A stretch of 37,179 nucleotides of DNA from Geobacter sp. (GTDB lineage: Bacteria > Desulfobacterota > Desulfuromonadia > Geobacterales > DSM-12255), in the NCBI GenBank assembly GCA_009886125.1, contig VFJK01000089.1:1-37179 (forward strand), given 5' to 3'. The notes under the pieces were generated by a model. It did no database searches. It worked only from the letters and a program-made list of their open reading frames with translations, and was not told where the DNA came from. Each line of letters begins with the position of its first letter. Within the stretch, counting starts at the first letter, position 1. Position numbers and translations under genes: made by a program. Shown here in pieces: positions 1 to 37,179 of this stretch.

Positions 1-630
1 GTTGGCCGGGCCTGGACCAGGGAAGAGCTGCAGCAGTTCGCCGATCTTGCAGAGCGCCACGACCTGGTTATCGGTTCGGACGATATCCATGCCGGCCTGA
101 TCCTCGATGAAGGGACCGCCCATATCCCGATTGCCACCCTGTCACCGGAGACCGCCCGCCGCACTATCACCCTGCTGGCCCCGAGCAAGACCTACAACAT
201 CCCCGGTCTGGGCTGCTCCTTTGCCGTTATCAGTGAACCTGCCTTGCGTAAACGATTTATCAAGGCTGCCGGGAGGATCGTCCCCCATGTGAACACCCTC
301 GGCTACACGGCGGCAGAGGCTGCCTACCGGCATGGCGAGGAGTGGCGGCTGCAGCTGCTTTCCTACCTGCGCGGCAACCGGGATCTGTTGATCGCTGAGA
401 TCAATGCTATCCCCGGCCTTGCCATGACCCATGTAGAGGCTACGTATCTGGCCTGGATCGATAGCCGGGGTGCCAATATCGAAAACCCTGCTCTTTTCTT
501 CGAACAGGCCGGAGTCGGGCTCTCGGATGGTGCAGATTTCGGCGCTCCAGGGTTTGTCCGGCTCAATTTCGGCTGCAGCAGAACCCTGCTCGTCGAGTCA
601 CTGGAGCGGATCGGCAGGGTTTTATGCTGA
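1..630 (+). CDS. PLP-dependent aminotransferase, PatB/MalY (cystathionine beta-lyase-like), 3' part
   Basis: The gene is open from the first base of the window, so its N-terminal half is missing. The visible 209 residues look like the C-terminal part of a fold-type I PLP enzyme. Seen: a segment like NPVGRxWTxEEL at the start, SDDIHAGL (the Asp that holds the pyridine nitrogen in this family), SKTYNIPGL containing the Schiff-base Lys, and the C-terminal block FVRLNFGCSR containing the Arg that binds the substrate carboxylate. This set is typical of PatB/MalY proteins, which cleave cystathionine or cysteine (C-S lyase) or act as aminotransferases. Substrate cannot be decided from sequence. The 3' end overlaps the start of the dus gene, which suggests one transcript. 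Confidence 0.85.
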   Translation, partial: VGRAWTREELQQFADLAERHDLVIGSDDIHAGLILDEGTAHIPIATLSPETARRTITLLAPSKTYNIPGLGCSFAVISEPALRKRFIKAAGRIVPHVNTLGYTAAEAAYRHGEEWRLQLLSYLRGNRDLLIAEINAIPGLAMTHVEATYLAWIDSRGANIENPALFFEQAGVGLSDGADFGAPGFVRLNFGCSRTLLVESLERIGRVLC

Positions 631-1619
631 ACGGGCCGGAAGAGATGAGCGCAGCTGCTTCCCCTTTGCTCCCCTGGCAGGCCGGAACGGTGCCGCTTAT
701 GCTGGCGCCGATGCAGGGGCTGACCAATCGTGCCCTGCGGGCCCAGTTTATTCAGCAGGTCCGGCCTGATGTCGTCTTCACCGAGTTCATGCGGGTCAAT
801 GCGGCGGCAGCGGTGAAACGGCTTTCAGCAGTCGATCTGCGGGAGATCGCTGCAGTCGAGGACGGGGTGCCGCTGGTGGTGCAGTTGGTCGGCCATGGCC
901 GCGAAGCCCTGGTGTCAGCTGCCCGGTCAGCTCAGCATGCGGGGGCGGTGCATCTCAACCTGAATATGGGGTGCCCCTACGGACGGATGACCAGCGGCCT
1001 TACCGGCGGCGGCATGCTCCGGCGCCCGGAAGATCTGGCCGGGATCATCCCGGCCCTGCGCGAAGCGGTCATAGGGTCGTTTTCCATAAAGCTGCGTGCA
1101 GGGTATGACGATCCGGAGCAGGTGCTGTCGCTCCTGCCGCTGTTCGAATCCAGCGGGGTCGATTTTCTCGTGCTCCACCCCCGGACCGTCGTCCAGGAGT
1201 ACCGCGGAGCAGCCGATCACGGGGTGACTGCGCGGGTCGTCCGGGCAACACGGCTGCCGGTCATTGCGAACGGGGATATCAGGAGTGTTGCCGATGGCAG
1301 GAAGGTGCTTGTGGAAACCGGCGCTGCGGGGCTGATGCTGGGGCGGGGGGCGATTGCCGATCCGCTGCTGTTCGAGCGGCTCCGTGGCAAGGCAAACCAG
1401 TCGCCCGGAGAGGCTGAGCGAAGAGTCGAGATACGTTCCTATCTGCAGGCGATGCTGGTCCGTTATTGTGAGCTGTTCTGCGGCGATACCCAGGTCCTGG
1501 GCAAGATCAAGGCGATCGTTTCCCATATGGACGATCCCGGGCTGGTAAAATCGCTCAAAGAGTTGCGGCGGGCAAAGAGCATGACTGCTTTTGAAAAGAT
1601 ACTTTCGGGGCTTGCCTGA
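624..1619 (+). CDS. dus: tRNA-dihydrouridine synthase (Dus family)
   Basis: FMN-dependent enzyme that reduces uridine to dihydrouridine in the tRNA D-loop. Seen in the 331 residues: LAPMQGLTNRALR near residue 27 (FMN-binding start of the TIM barrel), NLNMGCP with the catalytic Cys at 117, KLRAG with Lys156, the LHPRT motif, IANGDI and GLMLGRGA, the phosphate-binding end of the barrel. Length fits the family. The start is uncertain: ATG 624 overlaps the previous stop, while ATG 645 also has a purine-rich stretch before it; neither has a well-spaced Shine-Dalgarno. The subgroup (DusA, B or C) cannot be settled by eye. Confidence 0.93.
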   Translation: MLNGPEEMSAAASPLLPWQAGTVPLMLAPMQGLTNRALRAQFIQQVRPDVVFTEFMRVNAAAAVKRLSAVDLREIAAVEDGVPLVVQLVGHGREALVSAARSAQHAGAVHLNLNMGCPYGRMTSGLTGGGMLRRPEDLAGIIPALREAVIGSFSIKLRAGYDDPEQVLSLLPLFESSGVDFLVLHPRTVVQEYRGAADHGVTARVVRATRLPVIANGDIRSVADGRKVLVETGAAGLMLGRGAIADPLLFERLRGKANQSPGEAERRVEIRSYLQAMLVRYCELFCGDTQVLGKIKAIVSHMDDPGLVKSLKELRRAKSMTAFEKILSGLA

Positions 1620-1620
1620 T

Positions 1621-1863
1621 ATGGCTGAGGAGCCTGCATACGATCATCGTGCGCTACTGGAGCTGGCTGAGATGCGGATGCCCTTCGGTAAATATGCAGG
1701 GAGGAGGCTCATCGACCTTCCTGAGCCGTACGTCGTCTGGTTCTCGCAACAGGGGTTCCCCCCGGGGAGACTGGGAGAGATGCTGCAGTCGGTCTATGAG
1801 ATCAAGGTCAACGGTCTTGAGTATCTGTTCGAGCCGCTTCGGGGGAGAACTGGCCGGTTTTGA
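1621..1863 (+). CDS. DUF3820 family protein
   Basis: 80-residue protein starting with ATG one base after the dus stop; a start further upstream at 1591 would lie inside dus and has no ribosome site. Seen: the core MPFGKYAGRRLIDLPEPYVVWF, split here as MPFGKYAGRR then LIDLPEPY, which is the signature of DUF3820. The family is found alone or attached to exonuclease-like domains, and its biochemical role is not established. The tight spacing to dus suggests the two are co-transcribed. An inverted repeat (GGCCGGT at 1852-1858, ACCGGCC at 1863-1869) straddles its stop codon but has no T-run, so it is not a convincing terminator. Confidence 0.8.
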   Translation: MAEEPAYDHRALLELAEMRMPFGKYAGRRLIDLPEPYVVWFSQQGFPPGRLGEMLQSVYEIKVNGLEYLFEPLRGRTGRF

Positions 1864-1927
1864 CCGGCCCTGAGTAAAGGGAACACTCCCGTACCTGCTT
1901 TCATATCCCTGCCATGACCGAAGAAGG

Positions 1928-3235
1928 TCAGGCCCGTTGTCCCCGGCGACCGGTCTTGGGGGCCGGGCGCTCCTGCACCGGTCTCTTGCGACGCGGAGTC
2001 TCGGACTGTGCCTGCTCCGCCCGGGCTGCTTTCTGCCTCACCTTGACGACATCCTTTTTGACCTGTTTGGCCGCCTTCACCTTCACACTCCGCCTGACCG
2101 CAAGCTGCGGGAACTCCGCCAGGTCCTGGCGAGGGATGGTGTACTTGACCAGCTTCTCGATCGCCAGCAGCAGCCCCCGCTCTTCAGGTGCGACCAGGGA
2201 GAGCGCTTCCCCGTTCTCTCCGGCCCGGCCGGTCCGGCCGATCCGGTGGACATAATCTTCAGGGACCTGCGGGAGATCGTAATTCACCACATGCGGCAGC
2301 CGCTCGATATCGAGCCCGCGCGCTGCCACATCGGTCGCCACCAGCACACGGAACTCGCCACCCTTGAACTGGGCAAGGGTCCGGGTCCGGATCGACTGGC
2401 TCTTGTTGCTGTGGATGGCGGCGGCCGTGATCCCGTCAAAGAGCAGCTCCTCGGTCAGCTTGTCAGCACCGTAGCGGGTCCGGGCAAAGACCAGGACCTG
2501 CTTCCACCCCCCGGAACGGATCAGGAAGGAGATCATCTCCCGCTTGCGGCTCTTTTCAACTTCGTAGACCGCCTGTTTCACAGCGTCTGCAGTGATGTTC
2601 TTACGGGCCACTTCGATCTGCCGTGGCTTGTTGAGCAGTTCATCGGCCAGTTGCTTGATCTCTTTCGAATAGGTGGCCGAAAAGAGCAGGGTCTGGCGTT
2701 TCGGGGGGAGATACTCCGCCACCTTCTGGATGGCGTCGATAAAGCCGAGATCGAGCATCCGGTCGGCCTCGTCCAGCACCAGGAACTTGATCCGGGAGAG
2801 GTTTATTGTGCCCCGCTCGGCGTGATCGAGCAGCCGTCCCGGTGTGGCGACGACGATATCTACGCCGCGGTGGAGCCGCTCTATCTGCGCCTGGATGGTT
2901 ACTCCGCCGTAGATCATGGTCGAGCGGAGCGACAGGCGGCGGGCATAGATGTTCATCTCTTCACTCACCTGGGCTGCCAGCTCACGGGTCGGCACCAGTA
3001 CCAGCGCCCGCGGGATGCGGCGCTTCTCCTTGGGGATACTCTCCCCCAGCATCTGCACGATCGGCAGGGCAAAGGCTGCGGTCTTGCCGGTGCCGGTCTG
3101 GGCGCCGGCCAGCAGGTCGCACCCTTCGAAGATGACCGGGATCGCCTCGGTCTGGATGGGGGTCGGAATCGTATATCCCTGGCTGGAAATAGCGCTCAGC
3201 AGTTCGGCGCGCAGGCCGAGAGAATCAAATGACAT
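1928..3235 (-). CDS. rhlE: ATP-dependent RNA helicase, DEAD-box (RhlE type)
   Basis: 435 residues. All helicase motifs are visible in order: Q motif GYTIPTPIQ, motif I AQTGTGKT (about 46-53), [16 protein letters not shown], the DEAD box DEADRML, SAT, the motif V region [11 protein letters not shown] and motif [12 protein letters not shown]. The last ~60 residues are Lys/Arg-rich and low in complexity, a typical RNA-binding tail of RhlE proteins. Such helicases unwind short RNA duplexes in ribosome assembly, mRNA decay and cold adaptation. The start has a well-placed AAGGAG whose last bases overlap the stop codon of the pseudouridine synthase gene just upstream, so the two are probably translationally coupled. 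A long open frame on the opposite strand is a shadow. Confidence 0.95.
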
Positions 3236-3240
3236 TGGTA

Positions 3241-3951
3241 TTACTCCTTGTTTTCGATGCTTCCGACCAAGCGGGTAAAAAAGTCGGGGATGCCGGTAGT
3301 AAAATTAAGCCGTCTGCCGTTCACCGGGTGGGTGAACGAGATCGAGCGGGCATGCAGTGCCAGGTTGGCTGAGGGATCGTTCCCCTTGCCGTATTTTTTG
3401 TCGCCGACAACCGGATGTCCCGATCCTGACAGGTGCACCCGGATCTGGTGTTTTCGGCCGGTGAGGAGGTGTATCTCCAGCAGGCTCAAGCCCTTTGCCT
3501 CTTTCAAAACGCGGTATTCGGTATGTGACAGCTTGCCCAGCCCTGGATCAGGGGTGGAGTAGACCGTAAACGCACTGTTCTCGGCCAGGTAGCTGCTGAT
3601 CGTCCCCTCTTTTTCCGTCAGCGTGCCATGGACGACTGTCAGGTAGTGCTTGTCCGTATCCTGCCAGTTCCCCTGCAGAAAGGTCTTGGCTGCTTCGCTT
3701 TTGGCAAAGATCAGGATGCCGGAGGTCTCGCGGTCCAGGCGGTGGACAACGTAGATCCGGTTGCGCGAACGGGGATCACCCTTGCGGACATAGTCGTTGA
3801 GGATGGAGTGGGCCGTTCTCGTCTTGTCCCGCTCTGTGCCGATCGTCAGCAGACCGCCCGGTTTTTCCACGACGATGATGTCCCGGTCCTCGTGGATGAT
3901 GGTAAGCCCTTTGGGCTGATGCTTCGTTGGGAGGCGTTTGGTCGGCAGCAT
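3241..3951 (-). CDS. RNA pseudouridine synthase, RluA family
   Basis: 236 residues, close to the size of E. coli RluA and without an S4 domain. The catalytic motif HRLDRETSG is present with its Asp, preceded by the early core motif VVEKPGGLL and followed by the [13 protein letters not shown] motif. The enzyme isomerises uridine to pseudouridine in rRNA or tRNA; the target base cannot be read from the sequence. It lies 5 bp before rhlE on the same strand and probably forms a two-gene RNA-maturation unit with it. A strong intrinsic terminator hairpin sits only 16-25 bases upstream of its start codon (separate entry), which is odd for a gene expected to be transcribed from upstream. Confidence 0.92.
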
Positions 3952-3966
3952 GGCACTCTATCTGTG

Positions 3967-3999
3967 AAAAATAAAAACCACAGGGTGGACCCTGTGGTT
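3967..3999 (-). terminator. Intrinsic terminator or attenuator upstream of rluA-type gene
   Basis: Perfect 10-bp stem (AACCACAGGG at 3976-3985, CCCTGTGGTT at 3990-3999) with a 4-base loop. Read on the minus strand it is followed by TTTATTTTT. It can terminate transcription of the radical-SAM gene ending at 4090. Because the rluA-type gene starts only 16 bases further on, it could also act as an attenuator in that gene's leader. Confidence 0.85.
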
Positions 4000-4012
4000 C
4001 GGATGTACTTTC

Positions 4013-4042
4013 TTTATAGCACGTCTATCCCTGCGACTACAA
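4013..4042 (-). promoter_or_regulatory. Candidate sigma-70 promoter for rluA-rhlE
   Basis: On the minus strand TTGTAG (4042-4037) and TATAAA (4018-4013) are separated by 18 bases. Transcription would begin near 4006, so the terminator hairpin at 3976-3999 would be the first structure in the RNA. It is a pattern match only. Confidence 0.4.
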
Positions 4043-4089
4043 TGGGTTTTTTGGCAGCGTGCCGGAGACCGGTCCTCCGGGCCGCGGAA

Positions 4090-5346
4090 TCAGAAATATT
4101 CAGCCAGGCCGCTTTCGATCCGCTCGAAACGGGCCAGCCTGTCAGGCGGCGTGCCTGCCTGCAGGTCAGTCAGTTCCGCTCCGGTCAGTTCCAGCTCAAG
4201 GGTCATTGGCCGCCTTTCCAGATAGATGGCCCGTCCGCTTGACAGGACGATCTTCTCAAAAGGGGCGCGGTAGCTCGGGCTCTGCAGGAGCGCTGTTTCG
4301 AAGTAGCGGACACCGGTTGCGGAAATGGTCCGAAGAAAGCCGGGCTCAGTCACGGTCTCGCGCGGGCCGCAGATCGACAGGGCTGCCCGCCGCCGGGAGG
4401 CGGCCAGCTGGAAGCGCCGCTTGAAGGGAAACGAGCAGTAGTTCACTGGCAGGGGGATCCCCTGTTCCAGTCCGAAACGGACCATCCGCAGGGCCATCAG
4501 TTCCGACTCCAGCAAGGTCACCTTTTCCCCATGGAGAAAGGTATAGCCCCGCTCCATCAACGGGCCGGAGTTGTACGGCGTCAGCCGCATCTGGTGCAGA
4601 TTGAGGTGCTTCACCCCGGCCGCTGCCATCTCAAGCATCTTCAGCTTCAGCAGCTCCTCATCCTCCGGCACTGCCGGGATCTCCACTGTCACCGTCGGGA
4701 TGCATCCGATTGCCAGGCGCAGTTTTTTGAGGTTGTAGCGGACCGCACCCAGGTCGAACCGGATCTCGTCCAGTCCGGCATCCTGCAGGCGGCTGCAGAG
4801 ATCAGGTGTCAGCATGGTGCCGTTGGTATACATCCAGAGGTGGAGCTGATCGCCGCAGCGCTTGCGCACCGCCCGGAGGAAGGAGAGGGTCAGCTCCGGC
4901 GTCAGAAGCGGCTCGCCGCCGCTGATGCTGACACCGCTGAACCCCAGTGCAGCCACATAGTCGGCATATTCGTCCGGATCGATGAACGCCAGGCCATTGG
5001 TAACCGGCGGGCCGAGGTCGTCCTGAGCCGTGGGGCAGTAAAAGCACTGCCCGTTGCAGCGTCCGTTGACGAACAGGCAGGACCAGCCGCCATTACCGCA
5101 GTGCCGGCAGCCGGGAGAGAGGTTGTTACAATCCACCTTGGTCCCGCAGTAACCAAAACGGGCGTGCTGCTCCAGCCAGAGCAGCAGCTTCCTGCGCTCG
5201 GCATTGGCTGCGGTCAGCTGATCCGGGCTGGCAAAGGAGAGCAGGTCATACTGGAGGCCGTACTCAAGGCGGTTGGCGTCGATCAGCAGCTGCTGATCGC
5301 TGGCGGTGAGAGCTGTCGGGAGGCGGGGGAACGGTGAAGATGGCAC
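4090..5346 (-). CDS. Radical-SAM protein with Cys-rich N-terminal region, function unknown
   Basis: 418 residues. The radical-SAM [4Fe-4S] motif CNGQCFYC is at residues 97-104, and the following ISGGEPLLTPEL is the SAM-binding glycine motif. Unusually, five further cysteines (67, 73, 80, 83, 90) lie directly before the motif in a short segment, suggesting an extra metal site or structural cluster. There is no clear C-terminal SPASM domain. The start is GTG with GAGGGGG about 8 bases upstream; an ATG elsewhere is not needed. The gene stands alone between a divergent B12-type radical-SAM gene and its own downstream terminator. I do not recognise the substrate. The layout recalls uncharacterised proteins annotated as pyruvate-formate-lyase-activating-enzyme-like, but that label is not evidence of function. 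Confidence 0.85.
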   Translation of the reverse strand: MPSSPFPRLPTALTASDQQLLIDANRLEYGLQYDLLSFASPDQLTAANAERRKLLLWLEQHARFGYCGTKVDCNNLSPGCRHCGNGGWSCLFVNGRCNGQCFYCPTAQDDLGPPVTNGLAFIDPDEYADYVAALGFSGVSISGGEPLLTPELTLSFLRAVRKRCGDQLHLWMYTNGTMLTPDLCSRLQDAGLDEIRFDLGAVRYNLKKLRLAIGCIPTVTVEIPAVPEDEELLKLKMLEMAAAGVKHLNLHQMRLTPYNSGPLMERGYTFLHGEKVTLLESELMALRMVRFGLEQGIPLPVNYCSFPFKRRFQLAASRRRAALSICGPRETVTEPGFLRTISATGVRYFETALLQSPSYRAPFEKIVLSSGRAIYLERRPMTLELELTGAELTDLQAGTPPDRLARFERIESGLAEYF

Positions 5347-5598
5347 GTGGTAACCCCCTCAGGGTACGTGAAGTGAAATCCGGTTTGAAAGAACTCTGCG
5401 TTGCAACTCCACTGTAGACCCATCGCGCAGAGACAGATAGTTTAAAACGCTCAAGTGCATGTGTATCCCGTTTATCAGGGAATTATCAGATTCGTTGACA
5501 AAGATGTTGCCGACGTGCCATTCCAGAAAAATATTGATAAGACCCCCCATTGTCGTTAGGATAGATCTCACATCCCCCCGAATCAAAAGGATCTTCCG

Positions 5599-6963
5599 TT
5601 GCAGATACTCCTCATTGTTCCTGGCAGAAAAGGATTCAGCACCGAAGGACTGCAGTCGCTAGGTATCGGCATGATCGCTGCCGTACTGAAAAAGGCCGGT
5701 CATGATGTCACCGTTCTGGATATGACCGTTGCCGGTTCTGCCTCTCTTGAGACCACCCTGCAAAATACCAGACCCGACCTGGTGGGGATCACAGTAGTCA
5801 CCCTGCTCAGCGACCTGGTCTTTGACACCATGATTCCCGCCATACGCTCTCTGAGCAGTGCCAAAATAGTTGTGGGTGGCCCTCACGCAACCGCCTGCCC
5901 GGACGAAGCGCTTAGCGCTGCTGACTTCGTAGTGCGCGGCGAAGGTGAAGAGACCATTGTCGAGCTCTGTGCCGGCAATCTAAAACCGGAGGGGATTACC
6001 GGACTCTCTTACACCGGGGCTGACGGGCCGGCACACAATCCGCCCCGACCGTTCATAACCGACCTGGACGCGCTGCCGTTTCCGGCCAGGGAGCTGTTTC
6101 CTGCGCTCTCCCGTTACGGCGGGCTCCCATCCCTCGGCAACAAAACTGTGGGAAACATCTCCACATCACGCGGCTGTTACGGTCTGTGCAAGTTCTGTTT
6201 CAACGCCATTTTTGGCAGAAAATGCCGGTTCCGGTCTGCAGCCAATGTGGTGGAAGAGTGGGAACTGTTGGTGAGAAAATTCGGGGTTGATGTTGTAACC
6301 ATCAGCGACGATCACTTCACAAGTTCGCCAAAACGAACCTTCGAGATCTGCGACATGCTCCGTGACCGGAAGCTGGATAAAACTCCCTGGACCTGCTCCA
6401 ATGGCATCAGGGTAGAGACAGCCAGCGTGGAAATTCTCACCGCCATGAAAAAGGCAGGCTGCTGCGCTGTGGCCTTTGGCATTGAATCCGGCTCCGACGA
6501 AGCGCTGGAGCGAATGGGGAAAAAAATCTCTCTGGAAAAAGTCCGCACCGCCGTAGCCAATGCCAGAAAAGCGGGGATCAACACCCTTAGCGGTTTCTTC
6601 ATGATCGGTACTCCGTGGGACACGGAACAGACCATGCAGGAGACCATCGAGTTTGCCAAAAGTCTGCCGCTGGATTTTGCCCAGTTTGCCATTGCCACCC
6701 CCTATCCGGGGACCGAGATGTACGAAATGGTGAAGGACCGGATGCTGGACATCCCGTACTCCGATTACGGAACCCATGAAGGGATGGTCTATTTCGAAAT
6801 GGATAACCTGCCCGGCGAGATTGTTACCAGGTACTTCTCAGAAGCCTACCGCTCCTTTTATTTCCGCTATGCCATGGCGCTCCGCCATTTGAAGCGTATC
6901 GCCACCAACCCCTCAGTCCTGCCGGTCTATCTCAAAGGAGTGAAAAACTTCGTCCTGCGCTGA
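5599..6963 (+). CDS. B12-binding-domain radical-SAM protein
   Basis: 454 residues. The N-terminal ~130 residues have the Rossmann-like cobalamin-binding layout (MQILLIVPGR, a GIGMIAAVLKKAGH helix, VGGPHATACPDE, VRGEGEETI). The radical-SAM core follows, with SRGCYGLCKFC giving Cys193, Cys197 and Cys200. The canonical DxHxxG cobalamin His is not obvious: the corresponding stretch reads LDMTVAGS, so cobalamin may bind base-off without a protein His or not at all. Family members include BchE-type cyclases, methylases and many lipid or cofactor modifiers; the substrate is unknown. The start codon is TTG at 5599, chosen because AAAAGG lies 8 bases upstream and the conserved MQILLIVPG begins there. 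Monocistronic as far as can be seen. Confidence 0.88.
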   Translation: MQILLIVPGRKGFSTEGLQSLGIGMIAAVLKKAGHDVTVLDMTVAGSASLETTLQNTRPDLVGITVVTLLSDLVFDTMIPAIRSLSSAKIVVGGPHATACPDEALSAADFVVRGEGEETIVELCAGNLKPEGITGLSYTGADGPAHNPPRPFITDLDALPFPARELFPALSRYGGLPSLGNKTVGNISTSRGCYGLCKFCFNAIFGRKCRFRSAANVVEEWELLVRKFGVDVVTISDDHFTSSPKRTFEICDMLRDRKLDKTPWTCSNGIRVETASVEILTAMKKAGCCAVAFGIESGSDEALERMGKKISLEKVRTAVANARKAGINTLSGFFMIGTPWDTEQTMQETIEFAKSLPLDFAQFAIATPYPGTEMYEMVKDRMLDIPYSDYGTHEGMVYFEMDNLPGEIVTRYFSEAYRSFYFRYAMALRHLKRIATNPSVLPVYLKGVKNFVLR

Positions 6964-7121
6964 GCAGCAGGGAGTCTCCTGGAAGACGATTCTTGTTATT
7001 TTTCTGATTCTAAAGGCAGCCGCAAGGCAGCACACCTTAAAAGTAACCCTGGACGCTACTTGCTATATTCCTATTGAAGAATTTTGAGACGTAACCAACT
7101 GAAAAAAAGACTATTCCAACA

Positions 7122-7160
7122 AGGCTTACGACCTGCCCTAAAACCCGGCAGGTCAAAGCC
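7122..7160. other. Stable stem-loop in the leader of the ankyrin gene
   Basis: An outer stem GGCTT/AAGCC (7122-7126 with 7156-7160) encloses an 8-bp stem GACCTGCC/GGCAGGTC (7130-7137 with 7147-7154). No T-run follows on either strand, so it is not a standard terminator. It lies 77 bases before the ankyrin-repeat gene in the 273-bp gap after the radical-SAM gene; the rest of that gap shows nothing firm. Confidence 0.5.
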
Positions 7161-7236
7161 ATGCCCGTTAACCAATGACTGAATTCACCCACGTCAACTC
7201 GTCAAAAGCAAATTCATATCACTTAAGGAGAAATAT

Positions 7237-8112
7237 ATGAAGATAACAACGATCATTGTTTGTTTACTGCTGACCGGGACCGCTTTCGCTCAGGACGCAA
7301 ATAGTCTGTCAGAGGCCGTGAAGAATTATAATGTGGGAAAAGTACGAGAACTGCTGAAGAACGGCGGTGATCCGAATGCCCTGGTGAACAACGATCCGGC
7401 TATCTGTTACGCAGTAAGAGTTGAGGGAGTTACTACACACGCTATTGTGATGGACTTGATTACATATGGCGCTAACCCAAACTCCATTTCCAAAGAAGGC
7501 TATTCGGTTGTCGCGCTGGCGTTGGCAAACAGAAATGTCGAGGCAGCTGTTGAATTGATAAAGAAAGGGGCGAATCTGAATGCCCCGCTCAAAGAAGGGA
7601 TCTTTCCTCCACTCTTGATTGCGGTGACAAGGATTCAGCAATACGGGCCGGCACACAGGATAAAAGCCAAAGAATTAGTCCAATTGATGATGGACCACCA
7701 TGCTGATGTTAATGCACAAAATTCCAACAAATCGACCGCTCTGAGCATAGCGACGGATGCCAATGATCTGGAGATGGTAAAGTATTTTCTTGATTATAAA
7801 GCCAATCCGAACTTGAAAGATTCGTCAGGAGTGACCCCCTTGATGAAAGCGGCAGGTGCAGGAAGGAGCGAGATCGTTAAACTGTTATTGGAGCGTGGCG
7901 CAGATCCTAATGTTATCCCGGGCGATAAGGAAACCGCCATTATGAGAGCGGCAAAAGAGGGGCGGAAAAATGAAGTGCTACTGCTTCTTGAGAAAGGCGC
8001 AAATATAAAAGGCAAAAACAACTACAAAGAAACAGCACTAAAATTGGCCGAACTCGGAGGTCATAAGGAAATTGTCGAGATCCTGAAAAAAGCTACTGCG
8101 AAGAAAAAGTGA
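7237..8112 (+). CDS. Exported ankyrin-repeat protein
   Basis: 291 residues with a clean Sec signal peptide (MKITTIIVCLLLTGTAFA, cleavage after about residue 18). The remainder is a run of about seven ankyrin repeats of ~33 residues, recognisable by phrases such as GVTPLMKAAGAGRSEIVKLL, LLERGADPN and AAKEGRKNEVLLLLEKGAN. Ankyrin repeats form protein-binding surfaces; in the periplasm they are sometimes linked to oxidative-stress defence (for example AnkB beside catalase), but no such partner is present here. The ribosome site AAGGAG is 6 bases before the ATG. Base composition is more AT-rich than the surrounding genes, which may point to separate ancestry. It ends in a Lys-rich tail. Confidence 0.9.
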   Translation: MKITTIIVCLLLTGTAFAQDANSLSEAVKNYNVGKVRELLKNGGDPNALVNNDPAICYAVRVEGVTTHAIVMDLITYGANPNSISKEGYSVVALALANRNVEAAVELIKKGANLNAPLKEGIFPPLLIAVTRIQQYGPAHRIKAKELVQLMMDHHADVNAQNSNKSTALSIATDANDLEMVKYFLDYKANPNLKDSSGVTPLMKAAGAGRSEIVKLLLERGADPNVIPGDKETAIMRAAKEGRKNEVLLLLEKGANIKGKNNYKETALKLAELGGHKEIVEILKKATAKKK

Positions 8113-8131
8113 AAAGTTCCCAAGAGCTAAG

Positions 8132-8180
8132 GGAGTCAAACCTACACTCTTCTCAAAGTAAAATGCGTAGGTTTGCCTCC
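8132..8180. other. Inverted repeat between the ankyrin gene and the DUF1737 gene
   Basis: GGAG plus CAAACCTAC (8132-8145) can pair with GTAGGTTTG plus CTCC (8167-8180), giving 13 paired bases with one mismatch and a 21-base loop. No T-run follows. It may stabilise the ankyrin mRNA 3' end or shape the leader of the next gene. Confidence 0.45.
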
Positions 8181-8215
8181 AAGTCTTTATTCATGATCGA
8201 GTAAGGAGTCAGCAG

Positions 8216-8392
8216 ATGATTACTGATTATCACGTGGTGTATGGACATGATATCTGGGTATTGCAAAACAAGGTCAAGGAGATGCTGGCCGATGGCTGGC
8301 AGCCGTTCAACGAGCTGCAGATATCGACCCCGGTGCAGGATAATGTGATCAATCCTTTTTATGCCCAGGTCATGGTCAAGACAAAAGAGTGA
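8216..8392 (+). CDS. DUF1737 domain small protein (58 aa)
   Basis: A short gene with AAGGAG at 8203-8208, 7 bases before the ATG. The protein begins MITDYHVVYG, then has a helix with LQNKVKEMLADGWQPF and a C-terminal strand YAQVMVKTKE. The Y-x-V-V start, a conserved Leu/Val helix and GWQP are the hallmarks of DUF1737, a small domain of unknown function related in plan to the DUF4177 domain. It follows the ankyrin gene by 103 bp and could be co-transcribed through the stem-loop. A MITE-like element has its left end 38 bp after the stop codon. Confidence 0.8.
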   Translation: MITDYHVVYGHDIWVLQNKVKEMLADGWQPFNELQISTPVQDNVINPFYAQVMVKTKE

Positions 8393-8427
8393 TGCGGCGC
8401 ACTGCTTAACCTGCAGGTTTCATCCCC

Positions 8428-8615
8428 CTAAGGGACTCGGAAACAACAAATATACCGTTTTACATCTCATCTTCAGGCCATCTTTGCCACTTCCTCAATC
8501 ACAAAGTCCTCAGTGTAGTCTTGGCTACGCTTGCGGTTTTTCTCAATCAGGAGCGACAAATCTGACCTAAACCTGAGCGTAAATACGATAAATCAGTTAT
8601 TTCCAAGTCCCTTTA
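8428..8615. mobile_element. MITE-like element, copy A (about 183 bp)
   Basis: The ends are inverted: AGGGACTCGGAAACAAC (8431-8447) and, read on the other strand, AGGGACTTGGAAATAAC (8612-8596), with 2 differences in 17. The centre is an imperfect palindrome around GTAGTCTTGGCTAC. There is no coding capacity. The centre closely matches copy B near 10.5 kb (shared CCTCAATCACAAA, TCCTCA, GCGGTTTT and CTCAATC), and the two copies have nearly the same length. It is therefore a non-autonomous inverted-repeat element; no transposase is present in the window. Confidence 0.75.
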
Positions 8616-8619
8616 GCGT

Positions 8620-8649
8620 TTGACAAGCTGCTGCCGGATGGAGTATAAA
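8620..8649 (+). promoter_or_regulatory. Strong sigma-70-type promoter for the DUF815 gene
   Basis: TTGACA (8620-8625) and TATAAA (8644-8649) are separated by 18 bases. This is a near-consensus promoter only 5 bases outside the right end of MITE copy A. It would give a leader of about 140 bases before the DUF815 start at 8797; nothing else is evident in that leader. Confidence 0.7.
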
Positions 8650-8796
8650 ACCTTTCCGCACGATGTATCGGCCCTCCGGAGCATATCCCTGCTGACCTGT
8701 TTCCCAAGCCATACGCCAATCTGTTGACTATTCCCGGAAGCTTCTGCCTCCCGGCTGGCAACGGATACTGCGCAATCCACATGAAAGAGAAAAATC

Positions 8797-9690
8797 ATGT
8801 TCAATCTGAAACCCGATGTCGTTGCCCGGCTGGAGCGTGTCCTCAGCTCTGTGGAGATGCTTCTCCCCCGGATCGTCAAGCCTGTCGACTGGGCAAGCTG
8901 TTATGCTGCCAACTGGCGCCGCCACTCGTTTTCCGGCTATCTTGAGCCGGTGAAGGTGACCGATACTACCACCATGGACGAACTGCTGGGGGTGGACGAA
9001 CAGAAGAAGGTGATGACCCACAACACCCGACAGTTCCTGGCCGGGCTGCCGGCGAACAATGCTCTGCTCTGGGGCTCCCGCGGCTCAGGCAAGTCGTCGC
9101 TTGTGAAGGCGATCCTCAACAAGTACGGACCGAAAGGGCTCCGGGTCATCCAGATCGAGAAGGAAGACCTGATCTATCTGTCGGAGATCTTCAATGCGGT
9201 CGAGGACCAGCCCTACCGATTCATACTTCTCTGCGACGATCTCACCTTCGAAGTCGGGGAGCTCTCCTACAAGATGCTGAAGAGCGCCCTGGACGGGTCG
9301 GTCTACTCGCCGCCGGAAAATGTGCTGATCTATGTCACTTCCAACCGACGCCATCTGCTCCCCGAGTATGAGACGGATCATCTCGGCGGCAAGTTCGTCA
9401 ACGGCGAGATGCAGCAGAGCGAGGCGATGGAGGAGAAGGTCTCCCTCTCCGACCGTTTCGGCCTCTGGGTCGCCTTCTATGCTTTTTCCCAGGACCGGTA
9501 CATCGAAGCGGTCCGCCTGGCTATATCAAGAGAGGCGCGGGAGCGCCGGGTGGAGATCCCCGTCACCAGGGAGCTGGAGAGCGAGGCGATCAAATGGTCC
9601 CACGACAAAAGCAAGCGCTGCGGCCGCACTGCCTACCAGTTTGCCAAAAACTATGTCGGACGCTTCCTGCTGCCGGCGCACGATCTGTAG
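8797..9690 (+). CDS. DUF815 family AAA+-type ATPase
   Basis: 297 residues. Seen: Walker A GSRGSGKS at 93-100, Walker B FILLCDD around 142-148, a sensor-1-like VTSNRRHLLP with an Arg pair, and a C-terminal lid-like helical region containing GRTAYQFAKNYVG. This is the DUF815 family of predicted P-loop ATPases, related to AAA+ proteins and widely distributed; the cellular role is not established. The start is the ATG after a purine-rich AAAGAGAAAAATC. It is probably transcribed alone from the promoter at 8620-8649 and ends at the bidirectional terminator at 9731. Confidence 0.9.
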   Translation: MFNLKPDVVARLERVLSSVEMLLPRIVKPVDWASCYAANWRRHSFSGYLEPVKVTDTTTMDELLGVDEQKKVMTHNTRQFLAGLPANNALLWGSRGSGKSSLVKAILNKYGPKGLRVIQIEKEDLIYLSEIFNAVEDQPYRFILLCDDLTFEVGELSYKMLKSALDGSVYSPPENVLIYVTSNRRHLLPEYETDHLGGKFVNGEMQQSEAMEEKVSLSDRFGLWVAFYAFSQDRYIEAVRLAISREARERRVEIPVTRELESEAIKWSHDKSKRCGRTAYQFAKNYVGRFLLPAHDL

Positions 9691-9730
9691 GGAGCTTTCA
9701 GGGACAAGATCATACTCAGCCGGTATCAAT

Positions 9731-9766
9731 AAAAAAAGCCGTCCCCACAAGGTGACGGCTTTTTTT
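9731..9766. terminator. Bidirectional intrinsic terminator
   Basis: A 16-base stem with one mismatch (AAAAAAAGCCGTCCCC at 9731-9746 and GGTGACGGCTTTTTTT at 9751-9766) and a 4-base loop. The A-run and T-run flank the stem, so it can terminate both the DUF815 gene (+) and the convergent small gene (-). Confidence 0.93.
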
Positions 9767-9785
9767 TACCCGATAGGCGGGGCTA

Positions 9786-10004
9786 TTACTTGGCTGCAGG
9801 TGCTGCCGGAGCTTCTACTGCTTTCTCTTCTGTTTTCTTGGCGGCTTTCTTTGCTTTTTTGACTTTCTTTGCTTTTTTGACTTCTTTCTTCTCTGCTACC
9901 GGCGGGTGACCAGCAGGCATTGCTGCGGGCTCGGCGGCAAGAACAACACCGGCAAAAGAGACGGCTACGAGTGCGGATACGATAATCGAGAGTGCTTTTT
10001 TCAT
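9786..10004 (-). CDS. Small Lys/Ala-rich exported protein
   Basis: 72 residues. A Sec signal peptide of about 23 residues (MKKALSIIVSALVAVSFAGV then VLA) precedes a mature part made almost only of Lys, Ala, Glu, Pro and Val, with repeating KKAKKVKKAKKAAKK blocks. It is highly basic and probably unstructured, with an Ala/Pro-rich C-terminus. AAGGAG precedes the ATG at good spacing. A match to a -24/-12 promoter lies about 50 bases upstream. Small basic periplasmic proteins of this type are common in Geobacter relatives but have no assigned role; binding to acidic polymers such as LPS, DNA or heme-protein surfaces is only a guess. Confidence 0.8.
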   Translation of the reverse strand: MKKALSIIVSALVAVSFAGVVLAAEPAAMPAGHPPVAEKKEVKKAKKVKKAKKAAKKTEEKAVEAPAAPAAK

Positions 10005-10053
10005 GGGATAACTCCTTGTTTGTTTGAATAGTGGCTGCCTGTATCCAGTATTT

Positions 10054-10069
10054 AGCAGTTACCGTGCCA
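10054..10069 (-). promoter_or_regulatory. Sigma-54 (RpoN) -24/-12 promoter
   Basis: On the minus strand the sequence is TGGCACGGTAACTGCT. GG and GC are separated by exactly 10 bases, and it differs from TGGCAC-N5-TTGCT at a single base. Transcription would start about 40 bases before the small Lys-rich protein gene at 10004. This is a direct pattern match. The activator site was not identified. Confidence 0.7.
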
Positions 10070-10304
10070 TGAAGTACACAAAATATAACATGCTGTATTT
10101 ACAGCTGTTATTTTCATAAGTTGCCGTTCGAGCTGTAAAAAATAACCTATTCCAGACAGACGATACTTCAAATGAGGTTCATGAGACTGGATCTGCCAGG
10201 GAGCAAAGTTTGCTGACAAATCCTGTTAAAGACGCTAAAAAGCGATAAACTGCATTGAAGGATCAGCAGCGCGCAAAACGTATCGACTCTTGAGAGGAGT
10301 TGCC

Positions 10305-10382
10305 ATGAACATGAAAAGGACGAAGCCGGTGTTCACTGCCTTCCTGAAGCCGGCGGCAAAAAAGACTAGAATCAGAGGTTAA
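10305..10382 (+). CDS. Mini-ORF of 25 codons, possibly cut by MITE copy B
   Basis: GAGAGGAG ends 7 bases before an ATG that opens 25 codons (begins MNMKRTKPVFTAFLKP, ends KKTRIRG). The peptide is strongly basic. Its stop codon TAA (10380-10382) touches the left end of MITE copy B, so the original gene may have been longer and been truncated by the insertion. With only 25 codons, chance cannot be excluded. Confidence 0.35.
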   Translation: MNMKRTKPVFTAFLKPAAKKTRIRG

Positions 10383-10566
10383 GAGCCTGTCCGTAAATAA
10401 GCATTAGAGGCTCGCATACCATCTTCACGTCATATTTGTCCGCGCCTCAATCACAAAATCCTCAACGTAGCCATGCTACGTCTGCGGTTTTGCTCAATCG
10501 ACCCGGTCAAATCTGCCATAAATACGGGCACGATCTCTCATAACGTTATTTACAGACAAGCTCTAA
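10380..10566. mobile_element. MITE-like element, copy B (about 183 bp)
   Basis: Terminal inverted repeats AGAGCCTGTCCGTAAATAA (10382-10400) and, on the other strand, AGAGCTTGTCTGTAAATAA (10564-10546) match at 17 of 19 positions. A second inner pair (ATTTGTCCG and CGGTCAAAT) and a central palindrome ACGTAGCCATGCTACGT follow. It has no coding capacity. It matches copy A at 8431-8612 in length, layout and centre sequence. Confidence 0.8.
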
Positions 10567-10671
10567 GAATAAAAAAGACCAGTTATGTCTTTTTATGATT
10601 GACCGGCTCTTCAGTTAGATGTACATTAAATCATGGCAACAACATTTATCAGGTGAAAGGAGATTACACCA

Positions 10672-10734
10672 ATGTGGACTGAAAGATTTCGTATTCGCCC
10701 TGTTTCTCATTGCAAGGAAGGTTGCACTCTTTAG
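10672..10734 (+). CDS. Mini-ORF of 20 codons with ribosome site and terminator
   Basis: GAAAGGAG (10655-10662) stands 9 bases before ATG. The 20-residue peptide starts MWTERFRIRPVSH and ends CKEGCTL, with two Cys four residues apart. Directly at the stop codon a hairpin begins (10734-10756), followed by a classical terminator (10770-10799). The whole 10655-10799 stretch therefore looks like a compact transcription unit for a micro-peptide, a leader peptide or a small RNA. I do not recognise the peptide. Confidence 0.45.
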   Translation: MWTERFRIRPVSHCKEGCTL

Positions 10735-10756
10735 CCCGTCATGTTAATTGACGGGC
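10734..10756 (+). other. Hairpin after the 20-codon mini-ORF
   Basis: A perfect 8-bp stem GCCCGTCA (10734-10741) and TGACGGGC (10749-10756) with a 7-base loop starts on the last base of the mini-ORF stop codon. No T-run follows; the true terminator is 14 bases further on. Confidence 0.6.
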
Positions 10757-10769
10757 GGATTGAAAGAGA

Positions 10770-10799
10770 AGCCCCTGCAGAAATGCAGGGGCTTTTTTT
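10770..10799 (+). terminator. Intrinsic terminator of the 10.67-kb mini-transcript
   Basis: Perfect 10-bp stem AGCCCCTGCA (10770-10779) and TGCAGGGGCT (10784-10793) with a GAAA tetraloop, followed by TTTTTT. It is a strong forward terminator although no conventional gene lies upstream for about 900 bases, which supports a small transcript in this gap. Confidence 0.88.
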
Positions 10800-10807
10800 A
10801 TCTGATT

Positions 10808-10926
10808 CCGATTCCATATCAAAGCCCTGTCTTCGTTGGCTCGTCTTCGGCTCCTCAACGTACTTGCGTGTACGCCTCGTCGCCTCAATCCTCGCCGCCT
10901 TGATATCATCTTTGATCTGGAATCGG
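10808..10926. repeat. Palindromic intergenic repeat, copy C (119 bp)
   Basis: Starts CCGATTCCATATCAAA and ends TTTGATCTGGAATCGG, which are inverted copies of each other, around a centre CGTAC-N6-GTACG. It is closely similar along its length to copy D at 13534-13651, in the same orientation. It lies just after the 3' end of the branched-chain-type binding-protein gene. Its centre (CCTCAACGTA ... TACG ... CTCAATC) resembles the centre of MITE copies A and B. Confidence 0.85.
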
Positions 10927-10955
10927 GATGACATCAAGGAAGAAGCTTCTGAGAT

Positions 10956-12224
10956 TTAATGAAACTCGTCCAGGGTCGGCGGCATGCCGATGACGTTTCT
11001 GATCTCGCTCCACTCCTTGAAATCCACGGCAGCATCATCACCCTTCATGACATTGATGATTTTGAAATAATCCTGCTGGTATTTGCTTTTTTTGACCTCA
11101 CTCGCCTTCTTGCACTGCACGGCATAGACCGTCTGCACCGACTGATGATCCCAGTCCCGCCAGTACTGCTCATCTTTGACACCGATGTATTTGTGCCCTT
11201 CAAGAGCCTTGATCACCGCTTTGGTCTCAAAGGTCTTGGCCCTCTCCACAGCTTCCTTGTACTGATAAAGGATAACGTAGGCGGATGCGCCTGAAGTAGT
11301 CGGGTAACGATTGTACCGGGCTTCGAAATTCTTGACGAACGATATCCCCTTGGCATAATTGTTAGCCGCCGGCAGGCTCCAGATCCAGGGTATGGTGCCG
11401 ACGATCCCCTCCATGGCTTCCGGCCCGGCACCCTGTGCCATGTCGTCGTTCACGTTCGGGACGATGATCTGCATCTTCTTCTTGAGCCCCATTTTGTAGG
11501 CCTGTTTGACTGCTATCTCCATATCCCGCCCGAAAAGCGATAGTACCAGCACTTTGGCTTTACTGTCCCTGGCCTGTTCAAGAGCCTTGGTGAAGTCGGT
11601 TGCTCCGAGCGGAGTGAGGACTTCAGGATGCATGTCCGCATCCTTGGTCGAGGATGCCGCCCGGATCACCGACTCGGTGGTCCATCCCCAGGTATAATTG
11701 GCGGTGATATAAAAGAACTTTTTTCCGGAAAAATTCTTTTTCAGGTAGCTTTCCAGAGCCTTCGCCGCCATATAGGAATCATAGCATTCCCTGAAAATGT
11801 GGCGATGGCCGTACTCTCCGGTTGTTTCGGTAGAGTAGGTAAGGGTGCCGAAGAACAGCTTGTTCTTCTGCAGCGCAACCTGTCCTGATTCGATCGCCTC
11901 GGAACTGGCAGAGCCGCCAAGGATCATCGGGACCCCTTCCTTGTCATACAACTCTACGGCATTCGCCTTGGCTGTCTTGGCATTTGTCTTGGTATCCCGG
12001 TAGACCAACTGGACTTTCTTCCCGAGAATCCCTCCGGCAGCATTGATCTCATCAACTGCGAGTTCGGCGGCCCGGCGCTGGTCAAGCCCCTGTTTTGCGT
12101 AGGAGCCGGTTTCCGGGTAATTCAATCCGATCTTAACGATCTCCTGGGCAGCAAGAGATACTAAAGGGGAAAGCACGAACAGCACACAGAGAATGATCAT
12201 CCTGCTTAAAGCTGATATCTTCAT
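10956..12224 (-). CDS. Branched-chain amino-acid-type ABC transporter substrate-binding protein (LivK-like)
   Basis: 422 residues from the ATG at 12224, which has AAAGGAGG 8 bases upstream and directly opens a Sec signal peptide (MKISALSRMIILCVLFVLSP, cleaved near LAA). An upstream in-frame extension to 12440 is unlikely. The mature protein begins IVKIGLNYPETGSYAKQG and has RRAAELAVDEINAAGGILG, the hallmark of periplasmic-binding-protein type I of the Leu/Ile/Val family, then LILGGSASSEA-like and FITANYTWG-like ligand-site segments. Ligands in the family include amino acids, urea and short amides. No permease or ATPase genes are nearby, so it is an orphan receptor in this window. It is bracketed by repeats C and D. 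Confidence 0.9.
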   Translation of the reverse strand: MKISALSRMIILCVLFVLSPLVSLAAQEIVKIGLNYPETGSYAKQGLDQRRAAELAVDEINAAGGILGKKVQLVYRDTKTNAKTAKANAVELYDKEGVPMILGGSASSEAIESGQVALQKNKLFFGTLTYSTETTGEYGHRHIFRECYDSYMAAKALESYLKKNFSGKKFFYITANYTWGWTTESVIRAASSTKDADMHPEVLTPLGATDFTKALEQARDSKAKVLVLSLFGRDMEIAVKQAYKMGLKKKMQIIVPNVNDDMAQGAGPEAMEGIVGTIPWIWSLPAANNYAKGISFVKNFEARYNRYPTTSGASAYVILYQYKEAVERAKTFETKAVIKALEGHKYIGVKDEQYWRDWDHQSVQTVYAVQCKKASEVKKSKYQQDYFKIINVMKGDDAAVDFKEWSEIRNVIGMPPTLDEFH

Positions 12225-12253
12225 GTTTCTGGCCTCCTTTGCAAATTTTTTTA

Positions 12254-12281
12254 ATTCTAACAGGTTATGAATCTTTCTCAA
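12254..12281 (-). promoter_or_regulatory. Candidate promoter of the LivK-like gene
   Basis: On the minus strand TTGAGA and TAGAAT are separated by 16 bases, ending about 30 bases before the start codon at 12224. It is a moderate match only. Confidence 0.35.
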
Positions 12282-12446
12282 GTAGATATTACCAGAATCG
12301 AACTCTGCCGGTTTAGGTTTAAGGGCCCTTTTGGTAAGGAGTTGATAAACGCCGGAGTTACTTGGCCATTTACTTGATCCAAAGGGCTGTTGGCAGGCTT
12401 TGCAGTGTCTGAGGGCGGATAAAGTGGTGGCAGTCGTCATGGGCGC

Positions 12447-13502
12447 TCAAAGCATCAGGATCTTCTCGCGGCAGATGAGCGCTTCGAAGGCCAGCGCAGT
12501 TTTTGCCAGCAGCTTCTGCAGCTCCGGTACCTTCTCATCCAGGATATTTTCGCCGTCGGCATAGATGATGGAGACGATACGGCCGGAGATCATAAGGGGA
12601 GCGAGAAGCACCGCCTTCGGTCGTCCTCCCCCCATCCCTTCGAGCAGTTTTCTGTTCATCGGGGTTTCGGCAAGCGGTCCGAGATAGAGCCCGGTGCCGT
12701 CGACCACACTCTTGAAGACGGAAGGCTCGCTCAAGGGGACCTGTATATCGCTTATATCTAGGAGCGGCTCCTGGTCGAGTACCCCTTTCCAGCCGGTGGC
12801 CGTGTTGCCGCGGATGAGGAAGATTGCTGCCCGCTCGAACCTGTCGGCCAGGTAGGCGATCACCAGGTCGGCGATCTCCTCCCTGCTGTCAGCTTTGGCC
12901 AGACCTTTGGAGAGCTCGCTGGGGGCGAAATGCCTGATCCGCTCACTCCACCCGGCACCGATGATCTCGGCCTCTTCCAGAATATCCTCATCGTACTCTT
13001 CTTCGAGCGGTTCGATAAGGTCGATCTGCTCCGCTTCGATCCGGTCGATGACCTTCTGATAACGAAAATCGACCGCGGTCTGGTAGTAGATGCCGAGCGC
13101 CTGGACCAGCCGTACTTCGGGGGTTATCAGCGGGCGGACCGAGAACCCGGTGATAAAACTGATCTCATCGATAGCTGTCAGGTCTGCCGGGTCGGCCATG
13201 ACCAGACTAAGACGTTTCCTGTCGAGGTTCAAGGGGATGGCGCCGTACTTCAGTGCCAGCTCCCGCGGCAGGAGGCCGATTATCCCGGGCTGGATGTTCA
13301 GGAGCTGTTCGTGATGCACATACGGGACTTCAAGTTTTCTGCTGAGGAACTGCGCCAGATCTTCTTCGCTGATATAGCCCAGCTCGATGAGGCTGGTGCC
13401 GATCTTTCCGCCGTAAAGGACGCGATTGCGCAGGGCCTCTTCGAACTGGTCATGATCGATGAGGCCGGCATTGAGCAGCATGTCCAGAAGGGTTATGGCC
13501 AC
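12447..13502 (-). CDS. MshEN (GspE/PilB N-terminal) domain protein with C-terminal GAF-like domain
   Basis: 351 residues. The start is GTG 13502, because GGAGG lies 5 bases upstream; a TTG four codons earlier would contain its own ribosome site. Residues ~1-150 carry the N-terminal domain of type II secretion and pilus ATPases, with GGKIGTSLIELGYISEEDLAQF matching the c-di-GMP-binding MshEN motif in part (KIGTSLIELG, then YISEEDLAQF): the usual first Arg is Lys and the final Gln is Lys. Residues ~190-345 look like a GAF-type sensor (FAPSELSKGLA, VIAYLADRFERAAIFLI, VLLAPLMISGRIVSIIYADG). The ATPase domain of GspE/PilB is absent. A c-di-GMP-responsive or pilus-linked adaptor is plausible but inferred. 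Confidence 0.78.
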   Translation of the reverse strand: MAITLLDMLLNAGLIDHDQFEEALRNRVLYGGKIGTSLIELGYISEEDLAQFLSRKLEVPYVHHEQLLNIQPGIIGLLPRELALKYGAIPLNLDRKRLSLVMADPADLTAIDEISFITGFSVRPLITPEVRLVQALGIYYQTAVDFRYQKVIDRIEAEQIDLIEPLEEEYDEDILEEAEIIGAGWSERIRHFAPSELSKGLAKADSREEIADLVIAYLADRFERAAIFLIRGNTATGWKGVLDQEPLLDISDIQVPLSEPSVFKSVVDGTGLYLGPLAETPMNRKLLEGMGGGRPKAVLLAPLMISGRIVSIIYADGENILDEKVPELQKLLAKTALAFEALICREKILML

Positions 13503-13533
13503 AGATTCCTCCAATGACGCTTTTCAGGTAAGG

Positions 13534-13651
13534 CCGATTCCAGATCAAAGCCCCATCTTCGTTGGCTCGTCTTCGGCTTCTCAACGTACGAATTGTACGC
13601 CTCGTCGCCTCAATCCTCGCCGCCTTGATGGCATCTTAGATTTGGAATCGG
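13534..13651. repeat. Palindromic intergenic repeat, copy D (118 bp)
   Basis: Starts CCGATTCCAGATCAAA and ends with TTTGGAATCGG, inverted ends around CGTAC-N5-GTACG. It is nearly identical to copy C (for example shared ATCTTCGTTGGCTCG and TCCTCGCCGCCTTGAT variants) and has the same orientation. It lies between the FKBP gene's 3' end and the start of the MshEN gene, so it sits in the MshEN promoter region. Confidence 0.85.
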
Positions 13652-13691
13652 TATAAGTCGTGAAGCGGAAAAGCGCCTTTACGGGCAAAGA

Positions 13692-14120
13692 CTATTTTAT
13701 AGCGAGCAGTTCAACCTCGAATATAAGAGTTGCATTGGCTGGCACAGGTCCTTGCCCACGGGCACCGTAGGCCAGCTCAGGCGGGCAGATCAGCTTTGCC
13801 TTGCCGCCGACCTTCATCAACTGGACGCCTTCGGTCCAGCAGGGGATTACTCCGGTGAGAGGGAAGCTGATGGACTGGTTACGCTTGTAGGAGCTGTCGA
13901 ACTCCTTGCCGTTCGTCAGGGTGCCGCGATAGTTGACTTCGACGGTGTTGGAGGCTTTCGGCGATTTACCGCTGCCATCTTTCAGGGATTGGTAGACCAT
14001 TCCGGATGCGGTTTTTACGGCCCCTTTCTCTTTGGCGGCCTTGTCAATGGTTTCATTTGCTCCTGCAAATGCCGGAACTGCAAGTGTCGTGGCGATAGCT
14101 GCAATGATCAGTCTCTTCAT
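13692..14120 (-). CDS. FKBP-type peptidyl-prolyl cis-trans isomerase, exported
   Basis: 142 residues with a Sec signal peptide (MKRLIIAAIATTLAVPAFA). The mature part has a short helical lead and one FKBP domain: VEVNYRGTLTNGKEFDSSY, then FPLTGVIPCWTEGVQLMKVG (about 87-106), and PPELAYGARGQGPVPANATL near the C-terminus. These hold the usual active-site aromatic and Asp residues (Tyr, Phe/Asp of EFDSSY, Ile-Pro, Trp, Tyr of AYG). It would speed prolyl isomerisation of folding periplasmic proteins, similar to FkpA or Mip in a shorter form. AAGGAG is well spaced from the ATG. Confidence 0.93.
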   Translation of the reverse strand: MKRLIIAAIATTLAVPAFAGANETIDKAAKEKGAVKTASGMVYQSLKDGSGKSPKASNTVEVNYRGTLTNGKEFDSSYKRNQSISFPLTGVIPCWTEGVQLMKVGGKAKLICPPELAYGARGQGPVPANATLIFEVELLAIK

Positions 14121-14438
14121 TTCTGCTCCTTACGATGATGTAATTTTAATTCAACGACCCTTATCCTACCATCCGGGAATTGCTTCCGTCAACAGTCACC
14201 GCGGGGAGATGTAATATGCCTCGCTATAAAGCCGATAACGGCGTATAGTCAACTACCTGACCTGCCTCCCGAAATCATCTCTCCACGTCATTTCGCCCCT
14301 CCTGTTTTACGGTCATCCACCTCCACCGCTCTTGTCGAAACCTCTGGAACAGACTTCACCGTTCCTTTCCGGGCTCACGCACTGGTGAAATCCTTCACTG
14401 TAGCAGGTTGCCCGGAGTACGAAGTCTAAGGACAAACT
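14121..14438. other. Intergenic region between divergent FKBP and glucan synthase genes
   Basis: 318 bases without a supported gene. It must carry the promoters of both flanking genes, but no convincing -35/-10 or -24/-12 match stands out. A 10-codon ORF at 14216 and short inverted repeats (such as GTGAAA/TTCAC near 14391) are not strong enough to call. Confidence 0.5.
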
Positions 14439-17400
14439 TTGGGTCTTGGTATTCTTATCGGTTATTATGCAAAACAGGATGAAGCCCGGAAAGCGCTCCG
14501 GGAACTATCCCGGCAAGGCTTTTACCGGACAGCCCTGGTACATAAGGGGCTGGAAGGAGAGATCAGGATCGTAGATCCATTTCTCCGGCAGCTGGCCTTC
14601 CGTGCGCTCCTGGTTGCCGGTCTGTCAGGGGGGAGTGCGGGCATTTTTGCCCTGCTTCTCCAGTGGATTCTACCCTTTTCAGCCGGGAGCATGATTGCAC
14701 CCCTCACGTTCATACCGGCTTTTTCTCTGATCGGCGCAGTGGCAGCGGTCTTTTGGCGACGACGCTCACGACTTGGCATAGAGACGGCAGTCCTGCACGA
14801 TCATGCCCGTTGGTTGGTGTCCGGGGAGTCAGTCCTGATCCTCCAGGGTCCGGTCGAATCATTTCAGGGTCCGGTGGCCATTCTGCGCGGAAGCGCCGAT
14901 ATCCCTCCGGCACTCTTCGTCATGCATCCCCGGCGCGAACGGAGGGCAGAAACACGGCTTACCGTCGTAAAGCTCTCTCCGACCCAGATCATTGAACATG
15001 CCGAGCGCCATGCCAGGGATCAGAAGGTGGAGCTCAATCCGCTTCATAGTCCCGAACTGCTCAATCGACTCAAACAGGCCCGCACCTGGGTCCGCCAGGT
15101 CTGCGCGGATCTCACCGCAGCGAGCCGCCTGGAACAGAAAGCCACGCCGGCTGCCGACTGGATACTCGATAACGAGTACATCCTGGAGGGGAATGCCCGC
15201 GATGTTCTGCTGAACCTCCCGCGGCGCTTTTACCAGCAGCTCCCCACACTGGGTTCTGAGCCATACCGGAGTATGCCGTGCATCTACGGTCTGGCCAAGG
15301 ACCTCGTCTCCCATACGGAGCTGCGCCTGGACAGCGAGAATATCCTGGCGTTTATCGGTGCACACCAATCCGTCCGCATCCTGACGATCGGCGAACTCTG
15401 GGCAATCCCCCAGATGCTCCGCATCGCCTTGATCGAAAGCATCCAGGGCCTCGCTGTCACCGCCCTTTCAGACCTCCGCGAACGTCAGTTGGCCGATTTC
15501 TGGGCGAACCGGCTGATTGTTGCCAATCGCCGCGATTCCAACCAGCTTTTTTCAATCCTGGCGGAGCTGGCAAAAGCGGAGCCGAACCCCACCGCATATT
15601 TCGGCAGCCAGCTGGTCGGACTGCTCTACGATGAAGCAGCTGCATTGTCACCGGTACAGAGCTGGCTTGAACGGAACCTCAAAAGCCCCATGCACGAAGT
15701 CATCCTGCGTGAGCAGAACCGGCAGACCAGCGAACAGATCTCCTGCGGGAATGCCTTTACCAGTCTCCGGCAGCTGGCCCAGCTGGACTGGCGCGAGATC
15801 TTCGAACAGCTCAGCAGGGTGGAGCAGGTGCTGCGACGCGATCCGGCCGGAGTCTATGCCGGGATGGATTTCGCAACCCGTGACCGCTGTCGCCGTTCGG
15901 TTGAAGAGGTTGCCCGCGCTGCCTCCAGGACTGAGGAAGAGGTCGCTGAGCAGGTCATAAAACTGGCGAAACAGGCACGGCTTGAACTGCCTGTCGATGA
16001 CCGTCGCAGCCACGTCGGCAGCTGGCTGACAGGTGCGGGGCGGGCTGACCTGGTCCGGCTGCTTTCCTGTCAAGAAACGCTCCGCTACCGGGTTCTGGAG
16101 TCGATATACCGTCACCATGCTGCTGTTTACGCCTCCGGCATCGGCGGATTCTCCGTGTTGTTTTTATTCTTGATTATTGGATCAGTCGGATCAGTCGGAT
16201 CAGTCGGATCGGTCCGATCGGTCGGATTGTTTCTGCTCCTGCTGATCCCGGTCAGCCAGCTGTCAATCGAAACCGTCAATTATCTGATCACGCGCCTGTT
16301 ACCGCCACGACCATTGCCCAAGATGGATTTCGAAGTTGCGGGGATTCCCGATGCGTTCCGCACCCTGGTAGTCGTGCCGATGATGCTGACCAACGAGGGT
16401 ACGGTCCGTGCCGAGGTGGAGAAGCTGGAGATCCGCTATCTGGCCAACAAGGAAGCAAATCTGCTCTTCAGCCTGTTCACGGACTACACCGATTCAGCCA
16501 CACTTTCCCGTGAGGATGACAGCCGTCTGCTTCAGACGGCGAGCGACTGTCTGGAAACGCTCAACGAACGTCACGGTGCAGAACGGTTTTTTCTGTTCCA
16601 TCGGGAGCGATGCTGGAGCGAATCAGAACAGAAATTCATCGGCTGGGAACGTAAACGCGGCAAGCTGGAGGAGCTGAACCGCCTGATCGACGGTACAAGA
16701 TCAGAGGCCGCACCTCCGATGGTCTACGTGGGCGACCAGGATCAACTGGCCGATGTCCGCTTTATCATCACTCTGGACAGCGATACCCAGTTGCCGCACG
16801 GAACGGCCCGCAGACTGATCGAGACCCTGGCACACCCCCTCAATCAGCCCCGCTTCGACGCTTCGGGCGGTATCATGGCCGGCTCTTACACCATCATCCA
16901 GCCGCGGGTGAGCCCGACCCTGCCGAGCACAAGCGCTTCGGCCTTCAGCAGGCTGTTTGCCGATGCAGTCGGTATCGACCCTTATACACAGGCGGTCTCC
17001 GACGTCTATCAGGACTTGAGCGGTGAAGGTTCGTACCATGGCAAGGGTATCTACGATGTACGCGCATTCAGCCGCATCCTGTCGGAACGGTTCCCTGAGA
17101 ATTGGGTATTGAGCCACGACCTGATCGAAGGTGCTCATGTCCGGGTAGGACTGGCGAGCGATATCGAGCTCTACGATGAATTCCCGCAAGGGTACCAGAG
17201 CTACAGCAGCCGGGCCCATCGCTGGATCCGGGGCGATTGGCAGATCGCAGGATGGATATTCCCGACCGTTCCTCTGGCCTCCGGCGGTCGGGGGGACAAC
17301 CCGCTCTCCATGATCAGTCGCTGGAAGATCCTCGATAACCTGCGCCGCAGTCTGTTGCCCGCCACCAGCCTTGCCCTGCTGCTGGCCTCCTGGTTCATCT

Positions 17401-20400
17401 CACCGGTTATCGGCACGATCGCAGCGCTGGTGGTCGGCATGCAGCTCCTCTTTCACCCTCTGGCGCAGCCCTTTACCATGGCTACCACCCTGAAGGGCTT
17501 GAAGTACTTCTCCCCGCCCAAGCTGCTGCACGATCTGCTCCGGGCGACTGCCGATGCGGCGCTGCTGCCGCACCAGGCGGCAGTGAGCCTGGATGCCATT
17601 GCCCGGGTATGGTACCGCCGCGTGGTCTCCGGGCGTGATCTCCTGGAGTGGACAGCTCAGGCGACTCACTGGAGCGCTTCTCGCAAGCAGCCGATCTTCA
17701 TTGCCAGCATGGCCTTGGGGAGCCTCTTCAGTATCGCGGCGAGCCTTGTGATCTGGCGCGTTATGCCGGCCAGCCTGCCGCAGGCCGCTCCATGGCTTGT
17801 TTTGTGGCTCCTCTCCCCGTTGCTCGGCTGGCTCCTGAATCTGCATCCGACCCTGCTGGAGCGGATCAAGCCGTTGTCGGGATCCGACCGCCGGTTCCTC
17901 AGGCAGATCGCCCGGCGGACCTGGCGCTACTTCTCTTCATTTGTCACTGCTGAGACCTCATGGCTTCCCCCGGACAACTACCAGGTGGCTCATCAGGACC
18001 GCCTGGCCATGCGGACGAGTCCGACCAACATCGGCCTCTGGATGACCAGTGCACTCGGAGCCCATGACTGCGGCTACCTGACGGTCAATCAGGTCATAGA
18101 AAAGCTGACCGATACCATGGCAACACTTGCCCGTCTGGAGCACCATGAAGGGCATCTGCTGAACTGGTACGATATTCAGACCCTGGTGCCGCTCGAACCC
18201 CGCTACGTCTCGACTGTCGACAGCGGCAACCTGCTGGGCGCCCTCTGGGCACTTGACCAGGGAGTTGATGAGCTGCTGCACGCCCCTCTCCTGGATAGCA
18301 AAGCCTTTGCCGGTCTGGCTGACACCGGGGAGATCCTGAAGCAGAGCGCAGCTTTGGGGACGATTTCCGGAATTGATCAAAGAAGACTCGACCAGCTCCT
18401 TGCCCGGTGGAACTCTCCACCCTCCGATGTCGCCGGAATACTCCAGCTGCAACGGCGGATGCAGGTCGATATCAGCGCCGTAGTCGCTGCATCCGGCTCA
18501 GTTCAGACCCCTCTGGACGGGAAATCAGCCACCTGGGCAGAGGAACTTCAGCAGCAGGCCACAGCTCAGCTCCGCAGCATCGACCGGTATCTCGCCTGGA
18601 TAGAGATCCTTGCAGAAAGAACCGGGGAAGAGCTTTCCCGGCTTGGGCCGGAAGCTGAGTTTGTCATCCGCAAGGACCTGATCCGGGCGCCGTCTCTGTT
18701 CGATCTTGCCCATGGCGATATCGGCTCGATCAGAGCCCTTCGCAAGCTCAAAGAGGAGTCTGTGCATGCCGGCACCCCTCTGGGGATCTGGTTCGACCGG
18801 GTACTCGCAGCATTCGCCACCAGCCAGTGGCTGGCCGGGGAGACCCTGGGGATGGCCGAAAAGCTGCTTGTCGACATCCGGGAGCTGTCAGACGGTATGA
18901 ACATGCGCTTTCTCTATGACATCAGGCGCAAGCTCTTTGCTATCGGCTACAACGTCTCCCTGAGCCGTCCGGATATCTCCAGTTACGATCTTCTGGCCAG
19001 TGAGGCGCGGCTTGGCAGTTTTGTCGCCATTGCCCGTGGAGACGTCCCTCTGGAACACTGGTTTTCTCTGGGTCGCCCCTATGGTGCTCTCGGTCGGCAG
19101 CGGGTCCTCCTCAGCTGGACCGGGACCATGTTCGAATACCTGATGCCGCTGCTGTTCCAGTCCTCTTATGTCAATTCACTTCTGGACAAGGCAGCCCGGG
19201 AAGCGGTCGAGGTCCAGATCGCCTATGGCCGCAAGCAGCGGGTGCCGTGGGGTATTTCAGAGTCAGCTTTTGCTGATCTCGACAGCAACAAGACCTATCA
19301 GTACAAGGCGTTCGGAGTGCCGGCGCTCGGCCTTAAGCGCGGCCTTGAGGAACAGCTGGTGGTCGCTCCGTATGCCACCCTGCTGGCACTGAACGTGGCT
19401 CCCGGTGAGACCGTGCAGAATCTGAAGCGATTGGCCGGTCTGGGGATGCTGGCTGATTACGGTTATTACGAAGCCATGGATTTCAGCCGGCAGACGCAGC
19501 GTGAGGGGAGACGGGGGGTGATAATCGAGGCGTATATGGCCCATCACCAGGGGATGGCATTTCTCTCCCTGACAAATTTTCTCCATGACAACCCGTTCCA
19601 GCGCCGTTTTCATAACGACTCGCGGGTGCGTGCCTTTGAGGCCCTGCTCCAGGAGCGGATACCTCTCCTGCCGCCGTTGCACCTTATCTCGACGCGGCCG
19701 GCTGAACCGACTCTGCTAAGCGGAGATCTGGTCGCAACGGCTGGAAGCAGTTTTAGCACCCCGCACACGATCATCCCCAAGAGTCTGCTTCTCAGCAACG
19801 GCAGTTACGGTTTGATGATCAGCAACAGTGGCGGAGGCTACAGCCAGTGGGGCGGTCAGGAGCTCACCCGCTGGAGGTCGGACAGTACCTGTGACAGCCT
19901 GGGGACCTTCTGTTACATCCATGAGCCCGATCAGGATCATCTCTGGTCCACAACCTTTCATCCGGTCGGAGGGAAGGTCGAAGGGTATTCTGTTGAGTTT
20001 GCCCTCGACCGGGCCGTATTCCGGCGCAGTGATAAAGGGCTGCTCACCGAAACAGAGGTCATTGTCTCGCCGGAAGACGATCTGGAGATCCGCCGGATCA
20101 CCATTGCCAATCGTTCCGGCCGGGTCCGCTCCCTCAACCTGACCAGTTACATCGAACTCTCCATGGCGCCCCACAACGCGGATCGCCAGCACCCTGCCTT
20201 CAACAAGCTGTTCATCCAGACGGAAGCAGTTCCGGAACAGCAGGCGCTCCTCGCCTACCGTCGAAAACGGAGTCAGAACGAACAGCCGCTGTATGTGGCC
20301 CATTGTCTGACGCTCGAGCAGAGCGGGAATTACAATCCACAGGAGAACAGGTGGCAATTCGAGACCGACCGGGGGCGTTTCATCGGCCGGGGCCGGACAC

Positions 20401-23400
20401 TTGCCGATCCCATGGGGGCAGTGCAGGAGCCCGGCAACAGCCAGGGTTTTGTCCTGGATCCCTGCTTAAGCCTGCGGCGGAGTTTTGCACTGAACCCGGG
20501 AGCGCGCGTCCAGCTCTCCATGGTCATAGCAGCCGGCAGTTCACGCGAGCAGGTACTTCTGATGATGGATAAGTACAGTGCTCCCCATGCTTCCGAGCGG
20601 GCCATGGATTTTGCCTGGCGTGCGGCTCAGCAGCAGTTGCAGATCCTGCATATCCAGCCTGACGAAGCACGCCGTTTCCAGCAGCTTGCAAGTCATCTGC
20701 TGTTTCCCGGACAGCTGCTGCGTGCACCTGCCGAACGCCTGGAAGAGAACCGGAAGGGACAGGCAGGCTTGTGGCCCTACGCCATATCGGGTGACCTGCC
20801 GATAGCCCTGATCACCATCGGCGAGGTCCGTGATATCAGCCTGGTCCGGCAGATGCTCCAGGCGCATACATACTGGAGGATGCACGGCCTTGCGACCGAC
20901 CTCGTCATCCTCAACGAAGAGGCCGGGAGCTATGAGCGGCCTCTTCAGGAACGTCTGGAACAGCTTATCCAGAGCCATACTGCTATTTCAGCTGCGACTG
21001 ACCGGGCGGGCGGGATCTTCCTGAAAAGCGCGGCCCATATTCCGGAAGAAGATCTGAGACTCCTCAAGGCTGTGGCCAGTGTCGTACTGGTGGCGGCACG
21101 AGGCACACTGCCCCAGCAGCTCGGGGTGCCGGTGGATGCTCCCGAGTTGATGGAACGGGTGGTCCGGAAACGCGCTCCCCGTGAGCCCACGGCTTCGCTC
21201 CCCTTCATGGAGTTGAGCTATTTCAACAGTCTCGGCGGTTTCACTCCGGACGGGCGTGAATATGCGATCTATCTCGGCCCGGATACCAACACTCCGGCCC
21301 CCTGGGTAAACGTCATCGCCAACCCGACCTTCGGGACCATGGTCAGTGAAACCGGTTCCGGCTTCACCTGGTATGGCAACAGCCAGCGTAACCGCCTGAC
21401 CGGCTGGTCGAACGATCCGGTGATGGACCCTTCAATGGAGGCGCTCTACATCCGTGATGAGGAGACCGGCATATTCTGGTCGCCGACCGCGGCGCCGATC
21501 CGTGAAGCGAATGCCTATCGGGCCCGTCACGGGGCGGGCTATACGGTGTTCGAGCATAACAGCCATGGTATCGAGCAGGAGCTGACCCTCTTCGTGCCGG
21601 TGGATGCCAGCGGTGGAGAGCCGATCAAGCTTCAGCGACTGCGGCTGACCAATGCCTCGAACAGAAGACGCCGGCTCTCGATAACCTATTATCTGGAGTT
21701 GACCCTCGGTGAAAACCGGGAGAGCACCCGGATGCATGTCATCACCAACTGGGATAACGAAGCCCAGGTGCTGCTGGCGCACAACCGCTACCATCCCGAG
21801 TACGGAGAGCGGGTCACTTTCGTGGCCATGACCCCCGAAGTCGATTCGTACGGCGGCGATCGTACCGCATTTATCGGTCGGAACCGCTCGCTGACCAGCC
21901 CGCTTGCCATGGAGCTGACCCGGCTCTCAAACCGGACCGGAGCCGGGCTCGATCCGTGCGCGGCGATCCGTACCGTTATCGAAATAGCTCCGGGCGAAAA
22001 ACGGGATATCACCGTCATGCTGGGGCAGACCGCTTCGATCGCTGCTACCCGCGAACTGGTACACCGCTACCGGGAGGACCTGTCATTCGAGAACGCTTTT
22101 GATAGTACCAGAGCCTGGTGGGATGATCTGCTCGGCACGATCCGGGTCCAGACCCCTGAACTGGCCACCGACCTTCTGCTCAACCGCTGGCTGCAGTACC
22201 AGTCCTTAAGCTGCCGCATCTGGGGGCGGTCCGCATTCTACCAGTCAGGCGGAGCCTTCGGATTCCGCGATCAGCTGCAGGATGTCATGGCGTTCCTTTA
22301 CGCTAGCCCGGGGATCGCCCGTGACCAGATCCTGCTGGCCGCCAGCCGGCAGTTCAAGGAGGGGGATGTCCAGCACTGGTGGCATGAACCGGCCGGCGCC
22401 GGTATCCGTTCGCGTATCTCCGATGACCTCCTCTGGCTTCCGTATGTGGTCGCACAGTACGTCCGGACGACCGGTGACCGGGAGATACTGGAGACGGAAG
22501 TCCCTTTCCTGAATGCCCCGCTGCTGGAAGATGATCAGCACGAACTATTCTCAATACCTGAGGTCGGCTTTGAACGCGCAACGCTCTTCGAGCACTGCCG
22601 GCGCGCTGTCAGTCGCGGTCTGACAACCGGTCCCCATGGTCTCCCCCTGATCGGGACCGGGGACTGGAACGACGGCATGAACCTGGTCGGTACCGGCGGG
22701 AAGGGAGAGAGTGTCTGGCTCGCCTGGTTCCTGTGTGATGTGCTGGAAGGGATGACCGAACTTTCAGACCTGCTGCAAAAAACCGAGATGAGCAGGGGGT
22801 ATCAGGAAGAGAGGAGTGCCCTGATCCAGCGTGTCGAACAGGCTGGCTGGGATGGTGACTGGTATCTGCGGGGGACGTTCGACGACGGCTCAATGCTCGG
22901 CTCCGCTGCGAACAGCGAGGCGAAGATCGATTCCCTTCCCCAATCGTGGGCATGGCTTTCCGGTGCTGCCGATCCTGAGCGCGCTGCCCGGGCCCTGGAG
23001 TCGGCCTGGCAGCATCTTGTTCGCGAGGATGAAGGTCTGGTGCTGCTTTTCGAACCCCCCTTCGATACCTCGGAACCTTCACCCGGCTACATCAAGGGGT
23101 ATCCTCCCGGAGTGCGGGAGAACGGGGGGCAGTACACGCATGCCGCCCTCTGGATGGCCATGGCCATGGCCCGCAAAGGGGACGGAGAACGGGCAGTGCA
23201 GCTGCTGCGCATCCTCAACCCGATCGAACATGCCCGCGATGCAGAGTCTGTCTGGCATTACGGGATCGAGCCCTACGTGGTTGCGGCAGATGTCTACCGC
23301 CTGCCCGGCCGGGTCGGACAGGGGGGGTGGTCGTGGTATACCGGTTCGGCAGCATGGATGTACCGGGCCTGGATCGAAGAGGTGCTCGGTCTGCAGATAC

Positions 23401-23633
23401 GCGGCGGGCAGCTGCGGATGAATCCGGTCATCCCCGTACAATGGAACGGTTTCACTCTCAGCTATCGGCACGGCGAAACGGTCTATGAGATCCGGGTGGA
23501 GAATCCGGACGGCTGCGGGCAGGGTGTCGCCTGGGTCGAGATGGATGGACAGCGGATGACCGCTGGAGTGATCCCTCTGGAAACGGGACTGGTGAAACAT
23601 CAGGTCGTCGTGAGGATGGGGACGCCGGAATGA
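14439..23633 (+). CDS. ndvB: Cyclic beta-1,2-glucan synthase (NdvB/ChvB/Cgs type, GT84 + GH94)
   Basis: A giant inner-membrane enzyme of 3064 residues (Brucella and Agrobacterium homologues have about 2800-2900). Start TTG with TAAGGA about 6 bases upstream. Order: membrane segments ~50-110 and ~560-615; the glucosyltransferase domain with ITLDSDTQLPHG (DSD at 780-782), LSHDLIEG and RWIRGDWQ; more membrane segments ~985-1130; a glycoamylase-like domain (WLPPDNYQ ... SWTGTMFEYLMPLLFQSSY ... YMAHHQGMAF); two beta-sandwich glucan-binding parts (GSYGLMISNSGGGYSQWGG and a second ~2250-2350); and a GH94 phosphorylase-like domain with TGDWNDGMN (GDWND 2741-2745). It polymerises UDP-glucose on itself, trims and cyclises beta-1,2-glucan for export to the periplasm, usually in osmotic adaptation. 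No exporter gene (NdvA-like) is next to it. Residues ~581-596 are an in-frame tandem repeat. Confidence 0.93.
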   Translation: MGLGILIGYYAKQDEARKALRELSRQGFYRTALVHKGLEGEIRIVDPFLRQLAFRALLVAGLSGGSAGIFALLLQWILPFSAGSMIAPLTFIPAFSLIGAVAAVFWRRRSRLGIETAVLHDHARWLVSGESVLILQGPVESFQGPVAILRGSADIPPALFVMHPRRERRAETRLTVVKLSPTQIIEHAERHARDQKVELNPLHSPELLNRLKQARTWVRQVCADLTAASRLEQKATPAADWILDNEYILEGNARDVLLNLPRRFYQQLPTLGSEPYRSMPCIYGLAKDLVSHTELRLDSENILAFIGAHQSVRILTIGELWAIPQMLRIALIESIQGLAVTALSDLRERQLADFWANRLIVANRRDSNQLFSILAELAKAEPNPTAYFGSQLVGLLYDEAAALSPVQSWLERNLKSPMHEVILREQNRQTSEQISCGNAFTSLRQLAQLDWREIFEQLSRVEQVLRRDPAGVYAGMDFATRDRCRRSVEEVARAASRTEEEVAEQVIKLAKQARLELPVDDRRSHVGSWLTGAGRADLVRLLSCQETLRYRVLESIYRHHAAVYASGIGGFSVLFLFLIIGSVGSVGSVGSVRSVGLFLLLLIPVSQLSIETVNYLITRLLPPRPLPKMDFEVAGIPDAFRTLVVVPMMLTNEGTVRAEVEKLEIRYLANKEANLLFSLFTDYTDSATLSREDDSRLLQTASDCLETLNERHGAERFFLFHRERCWSESEQKFIGWERKRGKLEELNRLIDGTRSEAAPPMVYVGDQDQLADVRFIITLDSDTQLPHGTARRLIETLAHPLNQPRFDASGGIMAGSYTIIQPRVSPTLPSTSASAFSRLFADAVGIDPYTQAVSDVYQDLSGEGSYHGKGIYDVRAFSRILSERFPENWVLSHDLIEGAHVRVGLASDIELYDEFPQGYQSYSSRAHRWIRGDWQIAGWIFPTVPLASGGRGDNPLSMISRWKILDNLRRSLLPATSLALLLASWFISPVIGTIAALVVGMQLLFHPLAQPFTMATTLKGLKYFSPPKLLHDLLRATADAALLPHQAAVSLDAIARVWYRRVVSGRDLLEWTAQATHWSASRKQPIFIASMALGSLFSIAASLVIWRVMPASLPQAAPWLVLWLLSPLLGWLLNLHPTLLERIKPLSGSDRRFLRQIARRTWRYFSSFVTAETSWLPPDNYQVAHQDRLAMRTSPTNIGLWMTSALGAHDCGYLTVNQVIEKLTDTMATLARLEHHEGHLLNWYDIQTLVPLEPRYVSTVDSGNLLGALWALDQGVDELLHAPLLDSKAFAGLADTGEILKQSAALGTISGIDQRRLDQLLARWNSPPSDVAGILQLQRRMQVDISAVVAASGSVQTPLDGKSATWAEELQQQATAQLRSIDRYLAWIEILAERTGEELSRLGPEAEFVIRKDLIRAPSLFDLAHGDIGSIRALRKLKEESVHAGTPLGIWFDRVLAAFATSQWLAGETLGMAEKLLVDIRELSDGMNMRFLYDIRRKLFAIGYNVSLSRPDISSYDLLASEARLGSFVAIARGDVPLEHWFSLGRPYGALGRQRVLLSWTGTMFEYLMPLLFQSSYVNSLLDKAAREAVEVQIAYGRKQRVPWGISESAFADLDSNKTYQYKAFGVPALGLKRGLEEQLVVAPYATLLALNVAPGETVQNLKRLAGLGMLADYGYYEAMDFSRQTQREGRRGVIIEAYMAHHQGMAFLSLTNFLHDNPFQRRFHNDSRVRAFEALLQERIPLLPPLHLISTRPAEPTLLSGDLVATAGSSFSTPHTIIPKSLLLSNGSYGLMISNSGGGYSQWGGQELTRWRSDSTCDSLGTFCYIHEPDQDHLWSTTFHPVGGKVEGYSVEFALDRAVFRRSDKGLLTETEVIVSPEDDLEIRRITIANRSGRVRSLNLTSYIELSMAPHNADRQHPAFNKLFIQTEAVPEQQALLAYRRKRSQNEQPLYVAHCLTLEQSGNYNPQENRWQFETDRGRFIGRGRTLADPMGAVQEPGNSQGFVLDPCLSLRRSFALNPGARVQLSMVIAAGSSREQVLLMMDKYSAPHASERAMDFAWRAAQQQLQILHIQPDEARRFQQLASHLLFPGQLLRAPAERLEENRKGQAGLWPYAISGDLPIALITIGEVRDISLVRQMLQAHTYWRMHGLATDLVILNEEAGSYERPLQERLEQLIQSHTAISAATDRAGGIFLKSAAHIPEEDLRLLKAVASVVLVAARGTLPQQLGVPVDAPELMERVVRKRAPREPTASLPFMELSYFNSLGGFTPDGREYAIYLGPDTNTPAPWVNVIANPTFGTMVSETGSGFTWYGNSQRNRLTGWSNDPVMDPSMEALYIRDEETGIFWSPTAAPIREANAYRARHGAGYTVFEHNSHGIEQELTLFVPVDASGGEPIKLQRLRLTNASNRRRRLSITYYLELTLGENRESTRMHVITNWDNEAQVLLAHNRYHPEYGERVTFVAMTPEVDSYGGDRTAFIGRNRSLTSPLAMELTRLSNRTGAGLDPCAAIRTVIEIAPGEKRDITVMLGQTASIAATRELVHRYREDLSFENAFDSTRAWWDDLLGTIRVQTPELATDLLLNRWLQYQSLSCRIWGRSAFYQSGGAFGFRDQLQDVMAFLYASPGIARDQILLAASRQFKEGDVQHWWHEPAGAGIRSRISDDLLWLPYVVAQYVRTTGDREILETEVPFLNAPLLEDDQHELFSIPEVGFERATLFEHCRRAVSRGLTTGPHGLPLIGTGDWNDGMNLVGTGGKGESVWLAWFLCDVLEGMTELSDLLQKTEMSRGYQEERSALIQRVEQAGWDGDWYLRGTFDDGSMLGSAANSEAKIDSLPQSWAWLSGAADPERAARALESAWQHLVREDEGLVLLFEPPFDTSEPSPGYIKGYPPGVRENGGQYTHAALWMAMAMARKGDGERAVQLLRILNPIEHARDAESVWHYGIEPYVVAADVYRLPGRVGQGGWSWYTGSAAWMYRAWIEEVLGLQIRGGQLRMNPVIPVQWNGFTLSYRHGETVYEIRVENPDGCGQGVAWVEMDGQRMTAGVIPLETGLVKHQVVVRMGTPE
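16179..16229 (+). repeat. In-frame 9-bp tandem repeat inside the glucan synthase
   Basis: GGATCAGTC occurs three times in a row (16179-16205), followed by GGATCGGTC, CGATCGGTC and a partial GGATTG. The unit is in frame and encodes Gly-Ser-Val, placed inside a membrane segment (residues ~581-597). Changes in copy number would keep the frame and alter the length of that segment. Confidence 0.93.
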
Positions 23634-23634
23634 A

Positions 23635-23662
23635 AATTATGAATTATGAATTATGAATTATG
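23635..23662. repeat. Heptamer tandem repeat (AATTATG x4)
   Basis: Four exact copies of AATTATG follow directly after the glucan synthase stop codon, in the 66-base gap before the next gene. It is a simple-sequence repeat of unknown role that would change the spacing between the two genes if its length varied. Confidence 0.9.
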
Positions 23663-23699
23663 AGGTATAAGAAATGACAATCCGACAAAAGGAAAACAA

Positions 23700-24206
23700 A
23701 TGGATCGAGTACGAATCGGCTGCAACTATGTGAAACAACCCTTCTGGAAAGTGATACTCGGCGTCCCGCTCATCTATCTGCCGATCCTGACGACCGTGCC
23801 GTTCGTGATTATCGGGGTTCTGCTGATCAGAACGCACCTGAAGCATGTCGGCGGCATGGAGATAAAACCGTACTCCGCGTTCGTACCCGACTGGGTCTCG
23901 CACCGCTATAGCAACCGGGATCAGCCGGTCATCAACATCTCGCCGCTGAATCTTGCGCACTACCGGATCTTCTGGATCTTCAACTGCAAGCTCTACTGCC
24001 CGCTCAGTGTCGCTCTTTTCAGGTACATACTTTATCTGGTGAAGATCGTGGAGATATGGTGGTGTCCGTTCAGCCATGATCAGAAACAGGAGTATGCTGA
24101 TGCTGCAATCGACGAATCTTTCTGGCATGTCGATCCAGAGGAGCTTGTAAAGCTGCATCCCGACGATAAAAAGAACCCGATCTGGAATGAGAAGGGTGAG
24201 CAGTGA
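23700..24206 (+). CDS. Uncharacterised small membrane protein
   Basis: 168 residues; ATG with AAAAGGA about 7 bases upstream. Two hydrophobic stretches are visible, one near residues 15-45 (VILGVPLIYLPILTTVPFVI) and one near 92-126 (with FWIFNCKLYCPLSVALFRYI). The C-terminal part is soluble and acidic, ending with ESFWHVDPEELVKLHPDD. I do not recognise the family. It follows the glucan synthase in the same direction and may be co-transcribed with it, so a link to glucan assembly or export is possible but unproven. Confidence 0.7.
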   Translation: MDRVRIGCNYVKQPFWKVILGVPLIYLPILTTVPFVIIGVLLIRTHLKHVGGMEIKPYSAFVPDWVSHRYSNRDQPVINISPLNLAHYRIFWIFNCKLYCPLSVALFRYILYLVKIVEIWWCPFSHDQKQEYADAAIDESFWHVDPEELVKLHPDDKKNPIWNEKGEQ

Positions 24207-24333
24207 GGATACGGGCTCTCCCTTTTTGCTTATGTTGAAATTTAATCTGTCCAGGTTTATAGTCTTAGGAGCGGTTCGATCCGCATTTGTGGAGAACGGG
24301 GACTGTTTCCCGGTTGTCGGGAAAGGAGTATGG

Positions 24334-24609
24334 ATGAAGTTGATCGGGGCACCAAAACTGGTCGTCTGGGCGGAGAAGATCCGGAAGGACCGGCTGAAGG
24401 TCTGGCAGGAGACTTCTCCGGAGATCTTCAAGGCCGTTGAATCGATAGTGAATAGCGAGACGAGTGCCGACTGGTGGATAGCCCATAAAGACAAGGGGCT
24501 GGAAGTGGTCTGCAAGCTCCTGATGGGCGGCAATCTGCAGCGGCCGGTTGCTCAGCAGCGGAGCAGATCCGCTCATCCGCAGAAGAAGATGGAAACGAAA
24601 AAAGAGTAG
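24334..24609 (+). CDS. Hypothetical protein (91 aa)
   Basis: The start is chosen at ATG 24334 because AAAGGAG lies 5 bases before it; upstream in-frame starts at 24187 and 24232 lack a ribosome site, and the first overlaps the preceding gene. The protein begins MKLIGAPKLVVWAEKIRKDR, is mostly helical and amphipathic, has WWIAHKDKGLEVV in the middle, and ends with a basic, low-complexity tail rich in Arg, Gln and Lys. No membrane segment or known motif is seen. It lies between the small membrane protein and the exonuclease-RNase H gene, with 38 bp to the latter. Confidence 0.55.
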   Translation: MKLIGAPKLVVWAEKIRKDRLKVWQETSPEIFKAVESIVNSETSADWWIAHKDKGLEVVCKLLMGGNLQRPVAQQRSRSAHPQKKMETKKE

Positions 24610-24647
24610 CGGCTGGAGCAGGGCAGCAGCCGCATCCGGAGAGATGT

Positions 24648-26111
24648 GTGACATCAGCGCCTAAACTGTATTTACTGGATGGCTCCAGTTACATCTACCG
24701 TGCCTACTACGGGGTCAGGGACGTCGCCACGAGCAACGGGATGCCGACCAATGCCGTATTCGGTTTTACCCGGATGCTTCTCACCCTTCTGCAGGAGGAC
24801 CGCCCCGAATATCTTGCCGTCGTCTTCGATCCCCCACGGGAAGCTACCTTCCGCAGGGAGATCTACCCGGAGTACAAAGCCAACCGGGACGCCATGCCCG
24901 AAGATCTTCTCCCCCAGATCCCGTTCATCAGAAAAGTCCTGCTGGCTCTCAATATACCGGCGCTGGAAGCTCCCGGTTTTGAGGCCGACGATGTCATTGC
25001 CACCCTTGCCCGCCGGTATGCTGCGGAAGGGGTCGAGGTGACGGTCGTCACCGGTGACAAGGATCTGCTCCAGATCGTCAACGACCGGATCAGCCTGCTC
25101 GATACCATGAAAGAGAAACGTTCCGGGCCGCAGGAGGTACTGGAGCGCTTCGGTGTCCCGCCGGAGCTGGTGGCGGATGTCCTCGGGCTGGCTGGCGACA
25201 GTGCCGACAATATTCCCGGAGTTCCCGGCATCGGCGAGAAGACCGCCAGCGAGCTGGTCCGCAGGTTCGGTTCGCTGGAAGAAGTCCTCCAATGGCGGAG
25301 CATGGTCAGCGGCAAACAGCGCCGGGGTAATCTGCGTATCCATGCAGACCAGGCCCGGCTCTCGAAGGTCCTTGCAACCGTCCGCTATGATGTCCCTCTG
25401 GATATCCCCCTTGCAGCTCTGCAGCGCCAGTCGCCGAACCTGACCGAACTGATCCCTCTGCTGCGGGAGCTGGAGTTTGCGAATCTGGAGGTCGCCTTCA
25501 CCCCGCCTCCTGTCGGTGTCGTCGAGATCTACAGCGACGGCTCCGGTAGAGAGTCCGGTCCCGGCGGCTATGGCGTGATCCTGCGCTACGGCGAGCATGA
25601 GAAGGAACTGAGCGGTTTTGAGCCCGCTTCCACCTCGCAGCGGATGGAACTCACTGCGGCGATCAGGGGGCTGGAGGCGCTGACTTCCCGCAAAAGAGTG
25701 CGACTGCTGAGCGACTCACAGTATCTTGTCCGGGGGATGAGCGAATGGCTGCCGGGCTGGATCCGTGCCGGACGTCTGGAGAGTCCGGAAGCGCTCAGGA
25801 ATCAGGATCTCTGGCAGCGGCTGGCCGCGCTTTCCACGGATCATGAGATCATCTGGGAGTGGGTGCGAGGCCATGCGGGGAATCACTTCAACGAGCGCTG
25901 CGACAGACTGGCAAAGCGGGCAGCAGACGAGGGGATAAAGGCGGTAGAGAAGGAAGCCCTGGCGGCGGCAGCGGCAAAAACAGCCGGGGAGCACGCCAGG
26001 GAAGAGCAGGCCCTCCGGGTGCCGGTCGAAACTGTTCATCAGGCAGCGGCTGCGGTCAGGGGTGATCTGCAGTTCAAGGCTGATGACGATGGCCAGCTTC
26101 TGCTCTGTTAA
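24648..26111 (+). CDS. Fusion of PolA-type 5'-3' exonuclease (FEN) and RNase HI
   Basis: 487 residues, GTG start with GGAGA about 6 bases upstream. Residues 1-~285 form the 5'-nuclease domain of DNA polymerase I: LYLLDGSSYIYRAYYG (Asp11), YKANRDAMP, FEADDVIATL (Glu112, Asp114, Asp115), TGDKDLLQ (Asp137, Asp139) and the helix-three-turn-helix DNA-binding stretch with GDSADNIPGVPGIGEKTA. Residues ~291-428 form a complete type 1 RNase H: YSDGSG (Asp297), RMELTAAIRGLEAL (Glu334), LLSDSQYLVRG (Asp356) and WVRGHAGNHFNERCD (His409, Asp419). A ~55-residue Ala/Glu-rich tail follows. No polymerase or 3'-5' exonuclease domain is present. The combination suggests removal of RNA primers or RNA-DNA hybrids from both the nick and within the hybrid; this role is inferred. 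Confidence 0.93.
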   Translation: MTSAPKLYLLDGSSYIYRAYYGVRDVATSNGMPTNAVFGFTRMLLTLLQEDRPEYLAVVFDPPREATFRREIYPEYKANRDAMPEDLLPQIPFIRKVLLALNIPALEAPGFEADDVIATLARRYAAEGVEVTVVTGDKDLLQIVNDRISLLDTMKEKRSGPQEVLERFGVPPELVADVLGLAGDSADNIPGVPGIGEKTASELVRRFGSLEEVLQWRSMVSGKQRRGNLRIHADQARLSKVLATVRYDVPLDIPLAALQRQSPNLTELIPLLRELEFANLEVAFTPPPVGVVEIYSDGSGRESGPGGYGVILRYGEHEKELSGFEPASTSQRMELTAAIRGLEALTSRKRVRLLSDSQYLVRGMSEWLPGWIRAGRLESPEALRNQDLWQRLAALSTDHEIIWEWVRGHAGNHFNERCDRLAKRAADEGIKAVEKEALAAAAAKTAGEHAREEQALRVPVETVHQAAAAVRGDLQFKADDDGQLLLC

Positions 26112-26132
26112 ATCAATTCGAGGACACGTATC

Positions 26133-26654
26133 ATGAAAATACAGAGATTATCTGAAGAAAACCGCCCCAAGGTCTATGCGCTGCTACAGCGTGCCTTTCC
26201 ATACAGTACCTGTGAAGCGGAACTGGTGCAGAAGCTCCACGAAAACGGCAAACCCCTGCACGAATGGGTCTGCATCCATACCAACAAGGTCATCGCCTAC
26301 ATCGCCTTTTCCAGTGCCTGGCATGGCAGCGAGATCTGCGGTCTGCACCTGGCCCCCATGGCCGTGACACCCGACTTCCAGAAGCAGGGGGTGGGGTCGG
26401 AGCTGCTCCGGTTTGCACTACGGCAGGAAGCGATCAAAAGCCAGCCCCTCTTTGTCCTCGGCAAGCCCGATTATTACCGCCGGTTCGGTTTTGAACCGTG
26501 CAAGATGCCCATCTGCCCGTTCGATAAGAACAACACGCATTTTCTCAGCATGCGCCATACCTCCGCAGCCCTCTACGTTGTCGGTTATGAACCGGAGTTC
26601 AAGCCTGCTGAAAAACCGCCCGTCCCGAAAATGAAGACGCGCCGGGGAAGGTGA
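26133..26654 (+). CDS. GNAT family N-acetyltransferase (YhbS-like)
   Basis: 173 residues. The acetyl-CoA-binding signature is LAPMAVTPDFQKQGVGSELL (Q/RxxGxG/A pattern), and VLGKPDYYRRFGFEP is the typical YhbS-group motif at the end of the fold. The N-terminus starts with a helix containing LLQRAFPYSTCEAELVQKL, also typical of the group. The acyl acceptor is unknown. The C-terminal 20 residues are Pro/Lys/Arg-rich. It lies 21 bp after the exonuclease-RNase H gene and is probably co-transcribed; GAGGA precedes the ATG. Confidence 0.88.
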   Translation: MKIQRLSEENRPKVYALLQRAFPYSTCEAELVQKLHENGKPLHEWVCIHTNKVIAYIAFSSAWHGSEICGLHLAPMAVTPDFQKQGVGSELLRFALRQEAIKSQPLFVLGKPDYYRRFGFEPCKMPICPFDKNNTHFLSMRHTSAALYVVGYEPEFKPAEKPPVPKMKTRRGR

Positions 26655-26758
26655 TCTGCAGGAAGCATTGGAAGAAGCAGCGTGAGATGGAGATCGGAAC
26701 CCGGACTGCTAACTTTCACCGAAATGAGTACCATCATACTGTCATGGGAGAGCGCACT

Positions 26759-27547
26759 ATGAATGATCATTCCACAGCCGTCTGCCACGCACCTTCTTCA
26801 TATCTAGTCACCGGGGTGCGTCTTGTCTCCCTTACCCTTTTCCTCCTCCTGTTCATGGCACAAAACGCATCTCCCCTCAATATTCCGGAAAAGCTTGTCT
26901 ACGATATTACCTGGACAGGGATCAAGGCGGGGACAGCGACACAGGAAATCGTGGTGGAGAAGGACCTCCTCAGGGTCATTTCGACAGTCCGTTCAGCCGA
27001 CTGGATCTCGGTTTTTTTCCCGGTCGAGGACAGGGTCGAGAGCCTTCTCACACGAGGACCGCCTCGCCAGGTCGGCCTGCCCTTGAACTTCCGGATGAAG
27101 GTCAAGGAAGGGAATCACCGTAAGGACAAGGAAATTATTTTCGACCACGGAAAGGGGAGTGCCCGCTATATCGATCACATTAACGGCGAGAATACGACCC
27201 TTGAGATCAAAGGGCAGACCTACGACACCTACTCGAGTTTTTATTATGTGCGGATGCTCCCTCTCGAAGTCGGCAAATCGGTTTTCGTTTCCGTTCTTGA
27301 CGACAAACGGCTTTGGAACATCGAGGTGCAGGTGCTGAAGAAGGAACGTATAAAGACCGTTCTGGGGGAGGTCAACACCATTCTGATCTACCCGTTGGTC
27401 AAAAACGAGGGGATGTTTGAACGGAAAGGGGCGATTTATATCTGGCTTACCGATGACGAGAGACGGATCCCCGTCAAAATGAAAACGAAAGTGGCTATCG
27501 GAAGTATTACTGCTACGCTGGTGGGTGGGGATTATGGTGATAAGTGA
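26759..27547 (+). CDS. DUF3108 domain envelope protein
   Basis: 262 residues from the ATG at 26759, which has GGGAGAG 6 bases upstream; the frame is open further upstream to 26651, but that extension is Arg/His-rich and looks non-coding. An N-terminal hydrophobic segment (VRLVSLTLFLLLFMAQNAS) acts as signal peptide or anchor. The body is beta-rich: IPEKLVYDITWTGIKAGTAT near the start and IYIWLTDDERRIPVKMKTKV near the end, the two best-conserved blocks of DUF3108. The family lies in the cell envelope and is often found beside lipid or outer-membrane genes; its molecular role is not known. Confidence 0.82.
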   Translation: MNDHSTAVCHAPSSYLVTGVRLVSLTLFLLLFMAQNASPLNIPEKLVYDITWTGIKAGTATQEIVVEKDLLRVISTVRSADWISVFFPVEDRVESLLTRGPPRQVGLPLNFRMKVKEGNHRKDKEIIFDHGKGSARYIDHINGENTTLEIKGQTYDTYSSFYYVRMLPLEVGKSVFVSVLDDKRLWNIEVQVLKKERIKTVLGEVNTILIYPLVKNEGMFERKGAIYIWLTDDERRIPVKMKTKVAIGSITATLVGGDYGDK

Positions 27548-27622
27548 CTACTAATGTGCCACGGGCGGTTTCCCTGACCGTTCACAAGGTCCGCGGCATG
27601 GAGGCGCGCAAGGAGGAGAGGA

Positions 27623-29215
27623 ATGCATAGAGGAAGGGGGTGGTGGCCAGCGAGACGTTACGCCGGGCTGGTCTGCCTGTCTGTGCTGGCGGCACTCACT
27701 GTAGTCGGGTGGCGGGGTAAAGCCCTGGCTGCCGGGCCGAAACAGGGAGGAACACTGACCGTCGGGGTTGACCGGGAATTCCGCGGTTTCGACCCCCTCA
27801 CGGTGATATACCTCCAGAAAGGCGACCGCAGTGTTGTCATGGCAATCGAGGAGCGGCTTTTCGACCTGGATGACAAAGGGAGGCTCGTTCCCGAGCTCGC
27901 CCTTTCGGCAACCCCGTCGGAAGACGGGAAAGCCTGGACCATCAAGCTCCGCCAGGGTGTTTCCTTTCATGACGGAACCCCGTTTAATGCCGACGCAGTG
28001 GTGGTGCATTGGGAGAGAATGCTCAATCCCCGGAACCGCTTCTCCGGGGCGATCTATATCGAACCGGTGCAGTCGGTGACGAAGATTGACGAACACACTG
28101 TCCGGTTCATCCTGAAACACCCCTGGGCCGCGCTTACCTCGATGCTTAGCGGAGCGCAGTTGACGGGAGCCTATATCCCGTCACCGAAAGCGGTGCGGGA
28201 GAAGACGCAGAACCGCGCTCCGGTCGGCACCGGACCGTTCATGTTCAAGGAATGGGTAGCCTCCGACCGTCTGGTGGTGGTCAGGAATCCCGGATACTGG
28301 CGCAAGGGGAAACCGTACCTGGACAGCGTCGTCTTCCGGCCGGTTCCCGACATGCAGTCCCTCTTCGCCGGTCTGCGCTCGGGTGCGACCGACCTCATCC
28401 AGACCGACTGGGCTCCGCACATCCTCGATGCAATAAAAGGCCGGTCGCTCAAAGTCTACAGCGCAGATTCCAGCGGCCCATACACATTCATCATAAACAC
28501 CGAAAATCCCCCCCTGGACGACGTCCGGGTCCGCCGCGCCCTGGCCTATGCCTGGAACCAGGAATCCTATCTGCGGGCTGACTCCCGACGGACCCTCCCG
28601 ATGGCAAAGGAACCGTTCGGCGGGACACTATCCTGTGGAGACTACGGCTATCGCTCCTACAATCCTGCCAAGGCAAAAAAACTCCTTGCGGAATACGGAA
28701 AACCGGTGACCCTGGAGCTGCTGGTGCCCGACACCCCCCGGGGAAAGGAGTCGGGAAAGAGCATGCAGCGGCTGTTCAGGGAAGCCGGAATCACTCTGAA
28801 GCTTGCACTCGCGACCGAGGGAGAACTGGTCAGGAAGGTCATGCGCGGCAACTACCAGATCGCCGACTGGCGGCTGACAGATCTTAACGATATGGGGCCT
28901 TATCTCAGGGTTTGTCTCCATTCAAAAGGGCAGCTGAATTTTAGCAGGTACCGAAACCCAGCAATGGATGAACTTCTGGAAACACAGCTGATGAGCACCG
29001 ATGACGAGACGAGACAGAAAGCTCTCTGCCAGATAGCCACCCGGATTAACGAGGATGTGATGTACTTGTATGGCGGCGGTCGACGTTTCCACGTCATTGC
29101 CAACCCGTCGATTCAGGGGGTCGACATGATCGAACATGGCGTCATCCGGGTGAGCGAAATCTGGGTGAAGGAAGAGGTGAAGAAAGCGAAAAAGAAGTCG
29201 AAGAAAGTGAAATAA
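27623..29215 (+). CDS. Peptide/nickel-type ABC transporter substrate-binding protein (SBP family 5)
   Basis: 530 residues, GGAGGAG before the ATG. A long signal peptide (Arg-rich start, then YAGLVCLSVLAALTVVGW, cleaved near ALAA) precedes the mature protein, which begins GGTLTVGVDREFRGFDPL. Family landmarks follow: WTIKLRQGVSFHDGTPFNAD (about 116-135), APVGTGPFMFKEW, and VRRALAYAWNQESYL. Such proteins bind oligopeptides, dipeptides, nickel chelates or glutathione. There are no permease or ATPase genes beside it, so it is an orphan in this window. The C-terminal ~15 residues are a Lys-rich tail, uncommon in the family and similar in flavour to the Lys-rich protein at 9786. Confidence 0.9.
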   Translation: MHRGRGWWPARRYAGLVCLSVLAALTVVGWRGKALAAGPKQGGTLTVGVDREFRGFDPLTVIYLQKGDRSVVMAIEERLFDLDDKGRLVPELALSATPSEDGKAWTIKLRQGVSFHDGTPFNADAVVVHWERMLNPRNRFSGAIYIEPVQSVTKIDEHTVRFILKHPWAALTSMLSGAQLTGAYIPSPKAVREKTQNRAPVGTGPFMFKEWVASDRLVVVRNPGYWRKGKPYLDSVVFRPVPDMQSLFAGLRSGATDLIQTDWAPHILDAIKGRSLKVYSADSSGPYTFIINTENPPLDDVRVRRALAYAWNQESYLRADSRRTLPMAKEPFGGTLSCGDYGYRSYNPAKAKKLLAEYGKPVTLELLVPDTPRGKESGKSMQRLFREAGITLKLALATEGELVRKVMRGNYQIADWRLTDLNDMGPYLRVCLHSKGQLNFSRYRNPAMDELLETQLMSTDDETRQKALCQIATRINEDVMYLYGGGRRFHVIANPSIQGVDMIEHGVIRVSEIWVKEEVKKAKKKSKKVK

Positions 29216-29255
29216 TTGGCGCAGCAGCCTGGGGCTCACGAAGGTCCGGCTCCTT

Positions 29256-30380
29256 CTACTTTGCTGCGGTTCCCTCTAACACGATTTCCAGCCTGAAGGT
29301 GAAGGCAAACTTGGTGGGGAACTGCCTGTCACCCGTCCGGGGCCAGAAGATCTCCGGCTCCAACTCGAAATAGACCCACTTTCTCAGCAAGTCCCGCCGA
29401 TACCGCGTCAGCAGCCGATAATTACTTACCGTGTCATAGAAGCTGGTATTACCATACACGCCTCCCAACACGGTTATTGCACTCTGGTTGGAAAGCTCGT
29501 GGATCAGTGATAGTTCCGATCCCATCTCGAATCCCTGGATCCCTCTCGCTGCCGTCCCGGAGGAGGCCCAGCGGAGCAGGGTCTCCTTATCGAGCAACCG
29601 CTCCAGGGTCAGTTCCGTAGTCGTGCCGGGACCTTTGGGAGTGATCACGAACAAAGTCTCTTCGAACCGGAACAGGGAAGTGTCGCTGAAATGGTAGTTG
29701 TACTGGAAGCGGCTCCGCACAAACGCCTCTGGCGGAAGAACGATCCGGACCCCGGCGCCGAGGAACAGGTCCATGGACGGGGATTTGATTAATCCGTAAC
29801 GAAGCTCAGTGTTGACGAATTTGGTGGTATTTCCGGAGGTCCGGTCGAAACCCGGATTCCCCGGGTCTTCAGGGAGACTCGGCGTGACTGGGGGCGGTTC
29901 ATTATCGCCCGAGATGGTAAGACGTAACCGCTCATTGATCTTGGAAAGCACCAGGTTGGCCCGGATCGAGGGGCCAAACTTTAAATTCTCGCCCTCTTCA
30001 GCCCGAATGGCACTACGCAGGCGGATCTGATATCTCGTCTGCCGGAGATTCGCCGTCTTGGGGTTACCGAAAAAATCGTCGAATCGAACGACCTGCTCGA
30101 GGATGTTCCGTTGCATGTACTCATGGGTTTCGTCCGCGGTGTTCGTGCTCTTTGTCTCAATTGGCTCGATGGGAGTCTCAGGTGATGGGGGGGGCGTCGC
30201 CGCAGGAGCGGGCTGCGTTGCTGGCGCGGGCTGCACTTCCGCCTTTTCCCCTGCACTCGAAACCCCGGCCCCGACAAACTGAAAAAACAGTGCTGCTGCC
30301 AGGATGACGGCATGGAACAGGCGTAAAGCTTCCGCTTGCCGGGTCACCTGCCCCTTCTTTCTGAATAAAAACCAAACCAT
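29256..30380 (-). CDS. Predicted outer-membrane protein (beta-barrel), function unknown
   Basis: About 374 residues from the chosen ATG at 30380, which has AGGA 9 bases upstream. Other starts are possible: ATG 30458 gives 400 residues without a clear ribosome site, and GTG 30347 directly opens the signal peptide. A hydrophobic signal (LFHAVILAAALFFQFVGAG) is followed by a Pro/Ala-rich linker with APATQPAPAATPPPSPETP. The rest has alternating polar and hydrophobic strands with aromatic residues, such as YQIRLRSAIRAEEG, VNTELRYGLIKSPSMDLFLG and a terminal strand FAFTFRLEIVLEG, as expected of a membrane barrel. I do not recognise the family. It converges with the binding-protein gene 40 bp away. 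Confidence 0.72.
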   Translation of the reverse strand: MVWFLFRKKGQVTRQAEALRLFHAVILAAALFFQFVGAGVSSAGEKAEVQPAPATQPAPAATPPPSPETPIEPIETKSTNTADETHEYMQRNILEQVVRFDDFFGNPKTANLRQTRYQIRLRSAIRAEEGENLKFGPSIRANLVLSKINERLRLTISGDNEPPPVTPSLPEDPGNPGFDRTSGNTTKFVNTELRYGLIKSPSMDLFLGAGVRIVLPPEAFVRSRFQYNYHFSDTSLFRFEETLFVITPKGPGTTTELTLERLLDKETLLRWASSGTAARGIQGFEMGSELSLIHELSNQSAITVLGGVYGNTSFYDTVSNYRLLTRYRRDLLRKWVYFELEPEIFWPRTGDRQFPTKFAFTFRLEIVLEGTAAK

Positions 30381-30722
30381 ACTTAGCAATCCTGCAAACA
30401 CGGGAGTTCCCATTGCGCCGGCGCGGCAACGGGGTGAACTGAAGGCAGCAAAAGACATGTTTCAAGCTGCTGCCCTCGTAAGTATACTTGATGGACTTCT
30501 TCTGTCCAGTGTCCAGAGAGTGCAGGGCGATCAGGGGGATTCCGGGGGGAATCCCCTGCTGTTTTCCATTTTGGGCTGTCCATTTATCCGCCCGCTATTA
30601 CTCATTATCTCTGGCATCCGGCGAACATCGGCGCTAGAATATCACGTTGCTGAAAGAACGCTGACTGGCAGATAGTAAAAAGTGTGTCAAGCTATCGATG
30701 TGATGATTATGGAGTTCGAATC
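30381..30722. other. Intergenic region between divergent genes, with one hairpin
   Basis: 342 bases without a supported gene, depending on the starts chosen. It holds a G-rich hairpin (AGGGGGATTCC at 30533-30543 and GGAATCCCCT at 30548-30557, one bulged G). A weak T-run follows on the plus strand. No confident promoter was found for either flanking gene. Confidence 0.5.
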
Positions 30723-32240
30723 TTGAAAATTCCCCTTCAGCCTGATACTCCGGAAAACAGGGCGCTGACAGAGAATGTCCACCCGTCTGACTGGGCCAAT
30801 CCCGAGCCGACGGGACGCTACAATCTTGTTGTCATAGGCGCCGGGACCGCCGGCTTGATCTGTGCCGCCGGTGCTGCCGGGATCGGGGCAAAGGTGGCCC
30901 TTATCGAGCGGCATCTGCTGGGCGGCGATTGTCTGAACGTCGGCTGTGTCCCTTCAAAAGGGGTGATCCGGGCTTCGCGGGCTCTCTTCGACGCAAGAAA
31001 CGGAAGCGGGTTTGGCGTGCTTGGTGGTGAGAGTATCAGTTTTGATTTTGGTGCTGCCATGGAGCGGATGCGCCGCTTGCGCGCCGATATCAGCCATCAC
31101 GATTCGGCCCGCCGTTTCCGCGATGAACTGGGGGTCGACGTGTTTATCGGCCAGGGGAGCTTCAGCGGTTCCGACACGGTCCTTGTGGCAGGCAAAACCT
31201 TGCACTTCAAGAAAGCAGCCATATGTACCGGTGCCCGGGCTGAGGCGCCGCCCATTCCCGGACTGACAGAGGCCGGCTATCTGACGAACGAATCGATCTT
31301 CTCCCTGACGACACTGCCGCCACGCCTGGCAGTGATAGGTGCCGGCCCCATCGGCTGCGAGCTGGCACAGGCATTCGCCCGCTTCGGCAGCAGGGTGACC
31401 CTGGTCGAGTCGGGGCCGCACATTCTCGGCCGGGAGGACGGCGATGCCGCCAGAATGCTCCAGTCGGTATTTGTAAGGGAAGGGGTCGATCTGCACATGA
31501 GGGTGAAAATCCTCGCGGTGGAAATGCGGGGAAGCGACAAGGTCCTTCATCTGGAACGTGACGGTCAGTCAGTGGAGGTCGTTGCTGATGAGATCCTGGT
31601 CGGTGTCGGCAGGGTGCCCAATATCGTAGGACTTGAACTGGAAAAGGCCGGAATTATTTTCGACAAGAGCGGGGTTACGGTCAATGATACCCTGCAGACG
31701 TCAAACCCGGATATCTATGCCGCCGGTGACATCTGCTCACCGTACAAGTTCACCCATACTGCCGATGCCCAGGCCCGCATTCTTATTGCCAATGCCCTGT
31801 TCTTGGGGCGGCAGAAGAGTTCGGCCCTGACCATCCCCTGGTGCACCTACACCGATCCGGAGATAGCCCATGTCGGGATGTATGAGCAGGATGCCAGGGA
31901 AAAGGGTGCCGAGGTTATGACACTTACCATCCCGTTGGCTGATGTCGACCGGGCCGTGCTTGACGGTGAAACCGAAGGATTTGCCCGCGTTCACCTGAAA
32001 AAGGGGAGTGATACGATCCTCGGAGCAACCATCGTTGCCCGCCATGCCGGCGAGATGATCAATGAGTTCTCACTTGCCATCACCAATGGTCTCGGGATCT
32101 CTGCCATCGCTAAAACCATACATCCTTACCCGACGCAGGCGGAAGTCATCAAACGGCTTGGGGACGCGTATAACCGCACGCGTTTGACGCCATTCGTGAA
32201 GAACCTGCTTTCCGGCTGGCTCAAATGGCAGAGAGGCTGA
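30723..32240 (+). CDS. FAD-dependent pyridine nucleotide-disulfide oxidoreductase (mercuric-reductase-like)
   Basis: 505 residues from TTG 30723, which has GGAG 8 bases upstream; an upstream GTG at 30684 lacks a ribosome site. Seen: FAD-binding VVIGAGTAGL (about 37-46), redox-active GGDCLNVGCVPSK with Cys70 and Cys75, NAD(P)H-binding VIGAGPIGCELAQAF, second FAD motif with DIYAAGDI, and the C-terminal dimer-interface HPYPTQAE block, equivalent to HAHPT in glutathione reductase. There is no N-terminal metal-binding HMA domain and no terminal Cys pair, so it is not a classical MerA. Proteins like this often stand next to VTT-family membrane proteins and ArsS, as here. Substrate unknown. Confidence 0.9.
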   Translation: MKIPLQPDTPENRALTENVHPSDWANPEPTGRYNLVVIGAGTAGLICAAGAAGIGAKVALIERHLLGGDCLNVGCVPSKGVIRASRALFDARNGSGFGVLGGESISFDFGAAMERMRRLRADISHHDSARRFRDELGVDVFIGQGSFSGSDTVLVAGKTLHFKKAAICTGARAEAPPIPGLTEAGYLTNESIFSLTTLPPRLAVIGAGPIGCELAQAFARFGSRVTLVESGPHILGREDGDAARMLQSVFVREGVDLHMRVKILAVEMRGSDKVLHLERDGQSVEVVADEILVGVGRVPNIVGLELEKAGIIFDKSGVTVNDTLQTSNPDIYAAGDICSPYKFTHTADAQARILIANALFLGRQKSSALTIPWCTYTDPEIAHVGMYEQDAREKGAEVMTLTIPLADVDRAVLDGETEGFARVHLKKGSDTILGATIVARHAGEMINEFSLAITNGLGISAIAKTIHPYPTQAEVIKRLGDAYNRTRLTPFVKNLLSGWLKWQRG

Positions 32241-32243
32241 TCA

Positions 32244-32921
32244 ATGAACAGTAAAAAGATCGTCATCTCCCTTGTCGGGATTGTTGTTGTCGCGGGATTC
32301 TTTTACTTCGATCTTCAGCGTTTTCTGACGCTGACTGCACTGAAAGCCAACCGTCAGGCGCTGCTCGATTACTATGCCGTTCACAAGCTGGTCACGGTCG
32401 CAGGTTTCATGGCGATCTATATCGTCCAGACCGCCCTGTCGCTGCCCGGTGCAGCCATCCTGTCGCTGGCAGCCGGAGCGATCTTCGGCTCGATCACTGG
32501 GACGCTCTATGCCATTATAGCTGCAACGGCCGGTGCGACCCTGGCTTTTCTGGTAACTCGTTACCTGCTGCGCGATGCGGTCCTGAAGAGATTCGGCAGC
32601 AGGCTGGAGGGTATGAACCGGGAGCTGGAAAGCCGTGGCTTCAATTATCTCCTCTTCCTGCGACTGGTGCCGGTTTTTCCGTTCTTCCTTATCAATCTTG
32701 CTGCCGGATTGACCCGTTTGCCGCTGCGGACATTTTTCCTTGCAACAATGCTCGGTATCATCCCCGGCGGCTTTGTTTTTGTGAATGCGGGAGCGAGTCT
32801 GGCGACCATTGACTCTCTTTCCGGCATCGTCTCTCCGCGGGTGCTTGGTTCGTTCGCACTGCTCGGACTGTTTGCACTGCTGCCGGCGGTGTACAGCAGA
32901 TTAAAATCGAAAAAGGGGTAA
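32244..32921 (+). CDS. VTT/TVP38-TMEM64 (DedA-like) membrane protein
   Basis: 225 residues with about five hydrophobic segments: VISLVGIVVVAGFFYFDL at the start, ALSLPGAAILSLAAGAIFGS (the conserved P-G-A / G-A-x-F-G re-entrant motif), IIAATAGATLAFLVTRYLLR, LRLVPVFPFFLINLAAGLTR (the second conserved R-x-x-P-x-x-P-F block) and a C-terminal pair. This is the VTT domain of TVP38/TMEM64 proteins, membrane proteins related to DedA lipid transporters. The start overlaps closely with the upstream flavoprotein gene (3 bp gap) and AGAGG precedes it. The cargo in this operon is unknown; a role in handling arsenic- or sulfur-containing lipids is speculative. Confidence 0.9.
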   Translation: MNSKKIVISLVGIVVVAGFFYFDLQRFLTLTALKANRQALLDYYAVHKLVTVAGFMAIYIVQTALSLPGAAILSLAAGAIFGSITGTLYAIIAATAGATLAFLVTRYLLRDAVLKRFGSRLEGMNRELESRGFNYLLFLRLVPVFPFFLINLAAGLTRLPLRTFFLATMLGIIPGGFVFVNAGASLATIDSLSGIVSPRVLGSFALLGLFALLPAVYSRLKSKKG

Positions 32922-32929
32922 CTCAGACT

Positions 32930-33889
32930 ATGGTAGCATCTTTCCAGCAGCGACTGCAGGCAGTAAACCCGGAGTACGAGACCTTTGAAGGCCTGCAGAC
33001 ACTGCAGGTCAATCTGGGAAATCTCTGTAACCTGAACTGCAGCCACTGCCATGTGGGCGCTTCCAGTCGCGGGACTAAAGTCATGGGACTGGAGGTGATG
33101 GATCAGATAGCCGGGTTCCTTTCGTGTCATCCCGGTCTTACCCTTGATATAACCGGTGGCTGCCCGGAGATGAACCCGGACTTCCGTTATTTCGTCGAGC
33201 AGACAGCAGGGTTGGTGCCGCGCCGGCTGCTCCGGAGCAACCTGGCGATCATGGTTGAGGAGGGGTGGGAGTGGCTGCCGGAATTCTGCAGGAGTCAGGA
33301 ACTGACCATTGTCGGGTCGCTTCCCTGCTATCTGGAGGACAATGTCACGCGGCAGCGTGGCACAGAAGTTTATATGAAAAGTATCCAGGCCTTGAAACAG
33401 CTGAATGCTCTTGGCTACGGTTCAACGCTGGAGCTGGACCTGGTCTACAACCCGGGCGGGAATTTTGTCTCCGGTTCCCAGCAGGAACTGGAAGCGGCCT
33501 ACAAGAATCAGCTTTCCGATAATCACGGGATTATCTTCAATAACCTTTTCACCATCACCAACGCACCGATCGGCCGATTCAAAGAGCATCTTGACGCTGA
33601 AGGTAAATTCGCCGATTACCTGCGACTGCTGGCCGGGAGCTTCAATCCTGAGACTGCCGGCAATATCATGTGCCGTACCCTGATAAGCGTCGACTGGCGG
33701 GGGAGGATTTTCAACTGTGATTTCAATCAGGCGCTGCAGATGCCGGTGACGGCAGAAGATGGTTCTGAAATAACCATTGGGGTGCTGGAGAGTGACAATC
33801 TGAACGGTACGAGGATACTGCTTTCGCAGCACTGCTACTGCTGTACTGCCGGGGAGGGGTCGAGCTGTACCGGGGCGCTGGTCGGTTAG
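32930..33889 (+). CDS. arsS: Arsenosugar biosynthesis radical-SAM protein ArsS
   Basis: 319 residues. The radical-SAM cluster motif is CNLNCSHC (Cys33, 37, 40); TLDITGGCPEMNP follows as the SAM-binding region. The C-terminal half matches the Cys-rich DUF3641 domain, with NIMCRTLISVDWRGRIFNCD and the end HCYCCTAGEGSSCTGAL (Cys302, 304, 305, 313). This is the layout of ArsS, which joins a 5'-deoxyadenosyl group to dimethylarsenic compounds to build arsenosugars; some relatives carry selenocysteine in the terminal motif, whereas this copy uses only Cys. The arsenic methyltransferase ArsM, its usual partner, is not in the window. It is the last gene of the operon, 8 bp after the VTT gene. Confidence 0.9.
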   Translation: MVASFQQRLQAVNPEYETFEGLQTLQVNLGNLCNLNCSHCHVGASSRGTKVMGLEVMDQIAGFLSCHPGLTLDITGGCPEMNPDFRYFVEQTAGLVPRRLLRSNLAIMVEEGWEWLPEFCRSQELTIVGSLPCYLEDNVTRQRGTEVYMKSIQALKQLNALGYGSTLELDLVYNPGGNFVSGSQQELEAAYKNQLSDNHGIIFNNLFTITNAPIGRFKEHLDAEGKFADYLRLLAGSFNPETAGNIMCRTLISVDWRGRIFNCDFNQALQMPVTAEDGSEITIGVLESDNLNGTRILLSQHCYCCTAGEGSSCTGALVG

Positions 33890-34017
33890 AGCGGCTCTTC
33901 ATCCTCTTCAGCAGTCTCTTCGGTTTTCTCTCCCATTCGGGCAATAACCACACAGGCAGCAGCAATAAGGACGATCGTCACGGTCTCACCGCCGGCCCAG
34001 TCAGTTTTTCGATTCAC
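33886..34017 (-). CDS. Small single-span membrane peptide (43 aa)
   Basis: GTG start; a weak GGAT is 4 bases upstream. The peptide begins MNRKTDWAGG, has a hydrophobic span TVTIVLIAAACVVIA, and ends in a strongly acidic tail (EKTEETAEEDEEPL). The codon order and the clear N-in charge pattern (positive, hydrophobic, negative) argue for a real protein. It starts 24 bp after the chemoreceptor gene on the same strand, so it may be its third operon member. Its stop codon overlaps the stop of arsS, which converges from the other side. No family recognised. Confidence 0.5.
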   Translation of the reverse strand: MNRKTDWAGGETVTIVLIAAACVVIARMGEKTEETAEEDEEPL

Positions 34018-34041
34018 ATCGATCCAAAAGGTTCGCTGAAG

Positions 34042-36048
34042 TTATGTCCTGAACGAAGCCATCTCCTTTTTAAGCTTGTCGATCTGTTCGAAAAGTTTTG
34101 TGACCGAATCGTTCATCATTTTTGTAGCATCAAGGTTTATCGATGAAGATGACTCTATATTCTCGACCGATGAGGCGATCATTTCGCTCCCTTTTTCCTG
34201 TTCAATGCAGGCGCGTCTTATCTGGTTTATCATGCCGGTTATCGATTCCGTTGACGTTGCGATGAATTTGCCCACATTGCATTGTTCGCGTGCGGCGTTT
34301 CTGACTTGAGCCGTGATATCCTTCATCTTTTCTGAGGAGGTGATGATGAGATCGCTCCCCTGAGCCTGCTCTCTGGTTGCTGAGTCAATCTGGCTGACCA
34401 TTTGGGATACCTGATCTACTGCTTCGCGAATCTGCTGGCTCCCCTTGGACTGCTCCATGGTTGCTTTGGCAATCTCCTTCATCTGGTCCGTGGCTTTCTG
34501 GATCCCTTCGAAGATCTTGTTGAGAGCTGTTCCAGAGCGTTCCGCCAGGATTTCGCCGTTATGTATACTCTTCTCAGCGCTTTGGATGGCAGCTACAGCT
34601 CGTGCCGTCTCGTCTTGAAGACCAGTTATGACATTTGTTATCTCCCTGGTCGAATTCCTTGTCCGCTCTGCCAGCTGCTTGATCTCGTCAGCGACAACAG
34701 CAAATCCCTTGCCATGTTCACCGGCCTGAGCGGCGATGATTGCCGCGTTGAGGGCAAGAAGATTGGTCTGCGCTGCCACATCGTCAATGACCGAGAGTAT
34801 TGTGCCTATATCAGCAGCTTTGTTAGAGAGGGAGTTGATGGCTTCGAAAGTTATTTCCGACGAGCGTTTGATCTCATGGATACCGGCGATCGACTCTTCG
34901 AGAGCCGCCCTGCCGATTTTGGCATCTTCGCGAACGGTTTCCGAAATCTGCGATGCCTCGGCAGTGTTCAGCTCAACCTGCCGTATCGAAAAATCCATCT
35001 CCATAACGGAGGAAGCAGAGCTGTTTGCAGCCTCCATCAGGCTTCTGACGCCAAGATTGATCTGTTTGATCGATGCTGCCATCTGGGTAACGGAAGAGCT
35101 CACATCTGCAACTGCCTGTGCCAGGGTATCGGTATTCAGTGCAACCTCTTCGACGCTTGAGGTCATTTCCAGGATCGAGGAGGAGCTTTCAGTGGCAGAG
35201 ATGGAGAGCCCGGCGACACTTTCGTTAACCCCTTTTATGGAGGCGTTTATCTGTATCACGGCTGACGAGGTGCTGCTTACCCCCTCTGACTGGAGCTTTG
35301 CAGCTTCAACCACCTTACCTGAGGCAGAGAGGAGGTTTCCGGTAATGGTGTTCAATTCGTCAGCAGCATTGTTAACCTGGCTGACCATGCTGTTGAGGTT
35401 GCCGATCATGCCGTTGAGGGCAACAGTAAGATCTCCCAGTTCGTCATTTGAGATGATGTCAAGCTGCTGGGAGAGATCTCCACCCGCAACATGCTCAATC
35501 ACACTGCTGAGCCTGCTGATCGGCTTCAGGATGATCCGCTCCGCTGCGATGCTTATTCCTATAGAGAAGAGGATAATCGTCAGCAGGGTTCCGGCTGCCA
35601 CCAGTAGTACCGATTTTCTCAGGGTTCTGGCAACAGAGTCTGTCTTGTAGCCGATCTTGAGCGTGCCGAGAGTCGTCGCGCCATCTGAAGATTTCAGGAC
35701 GCGCTCAACGACCTTCAGAGAAGAAGTCGAAGCAGGTATCCGGCTCTTGGTGACCAGTTCTTTCTTCTCGTTGTAAAATCCGGCAAAGCTCACTTCCGGG
35801 TCCTTGAGGATATCCTGGACGAGATTATCGAGTCCCATGAAGTTGAAGTTTGCCAGATGCTCGGCACCGCTGAGACTGGCAAGATCGGCGACTGAACCGG
35901 CTTTGGAATCAAGCGACTTCTTGATTTCAGCGGAATTCTGGTAGGCGATAAAGGCGCCGAGCCCGCCGAACAGGGTCACGATAAGGGTGGTCGTCAGGAT
36001 CAGGAATCTGCCCCGGATGGAACGGACCGCAAAAAGTTTTGTAAGCAT
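34042..36048 (-). CDS. Methyl-accepting chemotaxis protein
   Basis: 668 residues from ATG 36048; a TTG two codons upstream (36054) is also possible, as GGGAG lies 4 bases before it. First membrane segment ~13-35 ([20 protein letters not shown]), a periplasmic sensor region to ~140, second membrane segment ~147-170, then HAMP ([20 protein letters not shown]) and a long coiled-coil cytoplasmic domain. The CheA/CheW-binding hairpin tip is [20 protein letters not shown] with [17 protein letters not shown] after it. The periplasmic domain is ~110 residues, without a recognised ligand pocket. The gene follows the PhnD-type binding protein gene by ~60 bp on the same strand, which suggests that the binding protein could deliver its ligand signal to this receptor. 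Confidence 0.94.
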
Positions 36049-36077
36049 GGACAATTAACTCCCGGAAGGAACGTTCT

Positions 36078-36102
36078 CCCCTTCGGCGAAACGCCGAAGG
36101 GG
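36078..36102. other. Stem-loop between phnD-type and chemoreceptor genes
   Basis: Perfect 11-bp stem CCCCTTCGGCG (36078-36088) and CGCCGAAGGGG (36092-36102) with an AAA loop. No T-run follows on the minus strand, so it is more likely an mRNA stabiliser or processing site that lets the upstream gene be expressed more than the downstream one. Confidence 0.7.
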
Positions 36103-36114
36103 GAAAGTGGCTTT

Positions 36115-36954
36115 TCAGTACTTGAAGGCGAATGATTTGTTGACTCCGGCTTTTTTCAGCAGGACACTGGTTGTTTTGAAGTCAGCGGCAGTTGTCTTGA
36201 TGAACTTGGTGATCTTCATGGACTCCTTGACAGCCTTTGCTTCATCACCAGAATCGCTCCCGAGCCCGAGCAGGATCGATGAGAGCTTGTCAGCAGTGGC
36301 TTTGGCAAGTTTTCTGGAGACGATCAGGGTGTTGTCCGGATTTTCACCGTTGTCCTTGCCCACCTGCTCAAGATCGGCGTATTTTGCCTTCTCCTTGTCC
36401 CAGACCCGGTTCTTGACGATGGCGACATCAGCCTGTCCGCGGCTGACGGCATCCAGTGCTGCGCCGTGCGAGGCAGCCTGCATCAGCTCTTTGGCTTTGG
36501 AAGGACCAAGGGAGCGGTAGTAGAATTCGCCTGAAGATGCCAGAGAGGTGAATATTACCCTTTTCCCGGCAAAGTAGTCGCCGGAGCCGTTGAATTTTGC
36601 CCCGCCCTTCTTGACGATGATTGCTGCTGAATACGTGCTGGTGCCGTCCATGTTGACCGGACGGACAAGAGGCTCTGCCACCTCCTTGATAATCATGGCG
36701 CCGGCGATTCCGGAGCCGCTGAACATGGCATCCACCTGCCCCTTGGCAAACATGTCAGCTGCGGCAGGATAGGTGTTTGCCGTAACAAACGAAGCATTGA
36801 GACCTTTTTTTGACAGATAGTCGAGCAGCGGCTGGTACTTCTTGGCATCGCCTGCCTGAGCCTGCATGATCCCGATTTTGATGTCAGCTGCCAATGCCAT
36901 ACTGCTGAAAGTGAAAACTGATAATAATGCCGCAGAGATAACTCTTTTAATCAT
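36115..36954 (-). CDS. Phosphate/phosphite/phosphonate-type periplasmic binding protein (PhnD-like)
   Basis: 279 residues with a clear Sec signal peptide (MIKRVISAALLSVFTFSSMA, cleaved near LAA). The mature protein has IKIGIMQAQAGDAKKYQPLL, the typical PhnD start with a long helix, then TYPAAADMFAKGQVDAMFSG, YFAGKRVIFTSLASSGEFYY (the conserved V-x-F-x-S/T-x-x-S-x-S block in variant form) and GQADVAIVKNRVWD. The PhnD fold is also used for other oxyanions and small ligands, so phosphonate binding is not assured. GGGGG lies 6-7 bases before the ATG. There are no PhnC/PhnE transport genes; the partner is the chemoreceptor gene downstream. Confidence 0.9.
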   Translation of the reverse strand: MIKRVISAALLSVFTFSSMALAADIKIGIMQAQAGDAKKYQPLLDYLSKKGLNASFVTANTYPAAADMFAKGQVDAMFSGSGIAGAMIIKEVAEPLVRPVNMDGTSTYSAAIIVKKGGAKFNGSGDYFAGKRVIFTSLASSGEFYYRSLGPSKAKELMQAASHGAALDAVSRGQADVAIVKNRVWDKEKAKYADLEQVGKDNGENPDNTLIVSRKLAKATADKLSSILLGLGSDSGDEAKAVKESMKITKFIKTTAADFKTTSVLLKKAGVNKSFAFKY

Positions 36955-37064
36955 TGACTGCCCCCTTAGTAGTTATAAAACAATTATTTAATGACTTCAT
37001 AAAATAGCTCAAATCTGTTCTTGTAGTAAAGCTCTTTTCATTGGGGAATTTATATAAAGCTTCT

Positions 37065-37094
37065 TATTTAGGTTCCTCACACAAATCTGTGCAA
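37065..37094 (-). promoter_or_regulatory. Candidate sigma-70 promoter of the phnD-type/chemoreceptor unit
   Basis: On the minus strand TTGCAC (37094-37089) and TAAATA (37070-37065) are 18 bases apart. Transcription would give a ~100-base AT-rich leader before 36954. A 7-bp hairpin (GCATGGG 37103-37109 with CCCATGC 37117-37123) lies just upstream of the -35 box and could be a protein-binding site. Confidence 0.45.
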
Positions 37095-37179
37095 GGACGT
37101 AGGCATGGGTAAATCCCCCATGCAGTGATAAAGATTCAGAATGTAGTTCTTTGCCGATCTGAAACCGTAAGCTCGGTGA

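Follow-up and report, generated by a model that had tools for sequence, protein, structure and literature searches.

The locus analysed here, in a window of 37,179 nucleotides (the whole stretch of DNA under study), raises the question why a Geobacter sp. would encode, on one polypeptide, the two kinds of nuclease that act on RNA primers. How primer removal is divided among RNase H, the 5'-nuclease of DNA polymerase I and free-standing flap endonucleases (FENs) in bacteria is still debated (PMC10191290, PMC13082043). From what follows we infer, with a probability of roughly 0.5, that the fusion is an accessory nuclease with dual activity on RNA primers or RNA-DNA hybrids that is probably tethered to the beta-clamp. 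The gene itself, its complete active sites, its predicted fold, its conserved tail, its single origin and the retained polA, rnhA and rnhB are results of the analysis, whereas the two activities, the clamp contact and the substrate are what these results would imply.

Domain architecture and active sites

The fusion gene and the elements discussed below are located as follows (window positions, all on the forward strand):

24648..26111, +, whole fusion gene, 487 aa (open reading frame list and translation; orthologues in 62 genomes)
24638..24643, +, probable ribosome-binding site GGAGAG, 4 bases upstream of the GTG (read from the sequence)
24663..25154, +, 5'-nuclease N-terminal (resolvase-like) domain, residues 6-169 (PF02739, 5_3_exonuc_N, 205.8 bits, E 4e-61)
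25155..25439, +, 5'-nuclease C-terminal SAM-fold / helix-3-turn-helix domain, residues 170-264 (PF01367, 5_3_exonuc, 101 bits, E 5e-29)
25488..25520, +, short interdomain linker, residues 281-291 (58-sequence alignment; mean column identity 84%)
25521..25925, +, RNase HI domain, residues 292-426 (PF00075, RNase_H, 120.5 bits, E 8e-35; NCBIfam RNase HI; fold matches to E. coli RNase HI)
25932..26072, +, variable linker, residues 429-475 (mean column identity about 52%; low pLDDT at about 461-470)
26088..26108, +, conserved C-terminal tip DGQLLLC, candidate beta-clamp-binding motif (conserved across 58 full-length copies)
26133..26654, +, GNAT-family acetyltransferase, recurrent same-strand neighbour (Pfam; position relative to the fusion across genomes)

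The reading frame opens with a GTG start codon. An earlier note, made from the letters alone, had read the product as a PolA-type 5'-3' exonuclease joined to a complete RNase HI with no polymerase domain behind them, and the Pfam search agrees on both counts: three nuclease domains, each scoring well in excess of its cut-off, are the only matches within the 487 residues, none of them a polymerase domain, and a scan of the genome places PF02739 at the same position. Against the curated NCBIfam models, of which DNA polymerase I and RNase HI match best, DNA polymerase I reaches 338.6 bits for a cut-off of 720 and matches residues 6-282 only, RNase HI barely passes (160.4 for a cut-off of 160, residues 292-430), and the stand-alone FEN families (PRK14976 types and Xni) stay below their cut-offs (195.7 for 305, 191.3 for 434 and 169.5 for 261). 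The metal-binding carboxylates, the H3TH/SAM domain (PF01367) and the fold matches together place the first domain among the PolA-type 5'-nucleases/FENs.

AlphaFold predicts two well-folded domains and an uncertain linker (mean pLDDT 93.5, pTM 0.85). The RNase H domain closes with a long helix (413-456), and confidence is low around 461-470; the model of a second homologue gives the same picture (pLDDT 92.9, pTM 0.84). In Foldseek searches the first domain resembles the Mycobacterium smegmatis flap endonuclease, ExoIX and Taq, and the second E. coli RNase HI structures, while among the 50 matches listed there was no PDB entry with both nucleases.

Every catalytic residue that had been named in the earlier note is present in the protein. 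Across 58 full-length homologues, D11, E112, D114, D115, D137, D139 and D187 of the 5'-nuclease are invariant, as are Y76, K77 and R80 of the arch YK..R; D61 is either D or E, and D184 is D in 57 of the 58. In the RNase HI, the D-E-D-D residues and the flexible-loop histidine (D297, E334, D356, H409, D419) are likewise invariant. Since both catalytic sites are essentially invariant in these class-wide homologues, both are under selection, and since nearly all their carboxylates are conserved, we take both nucleases to be active; the intact sites and the confident AlphaFold model thus argue for a working 5'-nuclease and a working RNase HI.

Changes in the loops and the handle of the RNase HI domain suggest altered substrate handling. 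Its handle reads GRLESPEALRN in place of GWINSKKDPVLN in the RnhA of the same genome, with loss of lysines and of the tryptophan, and W367, W371 and R373 are retained in the handle region. The handle is also less basic than that of RnhA (window 25764-25802, residues 373-385). The first loop is shortened to SGRESGPGG, for ACSGNPGPGG in RnhA (window 25536-25565, residues 297-306), and ahead of the catalytic glutamate S-Q replaces N-N, with S330 and Q331 invariant in 58/58 sequences.

Distribution and origin of the fusion

The fusion is found in a single frame, one copy each, in 62 of 277 Desulfuromonadia genomes from 16 families (64 genomes were listed by the survey, two of which have an ordinary polA only, judged by length and range, and were left out). 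Within the order, 27 of 141 genomes have it, whereas at the same threshold it occurs in 0 of 378 genomes sampled from the phylum outside the class. In a scan with one genome per GTDB species, all seven full-length or nearly full-length matches belong to Desulfuromonadia by lineage; that scan relies on exact short peptides, such that distant independent fusions elsewhere could escape it. Phages and plasmids (tblastn) and IMG/VR gave only partial matches to one domain and no copy of the fusion, on which grounds an origin from a phage or plasmid was rejected.

That two genes were joined by an error of assembly or annotation, which the earlier note had named as the finding that would overturn its observation, has nothing in its favour, is refuted by the homologues and can be dismissed. 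The same junction recurs in the 62 genomes, including one-contig assemblies (G017, G022, G035, G039, G043 and G203 among them), and the interdomain linker (residues 281-291) is as conserved as the domains in the 58-sequence alignment. A few fusions of the class are interrupted at contig ends, and one is spread over two contigs.

The host genome has a separate full-length polA (C111), rnhA (C29) and rnhB (C153), and the PolA 5'-nuclease and RnhA retain their active-site residues. A rescue of degenerate host enzymes was hence rejected for the window's genome, where PolA and RnhA are both intact by sequence. Nearly all examined carriers of the order similarly show three matches, namely the fusion, polA and rnhA. 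Because the separate polA, rnhA and rnhB are kept, the fusion is accessory, an addition and not a replacement.

The 5'-nuclease of the fusion is 56% identical to the host PolA, and its RNase HI is 55% identical to the host RnhA. In the 5'-nuclease tree the 30 sampled fusions form one clade (100/100), which falls within the PolA of the class (100/92) and there joins the PolA of Geobacterales (99/83). The simplest reading of this tree would be a single duplication of the 5' part of polA within the lineage, followed by fusion to an RNase HI; the stem branch of the fusion clade is long, which leaves the exact depth of the origin uncertain. The RNase HI domains also form one clade, apart from the rnhA of the order and the phylum (100/100), in an alignment whose 140 columns are too few to place the source.

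The tree of the fusion conflicts with that of polA. Among 11 carriers from a single order, the three families come out as such in the polA tree and not in the fusion tree, and fusion trees in which family f1 or f3 is held together are rejected (AU p 0.02 and 0.01). The fusion in the window is 75% identical to a copy from its own genus versus 77% to a copy from another family. Horizontal transfer within the class together with losses appears to fit the patchy distribution best. Two of the records (L077 and L081) are probably contaminated or mislabelled: a PolA whose contig bears the name Candidatus Marinimicrobia groups among alphaproteobacteria, and the Brucella-like polA matches include a contig with the label Bacillus subtilis SK6B4.

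A conserved C-terminal tail

Behind a linker of variable length, full-length fusions end in DGQ(L/F)x(L)(C/Y/V), with an identity of 88% in this tip versus a mean column identity of 52% in the linker. Counted from the end, Q at -5 is found in 57/58 copies, L, F or Y at -4 in 56/58, L or F at -2 in 57/58 and C, Y or V as the last residue in 57/58 (C in 50, Y in 5, V in 2); an aromatic residue at -12 is conserved in 56/58. The exception, G241, has one extra residue and Q at -6. A catalytic or modified role of the C-terminal cysteine is unlikely, as some copies have Y or V instead.

In bacteria, clamp-binding motifs follow the consensus Q-phi-x-(L/M)-(F/L) (PMC13254535), and the motif is frequently C-terminal, in the form QLxLF (PMC4549789). 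Within the same genome, DnaE carries QVSLF and DinB carries QLPLF. The tip of the fusion fits the consensus at positions 1, 2 and 4 but has C, Y or V instead of F or L at position 5, and we hence regard it as a candidate, if imperfect, beta-clamp-binding motif. None of 564 neighbouring mechanical open reading frames has a comparable C-terminal motif, nor does such a tip occur at the C-termini of the host PolA and RnhA. Searched as a DNA pattern in the host genome, endings of the type QLxL(F/C) are no commoner than a reversed control, and the sole long open frame besides the fusion that ends in this way is an ORF of 365 aa.

AlphaFold draws the tail, in the fusion and in the homologue alike, as two short hairpin-like strands with a pLDDT near 70. 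Together with the conserved aromatic residue at -12, these models indicate that the tail may dock on the fusion itself, which makes intramolecular docking a live alternative to clamp binding.

Genomic neighbourhood

The context of the fusion gene varies from genome to genome, and beyond a GNAT gene there is no fixed operon; a conserved operon was therefore rejected, with GNAT as the sole widely recurrent neighbour. This gene is present in 39 of 62 carriers versus 47 of 209 non-carriers (Fisher p 7e-9, a value that is not corrected for relatedness). Where both genes occur, the distance between them is at most 6 kb in 29 of 39 genomes and at most 300 bp in 22, and in the loci that were clustered GNAT is on the same strand as the fusion. 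As the linkage extends to the deep-branching fusions of G275 and G168, GNAT may be an ancestral partner gene of the fusion. Neither the fusion nor the GNAT matched any family of the PADLOC models, and a known anti-phage defence gene was rejected accordingly.

A DEAD-box helicase with a DbpA-like C-terminus is encoded near the fusion on the same strand in about 7-8 of the 62 loci, from four families (L240, L248, L252, L254, L262, L276 and L277), mostly directly upstream or two genes away.

Proposed function and alternative explanations

As for the mechanism, we propose that the RNase HI of the fusion would make internal cuts in the RNA of primers or hybrids and that the PolA-derived flap nuclease, working from the 5' end, would clear the leftover ribonucleotides together with the RNA-DNA junction. 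This junction is poorly cleared by RNase HI. The flexible tail DGQLxL(C/Y/V) would keep the enzyme attached to the clamp, in the wake of the polymerase, and one polypeptide would thereby combine the tasks that eukaryotes leave to FEN1 and RNase H2 on PCNA. Two observations from other organisms form the background to such a scheme: in B. subtilis, FenA and RNase HIII share the removal of Okazaki RNA (PMC10191290; PMC13082043), and FEN1 and RNase H2 sit jointly on PCNA (PMC11731006). In its full form, the proposal would be a one-polypeptide remover of Okazaki primers (FEN, RNase HI and clamp tether). It would have arisen a single time in Desulfuromonadia, from a duplicated PolA, and have spread between lineages, frequently together with GNAT; alongside Pol I it would give bacteria another, clamp-held route, to which FEN1-RNase H2 on PCNA would be a convergent counterpart. 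We put this forward tentatively and would not bet on all its parts at even odds. As the gene is missing from most of the class and stands beside intact polA, rnhA and rnhB, it must be dispensable for routine primer removal. This speaks against the proposal, as do the imperfect last residue of the clamp motif, the possible docking of the tail on the protein and the RNase HI handle with its lost lysines and tryptophan. The earlier note had thought of a free-standing fused enzyme for Okazaki fragments or R-loops; its domain reading was right and its class of explanation is still the best one, but the conserved tail, the single origin with patchy spread, the separate polA, rnhA and rnhB kept by the host and the linked GNAT had escaped it.

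The main rival to primer removal is a role in the clean-up of R-loops or RNA-DNA hybrids and in repair, at transcription-replication conflicts or DNA damage and not at routine Okazaki fragments, where the RNase HI would cut the hybrid and the flap nuclease trim displaced or RNA-tailed 5' ends. An accessory, patchy gene beside intact polA, rnhA and rnhB suits such conditional repair, and so does the DbpA-like helicase just upstream of most of the fusions that have it, in four families; yet this link concerns so few of the loci, and the tail resembles a replication-clamp motif, that we consider the R-loop or repair role rather unlikely.

The patchiness of the fusion, the conflict of its tree with polA, its changing contexts and the strong GNAT linkage would also be expected of a horizontally mobile accessory gene that serves a mobile element or conflict system, in replication or defence, with GNAT as its partner. 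We hold this to be improbable, as the PADLOC search was without a match, phage, plasmid and viral records are without the fusion, and the gene sits among ordinary chromosomal neighbours, as one copy per genome across 16 families. Lastly, one of the two domains could be a nucleic-acid-binding module only, be it that a poorly active flap nuclease aims the RNase HI or the reverse. The handle of this RNase HI, unlike that of RnhA, might indeed leave substrate binding to the other domain; against it, nearly all metal-binding carboxylates of both sites are invariant in the 58 sequences, which makes a mere binding role a long shot.

Relation to known enzymes

With DNA polymerase I, the source of its first domain, the fusion shares the two 5'-nuclease Pfam domains, but it lacks the 3'-5' exonuclease and polymerase parts and has RNase HI instead. 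Like the free-standing FENs (B. subtilis FenA/YpcP, M. smegmatis FenA, E. coli Xni/ExoIX), it is a second flap nuclease of the same fold, independent of Pol I; those are single-domain proteins, whereas the fusion is PolA-derived, carries the RNase HI and the tail, and scores below their curated cut-offs. It shares the complete D-E-D-D-H active site of RnhA but differs from it in its separate clade (100/100) and its altered handle and substrate loops. Bacterial fusions of RNase HI are known from SCO2299 and Rv2228c/MSMEG_4305, with an acid phosphatase/CobC (PMC1950709; PMC7466739); they too join RNase HI to a second enzyme, but that partner is a phosphatase, and in the present fusion it is a nuclease of the same pathway. 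The eukaryotic PCNA-FEN1-RNase H2 assembly likewise brings a flap nuclease and an RNase H to a sliding clamp for primer removal, with separate proteins and H2 in place of one polypeptide, RNase HI and a candidate beta-clamp tip.

No published description of a FEN-RNase HI fusion was found in the open-licence PMC literature. The fusion is a genuine and conserved combination of domains that is undescribed as far as this searched literature shows; its proposed mechanism is plausible and open to testing, and its component parts are of known kinds. With the two nucleases naturally joined, a candidate clamp tether attached and the normal enzymes still in the cell, the coupling of both steps on the clamp can be tested directly, and genera in which only some species have the gene lend themselves to natural comparisons. 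The GNAT linkage further points to a possible unrecognised partner of the fusion.

Other genes in the window

Upstream of the fusion, at 14439-23633 (+), the window encodes a protein of 3064 aa with GH94, glucoamylase-like and glycosyltransferase domains (cyclic beta-glucan synthase type). At 32930-33889 (+) lies the gene of a radical SAM protein with a DUF3641 C-terminus, which adjoins those of a VTT-domain protein and a pyridine nucleotide-disulphide oxidoreductase.
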